From an uncultured Alphaproteobacteria bacterium (lineage in GTDB: Bacteria; Pseudomonadota; Alphaproteobacteria; UBA7985), in contig CAJQLX010000056.1 in NCBI GenBank assembly GCA_905479265.1, positions 1 through 48,157 on the forward strand: 48,157 bases of DNA, written 5' to 3'. The notes below the pieces were generated by a model that was not told the DNA's origin, did not search any database, and was given only the letters and a program-made list of their open reading frames with translations. Shown in pieces: positions 1 to 48,157 of the stretch (positions are counted from its first letter, which is position 1; each line of letters opens with the position of its first letter). The position numbers and the translations under genes are program-made.

Positions 1-72
1 AGGCCTTGAAACCTCGGCTGTGCCAAAGACTTTAAGGCCAAGACGTTTCGTCACCACAAAAGGCTCGAACCC

Positions 73-492
73 ATGCTTTCGATGATCACCATCATTTTCC
101 TCGCCACGCTCATGACGCTGGTCATGAGCATCGTTCCCGGGGCGTACAAGCTGTTCACCTCTGGCCTGGATGAGAAGCTCAAGACCGACGCGAACCTGCA
201 GGAGTTAAAGGGCTGGGGGAAGTTTGCGCAGCGGGGGTTTGAGAATCATTTGGAGACCTACGTCACCTTCATGGGGCTGGCGGTGTTGGCCGTGTATCTC
301 GGCGACCGGGTTGGGGTGGATGATGTCATGCGGCAGGCCATTTTGGGCGGCTGGATTTATCTCATTTTCCGGGTTGCGCACTTCGTCTGTTTTACGCTTT
401 CTGTGCCCTACTTGCGCACAGCGAGTTGGTTTGCGTCGGTCTTTGGAATCGTGCTGATCGGCTGGTCTGTGTTCCAACTCGCCGGGTTCTAA
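73..492 (+). CDS. MAPEG family membrane protein
   Basis: A 139-residue integral membrane protein of the MAPEG type (membrane-associated proteins in eicosanoid and glutathione metabolism). An N-terminal membrane segment (about residues 4-24) is followed by a polar loop with the family-like stretch RGFENHLETYVTF near residues 54-66, then two or three more hydrophobic segments, for a usual four-helix bundle. Bacterial members are often annotated as glutathione-S-transferase-like, but the substrate is rarely known and none can be assigned here. The ATG at 73 is the first good start; an ATG three codons later is possible. It lies 33 bases before an EamA transporter on the same strand and may share its transcript. 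Family call secure, function unknown. Confidence 0.85.
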   Translation: MLSMITIIFLATLMTLVMSIVPGAYKLFTSGLDEKLKTDANLQELKGWGKFAQRGFENHLETYVTFMGLAVLAVYLGDRVGVDDVMRQAILGGWIYLIFRVAHFVCFTLSVPYLRTASWFASVFGIVLIGWSVFQLAGF

Positions 493-525
493 ACCCCGGC
501 CTAAGCGCCGAAGGATTCCCGATCC

Positions 526-1401
526 ATGCCAACCTTGCTCGGTTTTGCCGCCATTGTGCTGTGGGCGGCTTTGGCGCTGCTGACCTCACTGACGACACGC
601 ATTCCCTTGTTTGAGTGGTTGGCGCTGACCTTTGGTCTGGCAACACTGCTGAGTCTGCCCATGCTGCTGCGGGCCGGGGCCTTGGCTTCGCTGCGGGCGG
701 TGCCGATGGGGGCTTGGGCGCTGGGGATTATCGGTCTGTTTGGCTATCACGCGCTCTATATGCTCGCGCTCAAAAACGCGCCGACGGCGCAAGCGGGGCT
801 GATTGCTTATTTGTGGCCTTTGCTGATTGTGCTGTTTTCCATGGTGGGACAGGCGTGGCGGCGCTGGGTTCTGCCCATCGCCGGCGGGGTGCTGGGGTTG
901 ATCGGCGCTGGATTGCTCGTTGCCGACCCGAGCGAAGGCGGGTTCGTTCAAGACTATGCTTTGGGCTACGGCTTCGCGCTCGCCTGCGCGCTTATGTGGT
1001 CCAGCTACTCGGTCCTCAACCGCCGGTACAGCGCGGTTCCAACCGTGGCGGTGGTGGTCTATTGCGCCATTGCAGCGCTGGGCGGCGCGGGCCTGTCGCT
1101 GCTGTTCGAACAGTGGGTGACACCCACCGCGCTGGAGTGGGCTGGATTGGTTGGATTGGCGCTGGGGCCGATGGGGCTGGCGTTCTTTGTCTGGGATTTT
1201 GGGACCAAGCACGGCAACGTCACGCTGTTGGGCGCGCTGAGCTACTTCGCGCCGCTGCTGTCGACCATACTTCTGGTGCTCACCGGACGCGCTGCGCCGT
1301 CGTGGGCGTTGGCTGCGGCGACGGTGTTGATTGTTGGCGGCGCCGGGCTGGCCGCCTTTGGCCTGCGGAGGCAGGCCGGCGACCGCAAAAAACCCGCTTA
1401 G
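526..1401 (+). CDS. EamA/DMT-superfamily transporter
   Basis: A 291-residue inner-membrane transporter of the drug/metabolite superfamily with about ten hydrophobic helices arranged as two EamA repeats (roughly residues 3-130 and 145-280). The short polar tail is basic. The stretch LKNAPTAQAGLIAYLWPLL near residue 82 resembles YddG-type aromatic amino-acid exporters, so amino-acid or metabolite export is the most likely role, but the substrate cannot be read from sequence. The start at 526 follows the MAPEG gene closely. Its TAG stop overlaps the TAA stop of the converging channel gene by two bases (four bases shared by the two reading frames), so the two genes end on each other with no room for a terminator. 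Confidence 0.88.
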   Translation: MPTLLGFAAIVLWAALALLTSLTTRIPLFEWLALTFGLATLLSLPMLLRAGALASLRAVPMGAWALGIIGLFGYHALYMLALKNAPTAQAGLIAYLWPLLIVLFSMVGQAWRRWVLPIAGGVLGLIGAGLLVADPSEGGFVQDYALGYGFALACALMWSSYSVLNRRYSAVPTVAVVVYCAIAALGGAGLSLLFEQWVTPTALEWAGLVGLALGPMGLAFFVWDFGTKHGNVTLLGALSYFAPLLSTILLVLTGRAAPSWALAAATVLIVGGAGLAAFGLRRQAGDRKKPA

Positions 1402-2330
1402 GGCTGTTCTTTCTCAGCCCGCAGGGCGGCGAGCTCGGCGCGAATGGCGTGCAACTCTTCGAGGATCGCCAACTGCGCCGGATCCGCCATTTCTTCGGCT
1501 GTCATCTGGCTTTCCTCTTCGTCCTTGGCCGAGTCCATCGCGTTGACGAGAATACCGATGAACAGGTTCAGCGCAGCAAAGGCGGATATGACGACAAAGA
1601 GGGTAAAGTAGATCCAAGAGCTGGGGTGAACTTCCATGATCGGTCGGACGATGCCGTGTGACCAGCTTTCCAGCGTCATGATCTGGAACAGCGTATAGAA
1701 CGCGCGGCCCAAGTCGCCGAAATAGTCGTAGCCTTCACCATAGCCGCCATAGAGCGTGCCGCTGTACAGCTGCACACCGATCACGGCAAACACGTAGTGA
1801 ATGAGCATAAGCAGCAGCGCGGCGGACCCCATGCCCGGCAAGGCGCGGAACAGGCCGGACACCACCAACCGCATCGCGGGGATTGCAGCGACAAGCCGCA
1901 GAACGCGCAACACCCGCAAGGCGCGCAGCACTTTGAGCGAGTCGGTGGCCGGCACAAACGCCACCGCCACCACCGCCAAATCAAACCAGTTCCACGGGTC
2001 GCGGAAGAAGCGCAGGCGATAGGCGGCTGCCTTGAGCGCGATTTCAACGACGAAAAAGCCCAAGGCGATCATGTCAAGAAACAGCAGAATCTGCCCCACG
2101 GACCCGTTACCGGCCTCGCGCACATTTTTGCTGGTCAGCAGGCCCAGAATGACAGCATTGGCGATAATCACGCCAATGACCAAGCCCCGGAACCAACTGG
2201 CCTCGACCAAGCGGGTCAGGCGGGTGCTCGGCCCCGTTGGTTTTGGGCGGGAGGGACGTTTAGAGGTGGAGACGTGTGGGGCGTTATTGGCTCGCGCCGC
2301 AGCGTGAGCGCCCGTGACTGGAGATTTCAT
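1398..2330 (-). CDS. bacterial voltage-gated sodium channel (NaChBac type)
   Basis: A 310-residue ion channel with one six-helix domain, which would work as a homotetramer in the inner membrane. S1 begins near residue 47. S4 is the arginine-every-third-residue stretch LRALRVLRVLRL at about residues 127-140. The pore loop carries TLESWS at about 216-221, the selectivity-filter motif of bacterial sodium channels such as NaChBac and NavAb. S6 contains the conserved asparagine-rich ALNLFIGILVNAM stretch, followed by an acidic EEES coiled-coil tail. The N-terminal 40 residues are basic and proline-rich. These channels are often linked to motility, pH response or marine sodium physiology. It lies last in a minus-strand run behind a DUF2306 gene (27-base gap). 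Sodium rather than calcium selectivity is inferred from the filter. Confidence 0.93.
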   Translation of the reverse strand: MKSPVTGAHAAARANNAPHVSTSKRPSRPKPTGPSTRLTRLVEASWFRGLVIGVIIANAVILGLLTSKNVREAGNGSVGQILLFLDMIALGFFVVEIALKAAAYRLRFFRDPWNWFDLAVVAVAFVPATDSLKVLRALRVLRVLRLVAAIPAMRLVVSGLFRALPGMGSAALLLMLIHYVFAVIGVQLYSGTLYGGYGEGYDYFGDLGRAFYTLFQIMTLESWSHGIVRPIMEVHPSSWIYFTLFVVISAFAALNLFIGILVNAMDSAKDEEESQMTAEEMADPAQLAILEELHAIRAELAALRAEKEQP

Positions 2331-2357
2331 CAGTTAACCGCAAAAGGTGATGGTCCG

Positions 2358-2759
2358 CTAGGAAAGTCCGAAGACAACGTCGTGCATAACCCGCCCGGGC
2401 AAAAGCGTGAACCAAATGTTGAGGCCCAACGCTCCAAACCACAGAAATATCATCGTTAGGCGGTGACTTTTGATGTCATGCCTCCGCGCGGCACGCCAGC
2501 CAACAACCAAGCTGATGGTGACCACCACGCTTAGCAGGTGGATCGGGCTAAACGGCCCCCACAGGCGGATCACATTTATGAAGAACGAGGACAGCACAAC
2601 GACCGACATGGCGGCAATCCAAGTATAGCCCAATGCGCGGTGAATGAGGGTGCCTTTGGGGCGCACAAAGATGAACACACCCATAACAAGAGAAAGCAGC
2701 GCGGTGCTGGCGTGAAGAGTGATCAGCCAGCCCGATTCAAGCAAAGGATCGAGAGTCAT
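2358..2759 (-). CDS. DUF2306-like membrane protein
   Basis: A 133-residue membrane protein with four predicted helices (about residues 12-32, 42-63, 70-88 and 102-120). It contains histidines in or near helices (LHAS, IHRALGY, HLLS, SHRL), as in the DUF2306 family. The stretch KGTLIHRALGYTW resembles the family signature. Function is unknown; the conserved histidines suggest a possible haem- or metal-linked role, but this is a guess. It sits between a TerB-like gene and the sodium channel on the same strand, with short gaps, so the three may be co-transcribed. Confidence 0.75.
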   Translation of the reverse strand: MTLDPLLESGWLITLHASTALLSLVMGVFIFVRPKGTLIHRALGYTWIAAMSVVVLSSFFINVIRLWGPFSPIHLLSVVVTISLVVGWRAARRHDIKSHRLTMIFLWFGALGLNIWFTLLPGRVMHDVVFGLS

Positions 2760-2805
2760 TCTTTAGCAATACTACCCAATGAACGAGGAAACATGTTCGG
2801 CAGAC

Positions 2806-3210
2806 TTAAGCCACCGCGTACCGTGCGCGGGCGCCCCGTTCGATGCCAGCGGCAATCAGGCGGTCGATGTCGAGCCGATGGCGAACCAGTTCCAGCACCT
2901 GCATTTCTTCGTCTGTCAGAACCCCATCCGCAGCGGCCATTTCGCAAGCCAGCGCGTAGCCGGTTTCGCAAAGCTGTGAAGACAGCGCGCTTTGCATGTC
3001 GCCAAACAGCAGCTCGAGGCCGTCTTCAGCCTCCAGCGCTGTTGCAATGCGCCGCGCGGTTTCGGGCAGGGTTTCGATCTCAAAGGTATTGAACACCGGC
3101 CAACTGCGCACGACGTCCGCCATTTTCTTGAGCTCTTGATCCGCGATATCGTTGTCGGCTGCGGAGACCAGAACCATGATGGCAATGAGTGAGTCGTGGT
3201 GCGTCGCCAT
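2806..3210 (-). CDS. TerB-like (tellurite resistance TerB family) protein
   Basis: A 134-residue soluble, all-helical protein. Two acidic motifs, SAADNDIADQE near residue 16 and AAADGVLTDEE near residue 92, are the repeated metal-binding-type elements of the TerB/DjlA N-terminal fold. The start at 3210 follows AAGGG on the minus strand about eight bases upstream, which supports it. TerB-like proteins are common in alphaproteobacteria and usually occur outside any tellurite operon, so tellurite resistance should not be assumed. No other ter genes are nearby. It lies 106 bases downstream of the DinG-like helicase gene. Confidence 0.8.
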   Translation of the reverse strand: MATHHDSLIAIMVLVSAADNDIADQELKKMADVVRSWPVFNTFEIETLPETARRIATALEAEDGLELLFGDMQSALSSQLCETGYALACEMAAADGVLTDEEMQVLELVRHRLDIDRLIAAGIERGARARYAVA

Positions 3211-3316
3211 AGGTGTTTCCCTTGATTTTGATAGTGCGAGTAAACTTTCGCTGCACTCTGATACATGGCGACCGTTTGGGTTGGGTCAACCGCGCAGGGG
3301 GGTTCAAAGCCGTTGT

Positions 3317-6142
3317 TTAGTCCAAAAAGTCCCGAATTCGCTGACAGGCCTCTTCCAACCCGACCCGGTGTATCGGAACCCCGGTGGGAAAGGCACTTTC
3401 CAAGCGGCTGGGCATCATGGGATCGAGCAGGACAAAAACGCCCTTGTCGGTTTGTCGCCGAATCAGACGGCCAAAGGCCTGGCGCAGCTTGGCCCGAGCC
3501 AGCATATCGTCCAGCCCCCGGCCCCCAAAGGCATCGCGCCGCGCCCGGTGCAGGATGTCAGGACGCGGCCACGGCACGCGCTCAAACGCCAGCAAGCGCA
3601 GGCTGTTCCCCGGCACATCCACACCGTCACGGACCGCATCGGTTCCCAGCAAGCAGGCATTGATGTCATCGCGGAAAATATCGACCAGCGTGCCGGTATC
3701 CATCGCATCGACGTGCTGGGCAAACAGGGGCAGGCCGTTTTCTTCCAGCGGGGTCCGGATCCGGTCATAGACAGCACGCAGGCGTCGGATGGCCGTGAAC
3801 AGACCAATGCCGCCCCCGCCCGAGGCCATAAACAGGCTTTCAAACGCCGCTGCCAGTGCGCCGGGTTGGTTCTTTGGCACGTCGCCAACGATCAGGACTT
3901 CAGCTTGGCTGGCGTAGTTGTACGGGCTTTCGACCCGCGCGCGAAAGGCGCCGTTTTTCAGGTGCTGCGCCCCGGTCCGTTCCTCGGCCACGCGCCACGC
4001 GTTCTCGGTATCGGCAACGGGATCGGTGAGGGTTGCTGAGGTGACCACAAAGCCTTGCACTTGGCTGGCCATGACTTGGCTGAACGGCTTGGTGGGGTCG
4101 ATAAAGTGGCGGTAATAGCCAAGGTCGCGATCGCGACCGTCCACGCGCTCGACACTGAACCAGTCCACAAAATCCGCTGGTGCATCGGTTTCAAGATCGC
4201 GGAGCATGGATGACCATGCGGTTAGGGGGTCGATGGCACGGCGCTCAAACGAGCGCACCATGGCTTCGGCCCGTCGGCGGGCATCGGCTTGGGATTTCCA
4301 CTTGACCGGTGCGTCGTCAGCCGCCTCTTCATCGTCTTTATCGGCGTCGTTTTCATGGCCCGTTGGTTGTTCGAGGACGTCGATCAAGCAGGCGCGCAAG
4401 TCCTGAACCGGCTTGAGCAATCGGCCCAAAGCATCCTGAAACTCGCGCGCGGCGGCAAGCAAGCCGGTGATCGGTGGGCGCGGGGTGCATTCGATGGAAA
4501 AGGGGTCACCGGGCTTGTCGGCGCGGGCGTAGACCTGCTCGCCCACAAAGCTGAGGAAGTATTCCCCGGCCCCGTCCGGCGTGCCGTCGCGCAGGCGTTG
4601 GTACCAGCCTGGGCCGGGCAGGGTGTAGGCCCCCTGTTCGACTTCTTTGAGCAAGTCGGGCAAGCGAGAATCCAGCGTGACGACCTCTTCCATCCGCACG
4701 CGCAAGCCGCGACCCCGCCCCCGCCGATCGTTTTCCGGTCCCAGCAGCCAGCGCCGCAGTTCGGCGGTTTCCATGCCAGAGAGCGAAGCGCTGAAGAAAG
4801 AATCGGAGGCGTCAAACAGGTGGTGCCCTTCGTCGAATACGACGTGCTCAGACAGATCGCTTTCCGGGCCTTGGCCAGCTTGGTTGAGCACCAAAGCATG
4901 GTTGGCGATAACCAAGCGGGCGTTGCGCGCGTTGCGGATGTTCTTTTCAATCCCGCATTTGCCGTAGTGTGGGCAGCCAGAATAGAGGCATTCGCCGCGC
5001 TGGTCGGTCAGGTCTGTCGTGACCTTGGTTCCAAACAAGTCGATCAGCCAGGCCGGAAAATCCCCCCCGACCATGTCGCCGCTGCGGCTGCGTTCCGCCC
5101 AGCGCGCTGTGATGACAAGCCCGATGCGTTCCCGATCCGACAGCCCCCCGGCTTGACCTGCTTCTTGCAGATTAAGCAGGCAAAGGTAGTTTTCTCGCCC
5201 TTTGCGCACCACCACGGAGCGATTCTTGGTGCCGGGCTCTTCGAACAGGCGGTCCATTTCCTGATCGATCTGGCGCTGCAGGGCGCGGGTGTAGGTTGAG
5301 ACCCAGACGGAGCCCTTGTTCTTGCCCGCCCAAACGGTCGCAGGTGCCAGATAGCCAAGCGTCTTGCCGACGCCGGTTCCCGCTTCGGCGAGGACCATGT
5401 GGGGGGAGGCGCGTTCTTCGCGGGGGTGGAAGGCTTGGCTGACGGCGGAAGCGTAATCGGATTGCGAGGGCCGCTCTTCAACGTCACCCCGGCCTAAGCC
5501 CAGCAGCGTGGAGAGCTGCTTTCGGGCTTCTGCTTCGGTCACGGGGTCGGTTCCCGGACGGCCTTGGGCGGCTTCCTCTTCCCACGTATCCATGCGCTCC
5601 CAAACCCGCAGGGCGCGCGATTGGTCCGCGCCGGGGTCTAAGGCGGCATCGCCCGCGGTCGCGGCAAGCCCGCGCACGATGGGTTGCGCCCACGGCCAGT
5701 GCGCACGTGCCGCGATCCAAACGCCCGACAGCATCACACGGTCGGTTGCGCCAAAGCTGCCCAGCTCCGCCAACAGGGTCCGCGCCAAAGCCCGCAGCGA
5801 GGCGGCGAGATCGGCCGGCGTGGCGCTGTCCTCGGGTTCTTCAAGCCCAGCGGCTTTGGTCAGGGATTTGATTGTTGGCGTGACCGTGCGCGAAGGCCGG
5901 ACAAAGGCAAACAGCTCAAGCACGTCCAGCGCACGAAACCGTGCCATGCCGCCGCGCCGGGCCAGTGCTGGCATGTGACAGACCAGCGGCGCATCCTTGG
6001 TCAGCGCCGTGCTGAGCGCTTGCGCCGCCAGCTGTTTGGGCTGCTGGCCGGACTCGCACCACCACAGTCCGCCGCCGTGCCACACGAGCACAGGGGCAGT
6101 ATCAACGGATAGACCTTCGGAACGATCGAACAAATCAAGCAT
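3317..6142 (-). CDS. DinG/XPD-type iron-sulfur ATP-dependent DNA helicase
   Basis: A large superfamily 2 helicase of about 941 residues from the chosen start. The Walker A motif GTGVGKT lies near residue 253 and the DEGH box (VFDEGHHLF) near 433. Between them are cysteines spaced as in the XPD/DinG 4Fe-4S domain: one in NYLCLLN near residue 320, then CLYSGCPHYGKC near 384-395. Helicase motifs V and VI (DGVDVPG, QAFGRLIRR) lie near the C-terminus. The first ~210 residues are an extra N-terminal region typical of alphaproteobacterial members. Such enzymes unwind 5'-to-3' and help resolve R-loops and damaged forks. The open frame extends to 6262, but its first 40 residues look unlike the family, so ATG 6142 is preferred; neither start has a clear ribosome site. 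It is divergent from lysS. Confidence 0.92.
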   Translation of the reverse strand: MLDLFDRSEGLSVDTAPVLVWHGGGLWWCESGQQPKQLAAQALSTALTKDAPLVCHMPALARRGGMARFRALDVLELFAFVRPSRTVTPTIKSLTKAAGLEEPEDSATPADLAASLRALARTLLAELGSFGATDRVMLSGVWIAARAHWPWAQPIVRGLAATAGDAALDPGADQSRALRVWERMDTWEEEAAQGRPGTDPVTEAEARKQLSTLLGLGRGDVEERPSQSDYASAVSQAFHPREERASPHMVLAEAGTGVGKTLGYLAPATVWAGKNKGSVWVSTYTRALQRQIDQEMDRLFEEPGTKNRSVVVRKGRENYLCLLNLQEAGQAGGLSDRERIGLVITARWAERSRSGDMVGGDFPAWLIDLFGTKVTTDLTDQRGECLYSGCPHYGKCGIEKNIRNARNARLVIANHALVLNQAGQGPESDLSEHVVFDEGHHLFDASDSFFSASLSGMETAELRRWLLGPENDRRGRGRGLRVRMEEVVTLDSRLPDLLKEVEQGAYTLPGPGWYQRLRDGTPDGAGEYFLSFVGEQVYARADKPGDPFSIECTPRPPITGLLAAAREFQDALGRLLKPVQDLRACLIDVLEQPTGHENDADKDDEEAADDAPVKWKSQADARRRAEAMVRSFERRAIDPLTAWSSMLRDLETDAPADFVDWFSVERVDGRDRDLGYYRHFIDPTKPFSQVMASQVQGFVVTSATLTDPVADTENAWRVAEERTGAQHLKNGAFRARVESPYNYASQAEVLIVGDVPKNQPGALAAAFESLFMASGGGGIGLFTAIRRLRAVYDRIRTPLEENGLPLFAQHVDAMDTGTLVDIFRDDINACLLGTDAVRDGVDVPGNSLRLLAFERVPWPRPDILHRARRDAFGGRGLDDMLARAKLRQAFGRLIRRQTDKGVFVLLDPMMPSRLESAFPTGVPIHRVGLEEACQRIRDFLD

Positions 6143-6277
6143 ACCAGTGGTTTTATGCGCAGATTTCGCGCTTTGATAGCTGTAGTTTGAGCCGCCATGC
6201 AGGTTTGTGGCGTTTTGTCCGAGCCACAAAGGCCTTAGTGTCCGTTTCACCATCAACCCCACAGGATAAATGATCCC

Positions 6278-7870
6278 ATGACTGAGTTATCTGCTCTTGC
6301 TGACGCCGCCCGTGCTTGGCCGTTTGAAGAAGCGAAGAAACTCAAAAAACGGTTGGGCGGTAAAGCCCCAGCCAAAGGATACGTGCTGTTTGAAACCGGC
6401 TATGGCCCTTCGGGTCTGCCGCACTTGGGCACCTTTGGCGAAGTCGCCCGGACAACCATGGTCAAGCGCGCGTTTGAGGCGCTGTGTCCGGACATCCCGA
6501 CCAAGCTGGTTGCCTTTTCCGACGACATGGATGGTTTCCGCAAAGTGCCAACCAACGTTCCCAATCAGGAGCTGCTGGCGACCGCCTTGCATAAGCCGCT
6601 GACCCAAGTGCCGGATCCGTTTGGCGAAGAAAGCTCTTTTGCCGCGCAGAACAACCGCCGCTTGCGGAGCTTTCTCGATGGGTTTGGTTTTGATTACGAA
6701 TTCAAATCATCGACCGAAACCTACCAGTCAGGCGCGTTCGACGACGCCCTGATCCGCATGGCCGAAGTCTATGAAGACGTCATGGGCATTATGCTGCCCA
6801 CGCTGGGCGCTGAGCGCAAGGCGACGTACTCGCCCTTCCTGCCGATCTCTCCGGTCAGCGGAAAGGTGCTGCAAGTGCCGATGCTCAACGTTGACGCCAA
6901 AGCCGGGACCATCACGTATATCGAGCCAGAGACAGGCGAAGAAATCACCCAGCCGGTTACTGGCGGCGCGTGCAAGGTACAGTGGAAGCCCGATTGGGCG
7001 CTGCGTTGGTATGCTTTGCAGGTGGATTACGAGATGTACGGCAAAGACCTGATCGACAGCGCCAAGATTGCAGCGCGGATCACCAAAGCGCTGGGTGGTC
7101 GCGGGCCAGAGGGCTTTTCATACGAGCTGTTCCTCGACGAGCAGGGCCAAAAGATCTCCAAGTCCAAAGGCAACGGCTTGTCCATCGAGGAATGGTTGGA
7201 GTACGGCCCAGCTGAGTCCTTGTCACTCTACATGTTCCAACGTCCGCGCACGGCAAAGAAGCTGCATTTCGATGTCATCCCCAAAGCAGTCGATGACTAC
7301 GTAACCTTTGTCGAGAAATTCCCCGGTGAGGCTGGTGAAAAGCAGTTGGAGAACCCCGCTTGGCACATCCACGGCGGCGAGCGTGTTCCCAACGGTGAAG
7401 AGGGCGTGTCGTTCGGTATGCTGCTTAATCTCGCGTCCGTGGTTAATGCGTCGGAGGCGAGCGTGCTCTGGGCCTTTATCCAGCGCTATCGCCCTGCTGC
7501 CAGCCCGGAAACCACCCCGTTTTTGGCCAAGTTGGTTGACCACGCCGTGCGCTACTACCGCGACCGGGTTGCGCCAACCAAATCCTACCGCGCCCCAACC
7601 GAAGCGGAAGTGGCTGCCTTTACCGCACTGCACGAAGCACTGGCTGCATTCGAAGGGCAGGATGCAACAGCCGAAGACTTGCAAACGGCGGTCTTTACCG
7701 TGGGCAAGGGCGCAAACTACGAGAACCTGCGCGCGTGGTTCCAAGCCTTGTATCAGGTGCTGCTGGGGCAGGATCAGGGGCCGCGCTTTGGATCCTTTAT
7801 TGCGCTCTATGGCGTGGCTGAAACACGGGAATTGTTGATGCAGGGCATCAAGGGCGAGTTGGCAGCATGA
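6278..7870 (+). CDS. lysS: lysyl-tRNA synthetase, class I
   Basis: A 530-residue cytoplasmic enzyme that charges tRNA-Lys with lysine. It is the class I (archaeal-type) enzyme: the HIGH-equivalent HLGT is at about residues 49-52 within [13 protein letters not shown], and the KMSKS-equivalent KISKSKGNG is near residue 291. Class I LysRS replaces the common class II form in many alphaproteobacteria. The ATG at 6278 follows an AGGA about 13 bases upstream. Its stop overlaps the next start (ATGA), so it is translationally coupled to the DUF952 gene and then pyrD. Confidence 0.96.
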
Positions 7871-8211
7871 GCCTGATCTATCACATGGCGCACCAGTCCG
7901 ACTGGGACGCCGCCCATGGCACGGGCGCCTATCATGGCTCCGCTGATGATGTGCGGGACGGTTTCATCCACTTTTCAGCAGGCTCGCTGATTGCTGAGTC
8001 GGCGGCGAAACACCGTGCGGGACAAGCGGATTTGCGGCTGATTTGTTGCGAGGCTGAGGCCTTGGGCGAAGCGCTGAAGTGGGAACGGTCCCGCAATGGG
8101 ATCGACTTCCCCCACTTGTATCGTGCGCTCGACCCTGCTGAAGCGCTGTGGTCGGTTCCCCTGCCGTTGGATGACAAGGGCGTGCATGTTTTCCCTGAGG
8201 ATTTAGCCTGA
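7867..8211 (+). CDS. DUF952 domain protein
   Basis: A 114-residue protein made up almost wholly of a DUF952 domain. Signature elements are DGFIHFSAG near residues 32-40 and FPHLYRAL near 80-87, both with conserved histidines. The fold is related to the ADP-ribosyltransferase-like group, but no activity can be claimed here. It overlaps lysS by four bases and precedes the pyrD fusion by three bases, so it is an operon member. A DUF952 gene next to pyrD is a recurring arrangement in alphaproteobacteria, which suggests a shared but unknown role. Confidence 0.88.
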
Positions 8212-8214
8212 TCT

Positions 8215-10071
8215 ATGTGGTCTCTCGCCCCCGCTTTGCTGCGTGCTTTCGACCCTGAAACCGCTCACCGCCTGACCATTCGTGGGCTGTCGTTGGGCCT
8301 GCATCCCCGATTTCGCGACCGCCGGGCTGAGCCTGTGGCGCGGGTGTTTGGCAAGGATCTTCCCAACCGCTTGGGACTGGCAGCAGGCTTTGATAAGGAC
8401 GCTGAGGCCGTCGCAGCGCTGGCAGCGCTTGGGTTTGGCGCTGTCGAGATTGGCTCTGTCACGCCAAAACCGCAGCCGGGCAACCCCCGCCCCCGCGTCT
8501 TCCGCCTGCCCGAAGATCAAGCGGTGATCAACCGCTACGGCTTTAACTCAGGCGGCCACGATATCGTTCGCCGCAATCTTGACCGCCTGCGCCCAAACCA
8601 GCGCCCGCCGCTGCTGGGTGTCAATTTGGGGGCCAACAAGACATCTGAGAACGTCCCTGCTGACTTTGCGCTGGGCGTGAGCAGGTTTGCCGACATCGCC
8701 GACTACTTGGTGATCAACGTGTCCAGCCCGAATACGCCGGGCTTGCGCGATCATCAGACGATCGACGCGCTGGGCCGGATCCTCGATCTGGCGTTGGACG
8801 CGCGCGCGCAGACCAGCGCGACGCCGATCATGCTCAAGATTGCGCCAGACCTCGCGGACGGCGATGTCGCGGCGATTGTGGAACTGGCGCTGGATCGCGG
8901 CATCGAAGGGCTGATTGCCACCAATACGACCATCGGTCGCCCCGACGATCTGCGCAGCACAGGGTCAGCGCGGGGCGAAAGCGGCGGTTTGTCGGGTCAG
9001 CCGTTGTTCGAGCGCGCCACCGACGTGCTCACCGCCATTCGCGAGCAGGCTGACGACCGCCTCGTGGTCTTTGGCACCGGCGGCGTCGCAACCCCTGAAC
9101 AAGCGCAGGAAAAGGTTCGGCGCGGTGCGGATGTAGTGCAGCTCTATACCGGCTTGATTTATGGCGGTCCGGCGCTGGTTAAACCGTTGATTGGTGCTGT
9201 GTCCAAACCGGCCAAGACGCACCGTGTGACCGGGCTCAATCAACTGCTGGACCAGCAAGGCTATCGCGGTTTGATCGTCGATCTTTGGGGTGTCATGCAC
9301 GACGGCAAGACCCTGTTCCCCGAGGCGGTCGAAGCGCTCCGCCGGGCGCGACAGCGGGGGGTTCAGGTGCAGTTCCTGTCCAACGCGCCCCGCCGAGCAG
9401 ACTCGATTGCTGCGTTGCTGGCCGGCATGGGTATGGCCGCAAAAGACTATGACGGCATTGTTTCCAGCGGTGAAGAAAGCTGGCAGGCGATGAAGGACCG
9501 CAGCGACCCGTTTTACGCCGCGTTGGGCCGACGCTGCTTCCATTTGGGCGCAGGCGCAAAAGACGCCAACATGCGCGAAGGCTTGGATTACGACTTTCAG
9601 GACGAAATCGCCGGTGCCGAGTGGATCCTCAACACCGGACCGGCGGCGAGTAAAGATTTGGCCGAGTGGCTGCCGCTGCTGAAAACAGCGCTAAGCGCTG
9701 GCTTGCCGATGGTCTGCGCCAATCCTGACCGTGTGGTCATGCGCGGCGATAGCCGGGAGCTGTGCGCGGGTGCTTTGGCAGAATGGTTCGAAGATCACGG
9801 CGGCACCGTCCGCTGGCACGGCAAGCCCTTTGGTTCTGTTTACCGCAGTGCGCGTACCGCCATGGGTCTGGGCCGTCACGAGGTGCTGGCCATCGGTGAC
9901 AGTTTCACCACCGACGTCGCCGGTGCGCGCGGGGCGGGGATCGATGTGTTGCTGGTGAACACAGGCATTCACCGGCGTGATCTGGATGATGACTTGATCG
10001 CTGGCGTCGATCGGCTGAGCGTAGAAAAGGGCGTGCGCCCAAGTTTCGTGGCGGATCGGTTGCAGTTTTGA
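8215..10071 (+). CDS. pyrD: dihydroorotate dehydrogenase (quinone) fused to HAD-IIA hydrolase
   Basis: A single 618-residue frame holding two enzymes. Residues 1 to about 335 are a class 2, membrane-associated dihydroorotate dehydrogenase that oxidises dihydroorotate to orotate with FMN and quinone (pyrimidine synthesis). It shows an N-terminal amphipathic helix, EIGSVTPKPQPGNP, INRYGFNSGG, and the catalytic-serine loop NVSSPNTPG near residue 170. Residues from about 350 on are a HAD class IIA phosphatase-like domain of the TIGR01459 kind: VDLWGVMHDG near residue 354, FLSNAPRR, and the late motif AIGDSFTTDVAGARGAG near 560. In that subfamily the second acid of the DxD motif is commonly tryptophan (DLW), as here. 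The usual C-terminal helix of PyrD is replaced by a short linker. No stop or frame change is visible at the junction (about 9180-9280). Confidence 0.93.
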   Translation: MWSLAPALLRAFDPETAHRLTIRGLSLGLHPRFRDRRAEPVARVFGKDLPNRLGLAAGFDKDAEAVAALAALGFGAVEIGSVTPKPQPGNPRPRVFRLPEDQAVINRYGFNSGGHDIVRRNLDRLRPNQRPPLLGVNLGANKTSENVPADFALGVSRFADIADYLVINVSSPNTPGLRDHQTIDALGRILDLALDARAQTSATPIMLKIAPDLADGDVAAIVELALDRGIEGLIATNTTIGRPDDLRSTGSARGESGGLSGQPLFERATDVLTAIREQADDRLVVFGTGGVATPEQAQEKVRRGADVVQLYTGLIYGGPALVKPLIGAVSKPAKTHRVTGLNQLLDQQGYRGLIVDLWGVMHDGKTLFPEAVEALRRARQRGVQVQFLSNAPRRADSIAALLAGMGMAAKDYDGIVSSGEESWQAMKDRSDPFYAALGRRCFHLGAGAKDANMREGLDYDFQDEIAGAEWILNTGPAASKDLAEWLPLLKTALSAGLPMVCANPDRVVMRGDSRELCAGALAEWFEDHGGTVRWHGKPFGSVYRSARTAMGLGRHEVLAIGDSFTTDVAGARGAGIDVLLVNTGIHRRDLDDDLIAGVDRLSVEKGVRPSFVADRLQF

Positions 10072-10094
10072 GGGTAGAACTTCGACCTAAGGCG

Positions 10095-10160
10095 TAACAT
10101 TACGCGAAAAAATTGATTGAACCCTCTGTAAAAAAGGTATATTTCTCCTAACATTATGCG
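10095..10160 (+). repeat. direct repeat TAACATTAYGCG before the coiled-coil gene
   Basis: TAACATTACGCG (10095-10106) and TAACATTATGCG (10149-10160) match at 11 of 12 positions and flank the putative promoter. The first copy is also part of a short palindrome, GCGTAA-CA-TTACGC (10092-10105). A similar AACGTTATGCG occurs at 14672-14682. They could be binding sites for a regulator; no known family is recognised. Confidence 0.4.
10113..10143 (+). promoter_or_regulatory. putative sigma-70 promoter of the coiled-coil gene
   Basis: TTGATT at 10113-10118 and TATATT at 10138-10143 resemble -35 and -10 boxes, but the 19-base spacing is long; an alternative -35 is TTGAAC at 15 bases. The site lies in the 180-base gap between the pyrD fusion and the coiled-coil gene. 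Confidence 0.35.
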
Positions 10161-10250
10161 GGACTGTCGATTCATTTTAACGACAGAACCACGATTTTCA
10201 GCCCTGATTTTTGCTTTGGGGCGCGCATTTGATGTTCAGGAGCAGTGCCC

Positions 10251-12992
10251 ATGACGGCGCAGTTTAAGCCCAATTCACGCTTTGAATCCTACACGCCGAC
10301 CTTTGTTTTCGCGCTGATCATGACGGGTGCTTGGTTGGTCGCGGGGTGGTCCTTGTTTGGCTACTACGGGGGTCCGACGGCCTTTGCCAGTCTCAGTCCG
10401 GCGGAAGTCGGTCTGGTGATTTGCGGCGGTCTGTTGCCGCTGATGGCCATTTGGATATTGTGCGGCATGCTGGTTGTTGGCACACGCTTGCGCAATTCGA
10501 TGATGGCCGAGTTGAGCACGCTGCGCACCGTGAACATCATGCCCGAAGAAACCCAAGCGCACATCAAGTCGATCACGCGGGCGTTTGAGGATCGCGTGGG
10601 GCACCTGCAGGGCGTGACCAGCGGCATTCTCAGCTCGTTGGAAACCGCAACGCACCAGTTTGAACATCAAACCGATATGCTCGACGCGCTGTCGATGCGT
10701 GTTGATGAGCAGGCCACAACGATCTCGACCGCGCTGAGCATTCAAGGCAACCAGCTCACCGGCGCAGAAGGCCGGATTGATCGCATGGTGAACCGCATGA
10801 AGCATGCGATGGACGACGTGCGCGAAGCCGGTGATGGCTTCCGTGACAACCTGACCAAGCCGATCGCTGAAGTGCAGGATACGCTGGCCGAGGCCACGCA
10901 ATCGATTCACACACAGATTGACGAAATCTGGTCCCGTCTGGAGCTGCTGGACGCGGCACAGGCCGAGACCGAAGACGCAACCGCCCGGACCCGTGCCGCG
11001 CTGGAGGCGGAGTCGGAGAACTTGCGCGTGACGGCGGATGCTGCTTTGGGCAGCGTTGAGGCCATGTCCACCAAGCTCACAGGCCAGATCGACATGCTTA
11101 AGTCGGTATCCCACGACGCCAATGACGTGGCTGATCAGATGCAGAACCGCTTGGAGCAGCAGTCCAAAGCCCTGCGCCAAGCCGGTCAGGACTTGTCGGC
11201 GCACGCCGGTGAGCTGCATGAAGCCATTCAAGAGCAAGCCAGTCACCTCACCACTTTGCAAACATCGGTGGACAGCTACGGCAGCGCCATTTCTGAGGAA
11301 TTCGAGCGCAAGGTCGAGCGGCTCATGGCCTCGGCCAAAGAAGCCGCTGACATTGTGGGCGAGCACACCGCGCAAGCAACACGCAAGGTGATTGAAGAAC
11401 TTTCCGACAACGGTGACAAACTCACCGGCAACATCAGTTTTGTCTCTGAGCGGGTGGAGGAGCTGACGGAAGCGCTGACGACGGGCGCATCCGTGCTCAA
11501 GGAAACCACGCTTTCGGCCAAGGAAGCGATGAAGGACAGCGCCAAAGACGTTGCAGCGATCATGACCACCTCGACCAAGGGCGCTGAAGTGCGGTTTGTC
11601 GAGCTGGGCGATGCCTGGGCCGAAACGCTAGAAGATCAGGCCGCGCGGGTGGAAAGCCTGCAGGAAATGGCAACAGCCGCTGAGGATCAGAGCTTCAAGC
11701 GTGCCGAGGAATCCGTGATCCACTTCGCAGAACGCCTCGACCATGCGCTGCAGGAACGGTTCGAAGACGAGCACGGTGCCTTTAACACCGCACAGCGCCA
11801 GATTGATTCGGCAGCACAGCGGACCGTGAACAACTATCACCGCTTGGTGGGCAGTTTTGTCGAAGACCTGACGCAGAAGGCGGGGGCGGAGATGGAATGC
11901 CTCATGACCTGGGGTCAGGAAATCCCCCGCGCAGCCGAACACCTGCGCGAAACAGCCGCCGAGGTGGTTCATCTGATGGATGAAAAAACCAAGGCCCTGC
12001 TGGCTCGGACCAACGAAGTGCGCCACGCGACCACGGACGCATTGGCCAGCACGCAAAGCCTGTTTGACGGGATTTCCCAAAGCCCGCAGCGGCTGAATGA
12101 TTCGGTTGAGCAGCTCAAGGCGACCTCCACGGTTGCCGTTGAAGACCTGCGCACACAGACCGAAGCGCTCAACACCTTGCTGCTGGACAGCCGAAACCGC
12201 ATGGTTCGCCTGACTGAGCAGTTCCATCGCGGCGTTAATGACGATCAGGTGGACGAACGTCTGGTTCGCCTCGCAGAGGCCATTGAGTTGGGCCAGCACG
12301 CGCTGAATAACGCTGCTTCGGCCTTTACCAATAGCACCCATGAAGCCGCAGAGTCAGCGCACTCCGCAGCAGGGCGTTTGATGGATACATCCCGGCTTGT
12401 GGGCGATCAGGTGCAGATGTTGCGCGACATGACCACCAATACGGAAAGTGCGAGCAACTTGCGCCGCGTGACCGATCAAGCGCAGGAGTTGCGAGCGATT
12501 CTCGATCAGATCGGCGTGGCAGCGGAAAACCACCAGCTCAAGCTGGTGCAGGTGACTGAAGAAGCCCGCACGCAGTCCGAACGGCTGCTGGAAACCGTCA
12601 AGTCTTCGGAGCGCGAAGCGTTTTTGAACGAAGCGTCATCCATGGTCGAAGCCTTGCATCAGTCCGCCATCGACGTGGATACGATTTTGGACGGCAACTT
12701 GCCCAGTGACGTGATCATGGCGATTGATGCTGGCGATCGCGGGGTCTCGGTCCGCCGCCTGCTCAGCCGCTATACACCGACCGGCGCCGCAGCCATGGCG
12801 GATCTCTATGCCCGCGACCGTGCCTTTACCGAGCGCGTGGACCGGTATTTGGAAACTTTCGACAGTTTGCTGGCACAGGCCAACCGGGTCGATAAGTCCA
12901 AACTGCTCCACACCACGTTCCTGACCGCTGATATCGGCAAGCTCTACGTCTTCCTCGCCCGGTCAATCGGGGTCATGCAAGCCGCAGAATAG
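10251..12992 (+). CDS. membrane-anchored long coiled-coil protein (possible polar scaffold)
   Basis: A 913-residue protein of unknown function. Two membrane helices near the N-terminus (about residues 18-42 and 54-78) are followed by a short cytoplasmic stretch and about 650 residues of alanine-, glutamate- and glutamine-rich heptad-like coiled coil. A more globular C-terminal region of about 120 residues follows (from LPSDVIMAIDAGDRG to the end). The overall layout resembles TipN, the Caulobacter birth-scar polarity protein, but this is resemblance of architecture only; homology is not shown. The open frame begins at GTG 10245, but AGGAG at 10238-10242 is spaced correctly for ATG 10251, not for the GTG. 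The gene has its own upstream region and is followed by a converging gene with a hairpin terminator between. Annotation tools may call it a chemotaxis, ATPase or apolipoprotein-like protein because of the coiled coil. Confidence 0.85.
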   Translation: MTAQFKPNSRFESYTPTFVFALIMTGAWLVAGWSLFGYYGGPTAFASLSPAEVGLVICGGLLPLMAIWILCGMLVVGTRLRNSMMAELSTLRTVNIMPEETQAHIKSITRAFEDRVGHLQGVTSGILSSLETATHQFEHQTDMLDALSMRVDEQATTISTALSIQGNQLTGAEGRIDRMVNRMKHAMDDVREAGDGFRDNLTKPIAEVQDTLAEATQSIHTQIDEIWSRLELLDAAQAETEDATARTRAALEAESENLRVTADAALGSVEAMSTKLTGQIDMLKSVSHDANDVADQMQNRLEQQSKALRQAGQDLSAHAGELHEAIQEQASHLTTLQTSVDSYGSAISEEFERKVERLMASAKEAADIVGEHTAQATRKVIEELSDNGDKLTGNISFVSERVEELTEALTTGASVLKETTLSAKEAMKDSAKDVAAIMTTSTKGAEVRFVELGDAWAETLEDQAARVESLQEMATAAEDQSFKRAEESVIHFAERLDHALQERFEDEHGAFNTAQRQIDSAAQRTVNNYHRLVGSFVEDLTQKAGAEMECLMTWGQEIPRAAEHLRETAAEVVHLMDEKTKALLARTNEVRHATTDALASTQSLFDGISQSPQRLNDSVEQLKATSTVAVEDLRTQTEALNTLLLDSRNRMVRLTEQFHRGVNDDQVDERLVRLAEAIELGQHALNNAASAFTNSTHEAAESAHSAAGRLMDTSRLVGDQVQMLRDMTTNTESASNLRRVTDQAQELRAILDQIGVAAENHQLKLVQVTEEARTQSERLLETVKSSEREAFLNEASSMVEALHQSAIDVDTILDGNLPSDVIMAIDAGDRGVSVRRLLSRYTPTGAAAMADLYARDRAFTERVDRYLETFDSLLAQANRVDKSKLLHTTFLTADIGKLYVFLARSIGVMQAAE

Positions 12993-13022
12993 GCGCCGCA
13001 AACGGCCACGTCATAGGTCTGC

Positions 13023-13059
13023 AAAAAAGCCAGCACCTGATGTTCATCAGGGCTGGCTT
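13023..13059 (-). terminator. intrinsic terminator of the 13.1 kb secreted-protein gene
   Basis: A near-perfect hairpin: AAGCCAGC (13027-13034) pairs with GCTGGCTT (13052-13059) and CCTGATG (13036-13042) with CATCAGG (13045-13051), with one bulged A and a two-base loop. On the minus strand it is followed by six T residues (13023-13028). It lies between converging genes and may also slow plus-strand transcription, though the T run is only on the minus side. Confidence 0.85.
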
Positions 13060-13082
13060 CGTTTGTGTCGTGTCCCAAGACT

Positions 13083-13724
13083 CTAGTTCTCGGACGGATA
13101 GGCCGTTTCTAGAAAGTGGGAGGCCGACCCAACCGGCGCGTAAACCGCTGGGAACTGCTCCGCCTCAAAAGGCTGACTGTCGTATCCGGTTGGTGCCGTC
13201 GATTGAACGCCATAGCCGGGCAGGTCGGATGTGTCTTTCACCACCACCACGCGCGGCTCCCCCCCTGAGTACCAAACCGGCATACCGTCCGCGTTGACGA
13301 ATGATCCATCGGGCTGAACAAAAGTGCGTCCGGCTGATGCGCTATTCTGGGTCTGATAGGACAGGGTTTCATACTGACCCATGGGGACAGCGACCGCTGG
13401 CACGTTTGGTATCTGCACCGCAGCGTTTATGATCGGTTGCGCGTAAGACACCGGTTCGGCGTAAGGGATTGGCGCGGCGTAGGTCACGTTCTGCCGGGGA
13501 TCAACCACCTGCGACTTGACGTAATAGGACGCATCATTGGCGAGGATCGTGTGCCCCTGACCGTTGGCCGAATAGGACACGTACGAGCCCGCAGCCACGG
13601 GCTGATAACCCGTTTTGCTGTAAAGAGATGGTTGCATGTAAGCGGTCTGAGCCTGCACTGAGCTGACCGCAAAGACCCCGGCTAAAAACGCCGCGGGGAT
13701 CATCAAATATTGAAAGTACCGCAT
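13083..13724 (-). CDS. secreted protein with YSKTGY motif, unknown function (paralogue A)
   Basis: A 213-residue protein that I do not recognise. A clear Sec signal peptide (hydrophobic residues 7-23, likely cut after SVQA near residue 26) exports it. The mature N-terminus carries LYSKTGYQP followed about 12 residues later by YSANGQGH. The rest is rich in proline, tyrosine, valine and glutamine with PYAEPVSYAQP-like repeats, and suggests an extended, surface-exposed or cell-wall-like protein. The neighbouring gene at 13990-14520 shares the YSKTGY and YSxNGxxH elements, so the two are paralogues. An AT-rich TATATT (13754-13749) lies about 25 bases upstream, and an inverted repeat at 13824-13844. 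No catalytic motif or cysteine pair is seen. Confidence 0.75.
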   Translation of the reverse strand: MRYFQYLMIPAAFLAGVFAVSSVQAQTAYMQPSLYSKTGYQPVAAGSYVSYSANGQGHTILANDASYYVKSQVVDPRQNVTYAAPIPYAEPVSYAQPIINAAVQIPNVPAVAVPMGQYETLSYQTQNSASAGRTFVQPDGSFVNADGMPVWYSGGEPRVVVVKDTSDLPGYGVQSTAPTGYDSQPFEAEQFPAVYAPVGSASHFLETAYPSEN

Positions 13725-13823
13725 GAGATTCTGCTTTTTGCTTTTCCAAATATAATGTCTCCGCCACGCGACTGATTATGAAACAGTTCGCGCAACGCAG
13801 GGTATGGATCTGCAACCAAGGGG

Positions 13824-13844
13824 CCAGTTAGCGGTAAAAACTGG
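13824..13844. promoter_or_regulatory. inverted repeat CCAGTT-N9-AACTGG upstream of paralogue A
   Basis: CCAGTT (13824-13829) and AACTGG (13839-13844) form an operator-like inverted repeat about 100 bases upstream of the secreted-protein start. The same arms, with eight bases between, occur upstream of mucR at 36250-36269. No regulator is proven. Confidence 0.35.
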
Positions 13845-13863
13845 TTAAGGCGTAGAAAGCAGC

Positions 13864-13965
13864 ATTATTCCGACCCAGCGGTTGAGTTGCGGGCAAAAAG
13901 CGGGAAATTTGGTCGCTTAATGCTTATCCCGCTTTCAAATCGTCAACGGGCCGAGTCGGAATAAT
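13864..13965. repeat. nested inverted repeat between the two secreted-protein genes
   Basis: The outer arms ATTATTCCGAC (13864-13874) and GTCGGAATAAT (13955-13965) are perfect 11-base complements. Inside, GTTGA (13881-13885) pairs with TCAAC (13943-13947) and AAAGCGGGA (13897-13905) with TCCCGCTTT (13927-13935). The whole 102-base unit can fold into one long branched hairpin on either strand. It may be a structured RNA, an elaborate terminator or a remnant palindromic element. Confidence 0.65.
13895..13935 (-). terminator. putative terminator of paralogue B
   Basis: On the minus strand AAAGCGGGA and TCCCGCTTT form a 9-pair stem with a 21-base loop and run into five T residues (13895-13899). 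It lies about 55 bases after the stop of the 13990-14520 gene. The loop is longer than usual for an intrinsic terminator. Confidence 0.5.
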
Positions 13966-13989
13966 TTCAAAGCAAGTCGCAGGTTGCGC

Positions 13990-14520
13990 TTACTGCACGT
14001 ACTGACCGGACTGGGTCTGGAAGTATTGCTGACCCTGAACGATTTGCTGCTGTGCGGGGTAACCGGACGGGGCAGGGGCGGTTGCGTACTGCTGCTGCTG
14101 AACCGCGCCATCGACGCCTTTGACAACAGGCAGAACGGCCGCTTCGTAGACCACAGGCTTTTCCGTCTGAATGATCTGCTGCTGATACTGGACCGGCACT
14201 TGCTGCACGGGCATTTGCACTTGCTGGTACTGCACTTGGCCCGGAATGACCTGCTGGTGGTACGTCACCGGACCGGGCGCATAGATTGGAATGCGCGCTG
14301 CTTTGTTATAGAGCGCTGGCGCGCCGCCAGTGGCTTCCATGGTCGGCATGTAGTGGGTGTTGCCGTTGACAGAATAGGCCACCGCTTGCTGCGGATTCAT
14401 CGCCATTTGCGGCGCATAGCCCGTTTTGCTGTAAACGAGGTGTTGGCCCGGTACTTGTGCGCTTGCGGAGGAGGCGAGCAACAGTGCGCTGAGGCCAGCA
14501 ATTTTGAGAAGTCGAGACAT
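13990..14520 (-). CDS. secreted glutamine-rich protein with YSKTGY motif (paralogue B)
   Basis: A 176-residue protein of unknown function. A signal peptide (hydrophobic residues 5-19, likely cut after SASA at residue 21) is followed by VYSKTGYAP at about residues 29-37 and YSVNGNTH near 50, matching the same elements in the gene at 13083-13724. The second half is very rich in glutamine, valine, proline and tyrosine (QYQQVQMPVQQVPVQYQQQ), which suggests a flexible, perhaps aggregating or surface-coating chain. There are no cysteines. The ATG at 14520 has AGGA seven bases upstream on the minus strand. It lies downstream of gpsA, separated by a possible terminator, so it is probably transcribed alone or with paralogue A. 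Confidence 0.75.
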   Translation of the reverse strand: MSRLLKIAGLSALLLASSASAQVPGQHLVYSKTGYAPQMAMNPQQAVAYSVNGNTHYMPTMEATGGAPALYNKAARIPIYAPGPVTYHQQVIPGQVQYQQVQMPVQQVPVQYQQQIIQTEKPVVYEAAVLPVVKGVDGAVQQQQYATAPAPSGYPAQQQIVQGQQYFQTQSGQYVQ

Positions 14521-14650
14521 CGGCTTTTCCTATGGAGTGATACAGACTGCGAAAGTTCGTGTGCCTCTACTCCGCAAGCGCGATACCAAATCAGTTTTCA
14601 CTATTTTTGCGCTATTACCGCACTAGATCGCCTTAACTGCCGCCAATGAA

Positions 14651-14682
14651 CGCATAAAAAAACGCACCCCCAACGTTATGCG
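14651..14682 (-). terminator. possible weak terminator of gpsA
   Basis: CGCATAA (14651-14657) and TTATGCG (14676-14682) are perfect complements. On the minus strand a short CGCA/TGCG stem precedes seven T residues. The stem adjoining the T run is short, so strength is doubtful. Confidence 0.35.
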
Positions 14683-14693
14683 TCACCAATTTA

Positions 14694-15677
14694 TTATCCG
14701 ACGTCGCTTGCGTGGCTGCGTGCCAGCAGCTCGTTGAGCAGCTGTTGCGGCGTGATCCGCTCAGAAACCAAGGCGGCAACCGCGCTCACTATGGGCAAAT
14801 CGAGTGCTTGTGTGCGGTTGGCAGCGACAACGCTTTGGGCTGCTCTTACGCCCTCGACCGTGGTGCCTTGCGCCAGTACAGCGCTTGCGCGTGCGCCCTG
14901 ACCGAGTTCAAAGCCAAAGCGGTGGTTGCGCGATTGCCGGTCTTGGCACGTGAGCGCAAGGTCGCCAATGCCGGCCAAGCCCGCAGCGGTGCGCGGATCT
15001 CCGTCGTAAGCCCGGATCACGCGTTCGATCTCACGCAGGCCGCGTGTCATCAGTGCCGATCGCGCGCTGGCGCCCAATCTCATGCCGTCTGCGCAGCCAC
15101 AGGCGATGGCGATAACGTTTTTCAAAGCGCCGCACACTTGTACCCCTCGGGGATCGTCGCTGTGATAGAGGCGCAGCAGAGGGGTGCTCAGCGTGCTTAG
15201 TAGCGGGTCGGCGTCGCCTGTTGTTGCCAAGGTCAGGGCCGTTGGCCGGTTGGCGAACAAATCCGCAGCAAAGGATGGACCGCTCAAAACAGCCAACCGG
15301 GGCTCCCCCATCAACGCTTCACTCAGCAAGGCTCCCTGTTCATCGGCAAAGCCTTTCGATGCGGTGACGATGGCACAGTTGGGGTGCAGGGAGGGGGCTA
15401 AATTCTGGAAAACGGCAGTCTGAGCTTGGGCTTTTACAGCCAGCACCACGATGTCGGCGGGACTGGTTGCCTGAAAGTGGTCCAGCTGTCCGCCGTTTAC
15501 ACCCGTCAGGACGGGACAGTCCGGCACGGCGGTATTGATCCCGTGGTGGCTCAGTGCCTCGGCCTGCGCAGCCTGACGACACCACAGGCGGACGGCGAGA
15601 CCGCTTTGAAGCCAAACATGGGCCAAAGCTGAGCCAAAGGCACCGGCGCCAATAATGTGGATGGTCGAAGCGCTCAT
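14694..15677 (-). CDS. gpsA: glycerol-3-phosphate dehydrogenase [NAD(P)+]
   Basis: A 327-residue cytoplasmic enzyme that reduces dihydroxyacetone phosphate to sn-glycerol 3-phosphate, the backbone of phospholipids. The Rossmann dinucleotide motif IIGAGAFGSALA lies at residues 8-19. SGPSFA near residue 137, the catalytic-lysine stretch GALKNVIAIACG near 185, and SRNHRFGFELG near 250 are family hallmarks. Length is normal. In many alphaproteobacteria gpsA follows tsaD, but here it stands alone, divergent from an ABC exporter, with a 105-base shared upstream region. Confidence 0.95.
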   Translation of the reverse strand: MSASTIHIIGAGAFGSALAHVWLQSGLAVRLWCRQAAQAEALSHHGINTAVPDCPVLTGVNGGQLDHFQATSPADIVVLAVKAQAQTAVFQNLAPSLHPNCAIVTASKGFADEQGALLSEALMGEPRLAVLSGPSFAADLFANRPTALTLATTGDADPLLSTLSTPLLRLYHSDDPRGVQVCGALKNVIAIACGCADGMRLGASARSALMTRGLREIERVIRAYDGDPRTAAGLAGIGDLALTCQDRQSRNHRFGFELGQGARASAVLAQGTTVEGVRAAQSVVAANRTQALDLPIVSAVAALVSERITPQQLLNELLARSHASDVG

Positions 15678-15689
15678 ATTAAATTTGTC

Positions 15690-15764
15690 AAAAACTGAAA
15701 AAGCATAGCGGGTCGTCTCTTGTTCTTGTCTGCTGGAGTCCGCACATCACTTGCATCAGTTTTT
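15690..15764. promoter_or_regulatory. inverted repeat in the gpsA / ABC exporter divergent region
   Basis: AAAAACTGA (15690-15698) and TCAGTTTTT (15756-15764) are perfect 9-base complements 57 bases apart, filling most of the gap between two divergent genes. It could be a looped operator, or chance in an AT-rich promoter region. Confidence 0.3.
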
Positions 15765-15782
15765 TGCAGGAAGCACGCACCG

Positions 15783-17693
15783 ATGACCGACAATACCGCG
15801 CCGACCGGACAATCAAAAGCGGCAGCTGCGACAGCCGCTTCTAAGAACCGGGAGGTGGACACGGGCAAACCGAGCCCAAAAGGTGCGACGCCAGAAACAC
15901 CCAAGGCATCTTACGAGCGCGATGGTAACCAGCTGGTGACCGCTTTGAACCTGCTGCGCTACCTTTGGCCCAGCGACAAGCCGCGTTTGCGGATGCTGTT
16001 TGTGTTTACTGTTTTGGCCATTTTGTTGGGTCAGATGTTTTTGGCCGTAACGCCGCTGGTGTTTGCCACGGTGGTTGATGCTGTGGGGGGGGAGGGCGTT
16101 TTCCCGACCGCGTCCATCGCGCTGATCATTGGGTTGGTCACCGCCTTTGGTCTGGCGCGCTTGCTGGCCCAGGGCAGTCAGGAACTCAGCTCGGCGCTGT
16201 TTATCTTTGTCGGTCAGAACGGTATCCGCACCGTGGCGTTGGATACGTTCCGGCATTTGCACCAGCTCAGCCTGCGCTTCCATCTGGACCGGCAAACCGG
16301 CGGGCTTTCGCGCGCGATTGAGCGCGGCACCAAGGGCATCGAATTTGTCCTGCGAATGATGACCTTTAACCTCGTGCCGACCACGTTTGCGATTTTGATT
16401 GTGAGCGCGATTTTGCTGGTGAACTTTGGCACGCTCTACGCCGTCATCACGTTTGTGACGGTCGTTGGCTATATTGCCTACACCATCGCTGTGACCGAGT
16501 GGCGGATCAAGTATCGCCGGATGATGAACGAGACGGACTCCGAAGCAACGACCAAGGCTGTCGACTCGCTATTGAACTACGAGACCGTCAAGTATTTCTC
16601 CAACGAGCAGCACGAGGCCGTGCGCTATGACAGCGCGCTCAAGGGATACGAATCCGCAGCCGTGAACAGCCAGCTCTCGCTGTCGTTGCTGAACTTGGGT
16701 CAAGGCGTGATCATTGCTGGCGGCTTAATTCTGCTGCTGTCTATGGCGGTGCCGCAAGTGATGAACGGGGAGATGACGGTTGGTGATTTCGTCGCCATCC
16801 AAGCCTACCTGATCCAACTCTATCTGCCGCTCAACTTCCTCGGTTTTGCGTACCGTGAGATCAAACAGGGTTTGGTGGACATGGAGTACATGTTCAACCT
16901 GCTCGAAGTGGAACGCGAAGTACCAGACCAACCCGGCGCTGTGCCGATTGCGGTGCAGGGGGGGCGGTTGGCCTTTGACGCTGTGGATTTTGGTTACAAC
17001 GATGATCGGCAAATTCTTCATAAGCTCGACTTCACCGTTGAGCCGGGCAAGACCCTCGCCATTGTAGGGCCCAGCGGCTCTGGCAAGTCCACCATTGGCC
17101 GGATGCTGTTCCGCTTCTACGATGTCTGGGACGGCGGTATTCTCATTGATGGGCAGGATCTGCGCAGCGTGACCCAGTCTTCACTGCGAGAGGCCATCGG
17201 CATCGTTCCGCAGGATACCGTGCTGTTCAACGACACCATCGCCTATAACATCGCCTATGGCCGCCCTGACGCAAGCCGAGAAGACGTTATCCGGGCGGCA
17301 AAGCTGGCGCAGATCCACAACTTTATCCTCGATCTGCCCGAAGGCTACGATACCCGCGTTGGCGAACGGGGTCTGAAGCTGTCGGGTGGGGAGCGTCAGC
17401 GTGTTTCGATTGCGCGCACGATCCTGAAAGACCCTGCCATCTTGCTGTTCGACGAAGCCACCTCCGCGCTTGATACGGATACCGAGTCGGCGATTCAGGC
17501 GTCTTTGGCGGCCGTTTCCAAAGATCGAACCACACTCATCATTGCGCACCGGCTTTCTACGGTCGTGGATGCTGATGCGATTATTGTGCTCGATAAGGGC
17601 AAAATCGTCGAAAATGGCTCTCATCACGCCCTTTTGGCGCGCGATGGGGTCTATGCGCACATGTGGCACTCGCAACAGGAAGCTGATGAGTAA
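15783..17693 (+). CDS. Atm1/HMT-type ABC exporter (fused membrane and ATPase domains)
   Basis: A 636-residue half-transporter that would dimerise in the inner membrane. After a polar 50-residue head come six membrane helices (about residues 55-345). The linker stretch DSLLNYETVKYFSNEQHEA near residue 265 is the hallmark of the mitochondrial Atm1 and bacterial AtmA branch. The ATPase domain has Walker A GPSGSGKST near 430, the signature LSGGERQRV near 533, and Walker B LLFDEATSALD. Relatives export glutathione-linked or metal-thiol compounds and support iron-sulfur and heavy-metal homeostasis; the substrate here is inferred only from family. The frame runs upstream to TTG 15720, but ATG 15783 has AGGAAG about nine bases upstream and is preferred. 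Confidence 0.9.
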   Translation: MTDNTAPTGQSKAAAATAASKNREVDTGKPSPKGATPETPKASYERDGNQLVTALNLLRYLWPSDKPRLRMLFVFTVLAILLGQMFLAVTPLVFATVVDAVGGEGVFPTASIALIIGLVTAFGLARLLAQGSQELSSALFIFVGQNGIRTVALDTFRHLHQLSLRFHLDRQTGGLSRAIERGTKGIEFVLRMMTFNLVPTTFAILIVSAILLVNFGTLYAVITFVTVVGYIAYTIAVTEWRIKYRRMMNETDSEATTKAVDSLLNYETVKYFSNEQHEAVRYDSALKGYESAAVNSQLSLSLLNLGQGVIIAGGLILLLSMAVPQVMNGEMTVGDFVAIQAYLIQLYLPLNFLGFAYREIKQGLVDMEYMFNLLEVEREVPDQPGAVPIAVQGGRLAFDAVDFGYNDDRQILHKLDFTVEPGKTLAIVGPSGSGKSTIGRMLFRFYDVWDGGILIDGQDLRSVTQSSLREAIGIVPQDTVLFNDTIAYNIAYGRPDASREDVIRAAKLAQIHNFILDLPEGYDTRVGERGLKLSGGERQRVSIARTILKDPAILLFDEATSALDTDTESAIQASLAAVSKDRTTLIIAHRLSTVVDADAIIVLDKGKIVENGSHHALLARDGVYAHMWHSQQEADE

Positions 17694-17783
17694 CTGCCGC
17701 AAGGCTTAGCACTGGCTTTTCCACAGTTCTTTGCGTAGAAAGCTGCAACTCTTTGACCACGACTTAATTTAGGAGCGAGGCTC

Positions 17784-18074
17784 ATGTCCCGCCGCTGTGA
17801 TTTTGTTGGCCGTAAGCCACAAGCTGGTAACACCGTATCGCACGCTATGAATAAGCGTCGCCGTCGGTGGCTGCCTAACCTGCAAAACGCGACCCTGCAT
17901 TCTGAGATTCTTCAGGAAGGTGTCCGCGTTCGTCTGTCCACACGTGCGATCCGCACCATCGAAAAGAACGGTGGTTTGGATAGCTTCTTGATGGGCACCC
18001 CGAACCGCAAGCTCGGCCCTGATGCTCTTGATATCAAGAAGCGTTTGGAAAAAGCACAGGCTCCCGCGGCCTAA
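17784..18074 (+). CDS. rpmB: 50S ribosomal protein L28 (bL28)
   Basis: A 96-residue basic ribosomal protein. The N-terminus [20 protein letters not shown] and the RRRWLPNLQ stretch are characteristic of bL28. It has only one cysteine (residue 5), so it is the zinc-free form. AGGAG lies eight bases before the ATG. A 90-base leader separates it from the ABC exporter. It converges on queG with a 14-base gap and no clear terminator. Confidence 0.97.
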
Positions 18075-18088
18075 TCAAGGCTACGGCG

Positions 18089-19156
18089 TCAAGCCGGAAG
18101 TTGATTGAGTGCCCACTGGGCACTCTCAGCCACGACAGGGTTTTCTGAGCGTGCGAGTTGCTGAAGTGGCTCGCGCGCTTTTTCTTGCCCGGAATTTCCC
18201 AAACAGATGGCCAGATTGCGCAAGAATCGCTCAATCCCAATGCGCTTGACCGGTGAGCCGGAAAACGCAGCGCGGAAAGCGGCATCGTCGAACGACGTGA
18301 AGTCGAGCAAGCGCGCTTGATTGACCACGTCACGGGGCTTGAATCCGGCCTCAGCGGTCGCTTTGGCAAATTTGTTCCACGGACACACCGCCAAACAGTC
18401 ATCGCAGCCATAGATCCGGTTTCCCATCGCCTTGCGGAATTCGACCGGAATGGCGCCGCGGTGCTCGATGCTCAGGTAGGCCAGACAGCGCGTGGCGTCG
18501 AGCGTGTAGGGCGCGGGAATGGCTTGGGTTGGGCAGATGTCGATGCAGCGGGTGCAACTGCCGCACTGATCCGGCGTCGGGTCGTCCGTGGGCAACTCGA
18601 TGCTGAGGTAAATCACGCCCAGAAAAAGCCACGAGCCGAATTGGGGTGATACCAAATTGCTGTGCTTGCCCTGCCAGCCCACGGCTGTTTGCGCCGCCAA
18701 CGCCTTTTCGGGGACGGGGGCTGTGTCCACAAAGACCTTCAGCGCTTGGCCGTTGGTCTGTTCCGCGATCCACCGGCCCAGCCGCTTCAGGCGCTTCTTG
18801 AGAATGTCGTGGTAATCGCGGTTCTCTGCGTACACAGAAAAGTTGGCACGCTCAGGCTCTTCTAACCGGTCGAGGGGATTGTCTTCGGGGCCATAATTCA
18901 GGCCAACCACAACAACCGACCGGGCTTCACGCCACAGGGCCTGGGGGTCTGAGCGCTGCTCCAGCCGGTTCTCCATCCAATCCATCGTCCCGTGCTGCCC
19001 TTGGGCCACAAAGGACTGGTAACGCTGTTGATTGCGTTCGGGGATGCTGGCCGGACCAAAGCCGCACGCGTCAAAGCCCAAGGCCAGGGCCTGTGCGCGG
19101 ATATCATCGCGCAGCGCCGCTTGGGGGTCAGAGGGGGTCGATGTCGCCTCGGGCAT
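18089..19156 (-). CDS. queG: epoxyqueuosine reductase
   Basis: A 355-residue cobalamin-dependent enzyme that reduces epoxyqueuosine in tRNA to queuosine, the last step of the pathway. Two 4Fe-4S ferredoxin motifs are present: [12 protein letters not shown] and CDDCLAVCP, together with the N-terminal [11 protein letters not shown] region. Its last ~50 residues ([12 protein letters not shown] and on) resemble the HEAT-like tail of QueG. ATG 19156 is preferred over the longer frame to 19189; it overlaps the end of tgt by 29 bases. It is the distal gene of the queuosine cluster. Confidence 0.94.
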
Positions 19157-20258
19157 AATCGGCGAGCACTCCTGCTTCAAAATCAGCAAAGGCGCCGGCT
19201 TCGATCGCCGAGCGCATCCGCGCCATCAAGTCCTGATAGTGCTGGATATTGTGCCACGTCAGCAGCATCGCGCCGAGCATTTCGTCAGCCCGGTGCAAAT
19301 GACGGATATAGGCCCGTGAATAGTTGCGGCATGCGGGGCAGCCGCAGTCCTCGTCAATGGGGCGCGGGTCATCCTGATGCCGGGCGTTGCGCATGTTGAT
19401 CGGCCCACGCCAAGTAAAGGCCTGACCGGTCCGGCCCGACCGCGTCGGCAGCACACAGTCAAACTGGTCAATCCCACGCTTAACCGCCCCGATCAGGTCA
19501 AGCGGTTTGCCCACGCCCATCAAATAGCGTGGCTTTTCTGGTGGCAGGAAAGGTTCGCAGATATCGAGCGTGTTGAACATCAATTCTTGCCCTTCGCCCA
19601 CGGCCAACCCGCCAATGGCGATGCCGTGGAAGTCCAGCGGTGCTAAAGCCTTGATCGACTCCTCCCGCAAATCGGCAAAAACAGAGCCTTGCGCGATGCC
19701 ATAAACGCCGTAGCCCGTCCGGTCTACCCACGCGTCCCGCGAGCGCTTGGCCCACCGCATCGAGAGCTGCATGGAATTGTGCGCGCCAGCCTTTTGAATT
19801 GGGTAGGGCGTACACTCGTCCAGCGCCATCGTGATGGTCGAATCCAGCATGCGCTGGATGTCCATGGAATCTTCAGGCGTGAGGCGGTGCTTTGATCCGT
19901 CAATGTGGCTGCGGAAGGTCACGCCGTCTTCGGTAAGCTTGCGCAGACTGGCCAGCGACATGACCTGAAACCCGCCAGAGTCCGTCAAAATCGGCCCGGG
20001 CCAATTCATGAATGTGTGCAAGCCCCCAAGGTTATGAACCCGCTCGGCCGTTGGACGAATCATCAAATGATAGGTGTTGCCAAGGATGATTTCTGCGCCG
20101 GTTGAGCGCACGCTTTCTGGCATCATTGCCTTGACCGTCGCCGCGGTGCCAACGGGCATGAATGCGGGGGTCTCGATGGTGCCGTGCGCGGTATGGATCC
20201 GCCCGCGCCGGGCCGCGCCATCGGTATTCAGAACATCAAAGGAAAATGGGGTTGTCAT
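19128..20258 (-). CDS. tgt: queuine tRNA-ribosyltransferase (guanine exchange)
   Basis: A 376-residue enzyme that exchanges guanine-34 of GU(N) anticodon tRNAs for preQ1. The nucleophile region [13 protein letters not shown] (about residues 90-102), the second catalytic-aspartate segment ([10 protein letters not shown] near 270) and the zinc site [17 protein letters not shown] near 308 are all intact. It overlaps queA by four bases (ATGA) and is overlapped by queG, so the cluster is translationally coupled. Confidence 0.97.
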
Positions 20259-21307
20259 GGCGTATCGCTCAATTCCAGAAAACAGCCGTCACCATAGCTG
20301 AAAAAACGGTAGTGGTTCGCGACGGCGTGGGCGTAGGCCGCCTTCATGGTTTCGGTGCCGCTAAAGGCACAGACCAGCATAAACAGCGTCGATTGGGGCA
20401 GGTGAAAATTGGTGATGAGCGCATCGACGACGTGGAAGCGGTCGCCGGGTTTAAGAAAAATGTCAGTGCTCATCGCGCCTTCGGTGCCGCCCAGACTTTC
20501 CAGCGCGCGCAAAACCGTGGTCCCGACGGCAACCACGCGCCGCCCTTGGGCCTTAGCCGCTGCAATCTTGGCGGCATTTGCCGCATCAAGCGCGCAGGAC
20601 TCGCTGTGCATTTGGTGCGCGCTGATGTCATCAACCCGGATCGGCGCGAATGTGCCCAAGCCCACATCCAAGCGCACTTCGGCAGTCTCCAACCCCTTGG
20701 CTGCGACCAGCGCGGCAAGGGTTTCTTCGTCGAAATGCAGGCTGGCAGTCGGCGCGGCGAGCGAGCCTTTTTCTCGTCCGCAGAAGGTGCGGTAGTCGTC
20801 CCGGTCCTGCGTTTCCCCGCCCTTGGGTCGTTGGATATAGGGCGGCAGCGGCATGTGGCCCAGAGCATCAATGGCGTCAAGCACAGCGCCAGTGCCGCTG
20901 TTGGCGAAGGCCAAGCGAACGTCTGCGCCGTCTTTGGCCTCCACGATCGCGGTCAGGCTGTCGCTGAACAGCAGCCGGTCGTTGGGTTCGAGCTTCTTGC
21001 CCGGTTTGGCGTAGCAAATCCAAGTATCCGGGGTCTCAGTTTCCGCGACCAGAGTGACTTCAATTTTGCCGTCATAGACCGTCGGCCCGCGTTGGCGGCG
21101 GCCGATCAAGCGGCTGGCAAACACTTGCGAGTTGTTGAACACCAGCAAATCACCAGCCCGCAAACAGGCGTCCAAGCGCGCAAATGTCCGGTCCACCAGC
21201 GTCCCTTCTGCCCCAACGTGCAGCAGTTTTGCTGCGGCACGCGGGTAGATCGGACGCTGGGCAATCAGCGCTTCGGGAAGCGCGAAGTCGAAATCGCTAA
21301 GCCGCAT
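20255..21307 (-). CDS. queA: S-adenosylmethionine:tRNA ribosyltransferase-isomerase
   Basis: A 350-residue enzyme that transfers the ribosyl part of S-adenosylmethionine to preQ1 in tRNA, giving epoxyqueuosine. Family marks are the N-terminal [29 protein letters not shown] near residue 54, APTASLHF near 182, and [12 protein letters not shown] near 295. The start overlaps the end of the YhhQ-type transporter gene by 11 bases, and the end overlaps tgt by four, consistent with a single transcript. Confidence 0.96.
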
Positions 21308-21896
21308 TCGTGGTCCCGCTTTTGGCGAAGACGCCAGCGATCAGAATGCGGAACGGCACCAGAGCGACCAAGGCAACGATAACTTTTACGCCGAAATCAA
21401 CGCTGGCAAAGTTCATCCAGTTGCCAGCCCCGCTGGCCGCGATGGAATAGAAGATCACTGTGTCAATCAGGCTGGCAACCAAGGAGCTGACCAAGGGACC
21501 AAACCACCATGCGCGTTGGCGCAGGGCGTTGAACACGGACACGTCGAGAACCTGACCAATGACAAAGGCACTCAGGGAGCCCAAAGCAATCCGGCCAACG
21601 GACCAAGGGTCACCAAAGCCTTCACCGACGTTGCCCCCGCTGAGCAGGAAGTAGGCGACACCGCCAATAAAACCGATGGCAATCACCCAAAATGCGCGGC
21701 GCGCACCGAACAGGCGGTTGATGATGTCCGTGATCAGAAAAGCAACGGGAAAGGTAAACTGGCCGTAGTTGAACCAGTTGGCGTTCAGCCAAGTGATTGG
21801 CATGCCAACCAAAACATTCGAAATGTAGACGATAAAGGCCATAAGGGCGCCAGCAATCACCAGCGCAGGCAGAATGGCGTTCTGCTGCTGAGTCAT
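21297..21896 (-). CDS. YhhQ/VUT-family queuosine precursor transporter
   Basis: A 199-residue inner-membrane protein with about six helices. FPVAFLITDIINRLFG near residue 48 and GQVLDVSVFNALRQR near 115 are typical of the VUT family (QPTR, YhhQ), which imports preQ0 or preQ1. Gene position at the head of queA-tgt-queG supports that role. ATG 21896 has GGAG nine bases upstream on the minus strand and is preferred over ATG 21926. With this importer and no queCDEF or folE seen here, the cell could salvage precursor, although synthesis genes may lie elsewhere. Confidence 0.9.
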   Translation of the reverse strand: MTQQQNAILPALVIAGALMAFIVYISNVLVGMPITWLNANWFNYGQFTFPVAFLITDIINRLFGARRAFWVIAIGFIGGVAYFLLSGGNVGEGFGDPWSVGRIALGSLSAFVIGQVLDVSVFNALRQRAWWFGPLVSSLVASLIDTVIFYSIAASGAGNWMNFASVDFGVKVIVALVALVPFRILIAGVFAKSGTTNAA

Positions 21897-21912
21897 CTTT
21901 GTCTTCTCCAGT

Positions 21913-21972
21913 TGTTCCCCGGTCACGACCCAACGAGCAGGAGGCTCGCAGGTTTAACGCACCGGGTCGGGG
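21913..21972 (-). promoter_or_regulatory. structured leader of the queuosine transporter operon
   Basis: On the minus strand, just before the YhhQ-type gene, GGGG (21917-21920, read on the complement) pairs with CCCC (21969-21972), CGACCC with GGGTCG (21964-21969 and 21926-21931), and CGAGC with GCTCG (21944-21948 and 21934-21938). The apical loop is CTCCT, complementary to the GGAG of the transporter's ribosome-binding site about 30 bases downstream. It resembles a translation switch in design but not any preQ1 riboswitch class that I recognise. Confidence 0.45.
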
Positions 21973-21978
21973 TACAAG

Positions 21979-21999
21979 ACGGTCTTAGCCCAAAACCGT
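21979..21999 (-). terminator. hairpin at the end of the phytase-like gene
   Basis: ACGGTTTT and AAGACCGT on the minus strand form an eight-pair stem (one G-U) with a five-base loop, touching the stop codon of the upstream gene. Only two T residues follow, so it is a weak terminator at best and may instead be part of the next gene's leader. Confidence 0.35.
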
Positions 22000-23009
22000 T
22001 AGGGACGCCACAGCAGCGCAGCGATGATCGTGGGCAGCAGGTTGATGTAATTGTTGTCAGTCGCGACCACGATCAGGAATTCTGCTGGATCCGCCGTCGG
22101 TAAGATCGCAACCGATTCGACATTGGCCACGGCACCCAAAATAGGATCAAGGTCGAGGATCTGCTGAGGCTTCAAGCGGCTGCCTTCGGCGATATCGCTG
22201 ACGGGAACGACCATCAACCGGTTGCTCAACGGTTCCCGCATCGAAACAAACTTGCGCTCGCTGACCACCAGAAAGCGGCCATCAGGGGTCACATCAGCCC
22301 CTGTGGGCGCAAAGGCTTTGTCCCATTCGTACACAAGGATGGGCCAGTCTTCGCGCTGATCATCATAGATCCAAGCCCGCAAACCGTCTTCGCGCTGCAC
22401 GCCTTCGGATATGGCAAGCAAGGACTTGTCGGGCAGCGTGGCCAGCGCTTCGACGCCATTTTTGAACCGGGAAAGACCCCGCAAGGCGATGGGAACAGGC
22501 AGGTCGCTGATTTTGGTTCCGCGCCGCATGACGCCAACGCGGTGATCAACTTCAAACCCAAAAGCCAAGCGTTCATCCCAAATCGCCAAGGATTCCGCTT
22601 GCCGCACACGCACACCGGTTCGGGCGTCCGTCAGGCGTTCGACCGACAGCGTCCGGTCGTGCACGCCCGTGAGCATAATGGCCGGCTCGGTCTCGAACAC
22701 CAGATCACCGCGCAGCAAGCTGCCGCTATCGGTGACAGCAATCATGCGAACACCGTTGTCGGAGACAGGCGGCACCAGTCCCAGCCCAAGCCCACTGACC
22801 CCGCCCAGCCGCTCATCTTGTGAGCTCAGCGCCAAACCCCCGGCCCACGTAAAGGCGTCCGGCAACTCATAGGGTTCCGGTAAGGGGGTTGCGATGATGC
22901 TGAAATGCTCCGCCGCCGGGCTCTGTCCGCGTGCAAGGTTCGCGCTGCACAACAGCAAAAGGCCCCCGAAGAGGCCTTTTCCTATTGCGTTCGCGGTGGT
23001 CGCCGACAC
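21999..23009 (-). CDS. secreted phytase-like (esterase-like activity of phytase) protein
   Basis: A protein of about 336 residues, exported by a Sec signal peptide (hydrophobic stretch LFGGLLLLC, cut near ARG-Q). The body looks like the beta-propeller 'esterase-like activity of phytase' domain: GGLSGL-like GGVSGLGLGL near residue 70, AVTDSG, the AESLAIWDERLAFGFE segment and NGVEALATLPDKSLLAISEG, then NVESVAILP near the end. The real substrate is unknown. The frame is open to ATG 23045, but GTG 23009, overlapping the infB stop as TAGTG, gives a better signal peptide. The infB terminator lies inside the signal-peptide codons. Confidence 0.8.
   Translation of the reverse strand: MSATTANAIGKGLFGGLLLLCSANLARGQSPAAEHFSIIATPLPEPYELPDAFTWAGGLALSSQDERLGGVSGLGLGLVPPVSDNGVRMIAVTDSGSLLRGDLVFETEPAIMLTGVHDRTLSVERLTDARTGVRVRQAESLAIWDERLAFGFEVDHRVGVMRRGTKISDLPVPIALRGLSRFKNGVEALATLPDKSLLAISEGVQREDGLRAWIYDDQREDWPILVYEWDKAFAPTGADVTPDGRFLVVSERKFVSMREPLSNRLMVVPVSDIAEGSRLKPQQILDLDPILGAVANVESVAILPTADPAEFLIVVATDNNYINLLPTIIAALLWRP
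22957..22980 (-). terminator. intrinsic terminator after infB, inside the next gene's signal-peptide codons
   Basis: AAAAGGCC (22957-22964) and GGCCTTTT (22973-22980) form a perfect eight-pair stem with an eight-base loop, 28 bases past the infB stop on the minus strand, ending in four T residues. The same bases encode the signal-peptide core KGLFGGLL of the following gene. Confidence 0.65.
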
Positions 23010-25720
23010 TAGAGCTGGCGAGCGATTTCTTCGATTTCGAAGCATTCGATCTGATCACCAACTTGAACGTCCTGGTAGTTCTCGAAGGCCATACCACATT
23101 CGAGACCGTTACCCACTTCGCGGACTTCGTCCTTGAAGCGGCGCAGGGTCTTGAGCGTGCCTTCGTGGATAACCGTATCGTCGCGCAGCAAGCGCACTTT
23201 GGCGCCCCGCTTGACCACACCTTCGGTAATCCGACAACCAGCAACTTTGCCAACCTTGGTGACGTTGAAGGTCTCCAAAATCGTTGCGTAGCCGAGGAAG
23301 TTTTCGCGCTGCTCGGGCTTGAGCAGGCCGCTCATCATCGCCTTCACGTCATCCACAAGCTCGTAGATGATCGAGTAGTAGCGAATGTCGATGCCGTCGC
23401 GCTTAGCACTTTCTCGCGCTTGGGTGTTGGCACGGACGTTAAAGCCCACAACCATGGCGTTCGACGCACGCGCCAGCGTGATGTCGGATTCGGTGATACC
23501 GCCCACGCCCTGATGCAGGACGTTGACTTTCACTTCGTCCGTGGAGAGCTTTTGCAGCGTTCCGATGATGGCTTCGACCGAACCATGCACGTCGCCCTTG
23601 ATGACCACGGGCAGTTCTTCTGCTGTGCCATCCTTGAGGGCGGAGAACATGGATTCCAAGCTGCCTTTGGAGGCCAGTGAAGCGGCTTCCTTGGCTTTGC
23701 TTTGGCGGAATTCAGCCACTTCGCGCGCCCGGGCTTCGGACTCGACCACAACGAACTCATCACCGGCAACCGGCGTACCGTTCAGGCCAAGAACCTCAAT
23801 CGGGGTGGAAGGGTTGGCGTGCTTGACCTGTTGACCCTGATCGTTGATCAACGCCCGCACTTTGCCCCACTCAGACCCGGCCACAAAGATATCGCCGATT
23901 TCCAACTTACCGCGCTGGATCAGGACGGTCGCAACCGACCCTCGGCCCTTTTCCATCTTGGATTCAACCACAGCACCCGATGCGCGGGTGTCGGGATTGG
24001 CTTGCAGGTCGAGAACCTCGGACTGCAACTCGATGGATTCGAGCAGGCCGTCCATGCCCGTTCCTTTGAGTGCAGAGACGTGCGCAACTTGCACTTCACC
24101 ACCCATGGATTCGACTTGGACTTCGTATTGCAGCAGCTCTTGCTCAACCTTGCTCGGGTCGGCGTCCGGCTTGTCGCACTTGTTCACGGCAACAATCATC
24201 GGAACACCCGCCGCCTTGGCGTGGGCAATCGCTTCCTGGGTTTGCGGCATGATGCCGTCATCGGCCGCGACGACGAGAATCACCATATCGGTGACGTTTG
24301 CACCGCGTGCCCGCATCTCGGTAAAGGCCGCGTGACCCGGCGTATCGAGGAAGGTGATGACCTTGCCGCTGGGCGAGGTAATCTGGTACGCGCCGATGTG
24401 CTGGGTGATGCCACCCGCTTCACCGGAAACCACGTTGGCTTTGCGGTAGTAGTCGAGGATCGATGTCTTACCGTGGTCAACGTGACCCATGACCGTCACA
24501 ACCGGTGGACGCGGTGCTTTCTGCCCGTCGTCATCGATTGGGCTGGCGAGGCCTTCGAGAACATCCGATGCCGAAACGCGGCGGATGTGGTGGCCAAGCT
24601 CTTCGATCACCAATTCAGCGGTATCGGCGTCGATGGACTGGTTCACCGTCGCCATGACGCCCATTTTCATCAGCACCCGGATAACATCTCCCGAGCGCTC
24701 GGCCATACGGTTGGCGAGCTCACCCACGGTGATGGTTTCCGGCACGATAACGTCGCGGATGATCTTTTGCTGTGTTGCCAGCGCTTCTTTGGCGCGCTGC
24801 TTCTCCCGCTCGCGCTGACGGCGAATGGAAGACAGGGAGCGCATGCGATCTTCATCACCCTCCAGCGCGTCAACAACGGACAGCTTGGAGCTGCGGCGGC
24901 GACCAGAGTCGTTTTTCGCGCGCAGTGTGGTCTTCTTGCTTTGCTCTTCTTGGCCCTTTGCCTTCTTCACGCGACCAAAGACCGGAGCCTCTTCTGGTCC
25001 ACGCTGAGGCCGTGGTGGGGCTTCACCCTTTTTGGTCCGTGCGCGATCAGCGGCGGGGGCTGGCGCGGCGGCAGCTGGTGCTGCACCCGCAGCAGGCGCG
25101 TCCTTGCGCTTGGGCGCTTCGGCTTTGGTCTCCGTGGGGGCCGCAGCCGCCGCAGCAGCTGGCGCTTGCCGCGCTGTCTCTGCTGCGCGTTCAGCCTGCT
25201 TGCGGGCTTCCTCAGCTTCGGCGAGTTGGCGCTGCTCTTCCTGACGGGCACGTTCTGAGGCTTCTCTCGCCTTGCGCTCAGCCTCGCGTCGCTCGGCTTC
25301 CGCCGTAGCTTGAATCGCGCGCTCCGCTTCTCGTGCTTTCGCCTGCTCCAAAACCGCCATGCGCTTAACACGCTCGGATGCGGTCAAGGTGCCGCTGGTG
25401 CTTCTTGAAGGCGCGGGCTTTGGGGGCCGACTGGGGCTTGCCGCTGGCGTGCCGCTGTCTTCCGGTTCTGTGGATTTTTTCAGGTTTGCGAGGCCTTCGG
25501 CCAGCTCCTGATTTGGAACAGCCGCCATCTTGCCCGTTGTGCCGCGTTCGAAGGTGCGCTTGGTGCGCTTCTCCACCACGACAGTCTTCGAGCGACCATG
25601 GCTAAAGGACTGCTTTACCTGACCGGCATCAACCGTTTTTCGGAGCTCAAGCTTGCCTGGTTTGGACAACCGCAGGGGCTGCTTGGAATCCGGGTTGTCG
25701 TTTTCGTTTTCGTTGGACAT
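23009..25720 (-). CDS. infB: translation initiation factor IF-2
   Basis: A 903-residue GTPase that brings initiator tRNA to the 30S subunit. Layout: N-terminal IF2-type domain with basic [18 protein letters not shown]; a long charged, alanine/glutamate-rich linker (about residues 70-290) normal for alphaproteobacteria; an IF2-N domain; then the G domain with [12 protein letters not shown] near residue 413, DTPGHAAF near 459 and NKCDKPDAD near 513; and domains II-IV to the end. The segment before the G domain ([23 protein letters not shown]) is also typical. It follows ylxR by 108 bases and ends with a hairpin terminator. Confidence 0.98.
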
Positions 25721-25828
25721 CGAGTCTTTCGTCGCCTTCTCAGCGCGGCCTCGGCCGCATCATACTGGGGGGGTTGTCAGCACATTGCGTTCATACCCGT
25801 GTTGCTTGGTTCCCGAAGGAAGCCGTTT

Positions 25829-26434
25829 CTATGAAGCCGCCTCGGCGACTGGTGTACCCGGCTGACCCACACTCTTTAACAGTGCATGATCAGCCTTGAT
25901 TGTCTTTGCCAGTCGGGAATCCGTAACCCCCGAACAAACAGCCGTTGCGCGCCCCAAGGCTTGAGCCAAGGTTTGCGCTGTTTCACTGAGCAGAACTGCG
26001 GTTGCCGTGTCTTCTGCGATCCGAATGAGCGGATCGAGAGTCTTCGGGCTTCCATCTGACGCAAGAACAAGCAGCCTCAGCTTTCCATGCCGGAGCTTAT
26101 CTTTTGTCTTTTCAGTCCCCACAACCAGCGCCCCTGAACGGCGCGCCAGCCCCAGTCGATCCAGCATGTTTTGCCGGATCTGTATCTCAACGCGTTCCAG
26201 CAAATCAGCCGGGATACCGGCCTCAGATTTGGCAGAACGGGCGAAAGCGTTTTTCTTCACCGCAGTCTCTAGCACATCCCGCTTAGGAATTAACCAGATT
26301 CCACGCCCCGGCAGCCGCTTACCCAAGTCAAAGGTCACTTGACCCGCAGGATCGAGGACAAATCGCAGCAAAGTCTCACGATCTGCAATCTCTCCTGTTA
26401 CAGCGCATTTGCGCAGTGGATCTCTCTTTGACAC
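25829..26434 (-). CDS. YlxR (DUF448) RNA-binding protein with L7Ae-like tail
   Basis: A 201-residue protein found between nusA and infB in many bacteria. Residues 1-85 are a YlxR domain with the signature RKCAVTGE near residue 7 and LPGRGIWLIP near 41-50. Residues about 95-185 form an L7Ae/L30e-like RNA-binding domain (GLARRSGALVVGTEKTKDKLR), a fusion usual in alphaproteobacteria. It is thought to bind RNA and may influence ribosome assembly or transcription; no enzyme function is known. It follows nusA by 36 bases. Confidence 0.92.
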   Translation of the reverse strand: MSKRDPLRKCAVTGEIADRETLLRFVLDPAGQVTFDLGKRLPGRGIWLIPKRDVLETAVKKNAFARSAKSEAGIPADLLERVEIQIRQNMLDRLGLARRSGALVVGTEKTKDKLRHGKLRLLVLASDGSPKTLDPLIRIAEDTATAVLLSETAQTLAQALGRATAVCSGVTDSRLAKTIKADHALLKSVGQPGTPVAEAAS

Positions 26435-26470
26435 GGGCTTTGCCAGAATTTTCCGCTTCTCCTGCGTTCT

Positions 26471-27994
26471 TTACTCGTCAAACCAATGCGCGCGCGCAGC
26501 CATGACGATTTCGTTCGCCGTCTCTTCGGTCATCTCGTGCGCGGCGAGCAGTTCAGAAAGCTCATCGCCGGCCAGATCACCCACGTCATCCAGCGTCTTA
26601 ATGTTGTTGTTGCCGAGAATGACCATCATGGACGGGGTCAGACCCTCCAGCGCAGCAACCTCGTCTGTGACGCCAATCTGCTTGCGCTCTTCGTCGCGGC
26701 GGTCTTCTTCTTGGGACAGCCAATCGCGCGCACGGTTGCGCAGCTCTTCACCGATTTCCGCGTCGAAGCCTTCGATCGCAGCCAATTCATCAACGGGCAC
26801 GTAGGCGATTTCGTCCACGGCCGTGAAGCCTTCGGCGACCAGCAGATGCGCGATGACATCTTCGACATCCAGCGCCTGCACAAACAGGCCAGAGCGCTGG
26901 TTGAATTCTTCCTGACGACGGCCTGATTCTTCTTCATCGGTCAGAATGTCGATTTCCAAACCGGTCAGCATCGATGCCAAGCGGACGTTCTGACCGCGAC
27001 GACCAATGGCCAAAGACAGTTGGTCATCGGGGACAACAACTTCGATGCGGCCTGCTTCTTCGTCCAAAACCACCTTGGTCACTTCAGCCGGCGCCAGTGC
27101 GTTTACGACGTAGGTTGCGATGTCTTCGGACCAAGGAATAATGTCAATCTTCTCGCCCTGCAGTTCACCGACAACCGCTTGAACACGGCTACCGCGCATA
27201 CCAACACAAGCACCGACCGGGTCGATGTTCACCTCGTGGCTCAGCACAGCAATTTTAGCGCGGGAGCCGGGGTCACGGGCGACGGACTTGATTTCGATCA
27301 AGCCGTCGTAGATTTCCGGCACTTCCATAGAGAACAGTTTCGCCATGAAAATCGGGTGTGTGCGGGAGAGGAAAATCTGGGGGCCGCGGGTTTCTTCGCG
27401 CACGTCATAGATGTACGCCCGAACACGTTCGCCCACCTTTGGCTTTTCGCGCTGGATCAACTCATCCCGGCGCAAGATGGCCTCGGAGCGGCCAAGATCA
27501 ACATAGACGTTGCCGTATTCCACCCGCTTTACCAGACCGGTAACGATCTCGCCCTTGCGGTCTCTGAATTCGTCGTACTGCTTCTTGCGCTCTGCAAAGC
27601 GCACTTCCTGCACAATCACCTGCTTGGCGGACTGCGCAGCAATCCGGCCCAGATCAATGGGGGGCAGCTCTTCGGTTAAAAAGTCGCCAACGGCCAGCGT
27701 GTCGTCGGTCAGGTGCGCATCACGCAGCGTGATTTGCGTCATGTCGTCTTCGACTTCATCGCGCGTGGCAAAAATTTCGCGGTAACGGTGCAGCGTGATT
27801 TGGCCGTTCTTACGGTCAATCGCTGCCCGAATGTCGTGGTCTACGCCGTACTTCTGACGACCGGCGCGCTGAATCGCCTTTTCCATCGCTTCCAAGACTT
27901 CATCGCGCTCAATTCCCTTTTCGCGCGCGACCATGTCGGCCATCTGGATCAGTTCAAGTCGTGGGGTTGCAGTTGTTTGAACCACGTTATCCAT
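26471..27994 (-). CDS. nusA: transcription termination/antitermination factor NusA
   Basis: A 507-residue RNA polymerase-binding protein that controls pausing, termination and antitermination. In order: an N-terminal polymerase-binding domain (1-135), an S1 domain (about 137-200, GLVKRVEYGNVYVDLG), two KH domains (about 205-345, with IDPVGACVGMRGSRVQ and IGRRGQNVRLAS), and two acidic helix-hairpin-helix-like C-terminal repeats (about 375-430 and 450-505). The start lies 11 bases after rimP, so the genes form one operon. Confidence 0.98.
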   Translation of the reverse strand: MDNVVQTTATPRLELIQMADMVAREKGIERDEVLEAMEKAIQRAGRQKYGVDHDIRAAIDRKNGQITLHRYREIFATRDEVEDDMTQITLRDAHLTDDTLAVGDFLTEELPPIDLGRIAAQSAKQVIVQEVRFAERKKQYDEFRDRKGEIVTGLVKRVEYGNVYVDLGRSEAILRRDELIQREKPKVGERVRAYIYDVREETRGPQIFLSRTHPIFMAKLFSMEVPEIYDGLIEIKSVARDPGSRAKIAVLSHEVNIDPVGACVGMRGSRVQAVVGELQGEKIDIIPWSEDIATYVVNALAPAEVTKVVLDEEAGRIEVVVPDDQLSLAIGRRGQNVRLASMLTGLEIDILTDEEESGRRQEEFNQRSGLFVQALDVEDVIAHLLVAEGFTAVDEIAYVPVDELAAIEGFDAEIGEELRNRARDWLSQEEDRRDEERKQIGVTDEVAALEGLTPSMMVILGNNNIKTLDDVGDLAGDELSELLAAHEMTEETANEIVMAARAHWFDE

Positions 27995-28005
27995 GGAGTT
28001 TTTCC

Positions 28006-28599
28006 TCAGCTTTCCGGTGTAGAACCGGCCGTTGAATCAGAAGTCGTTGTGTCGGTCGCATTTGGGTCTGCCAGCGTGACGGGTCGGGGCAGCGTTCCGG
28101 CTTTCGCCGCTTCAAAGAGCTCGTCTGTGGCGATCAGCTTGGCCTTGGCCATGTCGCTGAAGGTCAGCAGCGCATCACCCTCTTCGGTGATGATCAGCAC
28201 CTTGTCGCCCTCAACACCGCCCAACGTGCCAGAGAACCGGCGACGGCCCTCGACGAGAAATCGGGTTTCCACTTTGGCTTTGAAACCCTTGAACCGCTGG
28301 AAATCCACCAAACGCGTCAAAGGACGATCCACGCCCGCCGAACTGACTTCCAGCGTGAAGGATTCCGCAATCGGATCTTCCACGTCCAGCAAGGCCGAGA
28401 GGGCGCGCGAGATTTCTTCGCAGCCTTCGACCGTCATCAGGTCGCCATTGGACGGCTCAGCCATAAGCTGCAGGCGCGGGTTCTGTGACCCGATCAGCAA
28501 CAGCCGCACAAGATCAAAGCCCATAGCCTCCAGCATGGAAACAATGTCGTCTTCGATCTGGGCCAAAGGTCCAATAGGGCGCTCTAGGCGTTCCATCAT
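28006..28599 (-). CDS. rimP: ribosome maturation factor RimP
   Basis: A 197-residue protein needed for 30S subunit maturation. The conserved strand LEVSSAGVDRPLTR near residue 75 is the family hallmark (usually SSPGLDRPL; alanine here replaces the proline). An Sm-like C-terminal domain (FKAKVETRFL.. to KAKLIATDEL) follows, and the last 25 residues are a threonine/serine-rich tail. It heads the rimP-nusA-ylxR-infB operon, with a strong terminator only about 35 bases upstream. An ATG one codon after the first is equally possible. Confidence 0.95.
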   Translation of the reverse strand: MMERLERPIGPLAQIEDDIVSMLEAMGFDLVRLLLIGSQNPRLQLMAEPSNGDLMTVEGCEEISRALSALLDVEDPIAESFTLEVSSAGVDRPLTRLVDFQRFKGFKAKVETRFLVEGRRRFSGTLGGVEGDKVLIITEEGDALLTFSDMAKAKLIATDELFEAAKAGTLPRPVTLADPNATDTTTSDSTAGSTPES

Positions 28600-28634
28600 T
28601 CAGTGCCAGCAATCAAAATGGGGTTGTAGAAAAC

Positions 28635-28659
28635 AAAAAAGCGAGCCCGCGGCCCGCTT
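28635..28659 (-). terminator. intrinsic terminator between trmB and rimP
   Basis: On the minus strand AAGCGGGCC and GGCTCGCTT form a nine-pair stem (one G-U) around a three-base loop (28648-28650), followed by a run of T residues (28635-28640). It ends the trmB transcript; with the rimP start at 28599, any rimP promoter must overlap it or depend on read-through. Confidence 0.85.
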
Positions 28660-28725
28660 GTTTCCAAGGGCATCGCATGAAGCTCTACATCGAGAAGCTC
28701 ACGGGCCAACACCGCCTACATAGAG

Positions 28726-29484
28726 TTAATCGGGCAAACGCTCAAGGCTTAAATACAAAGGCTTACGTTCTTCCCGCACTGCTTTAGCCTCATAGCGGGT
28801 TTGGGGCCAATCGTCGGCCCGCAGCCGCCAATCGTCCGCCCGCTTTGCTGTCCAGCGGAATTTCGGATGCGCCAGCGCGATCCGTGTCATCCACGGCTGA
28901 TAGTCGGCGTGATCCGTCGCCAGCCGCAACTCACCGCCCGGGCGAATGGCCCGCGCCATCGCGTCCATCATCGACGGTTGAATGATCCGCCGCTCCCAAT
29001 GTCGTTTCTTCGGCCAAGGGTCGGGGTGCAGAACAAAGGCCCGCTCCACGCTGCCTTCCGGCACGCCTTCGACCAGAACACGGCCATCGCCATGCATGAT
29101 GCGCACGTTGCTAAGGTTAGCATCGTGCAGATGCCGGACCGCTGAGGCAACGCCATTGAGGAAAAACTCCGCCCCAATCAACCGCACATCCGGATTGGTT
29201 TCGGCTTGCCACGCCAAGTGCTCACCAGCGCCAATACCCACTTCGAGCCACAACCGCTCAGGCTGCGCGCCGAACAGCGCAGGCAGGTCCACGCGACCTT
29301 CATCATCGGGCACGCACGCCAGTTCGGGCAGCACCTCCGTCATCATGCGCGCCATCTTGGGCTTGAGTGGACGGCCAGACAAACGGCCCCACAGGTGGCG
29401 GATGCCATCCTTGGCGGTGGTGTCCTTGCCGCGGTAGGGCTGAAACTCAGTGGCGGAGGGCGGTTTGGTGGGCGCTTTCGACAT
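28726..29484 (-). CDS. trmB: tRNA (guanine-N7-)-methyltransferase
   Basis: A 252-residue enzyme that methylates G46 of tRNA using S-adenosylmethionine. The binding-site motif LEVGIGAGEHLAWQA, the GAEFFLNGVASAV segment and the catalytic FVLHPDPWPKKRHWERRI stretch are all present, as is the late RYEAKA. The frame extends to 29667, but the extra 61 residues overlap the upstream regulator gene and do not look like the family, so ATG 29484 (MSKAPTK) is chosen; a GGGGA lies just upstream. In most relatives metK sits immediately upstream, but it is absent here. Confidence 0.95.
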   Translation of the reverse strand: MSKAPTKPPSATEFQPYRGKDTTAKDGIRHLWGRLSGRPLKPKMARMMTEVLPELACVPDDEGRVDLPALFGAQPERLWLEVGIGAGEHLAWQAETNPDVRLIGAEFFLNGVASAVRHLHDANLSNVRIMHGDGRVLVEGVPEGSVERAFVLHPDPWPKKRHWERRIIQPSMMDAMARAIRPGGELRLATDHADYQPWMTRIALAHPKFRWTAKRADDWRLRADDWPQTRYEAKAVREERKPLYLSLERLPD

Positions 29485-29530
29485 GGTCCCCGATCTGCCC
29501 AAAGCAGCGAAGCAGGTCAAGAGGGGGCCT

Positions 29531-30007
29531 TTAGGGGACGTGCTGGCCTGTTTTGTCGTCAAGGCTCTGACAGACCGATAAAACCAGCTGAAGAAAGGCT
29601 TGTCGCAGGGCTTTGTCTTCGATCCGGGTGAAGCCCCGCACCAATTCGCTGAGCTCGGCGTCCCCAATCCGATCCACGCCTTCGAAGTCGATTTGGTCTT
29701 CTCGCAAAACGCCGTCTTCGGCTTTGTTCAGGTTTTCTGTGTCGTAGTCGTCGAAGAAATATTGAATAGGGACATCCAGCGCCTTGGAAAGCTCATACAG
29801 CCGCCCCGCTGACACTCGGTTCGAGCCGCGCTCGTATTTTTGTACCTGTTGAAAGGACAGATCGACTGACTTCGCAAGCTCGTCCTGCGTCCAGCCGCGC
29901 ACCAAGCGCCGTGTCCGAATGCGTCGCCCCACATGGACGTCAACCGGATTTCCCAGTCCTTCCGCCGTCGAAGGTCGACCTCGTTTTCGCGGAGCCGTTT
30001 CTTCCAT
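29531..30007 (-). CDS. XRE-family helix-turn-helix regulator
   Basis: A 158-residue DNA-binding protein. After a basic head (RKRGRPS) comes an XRE domain, GRRIRTRRLVRGWTQDELAK..FQQVQKYERGSNRVSAGRLYELSKAL (about residues 27-82), then an acidic C-terminal half. The frame is open to 30067, but ATG 30007 (MEETAPRKRG) fits the family and lies 35 bases after a good promoter. Genes of this type between lnt and trmB are conserved in alphaproteobacteria; targets are unknown here. Confidence 0.92.
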   Translation of the reverse strand: MEETAPRKRGRPSTAEGLGNPVDVHVGRRIRTRRLVRGWTQDELAKSVDLSFQQVQKYERGSNRVSAGRLYELSKALDVPIQYFFDDYDTENLNKAEDGVLREDQIDFEGVDRIGDAELSELVRGFTRIEDKALRQAFLQLVLSVCQSLDDKTGQHVP

Positions 30008-30048
30008 TGTTGCTATGCCTTTAGTGTCGTCACGAAAATAATGGCATG

Positions 30049-30077
30049 AACATACAATTTTAATCAAACGGTCTCAA
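30049..30077 (-). promoter_or_regulatory. sigma-70-like promoter of the XRE regulator gene
   Basis: On the minus strand TTGAGA (30077-30072) and TATGTT (30054-30049) are 17 bases apart, near-consensus -35 and -10 boxes in an AT-rich gap after lnt. The predicted start of transcription is about 35 bases before the ATG at 30007. Confidence 0.55.
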
Positions 30078-30084
30078 TAACAAA

Positions 30085-31629
30085 CTACATCTTAGGCGGG
30101 AGATTCTTTCTGTTTTTCGCCAATCCAAGCGTGAAGCCGCTCAGAATCAGGGCCAAAACAACGATCCAAAAACTCAGACGGGAATTTTGACCAAAGGGCG
30201 TAATGCCAAGGGGTTGGGGCAGCGGCAGGTTGATCACTTCCGTTGCGCCATAGGCAATCCGGTGATGGACCACACCAGCAGCGTCAATCACCCCTGAAAT
30301 CCCGGTGCCGCCAACACGGACCATGGGTAAGCCCTCCTCCACCGCCCGAAAGCGCGCAAAGGTAAAGTGCTGGCGCGGTCCGGACGTGTTGCCATACCAG
30401 CCGTCGTTAGAGATGTTCACCATCCACTCGGGCCGAGGGCCATCCGGCGCGATGACAGCGCCGGGAAAGATCATTTCATAGCAAATCAAGGGGGAGACGG
30501 GCGGCAGACCCGGCAGGGACCACGTGCTCAAACCCGCGCCTTCCCAAAACGATCCAGCAGAAAATGCAGCGATGGGGATCCAGCGGACGAACCACGGTTT
30601 GTATTCGCCAAAGGGCACCAAATGAGACTTGTCGTGACGGGCTTGGATGCCGTCGTTTGTTAGCACGTAGGCAGTGTTGGTCGGGATGGGGTTCGCACCA
30701 GGGGAAGCGCCCAAGCCGCCTGTGATGATCCGCGCATCGGGTGGAAAGTTCTCGATGACCCATGCGAGGTCTTCGGGGAAATGGTCGATGAAGAATTGGA
30801 TCGAGGTTTCGGACCATATGGCCACGTCGTGATGGCCCTCACCGCTGAATGTCAGCGCAAGCAGGTCGCGCACCCGCTGCTGCTTGGCCCGATCATCCAG
30901 GCGCACAAGCGCATTTGTTCCCGGTTGGACCAGCCGCACAACGGTTTGGGTTGGTGTGGCGGCCTGAGCGCTAACGGTCGGCAAGCGCCACGCCCCGAAT
31001 CCGATCAGCAGCAGCAGCGGCACGGCGGTCACCGCCAGCGCCTGACCCGGGCGGCGCACAGCAAACAGGGCTGGACCTGCGGCACTTGCGGTGGTGAGCG
31101 CTGTCAGGCCAAAAACCCCAATCCACGCAGAAAGCTGCATCGTGAGCGGGTGAAAGCCCCAAACCGTCCCCAATGGCCCCCACGGTAAGCCGGTCATCGC
31201 CCAACCGCGAAATCCCTCCGCGCCCATGGCCGCGCCCGCGAAGATCAGAACCGCTCCGCTCATCCCCAGATCGAACCGCCGCACCACCAGCCAAGCCGCC
31301 AGCCACCACGGCATTTGCACCAGCGCGAGAAACGCCGGCAGTCCCAAAATCGCAAACGGGGTCACCCACCAGTATGTCGCCAGATCCACGCCAACGACCC
31401 AGCCCAGCCAGTACATGCCGCCGACAATTTGCCCCCACCAAAACATAAAGATGAACAGCCCCGCACCGCGCCATCCACGCCGGCTGAGAATCAGCAGCAG
31501 CGCCAGCGGATAGGCCATCCACAAAGTAGGCAAAATCCAGAGTGGCGGTTGTGCCAACGCGGTGAGCAGGCCGAGGCCAAAGAGCAGCAGGCTTCCGATG
31601 CCGCTGCGCACGCGGGTAAAGCGGTCCAA
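30085..31629 (-). CDS. lnt: apolipoprotein N-acyltransferase
   Basis: A 514-residue inner-membrane enzyme that adds the third acyl chain to lipoproteins. About eight hydrophobic segments (residues 10-220, with a final one near 485-505) flank a periplasmic nitrilase-like domain. The catalytic triad is visible: glutamate in WSET near residue 272, lysine in HDKSHLVPFGEY near 332, cysteine in ICYEMIFPG near 382. It starts three bases before the end of corC's stop region, so corC and lnt are probably co-transcribed. This and lolA equip the cell for lipoprotein transport. Confidence 0.96.
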   Translation of the reverse strand: MDRFTRVRSGIGSLLLFGLGLLTALAQPPLWILPTLWMAYPLALLLILSRRGWRGAGLFIFMFWWGQIVGGMYWLGWVVGVDLATYWWVTPFAILGLPAFLALVQMPWWLAAWLVVRRFDLGMSGAVLIFAGAAMGAEGFRGWAMTGLPWGPLGTVWGFHPLTMQLSAWIGVFGLTALTTASAAGPALFAVRRPGQALAVTAVPLLLLIGFGAWRLPTVSAQAATPTQTVVRLVQPGTNALVRLDDRAKQQRVRDLLALTFSGEGHHDVAIWSETSIQFFIDHFPEDLAWVIENFPPDARIITGGLGASPGANPIPTNTAYVLTNDGIQARHDKSHLVPFGEYKPWFVRWIPIAAFSAGSFWEGAGLSTWSLPGLPPVSPLICYEMIFPGAVIAPDGPRPEWMVNISNDGWYGNTSGPRQHFTFARFRAVEEGLPMVRVGGTGISGVIDAAGVVHHRIAYGATEVINLPLPQPLGITPFGQNSRLSFWIVVLALILSGFTLGLAKNRKNLPPKM

Positions 31630-31632
31630 GGC

Positions 31633-32619
31633 CTAGTCGTCCCCGGAGTCCGGCACGCCCATCGGGTCACTGTCTGCGGTCAACGCGTCCCCCCCGTCGG
31701 CGGCAACGGCCAAACGGCGGCGGCGGCGCAGGGGGTTGGTTGATGGCTCGATATGCACGCGGCGAATGCGGCGCGGGTCTGCGTCCATAACCATGAACCG
31801 CCAACCCGATGCATGGGTCAGGATCTCCCCCCGAATGGGGATGCGGCCCGCCAGCGAGAACACCAAACCGCCCAGGGTGTCGAAGTCCTCTTCGCGGTCT
31901 TCTTCGGTCAGAAAAACGCCAATGCGGTTTTCCAGCTCTGTCAGTTCCAGCCGGGCGTGCGCCTCGAATTCGTTTTCGCCGACATTGATGATGCCGCCTT
32001 GGTCTTCGTCGTGCTCGTCCTGAATGTCGCCCACGATTTCTTCAACCAGATCCTCGATCGTCAACAGCCCGTCGATACCGCCATGCTCATCCACCACAAA
32101 CGCCATGTGACGGCGCTTTGTGCGCATATCCAGCAGCATGTCGAGCACGGGCATGGAGGGCGCGACAAAGATCGGGGGTCGCAGGATTGACCCCAGACCT
32201 TCGTTCGAGCCGCGCGCTTTGGCTGCCAGCAAATCCTTGATGTGAACCAGCCCGCGAATGTCGTCCTTGTCTTCGCCGTAAACCGGCAACCGCGAGTGCC
32301 CTTCGGCAGCGGCGACTTCGATCACAGCGTCGATCGAGGCATCGACCTCGACCGCGATGATTTCGGCGCGCGGCACCAGCACATCTTCGACCGTGCGGTC
32401 TTTGAGCTGCAGGATGTTCGAGAGCATTTTGCGCTCGTCTGCGCCAAAACCGCTGGTTTCGTCATGATCGGGGGATTCGAGGATGGTCTCAATGGTGTCA
32501 CGGTCGCTGCGCTGGGGACGCACCAAGCGCACAAGCGTGGCCAGCCCCTCGCTCAAGCGGTCGCGGACGGAAGCTGGTTGAGACGGTTCAGAACTGGATG
32601 AGTCGGCTGACGTTGTCAT
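31633..32619 (-). CDS. corC: CorC/HlyC-family CBS-domain protein
   Basis: A 328-residue cytoplasmic protein with no membrane domain: two CBS domains (about residues 60-185, including DRTVEDVLVPRAEI and FVVDEHGGIDGLLTIEDLVEEIVG) and a C-terminal CorC_HlyC FAD-like domain (TLGGLVFSLAGRIPIRGEI). It is linked to magnesium or cobalt efflux; a haemolysin name is misleading. The frame begins at GTG 32643, but ATG 32619 is preferred; neither has a strong ribosome site. It sits between ybeY and lnt, its conserved position. Confidence 0.93.
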   Translation of the reverse strand: MTTSADSSSSEPSQPASVRDRLSEGLATLVRLVRPQRSDRDTIETILESPDHDETSGFGADERKMLSNILQLKDRTVEDVLVPRAEIIAVEVDASIDAVIEVAAAEGHSRLPVYGEDKDDIRGLVHIKDLLAAKARGSNEGLGSILRPPIFVAPSMPVLDMLLDMRTKRRHMAFVVDEHGGIDGLLTIEDLVEEIVGDIQDEHDEDQGGIINVGENEFEAHARLELTELENRIGVFLTEEDREEDFDTLGGLVFSLAGRIPIRGEILTHASGWRFMVMDADPRRIRRVHIEPSTNPLRRRRRLAVAADGGDALTADSDPMGVPDSGDD

Positions 32620-32715
32620 TGCGATTTCAGAGTGTCTGCACACTGCGGCAAAATTAGGGGACGCATGCTCGCGTTAGAATGCTCTTGCGCTGCTTTGCGG
32701 CTGCTGGTGCTCAGG

Positions 32716-33246
32716 TTACTCCGCGCTTTCTCCGTAAGGGTCAGGATAACCGAGGTCTCGCATGGCCAGTCGTTCCAGACCCTCCATAAGCTCGGCTTGC
32801 TTATCTTCAATATGGTCAAAACCCAGCAAATGCAAAACCCCGTGAATAATCAGGTGACTAAGGTGGGCATCCAGCGGCTTTTCCTGCTCCAGAGCTTCGC
32901 GGGCAAGAGTTTCACCGGCCAGCGCCAAATCGCCCCAGTACACCGACGGCCCATCGTCCTGCCCCTGCTCCATAATATCTTCGGGGTCGTCGCCCTCATA
33001 GTTGGGCCAAGAGAGCACATTGGTCGGCTGTGCCTTGTCGCGAAAATCTTCATTCAGACGGGCCACGCGCCGATCGTCGAGGAAGGCGATCGAGACCGCG
33101 GATTCAGCGTCCCAAGGGTCAAACCCTGCGCTTTCCAAGCCAACATGAAACGCCGTCGTGACCGCGCGATCGCTGAGGGTTGCAAGGTCGTCAGCGGAGA
33201 ACTGAGGCCAAGCCTCGGGCACATCGAGGATGAGTTCTGCTCTCAT
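32716..33246 (-). CDS. ybeY: endoribonuclease YbeY (16S rRNA maturation)
   Basis: A 176-residue zinc-dependent RNase involved in 16S rRNA 3'-end maturation and ribosome quality control. The metal-binding motif HGVLHLLGFDH near residue 135 carries the three histidines, and TNVLSWP near 75 is also family-typical. The start overlaps the end of phoH by four bases (ATGA). The gap to corC is about 95 bases. Confidence 0.95.
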   Translation of the reverse strand: MRAELILDVPEAWPQFSADDLATLSDRAVTTAFHVGLESAGFDPWDAESAVSIAFLDDRRVARLNEDFRDKAQPTNVLSWPNYEGDDPEDIMEQGQDDGPSVYWGDLALAGETLAREALEQEKPLDAHLSHLIIHGVLHLLGFDHIEDKQAELMEGLERLAMRDLGYPDPYGESAE

Positions 33247-34262
33247 CCCTGATCGGCTTTGGTTTTGTAAGCGTCCGCTTCGGGCTTTGGCGCGGCGTCA
33301 TAGGCTTGGATAATCCGGCCAACCAGCGGGTGACGGACAACATCGCTGGCATTGAAGCGCTTGACCGCCACGCCCTTGACCGAGCCCAGCGTGCCCAACG
33401 CGTCGCGCAGACCGCTTTTGATCCCACGCGGCAAGTCAACTTGGCTCAGATCACCATTGACCACCATGCGCGACCCCTCACCCAAGCGGGTCAGGAACAT
33501 CTTCATTTGTGCCGGTGTCGTGTTCTGGGCTTCATCGAGAATGACGAAGGCCTCTGACAAGGTTCGACCGCGCATGAACGCCAGCGGTGCAATCTCGATG
33601 GATCCTGCTTCGATGCGCTTCTCCACCTGATCGCGCGGCAGCATGTCATAGAGCGCGTCATAGAGCGGGCGCAGGTATGGATCGACTTTCTCTTTCATGT
33701 CGCCGGGCAAGAACCCTAGTCGTTCTCCAGCCTCGACGGCGGGACGGGACAGGATCAGCCGCCGGACCTTGCCCTCCAGCAGGTGCGATATCGCCATTGC
33801 TGCGGCCAGATAGGTCTTGCCCGTTCCCGCTGGGCCTACGCCAAAGGTCAGTTCATGGTCACGCATGGCAACCAGATATTCGGCCTGACCCGGGGTGCGG
33901 GGCGAAATGGATTTTTTGCGCGTGGTGATGGCCACGTTGGCGGTGTTGGCTTGGCCCTGGCCCGGGGCGTCGTCTGTGCCGCTTTGCTCAACATGATGCC
34001 GGCCCATTCGAATGGCCGCTTCCACGTCAGCGGGCTCAACCACCAACCCACGCCGCGCGCGATCGTACAGGCTTTCCAGCACTGCAAACCCCAGCTCAAC
34101 CGACTCAACCTCGCCATGCAGCACGATTTCATCTGACCGATTGGCGATGTCCAAACTCAGCCGTTTTTCGATTAACGCAAGATTTGCGTCTCCCACTCCG
34201 CAGACGTCCAGAGCCAGTCTCGCGTCCGCAAATTGGAACGCGTGCGAAGTTGCTTGGGTCAT
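33243..34262 (-). CDS. phoH: PhoH-like ATPase
   Basis: A 339-residue cytoplasmic P-loop ATPase. Walker A GPAGTGKTYLA lies near residue 140, RPAVEAGERLGFLPGD near 171, the DEAQN box (VILDEAQNTTP) near 243, and GDLSQVDLP near 273. A short KH-like region precedes the ATPase domain. Linked by gene order to ybeY and thought to act on RNA metabolism. It follows miaB by 18 bases and overlaps ybeY, so a miaB-phoH-ybeY transcript is likely. Confidence 0.95.
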   Translation of the reverse strand: MTQATSHAFQFADARLALDVCGVGDANLALIEKRLSLDIANRSDEIVLHGEVESVELGFAVLESLYDRARRGLVVEPADVEAAIRMGRHHVEQSGTDDAPGQGQANTANVAITTRKKSISPRTPGQAEYLVAMRDHELTFGVGPAGTGKTYLAAAMAISHLLEGKVRRLILSRPAVEAGERLGFLPGDMKEKVDPYLRPLYDALYDMLPRDQVEKRIEAGSIEIAPLAFMRGRTLSEAFVILDEAQNTTPAQMKMFLTRLGEGSRMVVNGDLSQVDLPRGIKSGLRDALGTLGSVKGVAVKRFNASDVVRHPLVGRIIQAYDAAPKPEADAYKTKADQG

Positions 34263-34280
34263 TTTATGGCTTTCATGCAG

Positions 34281-35642
34281 TTAGGCGGCCTGTTGAGCCA
34301 TGAGGATCTGGCCCTTCAGAGAGTTGGCGCCCGCCGAGAGAATTTCAACGTCTACCAACTGACCTAACCGATGTTGCGGCGCCATGACATGCACCGACTG
34401 CATGTAGGGACTCCGGCCAATCAGCTGCCCGTCTTCCTTGCCCTCGCGTTCAAGCAGGATCGACATGGTCTTGCCCACACAGCCCAAGTTAAAGGCCAAC
34501 TGCTGTTCGTTGAGCAGCTGCTGAACGGCTGCAAGGCGCACAGACTTCACGTCCTCGGGGACATGAAACTCCACGTTTGCTGCCGGCGTGCCGGGGCGGG
34601 GGCTGTATTTGAAGGAATAGGCCTGAGCGTAGTTCACTTCGGTGATAATCTTCAGCGTATCGGCAAAGTCCTGATCGGACTCGCCCGGAAAACCGACAAT
34701 GAAGTCGCCACTGATCGCCATATCTGGCCGGATGCCGCGCAAGCGCTTGATGATATCGATGTACTCAGCGGCGGTGTGTGAGCGGTTCATGGCCTTGAGA
34801 ATCGGGTCCGAGCCAGACTGTACAGGCAGGTGCAAGTACGGCATCAGCTTGGGGTTATCGGCGAAGGCTTGATAGAGGTCTTCGTCCATGTCCTTGGGGT
34901 GGGACGTGGTAAACCGCAGACGGTCCAGCCCTTCAATATCGCTCATCGCCTTGAGCAGGGACGCCAGATTCCATGATCCCGCCCCCCCATTGGGCGCATC
35001 ACCGTGGTAGGCGTTGACGTTCTGACCCAGCAGGGTGATTTCCCGCACGCCCTGCGCTGCTAAGCGTTCAGCTTCAGCGAGCACAGAAGCAACCGGGCGC
35101 GATTCTTCGGCGCCGCGGGTGTAGGGCACCACGCAGAACGAGCAGAACTTATCGCAGCCTTCTTGAACCGTTAAGAACGCTGAGGCGCCCGTGGCGGCGG
35201 ACCGCTCTTCGGGCAAATGGTCGAATTTGGATTCTGTCGGAAAGTCGGTTTCAACGATTGACCGTTCCCCGCGTTCAACCCGGTCCACCAGCTCGGGCAA
35301 GCGATGGTAGGATTGCGGGCCAACGACCAAATCGACGGCAGGTGCGCGGCGCTGGATTTCTGCGCCCTCAGCCTGCGCGACACAGCCGGTGACCGCGATC
35401 TTTAGCTCCCGGCCTGATTGCTCCCGCAGCATCCGCATGCGGCCCACTTCCGAGTATACCTTCTCAGCGGCTTTTTCACGGATGTGACAGGTGTTCAGGA
35501 CCACCAAGTCAGCGTCATCAGCGCTGTCTGCGGTGGTGTATCCGGCTTTGCTCAGGCTCTCGGCCATGCGCTCTGAATCATAGACGTTCATCTGGCACCC
35601 GTAAGTGCGGATGAAAACGCGTTTTTCTGAAGTCTCACTCAT
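34281..35642 (-). CDS. miaB: tRNA-2-methylthio-N6-dimethylallyladenosine synthase
   Basis: A 453-residue radical SAM enzyme that methylthiolates i6A-37 in tRNA. The N-terminal domain binds one 4Fe-4S cluster through CQMNVYDSE near residue 16, [10 protein letters not shown] near 51 and TGCVAQAEG near 86. The radical SAM motif CDKFCSFC is at about 159-166. A TRAM domain ([13 protein letters not shown]..) ends the protein. It starts 97 bases after mucR, with the mucR terminator close upstream. Confidence 0.97.
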
Positions 35643-35674
35643 GGGTGCTAGTTATCACCAACTACGGCCAGCTG

Positions 35675-35717
35675 AAAAACAAAAACGGTCGCAGGGCATC
35701 AGACCCGCGACCGTTTT
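35675..35717 (-). terminator. strong intrinsic terminator of mucR
   Basis: On the minus strand AAAACGGTCGC and GCGACCGTTTT form a perfect 11-pair stem (35707-35717 with 35682-35692), with a further GGG/CCC pair inside and a T-rich run after it (35675-35685). It ends the mucR transcript and leaves about 35 bases for a miaB promoter. Confidence 0.9.
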
Positions 35718-35738
35718 AACAAAGGCAAAAGCAAGGGT

Positions 35739-36146
35739 TTAGTCGCTGGAGCGGCGTGTTCCCAAACCAATCTCTTTGGCCAGCTTGGACCGCTGTGCTG
35801 CGTAGTTTGGCGCGACCATTGGATAATCGGACGGCAAACCCCAACGCTGACGGTACTCTTCCGGTGTCATGTTGTAGGCCGTCTTCAAATGACGCTTAAG
35901 CATTTTCAGCTTTTTGCCATCTTCCAAACAAACAATGAAGTCTGGCTTCACAGATGAGCGGATAGCAACCGCTGGAACCAATTCTTCTTCTTCTTCGACT
36001 GCAGGCGCTTCGACAGACGCGAGTGTCGAATAAACCTCTGCGATCATGCGTGGCAGATCACCAACGGCGACGGAATTGTTCGAAACATGAGCCGCGACGA
36101 TGTCTGCTGTGAGCGCAAGCAACTCGGAGTTGGCGTTATCTTTCAC
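35739..36146 (-). CDS. MucR/Ros-family transcriptional regulator
   Basis: A 135-residue DNA-binding protein with the eukaryotic-like single zinc finger of the MucR/Ros family. The N-terminal SELLALTADIVAAHVSNNSVAVGDLP is the family hallmark. The finger region PDFIVCLEDGKKLKMLKRHLKTAY keeps the first cysteine and the histidine, as in family members. The common YRQRWGLPSDYPMVAPNYAAQRS follows. MucR proteins often silence AT-rich DNA, polysaccharide or virulence genes and regulate themselves. The frame is open to 36179, but GTG 36146 matches the normal length and is preceded by AAGGA. Upstream lies a palindrome at 36243-36269. Confidence 0.94.
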   Translation of the reverse strand: MKDNANSELLALTADIVAAHVSNNSVAVGDLPRMIAEVYSTLASVEAPAVEEEEELVPAVAIRSSVKPDFIVCLEDGKKLKMLKRHLKTAYNMTPEEYRQRWGLPSDYPMVAPNYAAQRSKLAKEIGLGTRRSSD

Positions 36147-36242
36147 CAAAATAATCCTTCTTGAAAACGCCAAAAACATAATGGCGATATTTGATAGTCG
36201 GTACTTATACCTATGCTTGATTTTTTCAAGCGGGAATGTTCG

Positions 36243-36269
36243 AAACTGGCCAGTTTTCAGCGAAACTGG
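36243..36269. promoter_or_regulatory. palindromic operator candidate upstream of mucR
   Basis: AAACTGG (36243-36249) and CCAGTTT (36250-36256) form a perfect 14-base palindrome, with a third half-site AAACTGG at 36263-36269. A -10-like TATAAG (36209-36204, minus strand) lies about 35 bases downstream, so the palindrome would overlie the -35 zone. It may be a site for MucR or another regulator. Confidence 0.5.
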
Positions 36270-36317
36270 CAGCGGTTCAATTGGGTTGGCGCTAAAGCCG
36301 CTAAGAAAACCAAAATA

Positions 36318-36761
36318 CTAATCTAGTGAAAGTCTCATCAGAACTGCGTTCTCATACCGACCGTCGCTTCTTTTGTAGTAATTTTTGCGAACACCAGCGT
36401 TGGTAAACCCAATATTTGAGTAGAGAGCTATAGCGCCTGTATTATTTTCTGCAACTTCAAGAAAGCATACCTCACAATCACTAAACTTTTTTACTGTTTG
36501 TTGAAGTAATTTTCGAGCAATTCCCTGCCGACGAAAATTGGGAAGAATACAAATTGTGCATAATTCAATTTCAGGCGAAATAACATTAAATAAGAGGAAG
36601 CCAGCTATTTCTAAGTCTTCGTCCACCCAACCAAAACTGCAGTATGTCGGCAAATTGAGGAAAGTTTTAAAGGTGTCTTCGTCCCAAGGGCTGTCAAACG
36701 ATGCTTTGTGCAGTGCGGCCATCGCTTGCGCATGATGGCTGGTCAGGGCCACCAAGCTCAT
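36318..36761 (-). CDS. rimI: ribosomal protein S18 alanine N-acetyltransferase RimI-like
   Basis: A 147-residue GNAT acetyltransferase. The acetyl-CoA loop reads ICILPNFRRQGIARKLLQQ near residue 68, and FLEVAENNTGAIALYSNIGF near 97 matches the RimI C-terminal segment. It overlaps tsaB by four bases (ATGA), a classic pairing. Most of the gene (about 36318-36680) is clearly AT-rich and uses A/T-ending codons unlike every neighbour; only its first ~80 bases look native. This suggests replacement by foreign sequence or strong drift. The frame is intact, so it is probably functional. Confidence 0.9.
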   Translation of the reverse strand: MSLVALTSHHAQAMAALHKASFDSPWDEDTFKTFLNLPTYCSFGWVDEDLEIAGFLLFNVISPEIELCTICILPNFRRQGIARKLLQQTVKKFSDCEVCFLEVAENNTGAIALYSNIGFTNAGVRKNYYKRSDGRYENAVLMRLSLD

Positions 36762-37396
36762 GGCTTCGCGCCACCACCGATTTCTGGGGCGCGTAAGTAT
36801 AGAGGCGTGGCTTGATTTTGGGATTGGGTCAGCAAGGCGTCGTTTTTGGATGCTTTAGAGAGAAAAGACGCCAAAACGGCCATATCGGGCTCGGCATTGG
36901 TTGCTGTAGGACTGAGTTTTTCCGCAGCGGACCCCAAGACCCGCGCAACGTTGATTCGGCGCTGGGTGTCCTCAGGGGTCAGAACTTCGTCGTTGAGCAG
37001 GACGGAAACGCCGTCGGTATCATAGGCCCGGATGAACAGCTCAGCACGGCGTGATTCGAGCGCAATACACAAACCGCGCCGATCCACATCGCCCAGCGTG
37101 TAAACATCGAAGGCGTTGAACCCGTGAAAGACGGCACCAGTCGCGCGCGCCAGCCCCAAGCCAGCAGCAATGCCCAGGCGAATACCCGTGAAACCACCCG
37201 GACCGAGGGTGCAGCCGATACGCTCCAGCGCGCTGGGGTTTCGGCGGTGAGCGGTGAGCAGGGCGTGCAGGGCGGGCAACAGCGCCGCCGGTTGCCCGCG
37301 ATCCATATCAAGCTGCGTGGTCCCGATCAGCTGGCCGTCTTCGGCCAGCGCCGCACTCAGTCCGCGTCCAGCGCATTCGAAGGCCAGTGACAGCAT
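36758..37396 (-). CDS. tsaB: tRNA t6A synthesis protein TsaB
   Basis: A 212-residue partner of TsaD and TsaE in forming threonylcarbamoyladenosine-37 of tRNA. The ASKHA-type motif ALLPALHALL and GPGGFTGIRLGIAAG (near residue 66; normally GPGSFTGIR) are characteristic. It lies nine bases before the end of the upstream Bax-like gene region and overlaps rimI, so the group is probably one transcript. TsaD and TsaE are not in the window. Confidence 0.94.
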   Translation of the reverse strand: MLSLAFECAGRGLSAALAEDGQLIGTTQLDMDRGQPAALLPALHALLTAHRRNPSALERIGCTLGPGGFTGIRLGIAAGLGLARATGAVFHGFNAFDVYTLGDVDRRGLCIALESRRAELFIRAYDTDGVSVLLNDEVLTPEDTQRRINVARVLGSAAEKLSPTATNAEPDMAVLASFLSKASKNDALLTQSQNQATPLYLRAPEIGGGAKP

Positions 37397-37405
37397 GGTT
37401 CGTGC

Positions 37406-38800
37406 TTACTGAATATACAGATTCATCGGCTGCCCACCGGACAAGCGCGCACGGTCAAAATCCGTCAGGCGGTTGTCTGTCACGATTGTCGTGATGGTGC
37501 CTGAGTAATAGGACGGATCTTCGCTGTAGCTGCTCAAGTGCGGGATCAAGTCGCGCGCGCTCGGCGTGCGTCCCGATGCACGGAAACTCGCGCGGGTCCG
37601 ACGCATTTCCAAATAGGCAGCATTGGTGTTCAGATTCTTCGCGTAGCTCCGCACGGATTCTTCCAGTGAGGTGAAAGTCCGAACGCGGTGGCTTTGGTCC
37701 GCATTCCGGTCGCTTGGGGTCATGCCCGGTTGGCTGGCGTCCCAGACCCGCTGACCAAACAAAGCGTTACCTTGCTGGACATAGCGCGAGGTGCCCCATC
37801 CGCTTTCGAGACCTGCTTGCGACAGAATAAGGCTGATGGGGAGCAGATCAACGCGCTGCAGCAGATTGGTGGTGTTGCTCTGAATATCGTATTTCGCAGC
37901 AATTGTTTTGACCGCAGCCGGGGCGCCGGTGATCGGGCCGCGGTAGCCGCTGCGTTCGATGATGGAACGCTCAGCGGCAATTTCCCCATTAATCTTCAGC
38001 GCCAAAGGCAGCATCAGGCGCAAGAACACGTCTTTGTTCATGGGCACGCTGTTGTTCATGTTGGCGGGCATCCGACGGGCAAAGACAGGCGGAACCAGTG
38101 AGCCGCGACGCATTTTGTCGAGCGTGTAGCCGTTTTGGTCAAAGAAGCGCCCGACGCCTTCTAACCCACCGGGTACAGATTTCGAGACCGCCGGCCCTTG
38201 TGAGCCCGTAGAAACAGGCGTGGCAGCGTAGTTATTGAGCACAGGCGAATTGAGGTAGGTGGGCGTCGCTGCGACTTGTCCGGCGATGCCCGTGTTCGCA
38301 TTTGCGAGGAAATTCTGCGTCGGCGACATGGGCGTTGCTTGGCCCAAGTCGATGGGCTGCGGGCCGGATGTCATTTGCGAGGTGGCCGGGGTGAAAGATG
38401 ATGACGTGCGGGGAGCGGCCACTTGTGCTTGGCGCTCTGCTGCTGCGGCGGCGGCTTGTTCTTCTTCTTTCGTCGGGTTCCCCGTGACCTGCGGCAGCCA
38501 TTCATCGACGATGTATTTCAAGGTATCGCCGGAGACTTGGAACCCTTCGCCATCGACTTGAACCGCGCGTTCCTGATCAAAGGCAAAGCGCTCGCTCAAT
38601 TGGTCGGGAAACGCTTCGACCCGTCGATCGACCGCTGCGAGGCCTTCAGCGACGCGCAAGGGCGCTTCTTTAATGTCAAAAGTACCGTTTTGCGCAGCGA
38701 TGTCTTCGCCGTCGATTGTCGTCGTCGACGAGCAAGCTCCAAGAGCCAGCAGCGCAAAACAAAATGAAACAGCAGTCGGGCAACGGAAATGGCCGAGCAA
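37406..38800 (-). CDS. lipoprotein with Bax-like glucosaminidase domain
   Basis: A 464-residue protein with a lipoprotein signal: hydrophobic residues 9-21 ending in LGAC, with the acylated cysteine near residue 22. A long, low-complexity middle (about residues 100-230) rich in alanine, threonine, proline and serine leads to a C-terminal domain with LILSQAGLESGWGTSRYVQQ and NALFGQRVW near residues 320-350, matching Bax-type glycoside hydrolase family 73-like proteins. It probably cleaves or remodels peptidoglycan from the envelope side. TTG 38800 is the likely start, with GAGG eight bases upstream. It is followed 10 bases later by tsaB. Confidence 0.85.
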   Translation of the reverse strand: MLGHFRCPTAVSFCFALLALGACSSTTTIDGEDIAAQNGTFDIKEAPLRVAEGLAAVDRRVEAFPDQLSERFAFDQERAVQVDGEGFQVSGDTLKYIVDEWLPQVTGNPTKEEEQAAAAAAERQAQVAAPRTSSSFTPATSQMTSGPQPIDLGQATPMSPTQNFLANANTGIAGQVAATPTYLNSPVLNNYAATPVSTGSQGPAVSKSVPGGLEGVGRFFDQNGYTLDKMRRGSLVPPVFARRMPANMNNSVPMNKDVFLRLMLPLALKINGEIAAERSIIERSGYRGPITGAPAAVKTIAAKYDIQSNTTNLLQRVDLLPISLILSQAGLESGWGTSRYVQQGNALFGQRVWDASQPGMTPSDRNADQSHRVRTFTSLEESVRSYAKNLNTNAAYLEMRRTRASFRASGRTPSARDLIPHLSSYSEDPSYYSGTITTIVTDNRLTDFDRARLSGGQPMNLYIQ

Positions 38801-38946
38801 AGCGAGTCCCTCACAAATTCACATGGCTTAAAATGCCACGCTTGCTTAAGTGTTTAGCGAGGCAATTCCCATGTAAATACGGCGGAATGAGGATTATGTG
38901 CTGCTTAGGGGGCTTTCATGACCAAATGTAGTCGCGAAATGTCCTG

Positions 38947-39492
38947 TTATACGGCAGTTACTTCCCGTACCTCTGGCACATAATGCTTCAGCATGTTTTC
39001 GATTCCCATCTTCAGAGTCGCCGTTGAAGACGGGCAACCCGCACAAGCGCCGCGCATGTGAAGGAAGACAACACCCTCTTTGAACTCATGGAAAACGATG
39101 TCGCCACCATCCATAGCAACCGCTGGGCGCACGCGGGTGTCGAGCAGGTCTTTGATCTGCGTGACCACTTCGCTGTCTTCCTCGCTGGATTCTACCGTGG
39201 AGCTGTCTTCGCGCATCACCGGACGACCGGCGGTGAAATGCTCCATGATCAGGCCCAGAATGGATGGCTTGATCAGGAACCATTCGCGGTCGTCGCTTTT
39301 GTGAATGGTTATAAAGTCGGACCCGAGGAACACACCGGTGACGCCCTCGACCTCAAACAAGCGCTCGGCCAGCGGGGATACCACCGCTTCTTCACGCGTG
39401 TCGAAATGCGCGGAGCCTTCATTGAGAACGGTCAAGCCCGGCAGAAACTTCAGCGTCGCTGGGTTGGGCGTAGATTCTGTTTGGATAAACAT
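38947..39492 (-). CDS. NfuA/NifU-type iron-sulfur scaffold protein
   Basis: A 181-residue iron-sulfur carrier. The N-terminal Nfu_N domain begins MFIQTESTPNPATLKF, and the C-terminal NifU domain carries the cluster cysteines in GACAGCPSSTATLKMGIE near residue 150. The frame is open to 39576, but MFIQTESTPNP is the conserved family start and has AGGAC upstream. It is divergent from lolA, with a gap of 262 bases. Confidence 0.95.
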   Translation of the reverse strand: MFIQTESTPNPATLKFLPGLTVLNEGSAHFDTREEAVVSPLAERLFEVEGVTGVFLGSDFITIHKSDDREWFLIKPSILGLIMEHFTAGRPVMREDSSTVESSEEDSEVVTQIKDLLDTRVRPAVAMDGGDIVFHEFKEGVVFLHMRGACAGCPSSTATLKMGIENMLKHYVPEVREVTAV

Positions 39493-39635
39493 CGTGGTTG
39501 TCCTGTCCTGTATACTCCTAACATGCGGATCCCACGCCCAGAGATCAAGTCGGTGCGGCGTCAAGCAGGTGCGCATTCCCGGAAACGCGCGTTATCTCAC
39601 GTTTTTGATCGCACAGATTTGATTGTTTTCGTTAC

Positions 39636-39674
39636 AAGGAGCCGTGAATGCGCCATAATCTGCGCTCAATTTGA
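39636..39674 (+). other. possible eight-codon leader ORF before lolA
   Basis: AAGGAG at 39636-39641 is spaced six bases from ATG 39648, which opens MRHNLRSI and stops at 39674. It lies about 80 bases before lolA. It may be chance, but the ribosome site is better than that of lolA itself. Confidence 0.2.
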
Positions 39675-39754
39675 CGCCTAAGTGCCGACATCTTTCGCCC
39701 CTGCGAGTGGCCTTGGCCTAACGCTTCCTAACGCTAATCTGATGAGTGTTCTTG

Positions 39755-40375
39755 ATGATCCGACTTTTTGCCCGCGCTACGATTATTTTTTCGGTCGCTG
39801 CATTCTGCCTTGGTCTGTTTGGTGCGGCGCATGCCCAGTCGCAGACGACACAGGAACAGGTGACAGCATTCCTCAATCAGGTTGAAACGCAGATCGAAAA
39901 GATCACGACAGCCAAAGGGCGGTTCATGCAGATTTCTGACTCAGGTCAGATTGTGCGTGGTGATATTTCGATCGCGCGTCCGCGCCGGATGCGTTTTGAC
40001 TATGATGAGCCATCACCGGCGTTGCTGGTCGCCGATGGTCGCTTTATTGGCACCTACAACACCAAAGATGAAACCTCGGCGCACCGCCAGATCAATCAGA
40101 CCCCGCTCAAGTTCCTGCTGAACGAAGACCCCGATCTGGCCAACGGTGTGAAGGTGTTGAAGATCGAGCGTGTTGCCGAGTCGGTGCTGGTTACCATTCA
40201 GGACCGCCGCAGCCCCAACCAAGGGCAACTCATCCTCGTACTGGATACCCGCACGCTGGAACTGCGCGCGTGGCAGGTGATTGACGACAAAGGTGAGCGC
40301 ACAACCGTGCGGCTGGAATCCATGGCCTACGGTGTTCCCCTGTCCAATACGCTGTTCGAGCGCCCAAAGTTCTAA
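39755..40375 (+). CDS. lolA: outer-membrane lipoprotein carrier protein LolA
   Basis: A 206-residue periplasmic chaperone that carries lipoproteins to the outer membrane. A signal peptide (cut after AAHA near residue 27) precedes the LolA fold: TAKGRFMQISDSGQIVRGDISIARPRRMRFDY, then FIGTYNTKDETSAH, and LNTLFERPKF-like end (SNTLFERPKF). The frame opens at GTG 39746, but ATG 39755 is preferred. The usual upstream gene ftsK is missing; the divergent Nfu gene takes its place. It overlaps the next gene (TAATG). Confidence 0.92.
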   Translation: MIRLFARATIIFSVAAFCLGLFGAAHAQSQTTQEQVTAFLNQVETQIEKITTAKGRFMQISDSGQIVRGDISIARPRRMRFDYDEPSPALLVADGRFIGTYNTKDETSAHRQINQTPLKFLLNEDPDLANGVKVLKIERVAESVLVTIQDRRSPNQGQLILVLDTRTLELRAWQVIDDKGERTTVRLESMAYGVPLSNTLFERPKF

Positions 40376-41133
40376 TGGGCCGCCGTCCTGTCATCGGGGT
40401 CATGACCTGTGCACGACCCAAGCACGAGAAAACGCCAGAGTACCTTGAGTTGGCCGTTGGCCAAAAGTACATGCAGCCCTTGCTTGACCGCGAGGCTTTG
40501 CCCTTTCCCATCCCGAATTTCGGTGAGCAAACGCCGTTTGACGCGATTATGGATCAGATAGACGGCTTGCTGCTGACCGGCTCTCTGAGCAATGTCCACC
40601 CTGATCGCTACGCCGGTGACATCAGCGCCAAGAGTTACCCCCTGGACCCCCACCGGGACGCCTGCACGTGGGGTTTGCTGGATCGCTGTATCGCGCAAGG
40701 CAAGCCCGTGTTTGCCCTGTGTCGCGGCTTTCAGGAGTTGAACGTCTACGCCGGGGGCAGTCTGGATCAAATGGTCCATGAAGTGCCTGGCCGGATCGAT
40801 CATCGCTCCCCCACCTCGTCTGTCCCTGAAATCAAATATGGCGCGTGGCAACGGGTTGAGGTGACGCCCGGCGGCACGCTGGCCCAAGCACTGGACTCAA
40901 GCGCGCCCATCATCATCAACTCCCTGCACCTGCAAGGCGTGGATCGGGTGGGCGAGGGGGTGACGGTTGAGGCGACGGCCAGCGATGGTTTGGTGGAGGC
41001 TCTGTCGATTGATCGCGCAACGGCCTTTTGCCTCGGCGTGCAGTGGCACCCCGAAGCGCTGCCGGAAAACCCGGTGAGTGTGGCTTTGTTTGACGCATTT
41101 GTAGCGGCTTGTGTGGACGCTCGCGACGGCTGA
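40375..41133 (+). CDS. class I glutamine amidotransferase-like hydrolase (peptidase C26 / PuuD type)
   Basis: A 252-residue cytoplasmic hydrolase. The nucleophile cysteine is in FALCRGFQELNVYAGGS near residue 119, and the catalytic His-Glu pair in QWHPEALPENP near 222. The N-terminal RRPVIGVMTCAR and the DGLLLTGS segment are typical of the gamma-glutamyl-GABA hydrolase family. The exact substrate (gamma-glutamyl-GABA or another gamma-glutamyl amide) is inferred, and no putrescine-pathway genes are nearby. It starts within the lolA stop and precedes xthA by 15 bases, so it is in the same operon. Confidence 0.88.
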   Translation: MGRRPVIGVMTCARPKHEKTPEYLELAVGQKYMQPLLDREALPFPIPNFGEQTPFDAIMDQIDGLLLTGSLSNVHPDRYAGDISAKSYPLDPHRDACTWGLLDRCIAQGKPVFALCRGFQELNVYAGGSLDQMVHEVPGRIDHRSPTSSVPEIKYGAWQRVEVTPGGTLAQALDSSAPIIINSLHLQGVDRVGEGVTVEATASDGLVEALSIDRATAFCLGVQWHPEALPENPVSVALFDAFVAACVDARDG

Positions 41134-41148
41134 GGCTAGGGTCGCGCC

Positions 41149-41943
41149 ATGAGAATTGTGACATGGAATGTGAATGGCCTGAGAGCCCGTGCAGCGCACG
41201 TCAATCAGGTTATCGAAACCCTGCAACCCGACGTCCTGCTGCTGCAGGAAATCAAGATGGACGCGTCGATTTTCCCCGTGGACGACTTCGCCGCCGCCGG
41301 GATGCCGCACACCACCGCGCATGGGTTCAAGGGCAAGCACGGCGTCGCCATCGCTTCGAAACACGAACTGGGTGACATCAGCAAAGCGGTTTTGGGCGGC
41401 ATTGACGACGGACGGCACGTGTCCGCGACGGTTTCGACCAGCGCTGGTGATTTGCGCCTATCCAGCCTTTATGTGCCTTCGGGCGGTGATAAGCCGGATG
41501 TCGAAATCAACGACAAATTCGCGCACAAACTCGCGTTCATGGAAGACATGAAGACGTTCTTCGCCGGCGGTGGCTTTCATGTTGCCGGGGGCGATCTGAA
41601 CATCGCGCCCGGTGAAGAAGACGTGCACAACCACAAAAAGTGCCGCCGCCTCGTGGGGCATTCCGACGGCGAGCGGGCGATTATGGCAGAGGCCATTGCT
41701 GCGGGAGAATGGGTCGATACGGGCCGTCATCTCCAGCCCGACGGACCCCTATTTTCTTGGTGGGGTTACCGCTTTCCCCCCGCGTTTGAACGCGATCTTG
41801 GATGGCGGCTGGATCACCTGTGGCTCAAGCAAGCGCATGCGGACAAAATTACCGGCGGCTCGGTGTTTCGTGACAGTCGAGGCTGGGAAAAACCATCAGA
41901 CCATGCCCCTGTGATCCTCGATCTCGACGTGACGGCAGGCTGA
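41149..41943 (+). CDS. xthA: exodeoxyribonuclease III
   Basis: A 264-residue DNA repair enzyme with AP-endonuclease and 3'-exonuclease activity. Catalytic elements: TWNVNGLRAR near residue 5, LLLQEIKMD near 31, LYVPSGG near 105, GGDLNIAPGEEDVHN near 147, and the final SDHAPVILDLD near 251. Length and order are normal. It is followed with one base between by a small membrane protein gene. Confidence 0.96.
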   Translation: MRIVTWNVNGLRARAAHVNQVIETLQPDVLLLQEIKMDASIFPVDDFAAAGMPHTTAHGFKGKHGVAIASKHELGDISKAVLGGIDDGRHVSATVSTSAGDLRLSSLYVPSGGDKPDVEINDKFAHKLAFMEDMKTFFAGGGFHVAGGDLNIAPGEEDVHNHKKCRRLVGHSDGERAIMAEAIAAGEWVDTGRHLQPDGPLFSWWGYRFPPAFERDLGWRLDHLWLKQAHADKITGGSVFRDSRGWEKPSDHAPVILDLDVTAG

Positions 41944-41944
41944 G

Positions 41945-42469
41945 GTGATCCACGGGCGATACGAACGAACGGCGTGGATCGGTGACGCCGTGCTGGGGGG
42001 CGTGGGTGCTGGGCTGCTTGGCCTTTGGACCGCCGTGCTGATCCCCGCACCGTGGGCGATTTTGCCCGGTTTGGGGTTCTTGGGCAGCGCTTATCTGATT
42101 GCACGCGGCCTGTGGCTGAATACCGTGACCTACCGCTTGGGCGCAGACGGCTTGCTGGTGCGCCAAGCGGCGGGGGTGGCGGACAAGGTGGTCGCGCTCA
42201 AAGACATTCGGCGCGCGGATTTACACTACTTGGGCACGTTGCTGCGTGGGGCGCGGGGGAAGAGCGGTTTGTTTGTTCTGCATGTCGCGGATACGGCCAC
42301 CAGCATGCGCATTGAAAGCAAGGTCGAGACCTTTTACGCGCTGGCCAATGCGGTGTTCGAGGCCCATATCGCCGCAGGACACCCAATCTCGCTGGCGACC
42401 TATGATAACGCGCAGGCCTTGGAATTGGACGCGGGACTGAAGACCGAAATGATCTCCAGACCCGTCTAA
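41945..42469 (+). CDS. small membrane protein with PH-like C-terminal domain, unknown function
   Basis: A 174-residue protein starting at GTG 41945, one base after xthA. Two hydrophobic segments (about residues 15-35 and 38-56) are followed by a soluble tail of about 110 residues with a pleckstrin/bacterial-PH-like pattern (TYRLGADGLLVRQAAGVADKVVALKDIRRADL). I do not recognise a specific family. It may act at the membrane after xthA and converges on the CenR-like regulator gene with a six-base gap. Confidence 0.75.
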   Translation: MIHGRYERTAWIGDAVLGGVGAGLLGLWTAVLIPAPWAILPGLGFLGSAYLIARGLWLNTVTYRLGADGLLVRQAAGVADKVVALKDIRRADLHYLGTLLRGARGKSGLFVLHVADTATSMRIESKVETFYALANAVFEAHIAAGHPISLATYDNAQALELDAGLKTEMISRPV

Positions 42470-42475
42470 GCCGGC

Positions 42476-43183
42476 TTACATGGCCAAGCGATACCCGCCC
42501 GGTTCGGTCACCAAAATCGAATTTTGCTGTGGGTCCGGTTCAATCTTCTGACGCAAGCGATACACGTGGGTTTCCAGCGTGTGGGTGTTGACCCCGGCGT
42601 TGTAGCCCCAAACCTCATCCAACAATGTATCGCGCGACACGACCTTGCCGCCCGCACGGTAGAGGAATTTCAAGATCGCCGTTTCCTTTTCCGTCAGGCG
42701 GATCTTGCGATCATTGTCATTGTTGGTGAGCATCTTGGCCGCGGGGTGGAACGCGTACGGCCCAACGGTGAAGACAGCATCGTCGGACTGCTCATGCGTC
42801 CGCATCTGTGCCCGCAGGCGCGCCATGAACACGTTAAAGCGGAACGGCTTGGTGATGTAATCGTTCGCCCCTGCGTCCAGCCCAAGAATAGCGTCAGCGT
42901 CGCTGTCCTGACCGGTCAGCATAATAATCGGCGCTTTCAGCCCGCGACGGCGCATCAGCTTGCACAGATCGCGGCCATCCATATCGGGCAGACCCACATC
43001 CAAGACAATCGCATCGAAGTGGTCGGCGTCGGCGAGCTTCATGGCTTCCGAGCCGTTTTCGGCTTCGCTGACCGTGTATTCTTCGTGAAAGCCCAACTGC
43101 TCGGCGAGGGTTTCGCGCAGGGTGGGGTCGTCATCAACCAAGAGGATCCGGCGGCGATTAGAGTCGTTGGCGAGGCTGTTCAT
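42476..43183 (-). CDS. OmpR/PhoB-type response regulator, CenR-like orphan
   Basis: A 235-residue response regulator. The receiver has the acidic pocket VDDD at residues 16-19, phospho-acceptor aspartate 62 in IVLDVGLPDMDG, and the conserved lysine in ITKPF near 112. The winged-helix output domain (KIRLTEKETAILKFLYRAGGKVVSRDTLLDEVWGYN...LETHVYRLRQKIEPDP) is intact. The pattern is close to the alphaproteobacterial CenR group, which controls the cell envelope. The frame extends to 43204, but ATG 43183 has AAAGGA eight bases upstream. No histidine kinase gene is adjacent. Confidence 0.93.
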   Translation of the reverse strand: MNSLANDSNRRRILLVDDDPTLRETLAEQLGFHEEYTVSEAENGSEAMKLADADHFDAIVLDVGLPDMDGRDLCKLMRRRGLKAPIIMLTGQDSDADAILGLDAGANDYITKPFRFNVFMARLRAQMRTHEQSDDAVFTVGPYAFHPAAKMLTNNDNDRKIRLTEKETAILKFLYRAGGKVVSRDTLLDEVWGYNAGVNTHTLETHVYRLRQKIEPDPQQNSILVTEPGGYRLAM

Positions 43184-43227
43184 GGACAAAATCCTTTCAG
43201 GCAAGAGGCTCTCTGCGTCTCACCCTT

Positions 43228-43255
43228 ATGTTAGCCTGACACGAACGTCTGTCAT
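43228..43255 (-). promoter_or_regulatory. putative promoter of the CenR-like regulator
   Basis: On the minus strand ATGACA (43255-43250) and TAACAT (43233-43228) are 16 bases apart, close to -35 and -10 consensus. A palindrome CACAAG-CT-CTTGTG lies just upstream at 43261-43274. Confidence 0.4.
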
Positions 43256-43324
43256 CATGTCACAAGCTCTTGTGGAGGCTTTGTGAGATTTGTCAAATTG
43301 ACGTGAGGACGAAAGTGTTTAATT

Positions 43325-43999
43325 TCAGGTGTTTAGGGGTGGTCTTGTGCCAAAAATCGCACTTCCGACCCGAATGTGAGTGGCCCCAAGCTCCACGGCA
43401 GTCTGGTAATCGCCCGACATTCCCATCGATACCCACGGCAAATCAAGTTCATCGGCCATCCGCTTGAGGAAGCCGAAATGCCCCGAAGGGGCGTCTTCGA
43501 CCGGTGGGATACACATCAACCCGGCCAGCGGCAGGTTCTCTTCCCGCGTGAATTGGACCAGCGCTTCGACGTCGCTGGGAAGGACGCCGGCCTTCTGATC
43601 TTCTTCGCCCGTATTGACTTGGATCAGCAGCTTGGGACATCGGCCCAAGGCCTGCGATTCCTTGGCAATCGAGCGCACCAGTTTGGGCCGATCAACGGTA
43701 TGGATCACGTCGAACAAGGCCAGAGCGTCTTTGGTTTTGTTGGTTTGCAGGGGGCCAATCAGGTGCAATTCCATCTCTGGCCAGTCGGCGCGCAAGTCGG
43801 GGTATTTGCCCTGACTTTCTTGCACTCGGTTTTCCCCGAAAATCATCTGACCGGCTCGCAGGGCTTCAACCACCGCCTCTTGGGGCTTGGTTTTGGCAAC
43901 GGCAATCAGGTTTACCGTGTCACTGGACCGCCCGGCACGCTCAGCGTAGCGATCGATTTGCTCGTGCACGGCACTGAGGTTTTCGGCGATCAGCGACAT
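43325..43999 (-). CDS. YggS-family PLP homeostasis protein
   Basis: A 224-residue pyridoxal-phosphate-binding protein with an alanine-racemase-like barrel. The PLP lysine is in LIAVAKTKP near residue 36, followed by FGENRVQES near 53, HLIGPLQTNKTK near 78, QVNTGEE near 128, and LSMGMSGDY-like WVSMGMSGDYQTAVELGATHIRVGSAIFG. It controls free PLP and amino-acid balance. It begins three bases after accA ends and may be co-transcribed. Confidence 0.94.
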   Translation of the reverse strand: MSLIAENLSAVHEQIDRYAERAGRSSDTVNLIAVAKTKPQEAVVEALRAGQMIFGENRVQESQGKYPDLRADWPEMELHLIGPLQTNKTKDALALFDVIHTVDRPKLVRSIAKESQALGRCPKLLIQVNTGEEDQKAGVLPSDVEALVQFTREENLPLAGLMCIPPVEDAPSGHFGFLKRMADELDLPWVSMGMSGDYQTAVELGATHIRVGSAIFGTRPPLNT

Positions 44000-44002
44000 G
44001 GC

Positions 44003-44968
44003 CTAGACCAGCCCTTCGCGGCCAATGGCAAGGAAGCGCTGCTCCCGCGCGCGCTTGAGCGCTGAACCATCCATGGAAGACAGCAGCGCAAGTTGGTTTT
44101 CTAGGGCGTCGCCCAGGGCCATCGCCGCTTCTACTGGCTGACGATGCGCACCGCCAACCGGCTCGTCGACGATGCCGTCAATGATTTTGAGCCGCAGCAG
44201 GTCTTGCGCGGTCAGGTTCAGCGCGCCTGCCGCTTCCTTGGCGAATTTGCCGTCTCGCCACAGGATCGACGCGCAACCCTCTGGTGAAATCACGGAATAG
44301 ACCGCGTGTTCGAACATCAGCACGCGATTGGACGCCGCCAGCGCCACCGCGCCGCCCGATCCACCTTCGCCCGTGATAACAGCGATGGAGGGAACGCGCA
44401 GGCGCAAGCCGGATTGGATCGATCGTGCGATCGCTTCGGCCTGTCCGCGTTCTTCTGCGCCCTTGCCGGGATAGGCACCGGGCGTGTCAACAAAGGACAG
44501 AACCGGCAAGCCAAACTGGTCCGCCAGCTCCATCAAGCGGATGGCTTTGCGATACCCCTCAGGCCGACCCATGCCAAAGTTGTGCTTCACGCGCGAATTC
44601 ATGTCGTGGCCTTTTTCGTGGCCCATGACCACGACCGCACGACCCCGGAACCGCGCCAATCCACCAAGAATCGCTTGATCGTCGCCGAAGTTACGATCCC
44701 CCGCCAAGGGCTGATAATCCGACAACAGCATGTCGGCGAGCGCAAGAAACTGGGGGCGATCGGGGTGACGCGCAACTTGGCATTTCTGCCAAGGATCAAG
44801 GTTACTGTAGACTTGGGTGAGACGCTTGGCCGCCTGCTCGCGCAGCTTTTCCAGCTCGACGCTCATCGCGCCGTCGGTTTCTTCACCAACGAGCCTGCTG
44901 AGTTCAGCGATCTTCGCTTCCAGGTTCTTGACTGGCTTTTCAAACTCCAGGGCCACCGCAGCGGACAT
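44003..44968 (-). CDS. accA: acetyl-CoA carboxylase carboxyltransferase subunit alpha
   Basis: A 321-residue subunit that, with AccD, transfers carboxyl from biotin to acetyl-CoA in fatty-acid synthesis. The amino-terminal FEKPVKNLEAKIAEL, GHEKGHDMNSRVKHNFGM, DTPGAYPGKGAEERGQAEAIARS and GEGGSGGAVALAASNRVLMFEHAVYSVISPEGCASILW are characteristic. The sequence and length are usual. It follows xerD by 29 bases; accD is not in this window. Confidence 0.97.
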   Translation of the reverse strand: MSAAVALEFEKPVKNLEAKIAELSRLVGEETDGAMSVELEKLREQAAKRLTQVYSNLDPWQKCQVARHPDRPQFLALADMLLSDYQPLAGDRNFGDDQAILGGLARFRGRAVVVMGHEKGHDMNSRVKHNFGMGRPEGYRKAIRLMELADQFGLPVLSFVDTPGAYPGKGAEERGQAEAIARSIQSGLRLRVPSIAVITGEGGSGGAVALAASNRVLMFEHAVYSVISPEGCASILWRDGKFAKEAAGALNLTAQDLLRLKIIDGIVDEPVGGAHRQPVEAAMALGDALENQLALLSSMDGSALKRAREQRFLAIGREGLV

Positions 44969-44997
44969 GCGAGACGTCTCCCGTCTTTTGTTACTGG

Positions 44998-45963
44998 TTA
45001 GATAGGTTGTGCTAGCCCATTGCTGCCGCTTAACAAACCCAGATTCAAGGGGTGAGCTGCGCCCACAATGGCCCTCAGCCGTTCGTCTAGGATATGGGTA
45101 TAGATCTGTGTGGTTGAAATATCGGCATGTCCCAGCAGCGTTTGAACCGCGCGCAGGTCGGCGCCATGGGCGAGTAAGTGGCTTGCAAACGCGTGACGCA
45201 GCACGTGTGGAGACAGGATTGCCGGGTCAACACCCGCCTTGCCCGCCAAGACTTTCAGGGTCGTTCCGAGCTTTTGACGGGATAAGTGCCCTGTTTTGGT
45301 GGATTCGGGAAAAAGAAACACGCTTTCTTTGCCAAGCGGCAGGAATCCAACGCGCCCCTGCTCCAGATAGCGGGTCATGGCCTGTTGAGCGGGTTCGCCC
45401 ACGGGGATCATCCGCTCCTTATTGCCTTTGCCCCGCACGACCAAAAATCGGGCATCGCGGGCCGCAACGGCGACCGGCAGGCTCACCAATTCACTGGCGC
45501 GCATACCGGTGGCATAGAGCATTTCGACCAATGCAAGGGTGCGTAATGTTGTGGGCGTCCCCGATTCGGCGTCTTGCTGGGCTTGGGTCAGCAGCTTTCC
45601 AACCTGGTCTTCGCTGACCAGTTTGGGCAAAGGCTTGCCGGTTTTCGGGCCATCGATGTGACGGGCGGGGTTGTGCTTGCGCAGGCCGTCTTGTTGCAGG
45701 AACAAGAAGTATTGCTTCAGCGCCGACAGCTTCCGCGCTGCGCTGCGCGCGGATTGTCCGCTGTCCAGCAAGTCTGCGAGAAAGGCGCGGATATCAACAT
45801 CATCGGCGAGCGCAATGTTGCTGCGCAAATCGGGTCGGTGATGATCGATGCTGCGCTGGAACTCCGCCAGGTCGCGGCGATAGGCGTCCAGCGTGTTCGC
45901 CGCCGCGCCGCGCTCGCTGCGGAGCATTTCAAAAAACAGGTCGAGGAAGGGTCCATCGTTCAT
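44998..45963 (-). CDS. xerD: XerD-type tyrosine recombinase (chromosome dimer resolution)
   Basis: A 321-residue tyrosine recombinase. The SAM-like core-binding domain (FLDLFFEMLRSERGAAANTLDAYRRDL) precedes the catalytic domain with arginine in TGMRASEL, lysine in GKGNKERMIP, the HxxR in HVLRHAFASHLL, histidine in LLGHADISTTQIYTHI and the tyrosine nucleophile in that same stretch. It resolves chromosome dimers at dif with XerC. Start chosen at ATG 45963; GTG 45969 is also possible. There are no integration or mobile-element signs, so it is the housekeeping copy. Confidence 0.95.
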   Translation of the reverse strand: MNDGPFLDLFFEMLRSERGAAANTLDAYRRDLAEFQRSIDHHRPDLRSNIALADDVDIRAFLADLLDSGQSARSAARKLSALKQYFLFLQQDGLRKHNPARHIDGPKTGKPLPKLVSEDQVGKLLTQAQQDAESGTPTTLRTLALVEMLYATGMRASELVSLPVAVAARDARFLVVRGKGNKERMIPVGEPAQQAMTRYLEQGRVGFLPLGKESVFLFPESTKTGHLSRQKLGTTLKVLAGKAGVDPAILSPHVLRHAFASHLLAHGADLRAVQTLLGHADISTTQIYTHILDERLRAIVGAAHPLNLGLLSGSNGLAQPI

Positions 45964-45972
45964 GGCCACGGG

Positions 45973-46161
45973 TCAGCGCTGGTCGTCATTGGGGGGTAAG
46001 TCCTGACCGAGAATAATCTCACGGGCGAGCTCTTGGCGAATGGTCTGCGCCGGGCGCGGTGGCTCCCACGTGTAAAGCAGGATGAGGAAGAACACACCGA
46101 TCACACACAGGATCACCAGAAACAGCAAAAAGGGGTTTGGATCGTTCCGACGGTAGGTCAT
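45973..46161 (-). CDS. small single-span membrane protein upstream of xerD
   Basis: A 62-residue protein with one strong membrane helix (NPFLLFLVILCVIGVFFLILLYT, about residues 9-31) and a charged C-terminus. Basic N-terminal residues suggest the N-terminus faces the cytoplasm. Function unknown. It lies four bases before the xerD frame and is divergent from aroK, so it may be co-transcribed with xerD. Confidence 0.65.
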   Translation of the reverse strand: MTYRRNDPNPFLLFLVILCVIGVFFLILLYTWEPPRPAQTIRQELAREIILGQDLPPNDDQR

Positions 46162-46184
46162 CTGTCGTTGTTAAGCCCTGTCTT

Positions 46185-46205
46185 CGTTTACAGCGTCAAT
46201 AAACG
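46185..46205. promoter_or_regulatory. inverted repeat CGTTTA-N9-TAAACG between divergent genes
   Basis: CGTTTA (46185-46190) and TAAACG (46200-46205) lie in the 61-base gap between the small membrane-protein gene and aroK. It is a candidate operator; the regulator is unknown. Confidence 0.3.
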
Positions 46206-46222
46206 GGTCTAAATGCCAAGTC

Positions 46223-46789
46223 ATGACCCAAGCACGGAATAAAAGCCTCGCAAAGTCGCTCCACGGCCTGATCGACCGCCCAATCGTTTTGGTCGGCTTG
46301 ATGGGCTGCGGCAAGTCTAGCGTCGGCAAAGTCATCGCGCCTTTGCTGAACTTGGGCTTTTATGACTCCGATACCGAAATCGAAAACGCCGCGGGTATGT
46401 CTATCGCCGAAATCTTTGAGAATTATGGCGAAGCTGAGTTCCGCTCGCTGGAGCGACGCATTTTTGAGCGCTTGTTGGATGGCACCCCAAAAATTATTGC
46501 CGCTGGGGGCGGCGCGTTTGTCCAAGATGACACGCGGGCTGTGATTCAGGAAGGGGCGGTTTCGATGTGGCTGCAGGCCAAGCTGTCTGTTCTCGTTTCC
46601 CGCACGCAAAAACGCGGCAATCGGCCCATCTTGGCGGGCAAGGATCACCGCGTGGTTCTGCGCGACTTGATGCAGAAGCGCAGACCAGCATACGAGAAGG
46701 CGACCTTGAGCGTGTTCTCAGGGCCGGAATCTATCGATAAAACAGTGCGAGCAGCGCTGGATGCGCTCAAGGGCCACTTCAAGCCCTGA
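46223..46789 (+). CDS. aroK: shikimate kinase
   Basis: A 188-residue kinase that phosphorylates shikimate. The P-loop is GLMGCGKSSVGK near residue 30, with the substrate-binding DSDTEIENAAGMSIAEIF near 51, FRSLERR near 75 and the GGGAFV segment near 95. RNRPILAG-like GNRPILAGKD is the lid. It is 15 bases before aroB. Confidence 0.96.
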   Translation: MTQARNKSLAKSLHGLIDRPIVLVGLMGCGKSSVGKVIAPLLNLGFYDSDTEIENAAGMSIAEIFENYGEAEFRSLERRIFERLLDGTPKIIAAGGGAFVQDDTRAVIQEGAVSMWLQAKLSVLVSRTQKRGNRPILAGKDHRVVLRDLMQKRRPAYEKATLSVFSGPESIDKTVRAALDALKGHFKP

Positions 46790-46804
46790 AGCACAGGATC
46801 ACAT

Positions 46805-47914
46805 ATGACCCAGACAATCGACGTTGGCCTTGGTGAACGAACATACCCCATCCATATCGGCGCAGGCGTGCTGGATGGCTTGGCGGCGCAGTGGGCGGAT
46901 CGGCTCAAACCGCGTCGGCTCTCTATTGTGGCGGACGAGACTGTGTGGAAAGCCCACGGCCCCGCCCTGAGCGCGCAACTGGCGCAAGCGGAAATCGACG
47001 TGCGCTTGGTGACGGTGCCCGGTGGCGAGGAAACCAAGTCTTTCCCGGTCTTTGCCGATGTCTGCGAGCAAATGTTGGCTCATGGTATCGAACGCCGAGA
47101 CGTGCTGCTGGCCTTTGGCGGTGGTGTTGTTGGCGACTTGGCCGGCTACGTTGCCGCGTCGCTGCTGCGCGGGATCGACTTTATTCAGGTGCCGACCACG
47201 CTTTTGGCGCAGGTGGATTCTTCGGTGGGCGGTAAGACGGGGATCAACTCGCGCAATGGCAAGAATTTGGTGGGCGCGTTCCACCAGCCAAAGGCGGTTT
47301 ATATCGATACCGACCTGCTCGAAACCTTGCCCGAACGCGAATGGCGCGCGGGCTATGCTGAGGTCGCAAAATACGGCTGTCTGTGGGATGGCGCGTTCTT
47401 CCAGTGGTTGGAAAGCGAAGGGCCGGCGGTGAAAAGCGGTGATCAGGGCGCGCTGATCGAAGCCATCACCCGGTCGTGCGCCATCAAGGCGGACGTGGTT
47501 GCACAAGACGAGCGCGAGTCCGGCGTGCGGGGTTTGCTGAACCTCGGCCACACGTTTGGCCATGCACTCGAAGCCATTTACGGCTACGATGGACGCCTGT
47601 TGCATGGCGAAGGCGTTTCCGTCGGCATTGGCCTCGCCTATGCGCTGGGGCGTGAACTTGGGCTTTCCAGCGGGCAGGATGAGCAGCGGGTCAAAGCGCA
47701 CCTTGCGGCGGCTGGTTTGCCGGTTCATCGCGCTGATCTAGCACCGGAAACACTGACGCTCGACGCCCTGTGGACGCCAATGATGAAGGATAAGAAGGTG
47801 CAGGATGGCGTTCCGACCTTTATCGTTCCAACATCGATCGGTGATACCCATCTAAACAGAGACGTGCCCAAAGCGGCCGTCGATAAAGTTCTTAACGAAT
47901 GGTTGGAGACCTAA
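46805..47914 (+). CDS. aroB: 3-dehydroquinate synthase
   Basis: A 369-residue NAD- and zinc-dependent enzyme that cyclises DAHP to 3-dehydroquinate, the second shikimate step. The NAD-binding FGGGVVGDLAGYVAASLLRGI near residue 100 and PTTLLAQVDSSVGGKTGIN near 130 are diagnostic, followed by GLLNLGHTFGHALE near 240 with metal-binding histidines. It follows aroK in the usual pair and is followed four bases later by a CNNM-family gene. Confidence 0.97.
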   Translation: MTQTIDVGLGERTYPIHIGAGVLDGLAAQWADRLKPRRLSIVADETVWKAHGPALSAQLAQAEIDVRLVTVPGGEETKSFPVFADVCEQMLAHGIERRDVLLAFGGGVVGDLAGYVAASLLRGIDFIQVPTTLLAQVDSSVGGKTGINSRNGKNLVGAFHQPKAVYIDTDLLETLPEREWRAGYAEVAKYGCLWDGAFFQWLESEGPAVKSGDQGALIEAITRSCAIKADVVAQDERESGVRGLLNLGHTFGHALEAIYGYDGRLLHGEGVSVGIGLAYALGRELGLSSGQDEQRVKAHLAAAGLPVHRADLAPETLTLDALWTPMMKDKKVQDGVPTFIVPTSIGDTHLNRDVPKAAVDKVLNEWLET

Positions 47915-47918
47915 TCCC

Positions 47919-48157
47919 GTGTTGACCACTGTGGTCGCTATTTCGCTTGTCATCGTGCTGTTGCTGGCGGCTTCTGCCTTTTTCAGCGGTTCTGAAACAG
48001 CCCTGACCGGGGCGAATGCTGCGCGCATGCACCTTTTGGCCAAGGGCGGAGACCGCCGCGCGGCGCGGTCCGAACGGTTGATCGCGATTAAAGATCGCGT
48101 GGTTTCCGCCATCCTGATTGGCAACAATCTGGTGAATATCCTGGCTTCAGCCTTGGC
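47919..48157 (+). CDS. CNNM/CorC-family transporter-like protein, N-terminal fragment
   Basis: A frame from GTG 47919 that runs off the right edge (79 codons visible). It starts with a membrane segment (VVAISLVIVLLLAASAFFSG), followed by the DUF21/CNNM signature SGSETALTGANAARM and a second segment ILIGNNLVNILAS. It is likely the membrane-domain type related to HlyC/CorC, thought to handle magnesium or cobalt. This is distinct from the soluble corC at 31.6 kb. The gene's end is outside the window. Confidence 0.85.
   Translation, partial: MLTTVVAISLVIVLLLAASAFFSGSETALTGANAARMHLLAKGGDRRAARSERLIAIKDRVVSAILIGNNLVNILASAL

Follow-up and report, generated by a model that had tools for sequence, protein, structure and literature searches.

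Two genes that lie side by side in the window (the whole 48,157-nucleotide stretch of alphaproteobacterial DNA analysed here) raise the question of what kind of proteins they encode and what holds them together. They are called A and B below. A sequence-only reading had described their products as adjoining, signal-peptide-bearing, cysteine-free proteins of a secreted and uncharacterized family, in which a YSKTGY and a YSxNGxxH motif are followed by a Pro/Tyr/Gln-rich chain. Two features had been missed by that reading: the pair occurs in a single clade, sister genomes having an empty site, and a covarying hairpin lies between the two genes. The locus is best explained as a clade-restricted pair of paralogous, exported, low-complexity proteins with an intercistronic RNA hairpin that would tune their transcript. 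A probability of roughly 0.4 was given to this explanation. The coordinates of the features are collected in Table 1.

Table 1. Features of the A/B locus and its borders (positions are those of the window; an empty cell means that no value applies).
Feature	Position	Strand	Description
Left neighbour, coiled-coil protein	10245..12992	+	Left edge of the present/absent segment
Terminator-like hairpin after A	13027..13061		T-run on the minus strand; also 3' of the coiled-coil gene
Gene A	13083..13724	-	213 aa, exported; same N-terminal module as B; C-terminal GYG...PFxAxxFPxV element
Shared module, A residues 35-62	13539..13622	-	Protein and profile alignments
Conserved covarying hairpin, 100 nt	13865..13964	drawn on the B-to-A strand	B-A spacer
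Gene B	13990..14520	-	176 aa, exported, Gln/Tyr/Pro-rich; N-terminal YSKTGY...YSVNG module; conserved tail block PVVYEAAVLPVVK
Shared module, B residues 30-59	14343..14433	-	Protein and profile alignments
gpsA-B spacer	14521..14693	-	Blocks kept in three genomes: inverted repeat 3' of gpsA, TTTGGTATCG-N-GCTTGCGG, AGGAAAAG
Right neighbour, gpsA, NAD-dependent glycerol-3-phosphate dehydrogenase	14694..15677	-	Right edge of the present/absent segment

The YSKTGY motif occupies residues 35-40 of A and residues 30-35 of B, 8-9 residues into the predicted mature chain of both proteins. The second motif follows after a gap of 10 residues in A (YSANGQGH, residues 51-58) and of 13 residues in B (YSVNGNTH, residues 49-56). 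Both N-termini begin with a short basic stretch, which leads into a hydrophobic core and then into an A/V-x-A cleavage pattern followed by Gln. From this AxA/VxA-Q pattern, the mature N-terminus was predicted at residue 26 for A and at residue 22 for B. Signal peptides and cleavage points were called by heuristics (hydrophobic core plus cleavage pattern), and signal-peptide-like N-termini were recognized in this way in all six proteins examined. Neither A nor B contains a single cysteine. Tyrosine and proline account for 9% and 10% of the residues, respectively, in both proteins, and the glutamine content is 21% in B and 8% in A. The cysteine-free and Pro/Tyr/Gln-rich character attributed to the two proteins was confirmed, A being the less Gln-rich of the two, and their secretion is supported.

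A and B are real genes under codon-level purifying selection. Between the genome of the window (G000) and G001, substitutions in B were distributed as 44/38/94 over the three codon positions; the corresponding figures for A were 77/51/97. In the four orthologue pairs compared, dN/dS was about 0.2-0.3 throughout and the changes were concentrated at third positions. For the G000-G001 pair, dN/dS was about 0.1 in gpsA and about 0.05 in the coiled-coil protein, which served as controls. A and B thus evolve faster than their neighbours yet are constrained. A long antisense frame over B was rejected as a gene on the codon evidence.

The locus is ordered gpsA, B, hairpin, A and terminator-like hairpin; the last of these was not listed by a consensus terminator scan. 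In the spacer between gpsA and B, the block AGGAAAAG precedes the start codon of B, and the conserved blocks of this spacer may be functional. A promoter shared genome-wide was considered for the conserved block upstream of B and was rejected, since only one exact place was found and matches with 2-3 mismatches (12 in total, vs 8 in the control) were little above the control. Directly 3' of gpsA, an inverted repeat CGCATAA...TTATGCG (14651-14682) was observed in the three pair-bearing genomes, with a variable spacer around it; its fold was no better than those of shuffles.

The same gene order, namely DHODH-HAD, coiled-coil protein, A, B, gpsA and ABC transporter, was found in G000, G001 and G003. 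In two other genomes of the genus, G002 and G005, these neighbours are arranged and oriented alike, but A and B are lacking. In G005, the stop codons of the coiled-coil gene and gpsA are 54 bp apart. In G002, the spacing is 71 when counted from an apparent frame-shifted stop (assembly) and 54 when counted from the stop matching the other genomes. A, B and the hairpin are together absent from these two sister genomes, and they were gained or lost together. The coiled-coil protein is 86-89% identical among the three pair-bearing genomes and 60-71% identical to its counterparts in the two genomes without the pair, which are 88% identical to each other. The pair-bearing genomes are therefore closer to each other than to G002 and G005, and the presence of the pair is a clade character. 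No coiled-coil gene, A or B was found at the four gpsA loci of G006-G009, genomes from two further families of the order; the genes around gpsA differ there, so that gain and loss are not told apart by these genomes. G004 (63% complete, no gpsA found) was left out of the presence/absence scoring.

Two observations were made on the genes to the left of the pair. The coiled-coil protein is 915 aa long and has N-terminal hydrophobic segments; its identity across five genomes of the genus is 60-89% and its Pfam matches are all below the cut-off. Upstream of it, a single 618-aa frame (8215-10071, + strand) apparently fuses a dihydroorotate dehydrogenase to a HAD-type hydrolase (Pfam DHO_dh plus Hydrolase_6/Hydrolase_like), and homologues of 637 aa occupy the same place in G002 and G005.

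Long inverted arms were detected by a repeat search in the B-A spacer of all three pair-bearing genomes. Each of them has a single site matching the pattern TTATTCCGAC-N(60-90)-GTCGGAATAA, and the eight other genomes of the order have none. In the three genomes, the hairpin starts 25, 77 and 64 nt after the stop codon of B and ends about 140-180 nt before A, the start codon of A having been chosen in G001 and G003. The B-to-A strand folds with energies of -44.7, -41.9 and -49.3 kcal/mol; relative to dinucleotide shuffles, the z-scores are -6.5, -4.5 and -6.7. When fold energy was corrected for GC content, the hairpin ranked third of 4806 window-strands (111 nt, whole window). On the other (+) strand, the z-scores are -3.5, -3.7 and -6.3 and the energy is lower in two of the three genomes, which leaves the RNA sense of the hairpin unsettled. 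The strongest GC-corrected local fold of the window lies elsewhere, at 18081-18191 on the + strand, directly after the gene for ribosomal protein L28 (17784-18074), and is probably a terminator.

Of the 34 base pairs of the hairpin, 13 were changed on both sides with pairing kept; shuffles gave 5.8, and none of 500 reached the observed number. The share of paired alignment cells was 89%, compared with 79% for shuffles and 30-45% after sliding the partners; this alignment has three rows and the consensus structure was derived from the same sequences, which favours the unslid version. The inner stems covary and the 10 outer pairs are all unchanged in the three genomes. Of the 11 genomes of the order, a covariance model built on the three sequences found the hairpin in 3, the same from which it had been built. 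With stricter filters, it found the hairpin in one of 385 genomes of the class, G000 itself. Rfam, searched with E values up to 1, gave no match for it. No T-run follows the hairpin, unlike the terminator-like hairpin after A; for this reason, and since no site on the minus strand was listed by the terminator scan, an intrinsic terminator was rejected. Nor is it a small mobile element in several copies, as the pattern and the covariance model both point to a single site in each genome. An inversion of the hairpin inside was not supported, the sequences aligning better in the same orientation in all three pairs of genomes. The hairpin is a more interesting part of the locus than the proteins, which are ordinary orphans.

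The hairpin could also be a DNA element, either a recombination or integration site or two spaced operator half-sites bound by a regulator, and B, hairpin and A could have been acquired as a cassette. The invariance of the outer arms extends to their sequence (10/10 pairs in three genomes), as for a recognized site; both strands fold well, and the segment occurs or is missing as a unit, with its neighbours unchanged. No integrase or transposase was found beside A and B, however, and the element has a single place per genome and no Rfam match. The G+C content of A and B resembles that of their neighbours, and covariation of the inner stems would be unneeded by simple operator half-sites. attC integron sites end in RYYYAAC/GTTRRRY; an attC site was rejected here, since the arms TTATTCCGAC and GTCGGAATAA are without these ends. 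A DNA element is considered unlikely, though less so than convergence of the motif or processing of the proteins into peptides.

No Pfam match above the cut-off was obtained for A or B; searches of NCBIfam, PHROGs and PADLOC gave no match, and those of solved structures gave no credible one. A strong match to a characterized family, the outcome that the sequence-only reading had named as speaking against it, was found for neither protein, and no paper containing YSKTGY was found in a literature search. Two weak matches were taken as chance: a beta-xylanase matched by the B profile among the solved structures (E 0.14), and Attacin_N (Pfam PF03768), matched by residues 14-57 of A (E 0.11) with a score of 13.0 against a cut-off of 23.9 bits and overlapping the signal peptide.

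Among the 61 genomes nearest that of the window, its own included, matches to B were found in three and matches to A in two. With the B profile, B genes were found in 3 of the 11 genomes of the order, all in the genus of the window; a further match, on contig 17 of G003, was rejected as a sugar-binding protein with a signal peptide like that of B. Among 385 genomes of the class, the module profile (E up to 0.01) detected G000 alone, apart from a 21-position fragment match within a frame of 31 aa; in the phylum (398 genomes), it detected G000, the same fragment and one other short fragment. Six more module matches in the order (E up to 10, best E 0.3) were taken as chance. Searches of viral contigs, plasmids and phages gave no match. 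Two loci were found in a named genome collection, PAHJ01000147.1 (Geminicoccus sp. MED756 MAG) and PAFB01000154.1 (Rhodospirillaceae bacterium MED834), which may be the loci of G001 and G003. The organism of the window would be related to these MAGs, and their isolate names may point to a marine origin. The family is thus uncharacterized, as had been proposed, and its relatives lie within one genus. It is taxonomically restricted, with no relatives outside the clade in the genomes searched and with selection acting on it as protein. The A/B pair is new yet ordinary in kind, a clade-restricted exported orphan family. Like orphan secreted proteins of other bacteria, A and B are short, of low complexity, exported, clade-bound and under selection; they differ from them in being two tandem members that have a common module and lie on either side of a conserved hairpin.

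From composition, it could be guessed that A and B are extracellular matrix or adhesive proteins, possibly fibre-forming. Export signals, the absence of cysteine and disordered chains rich in Tyr, Gln and Pro would suit such proteins. Curli and other functional amyloid subunits are exported, contain Gln and Tyr and are cysteine-free, and A and B resemble them in these three respects. Unlike curli subunits, A and B have no curlin repeats according to Pfam (whose sole match was Attacin_N for A, with none for B), and no curli-type genes were identified adjoining the pair. Known adhesins, curli repeats, anchors and peptide families were not matched by A or B. Beside the two genes, no processing protease, transporter, immunity gene, export partner or assembly partner was identified, and composition alone is weak evidence. 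Proteins of this type are therefore regarded as a doubtful assignment, which is nevertheless compatible with the best explanation, as the latter overlaps with it and does not fix where in the envelope the proteins lie.

The kinship of A and B was established by several comparisons. BLASTP of A vs B gave an E value of 8e-4, and only 1 of 5000 double shuffles scored as high in local alignment as the mature chains. The profiles of the A and B orthologues (three sequences each) matched each other with an hhalign probability of 94 (E 1.2e-7) over 32 columns and nowhere else. These BLASTP, hhalign and shuffle results rule out that the shared motif is due wholly to chance or composition, and the translations bore out the report of adjoining proteins with YSKTGY and YSxNGxxH. 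The tails without the module are weakly alike (score equalled in 45 of 2000 shuffles), so that the relation is one of the N-terminal module. A and B share an N-terminal module of about 32 residues on different tails. Most simply, they would be tandem paralogues produced by a tandem duplication, with tails that have since diverged.

The B orthologues read YSKTGY, YSKTGY and YNKAGY at the first motif, and VAYSVNG is found in all three genomes. The exact motif is present in A in one of the three genomes: the A orthologue of G001 has the degenerate form YAKPGW / FTNYGQRY, and that of G003, which is truncated and was read from the locus, is without the motif segment. The motif is stable in B, where all three genomes keep it closely, and in A its exact form is not fixed. 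At the DNA level, the YSKTGY stretch of A (13600-13624) and that of B (14411-14435) share 88% identity over 25 bases. These codons are near-identical in G000, yet synonymous sites between orthologues are strongly diverged, and local gene conversion at this stretch is possible. Judged by eye, the module stretch of A in G000 is about as near to B as to its own orthologue; with three genomes, retention and gene conversion are not separable there.

Convergence of unrelated Tyr/Pro-rich secreted proteins, followed by local gene conversion at YSKTGY in G000, would account for the barely similar tails, for the loss of the motif from A in G001 and G003 and for the likeness of the YSKTGY codons against the divergence of the orthologues. 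It is nevertheless quite improbable, since the module profiles match with a probability of 94, the degenerate A of G001 included, since A and B adjoin on one strand and since in each of them the signal peptide is followed by YxKxGYxP and then by VxYSxNG.

The best-conserved part of B is PVVYEAAVLPVVK, within which a single tail block of 12 columns is invariant (12/12) in the three genomes, the tail around it being variable. The best-conserved part of A lies at the C-terminus, in the element GYG...PF-x-A-x-x-FP-x-V. That A and B are precursors of secreted peptides (signals or antimicrobials), from which such conserved blocks, e.g. PVVYEAAVLPVVK in B, would be released with the low-complexity parts as spacers, agrees with these two constant elements but is the least probable reading, as no processing protease, transporter or immunity gene was identified adjoining the pair, no peptide family was matched and the common module is N-terminal, outside the B block.

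For the clade-restricted pair with an intercistronic RNA hairpin, a mechanism can be proposed. The module Y-S-K-T-G-Y ... V-x-Y-S-x-N-G-x-x-H may form a small beta-hairpin with an Asn-Gly turn: two strands are predicted at the equivalent YSxNG site in B (46-51/54-59) and in A (48-53/56-61), in structure models whose confidence is very low (mean pLDDT 41 and 36), so that the beta-hairpin is a hint only. The module would dock A and B on the same envelope partner. The disordered Pro/Tyr/Gln tails would serve as spacers or coat the surface, and each carries a conserved short element of its own. The module is eroding in A (degenerate in G001 and gone in G003), which speaks against a strict docking function there. 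B and A would be read as one transcript, in which the 100-nt hairpin may set the relative amounts of B and A by blocking or directing RNases and would thus protect or expose one of the two messages.

This role is proposed by analogy. In the Rhodobacter puf operon, an intercistronic hairpin reportedly sets relative amounts by blocking or directing RNases. The B-A element resembles it: in both cases, two alphaproteobacterial genes on one strand are separated by a stable hairpin, which is conserved in the B-A spacer. The B-A element differs from the puf hairpin in being one 100-nt hairpin with invariant outer arms, and no sequence relation between the two is claimed.

The hairpin may tentatively be regarded as a new structured RNA element of a new exported family, which would set the ratio of two paralogous envelope proteins post-transcriptionally. 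One branch carries the intact locus and its sister branch an empty site flanked by the same genes, which makes the pair a small, clearly bounded case of gene novelty. Because the locus is present or absent between the same neighbours, its gain or loss is datable with a few more genomes, and because the hairpin covaries, the regulatory hypothesis is testable without knowing the function of A and B.
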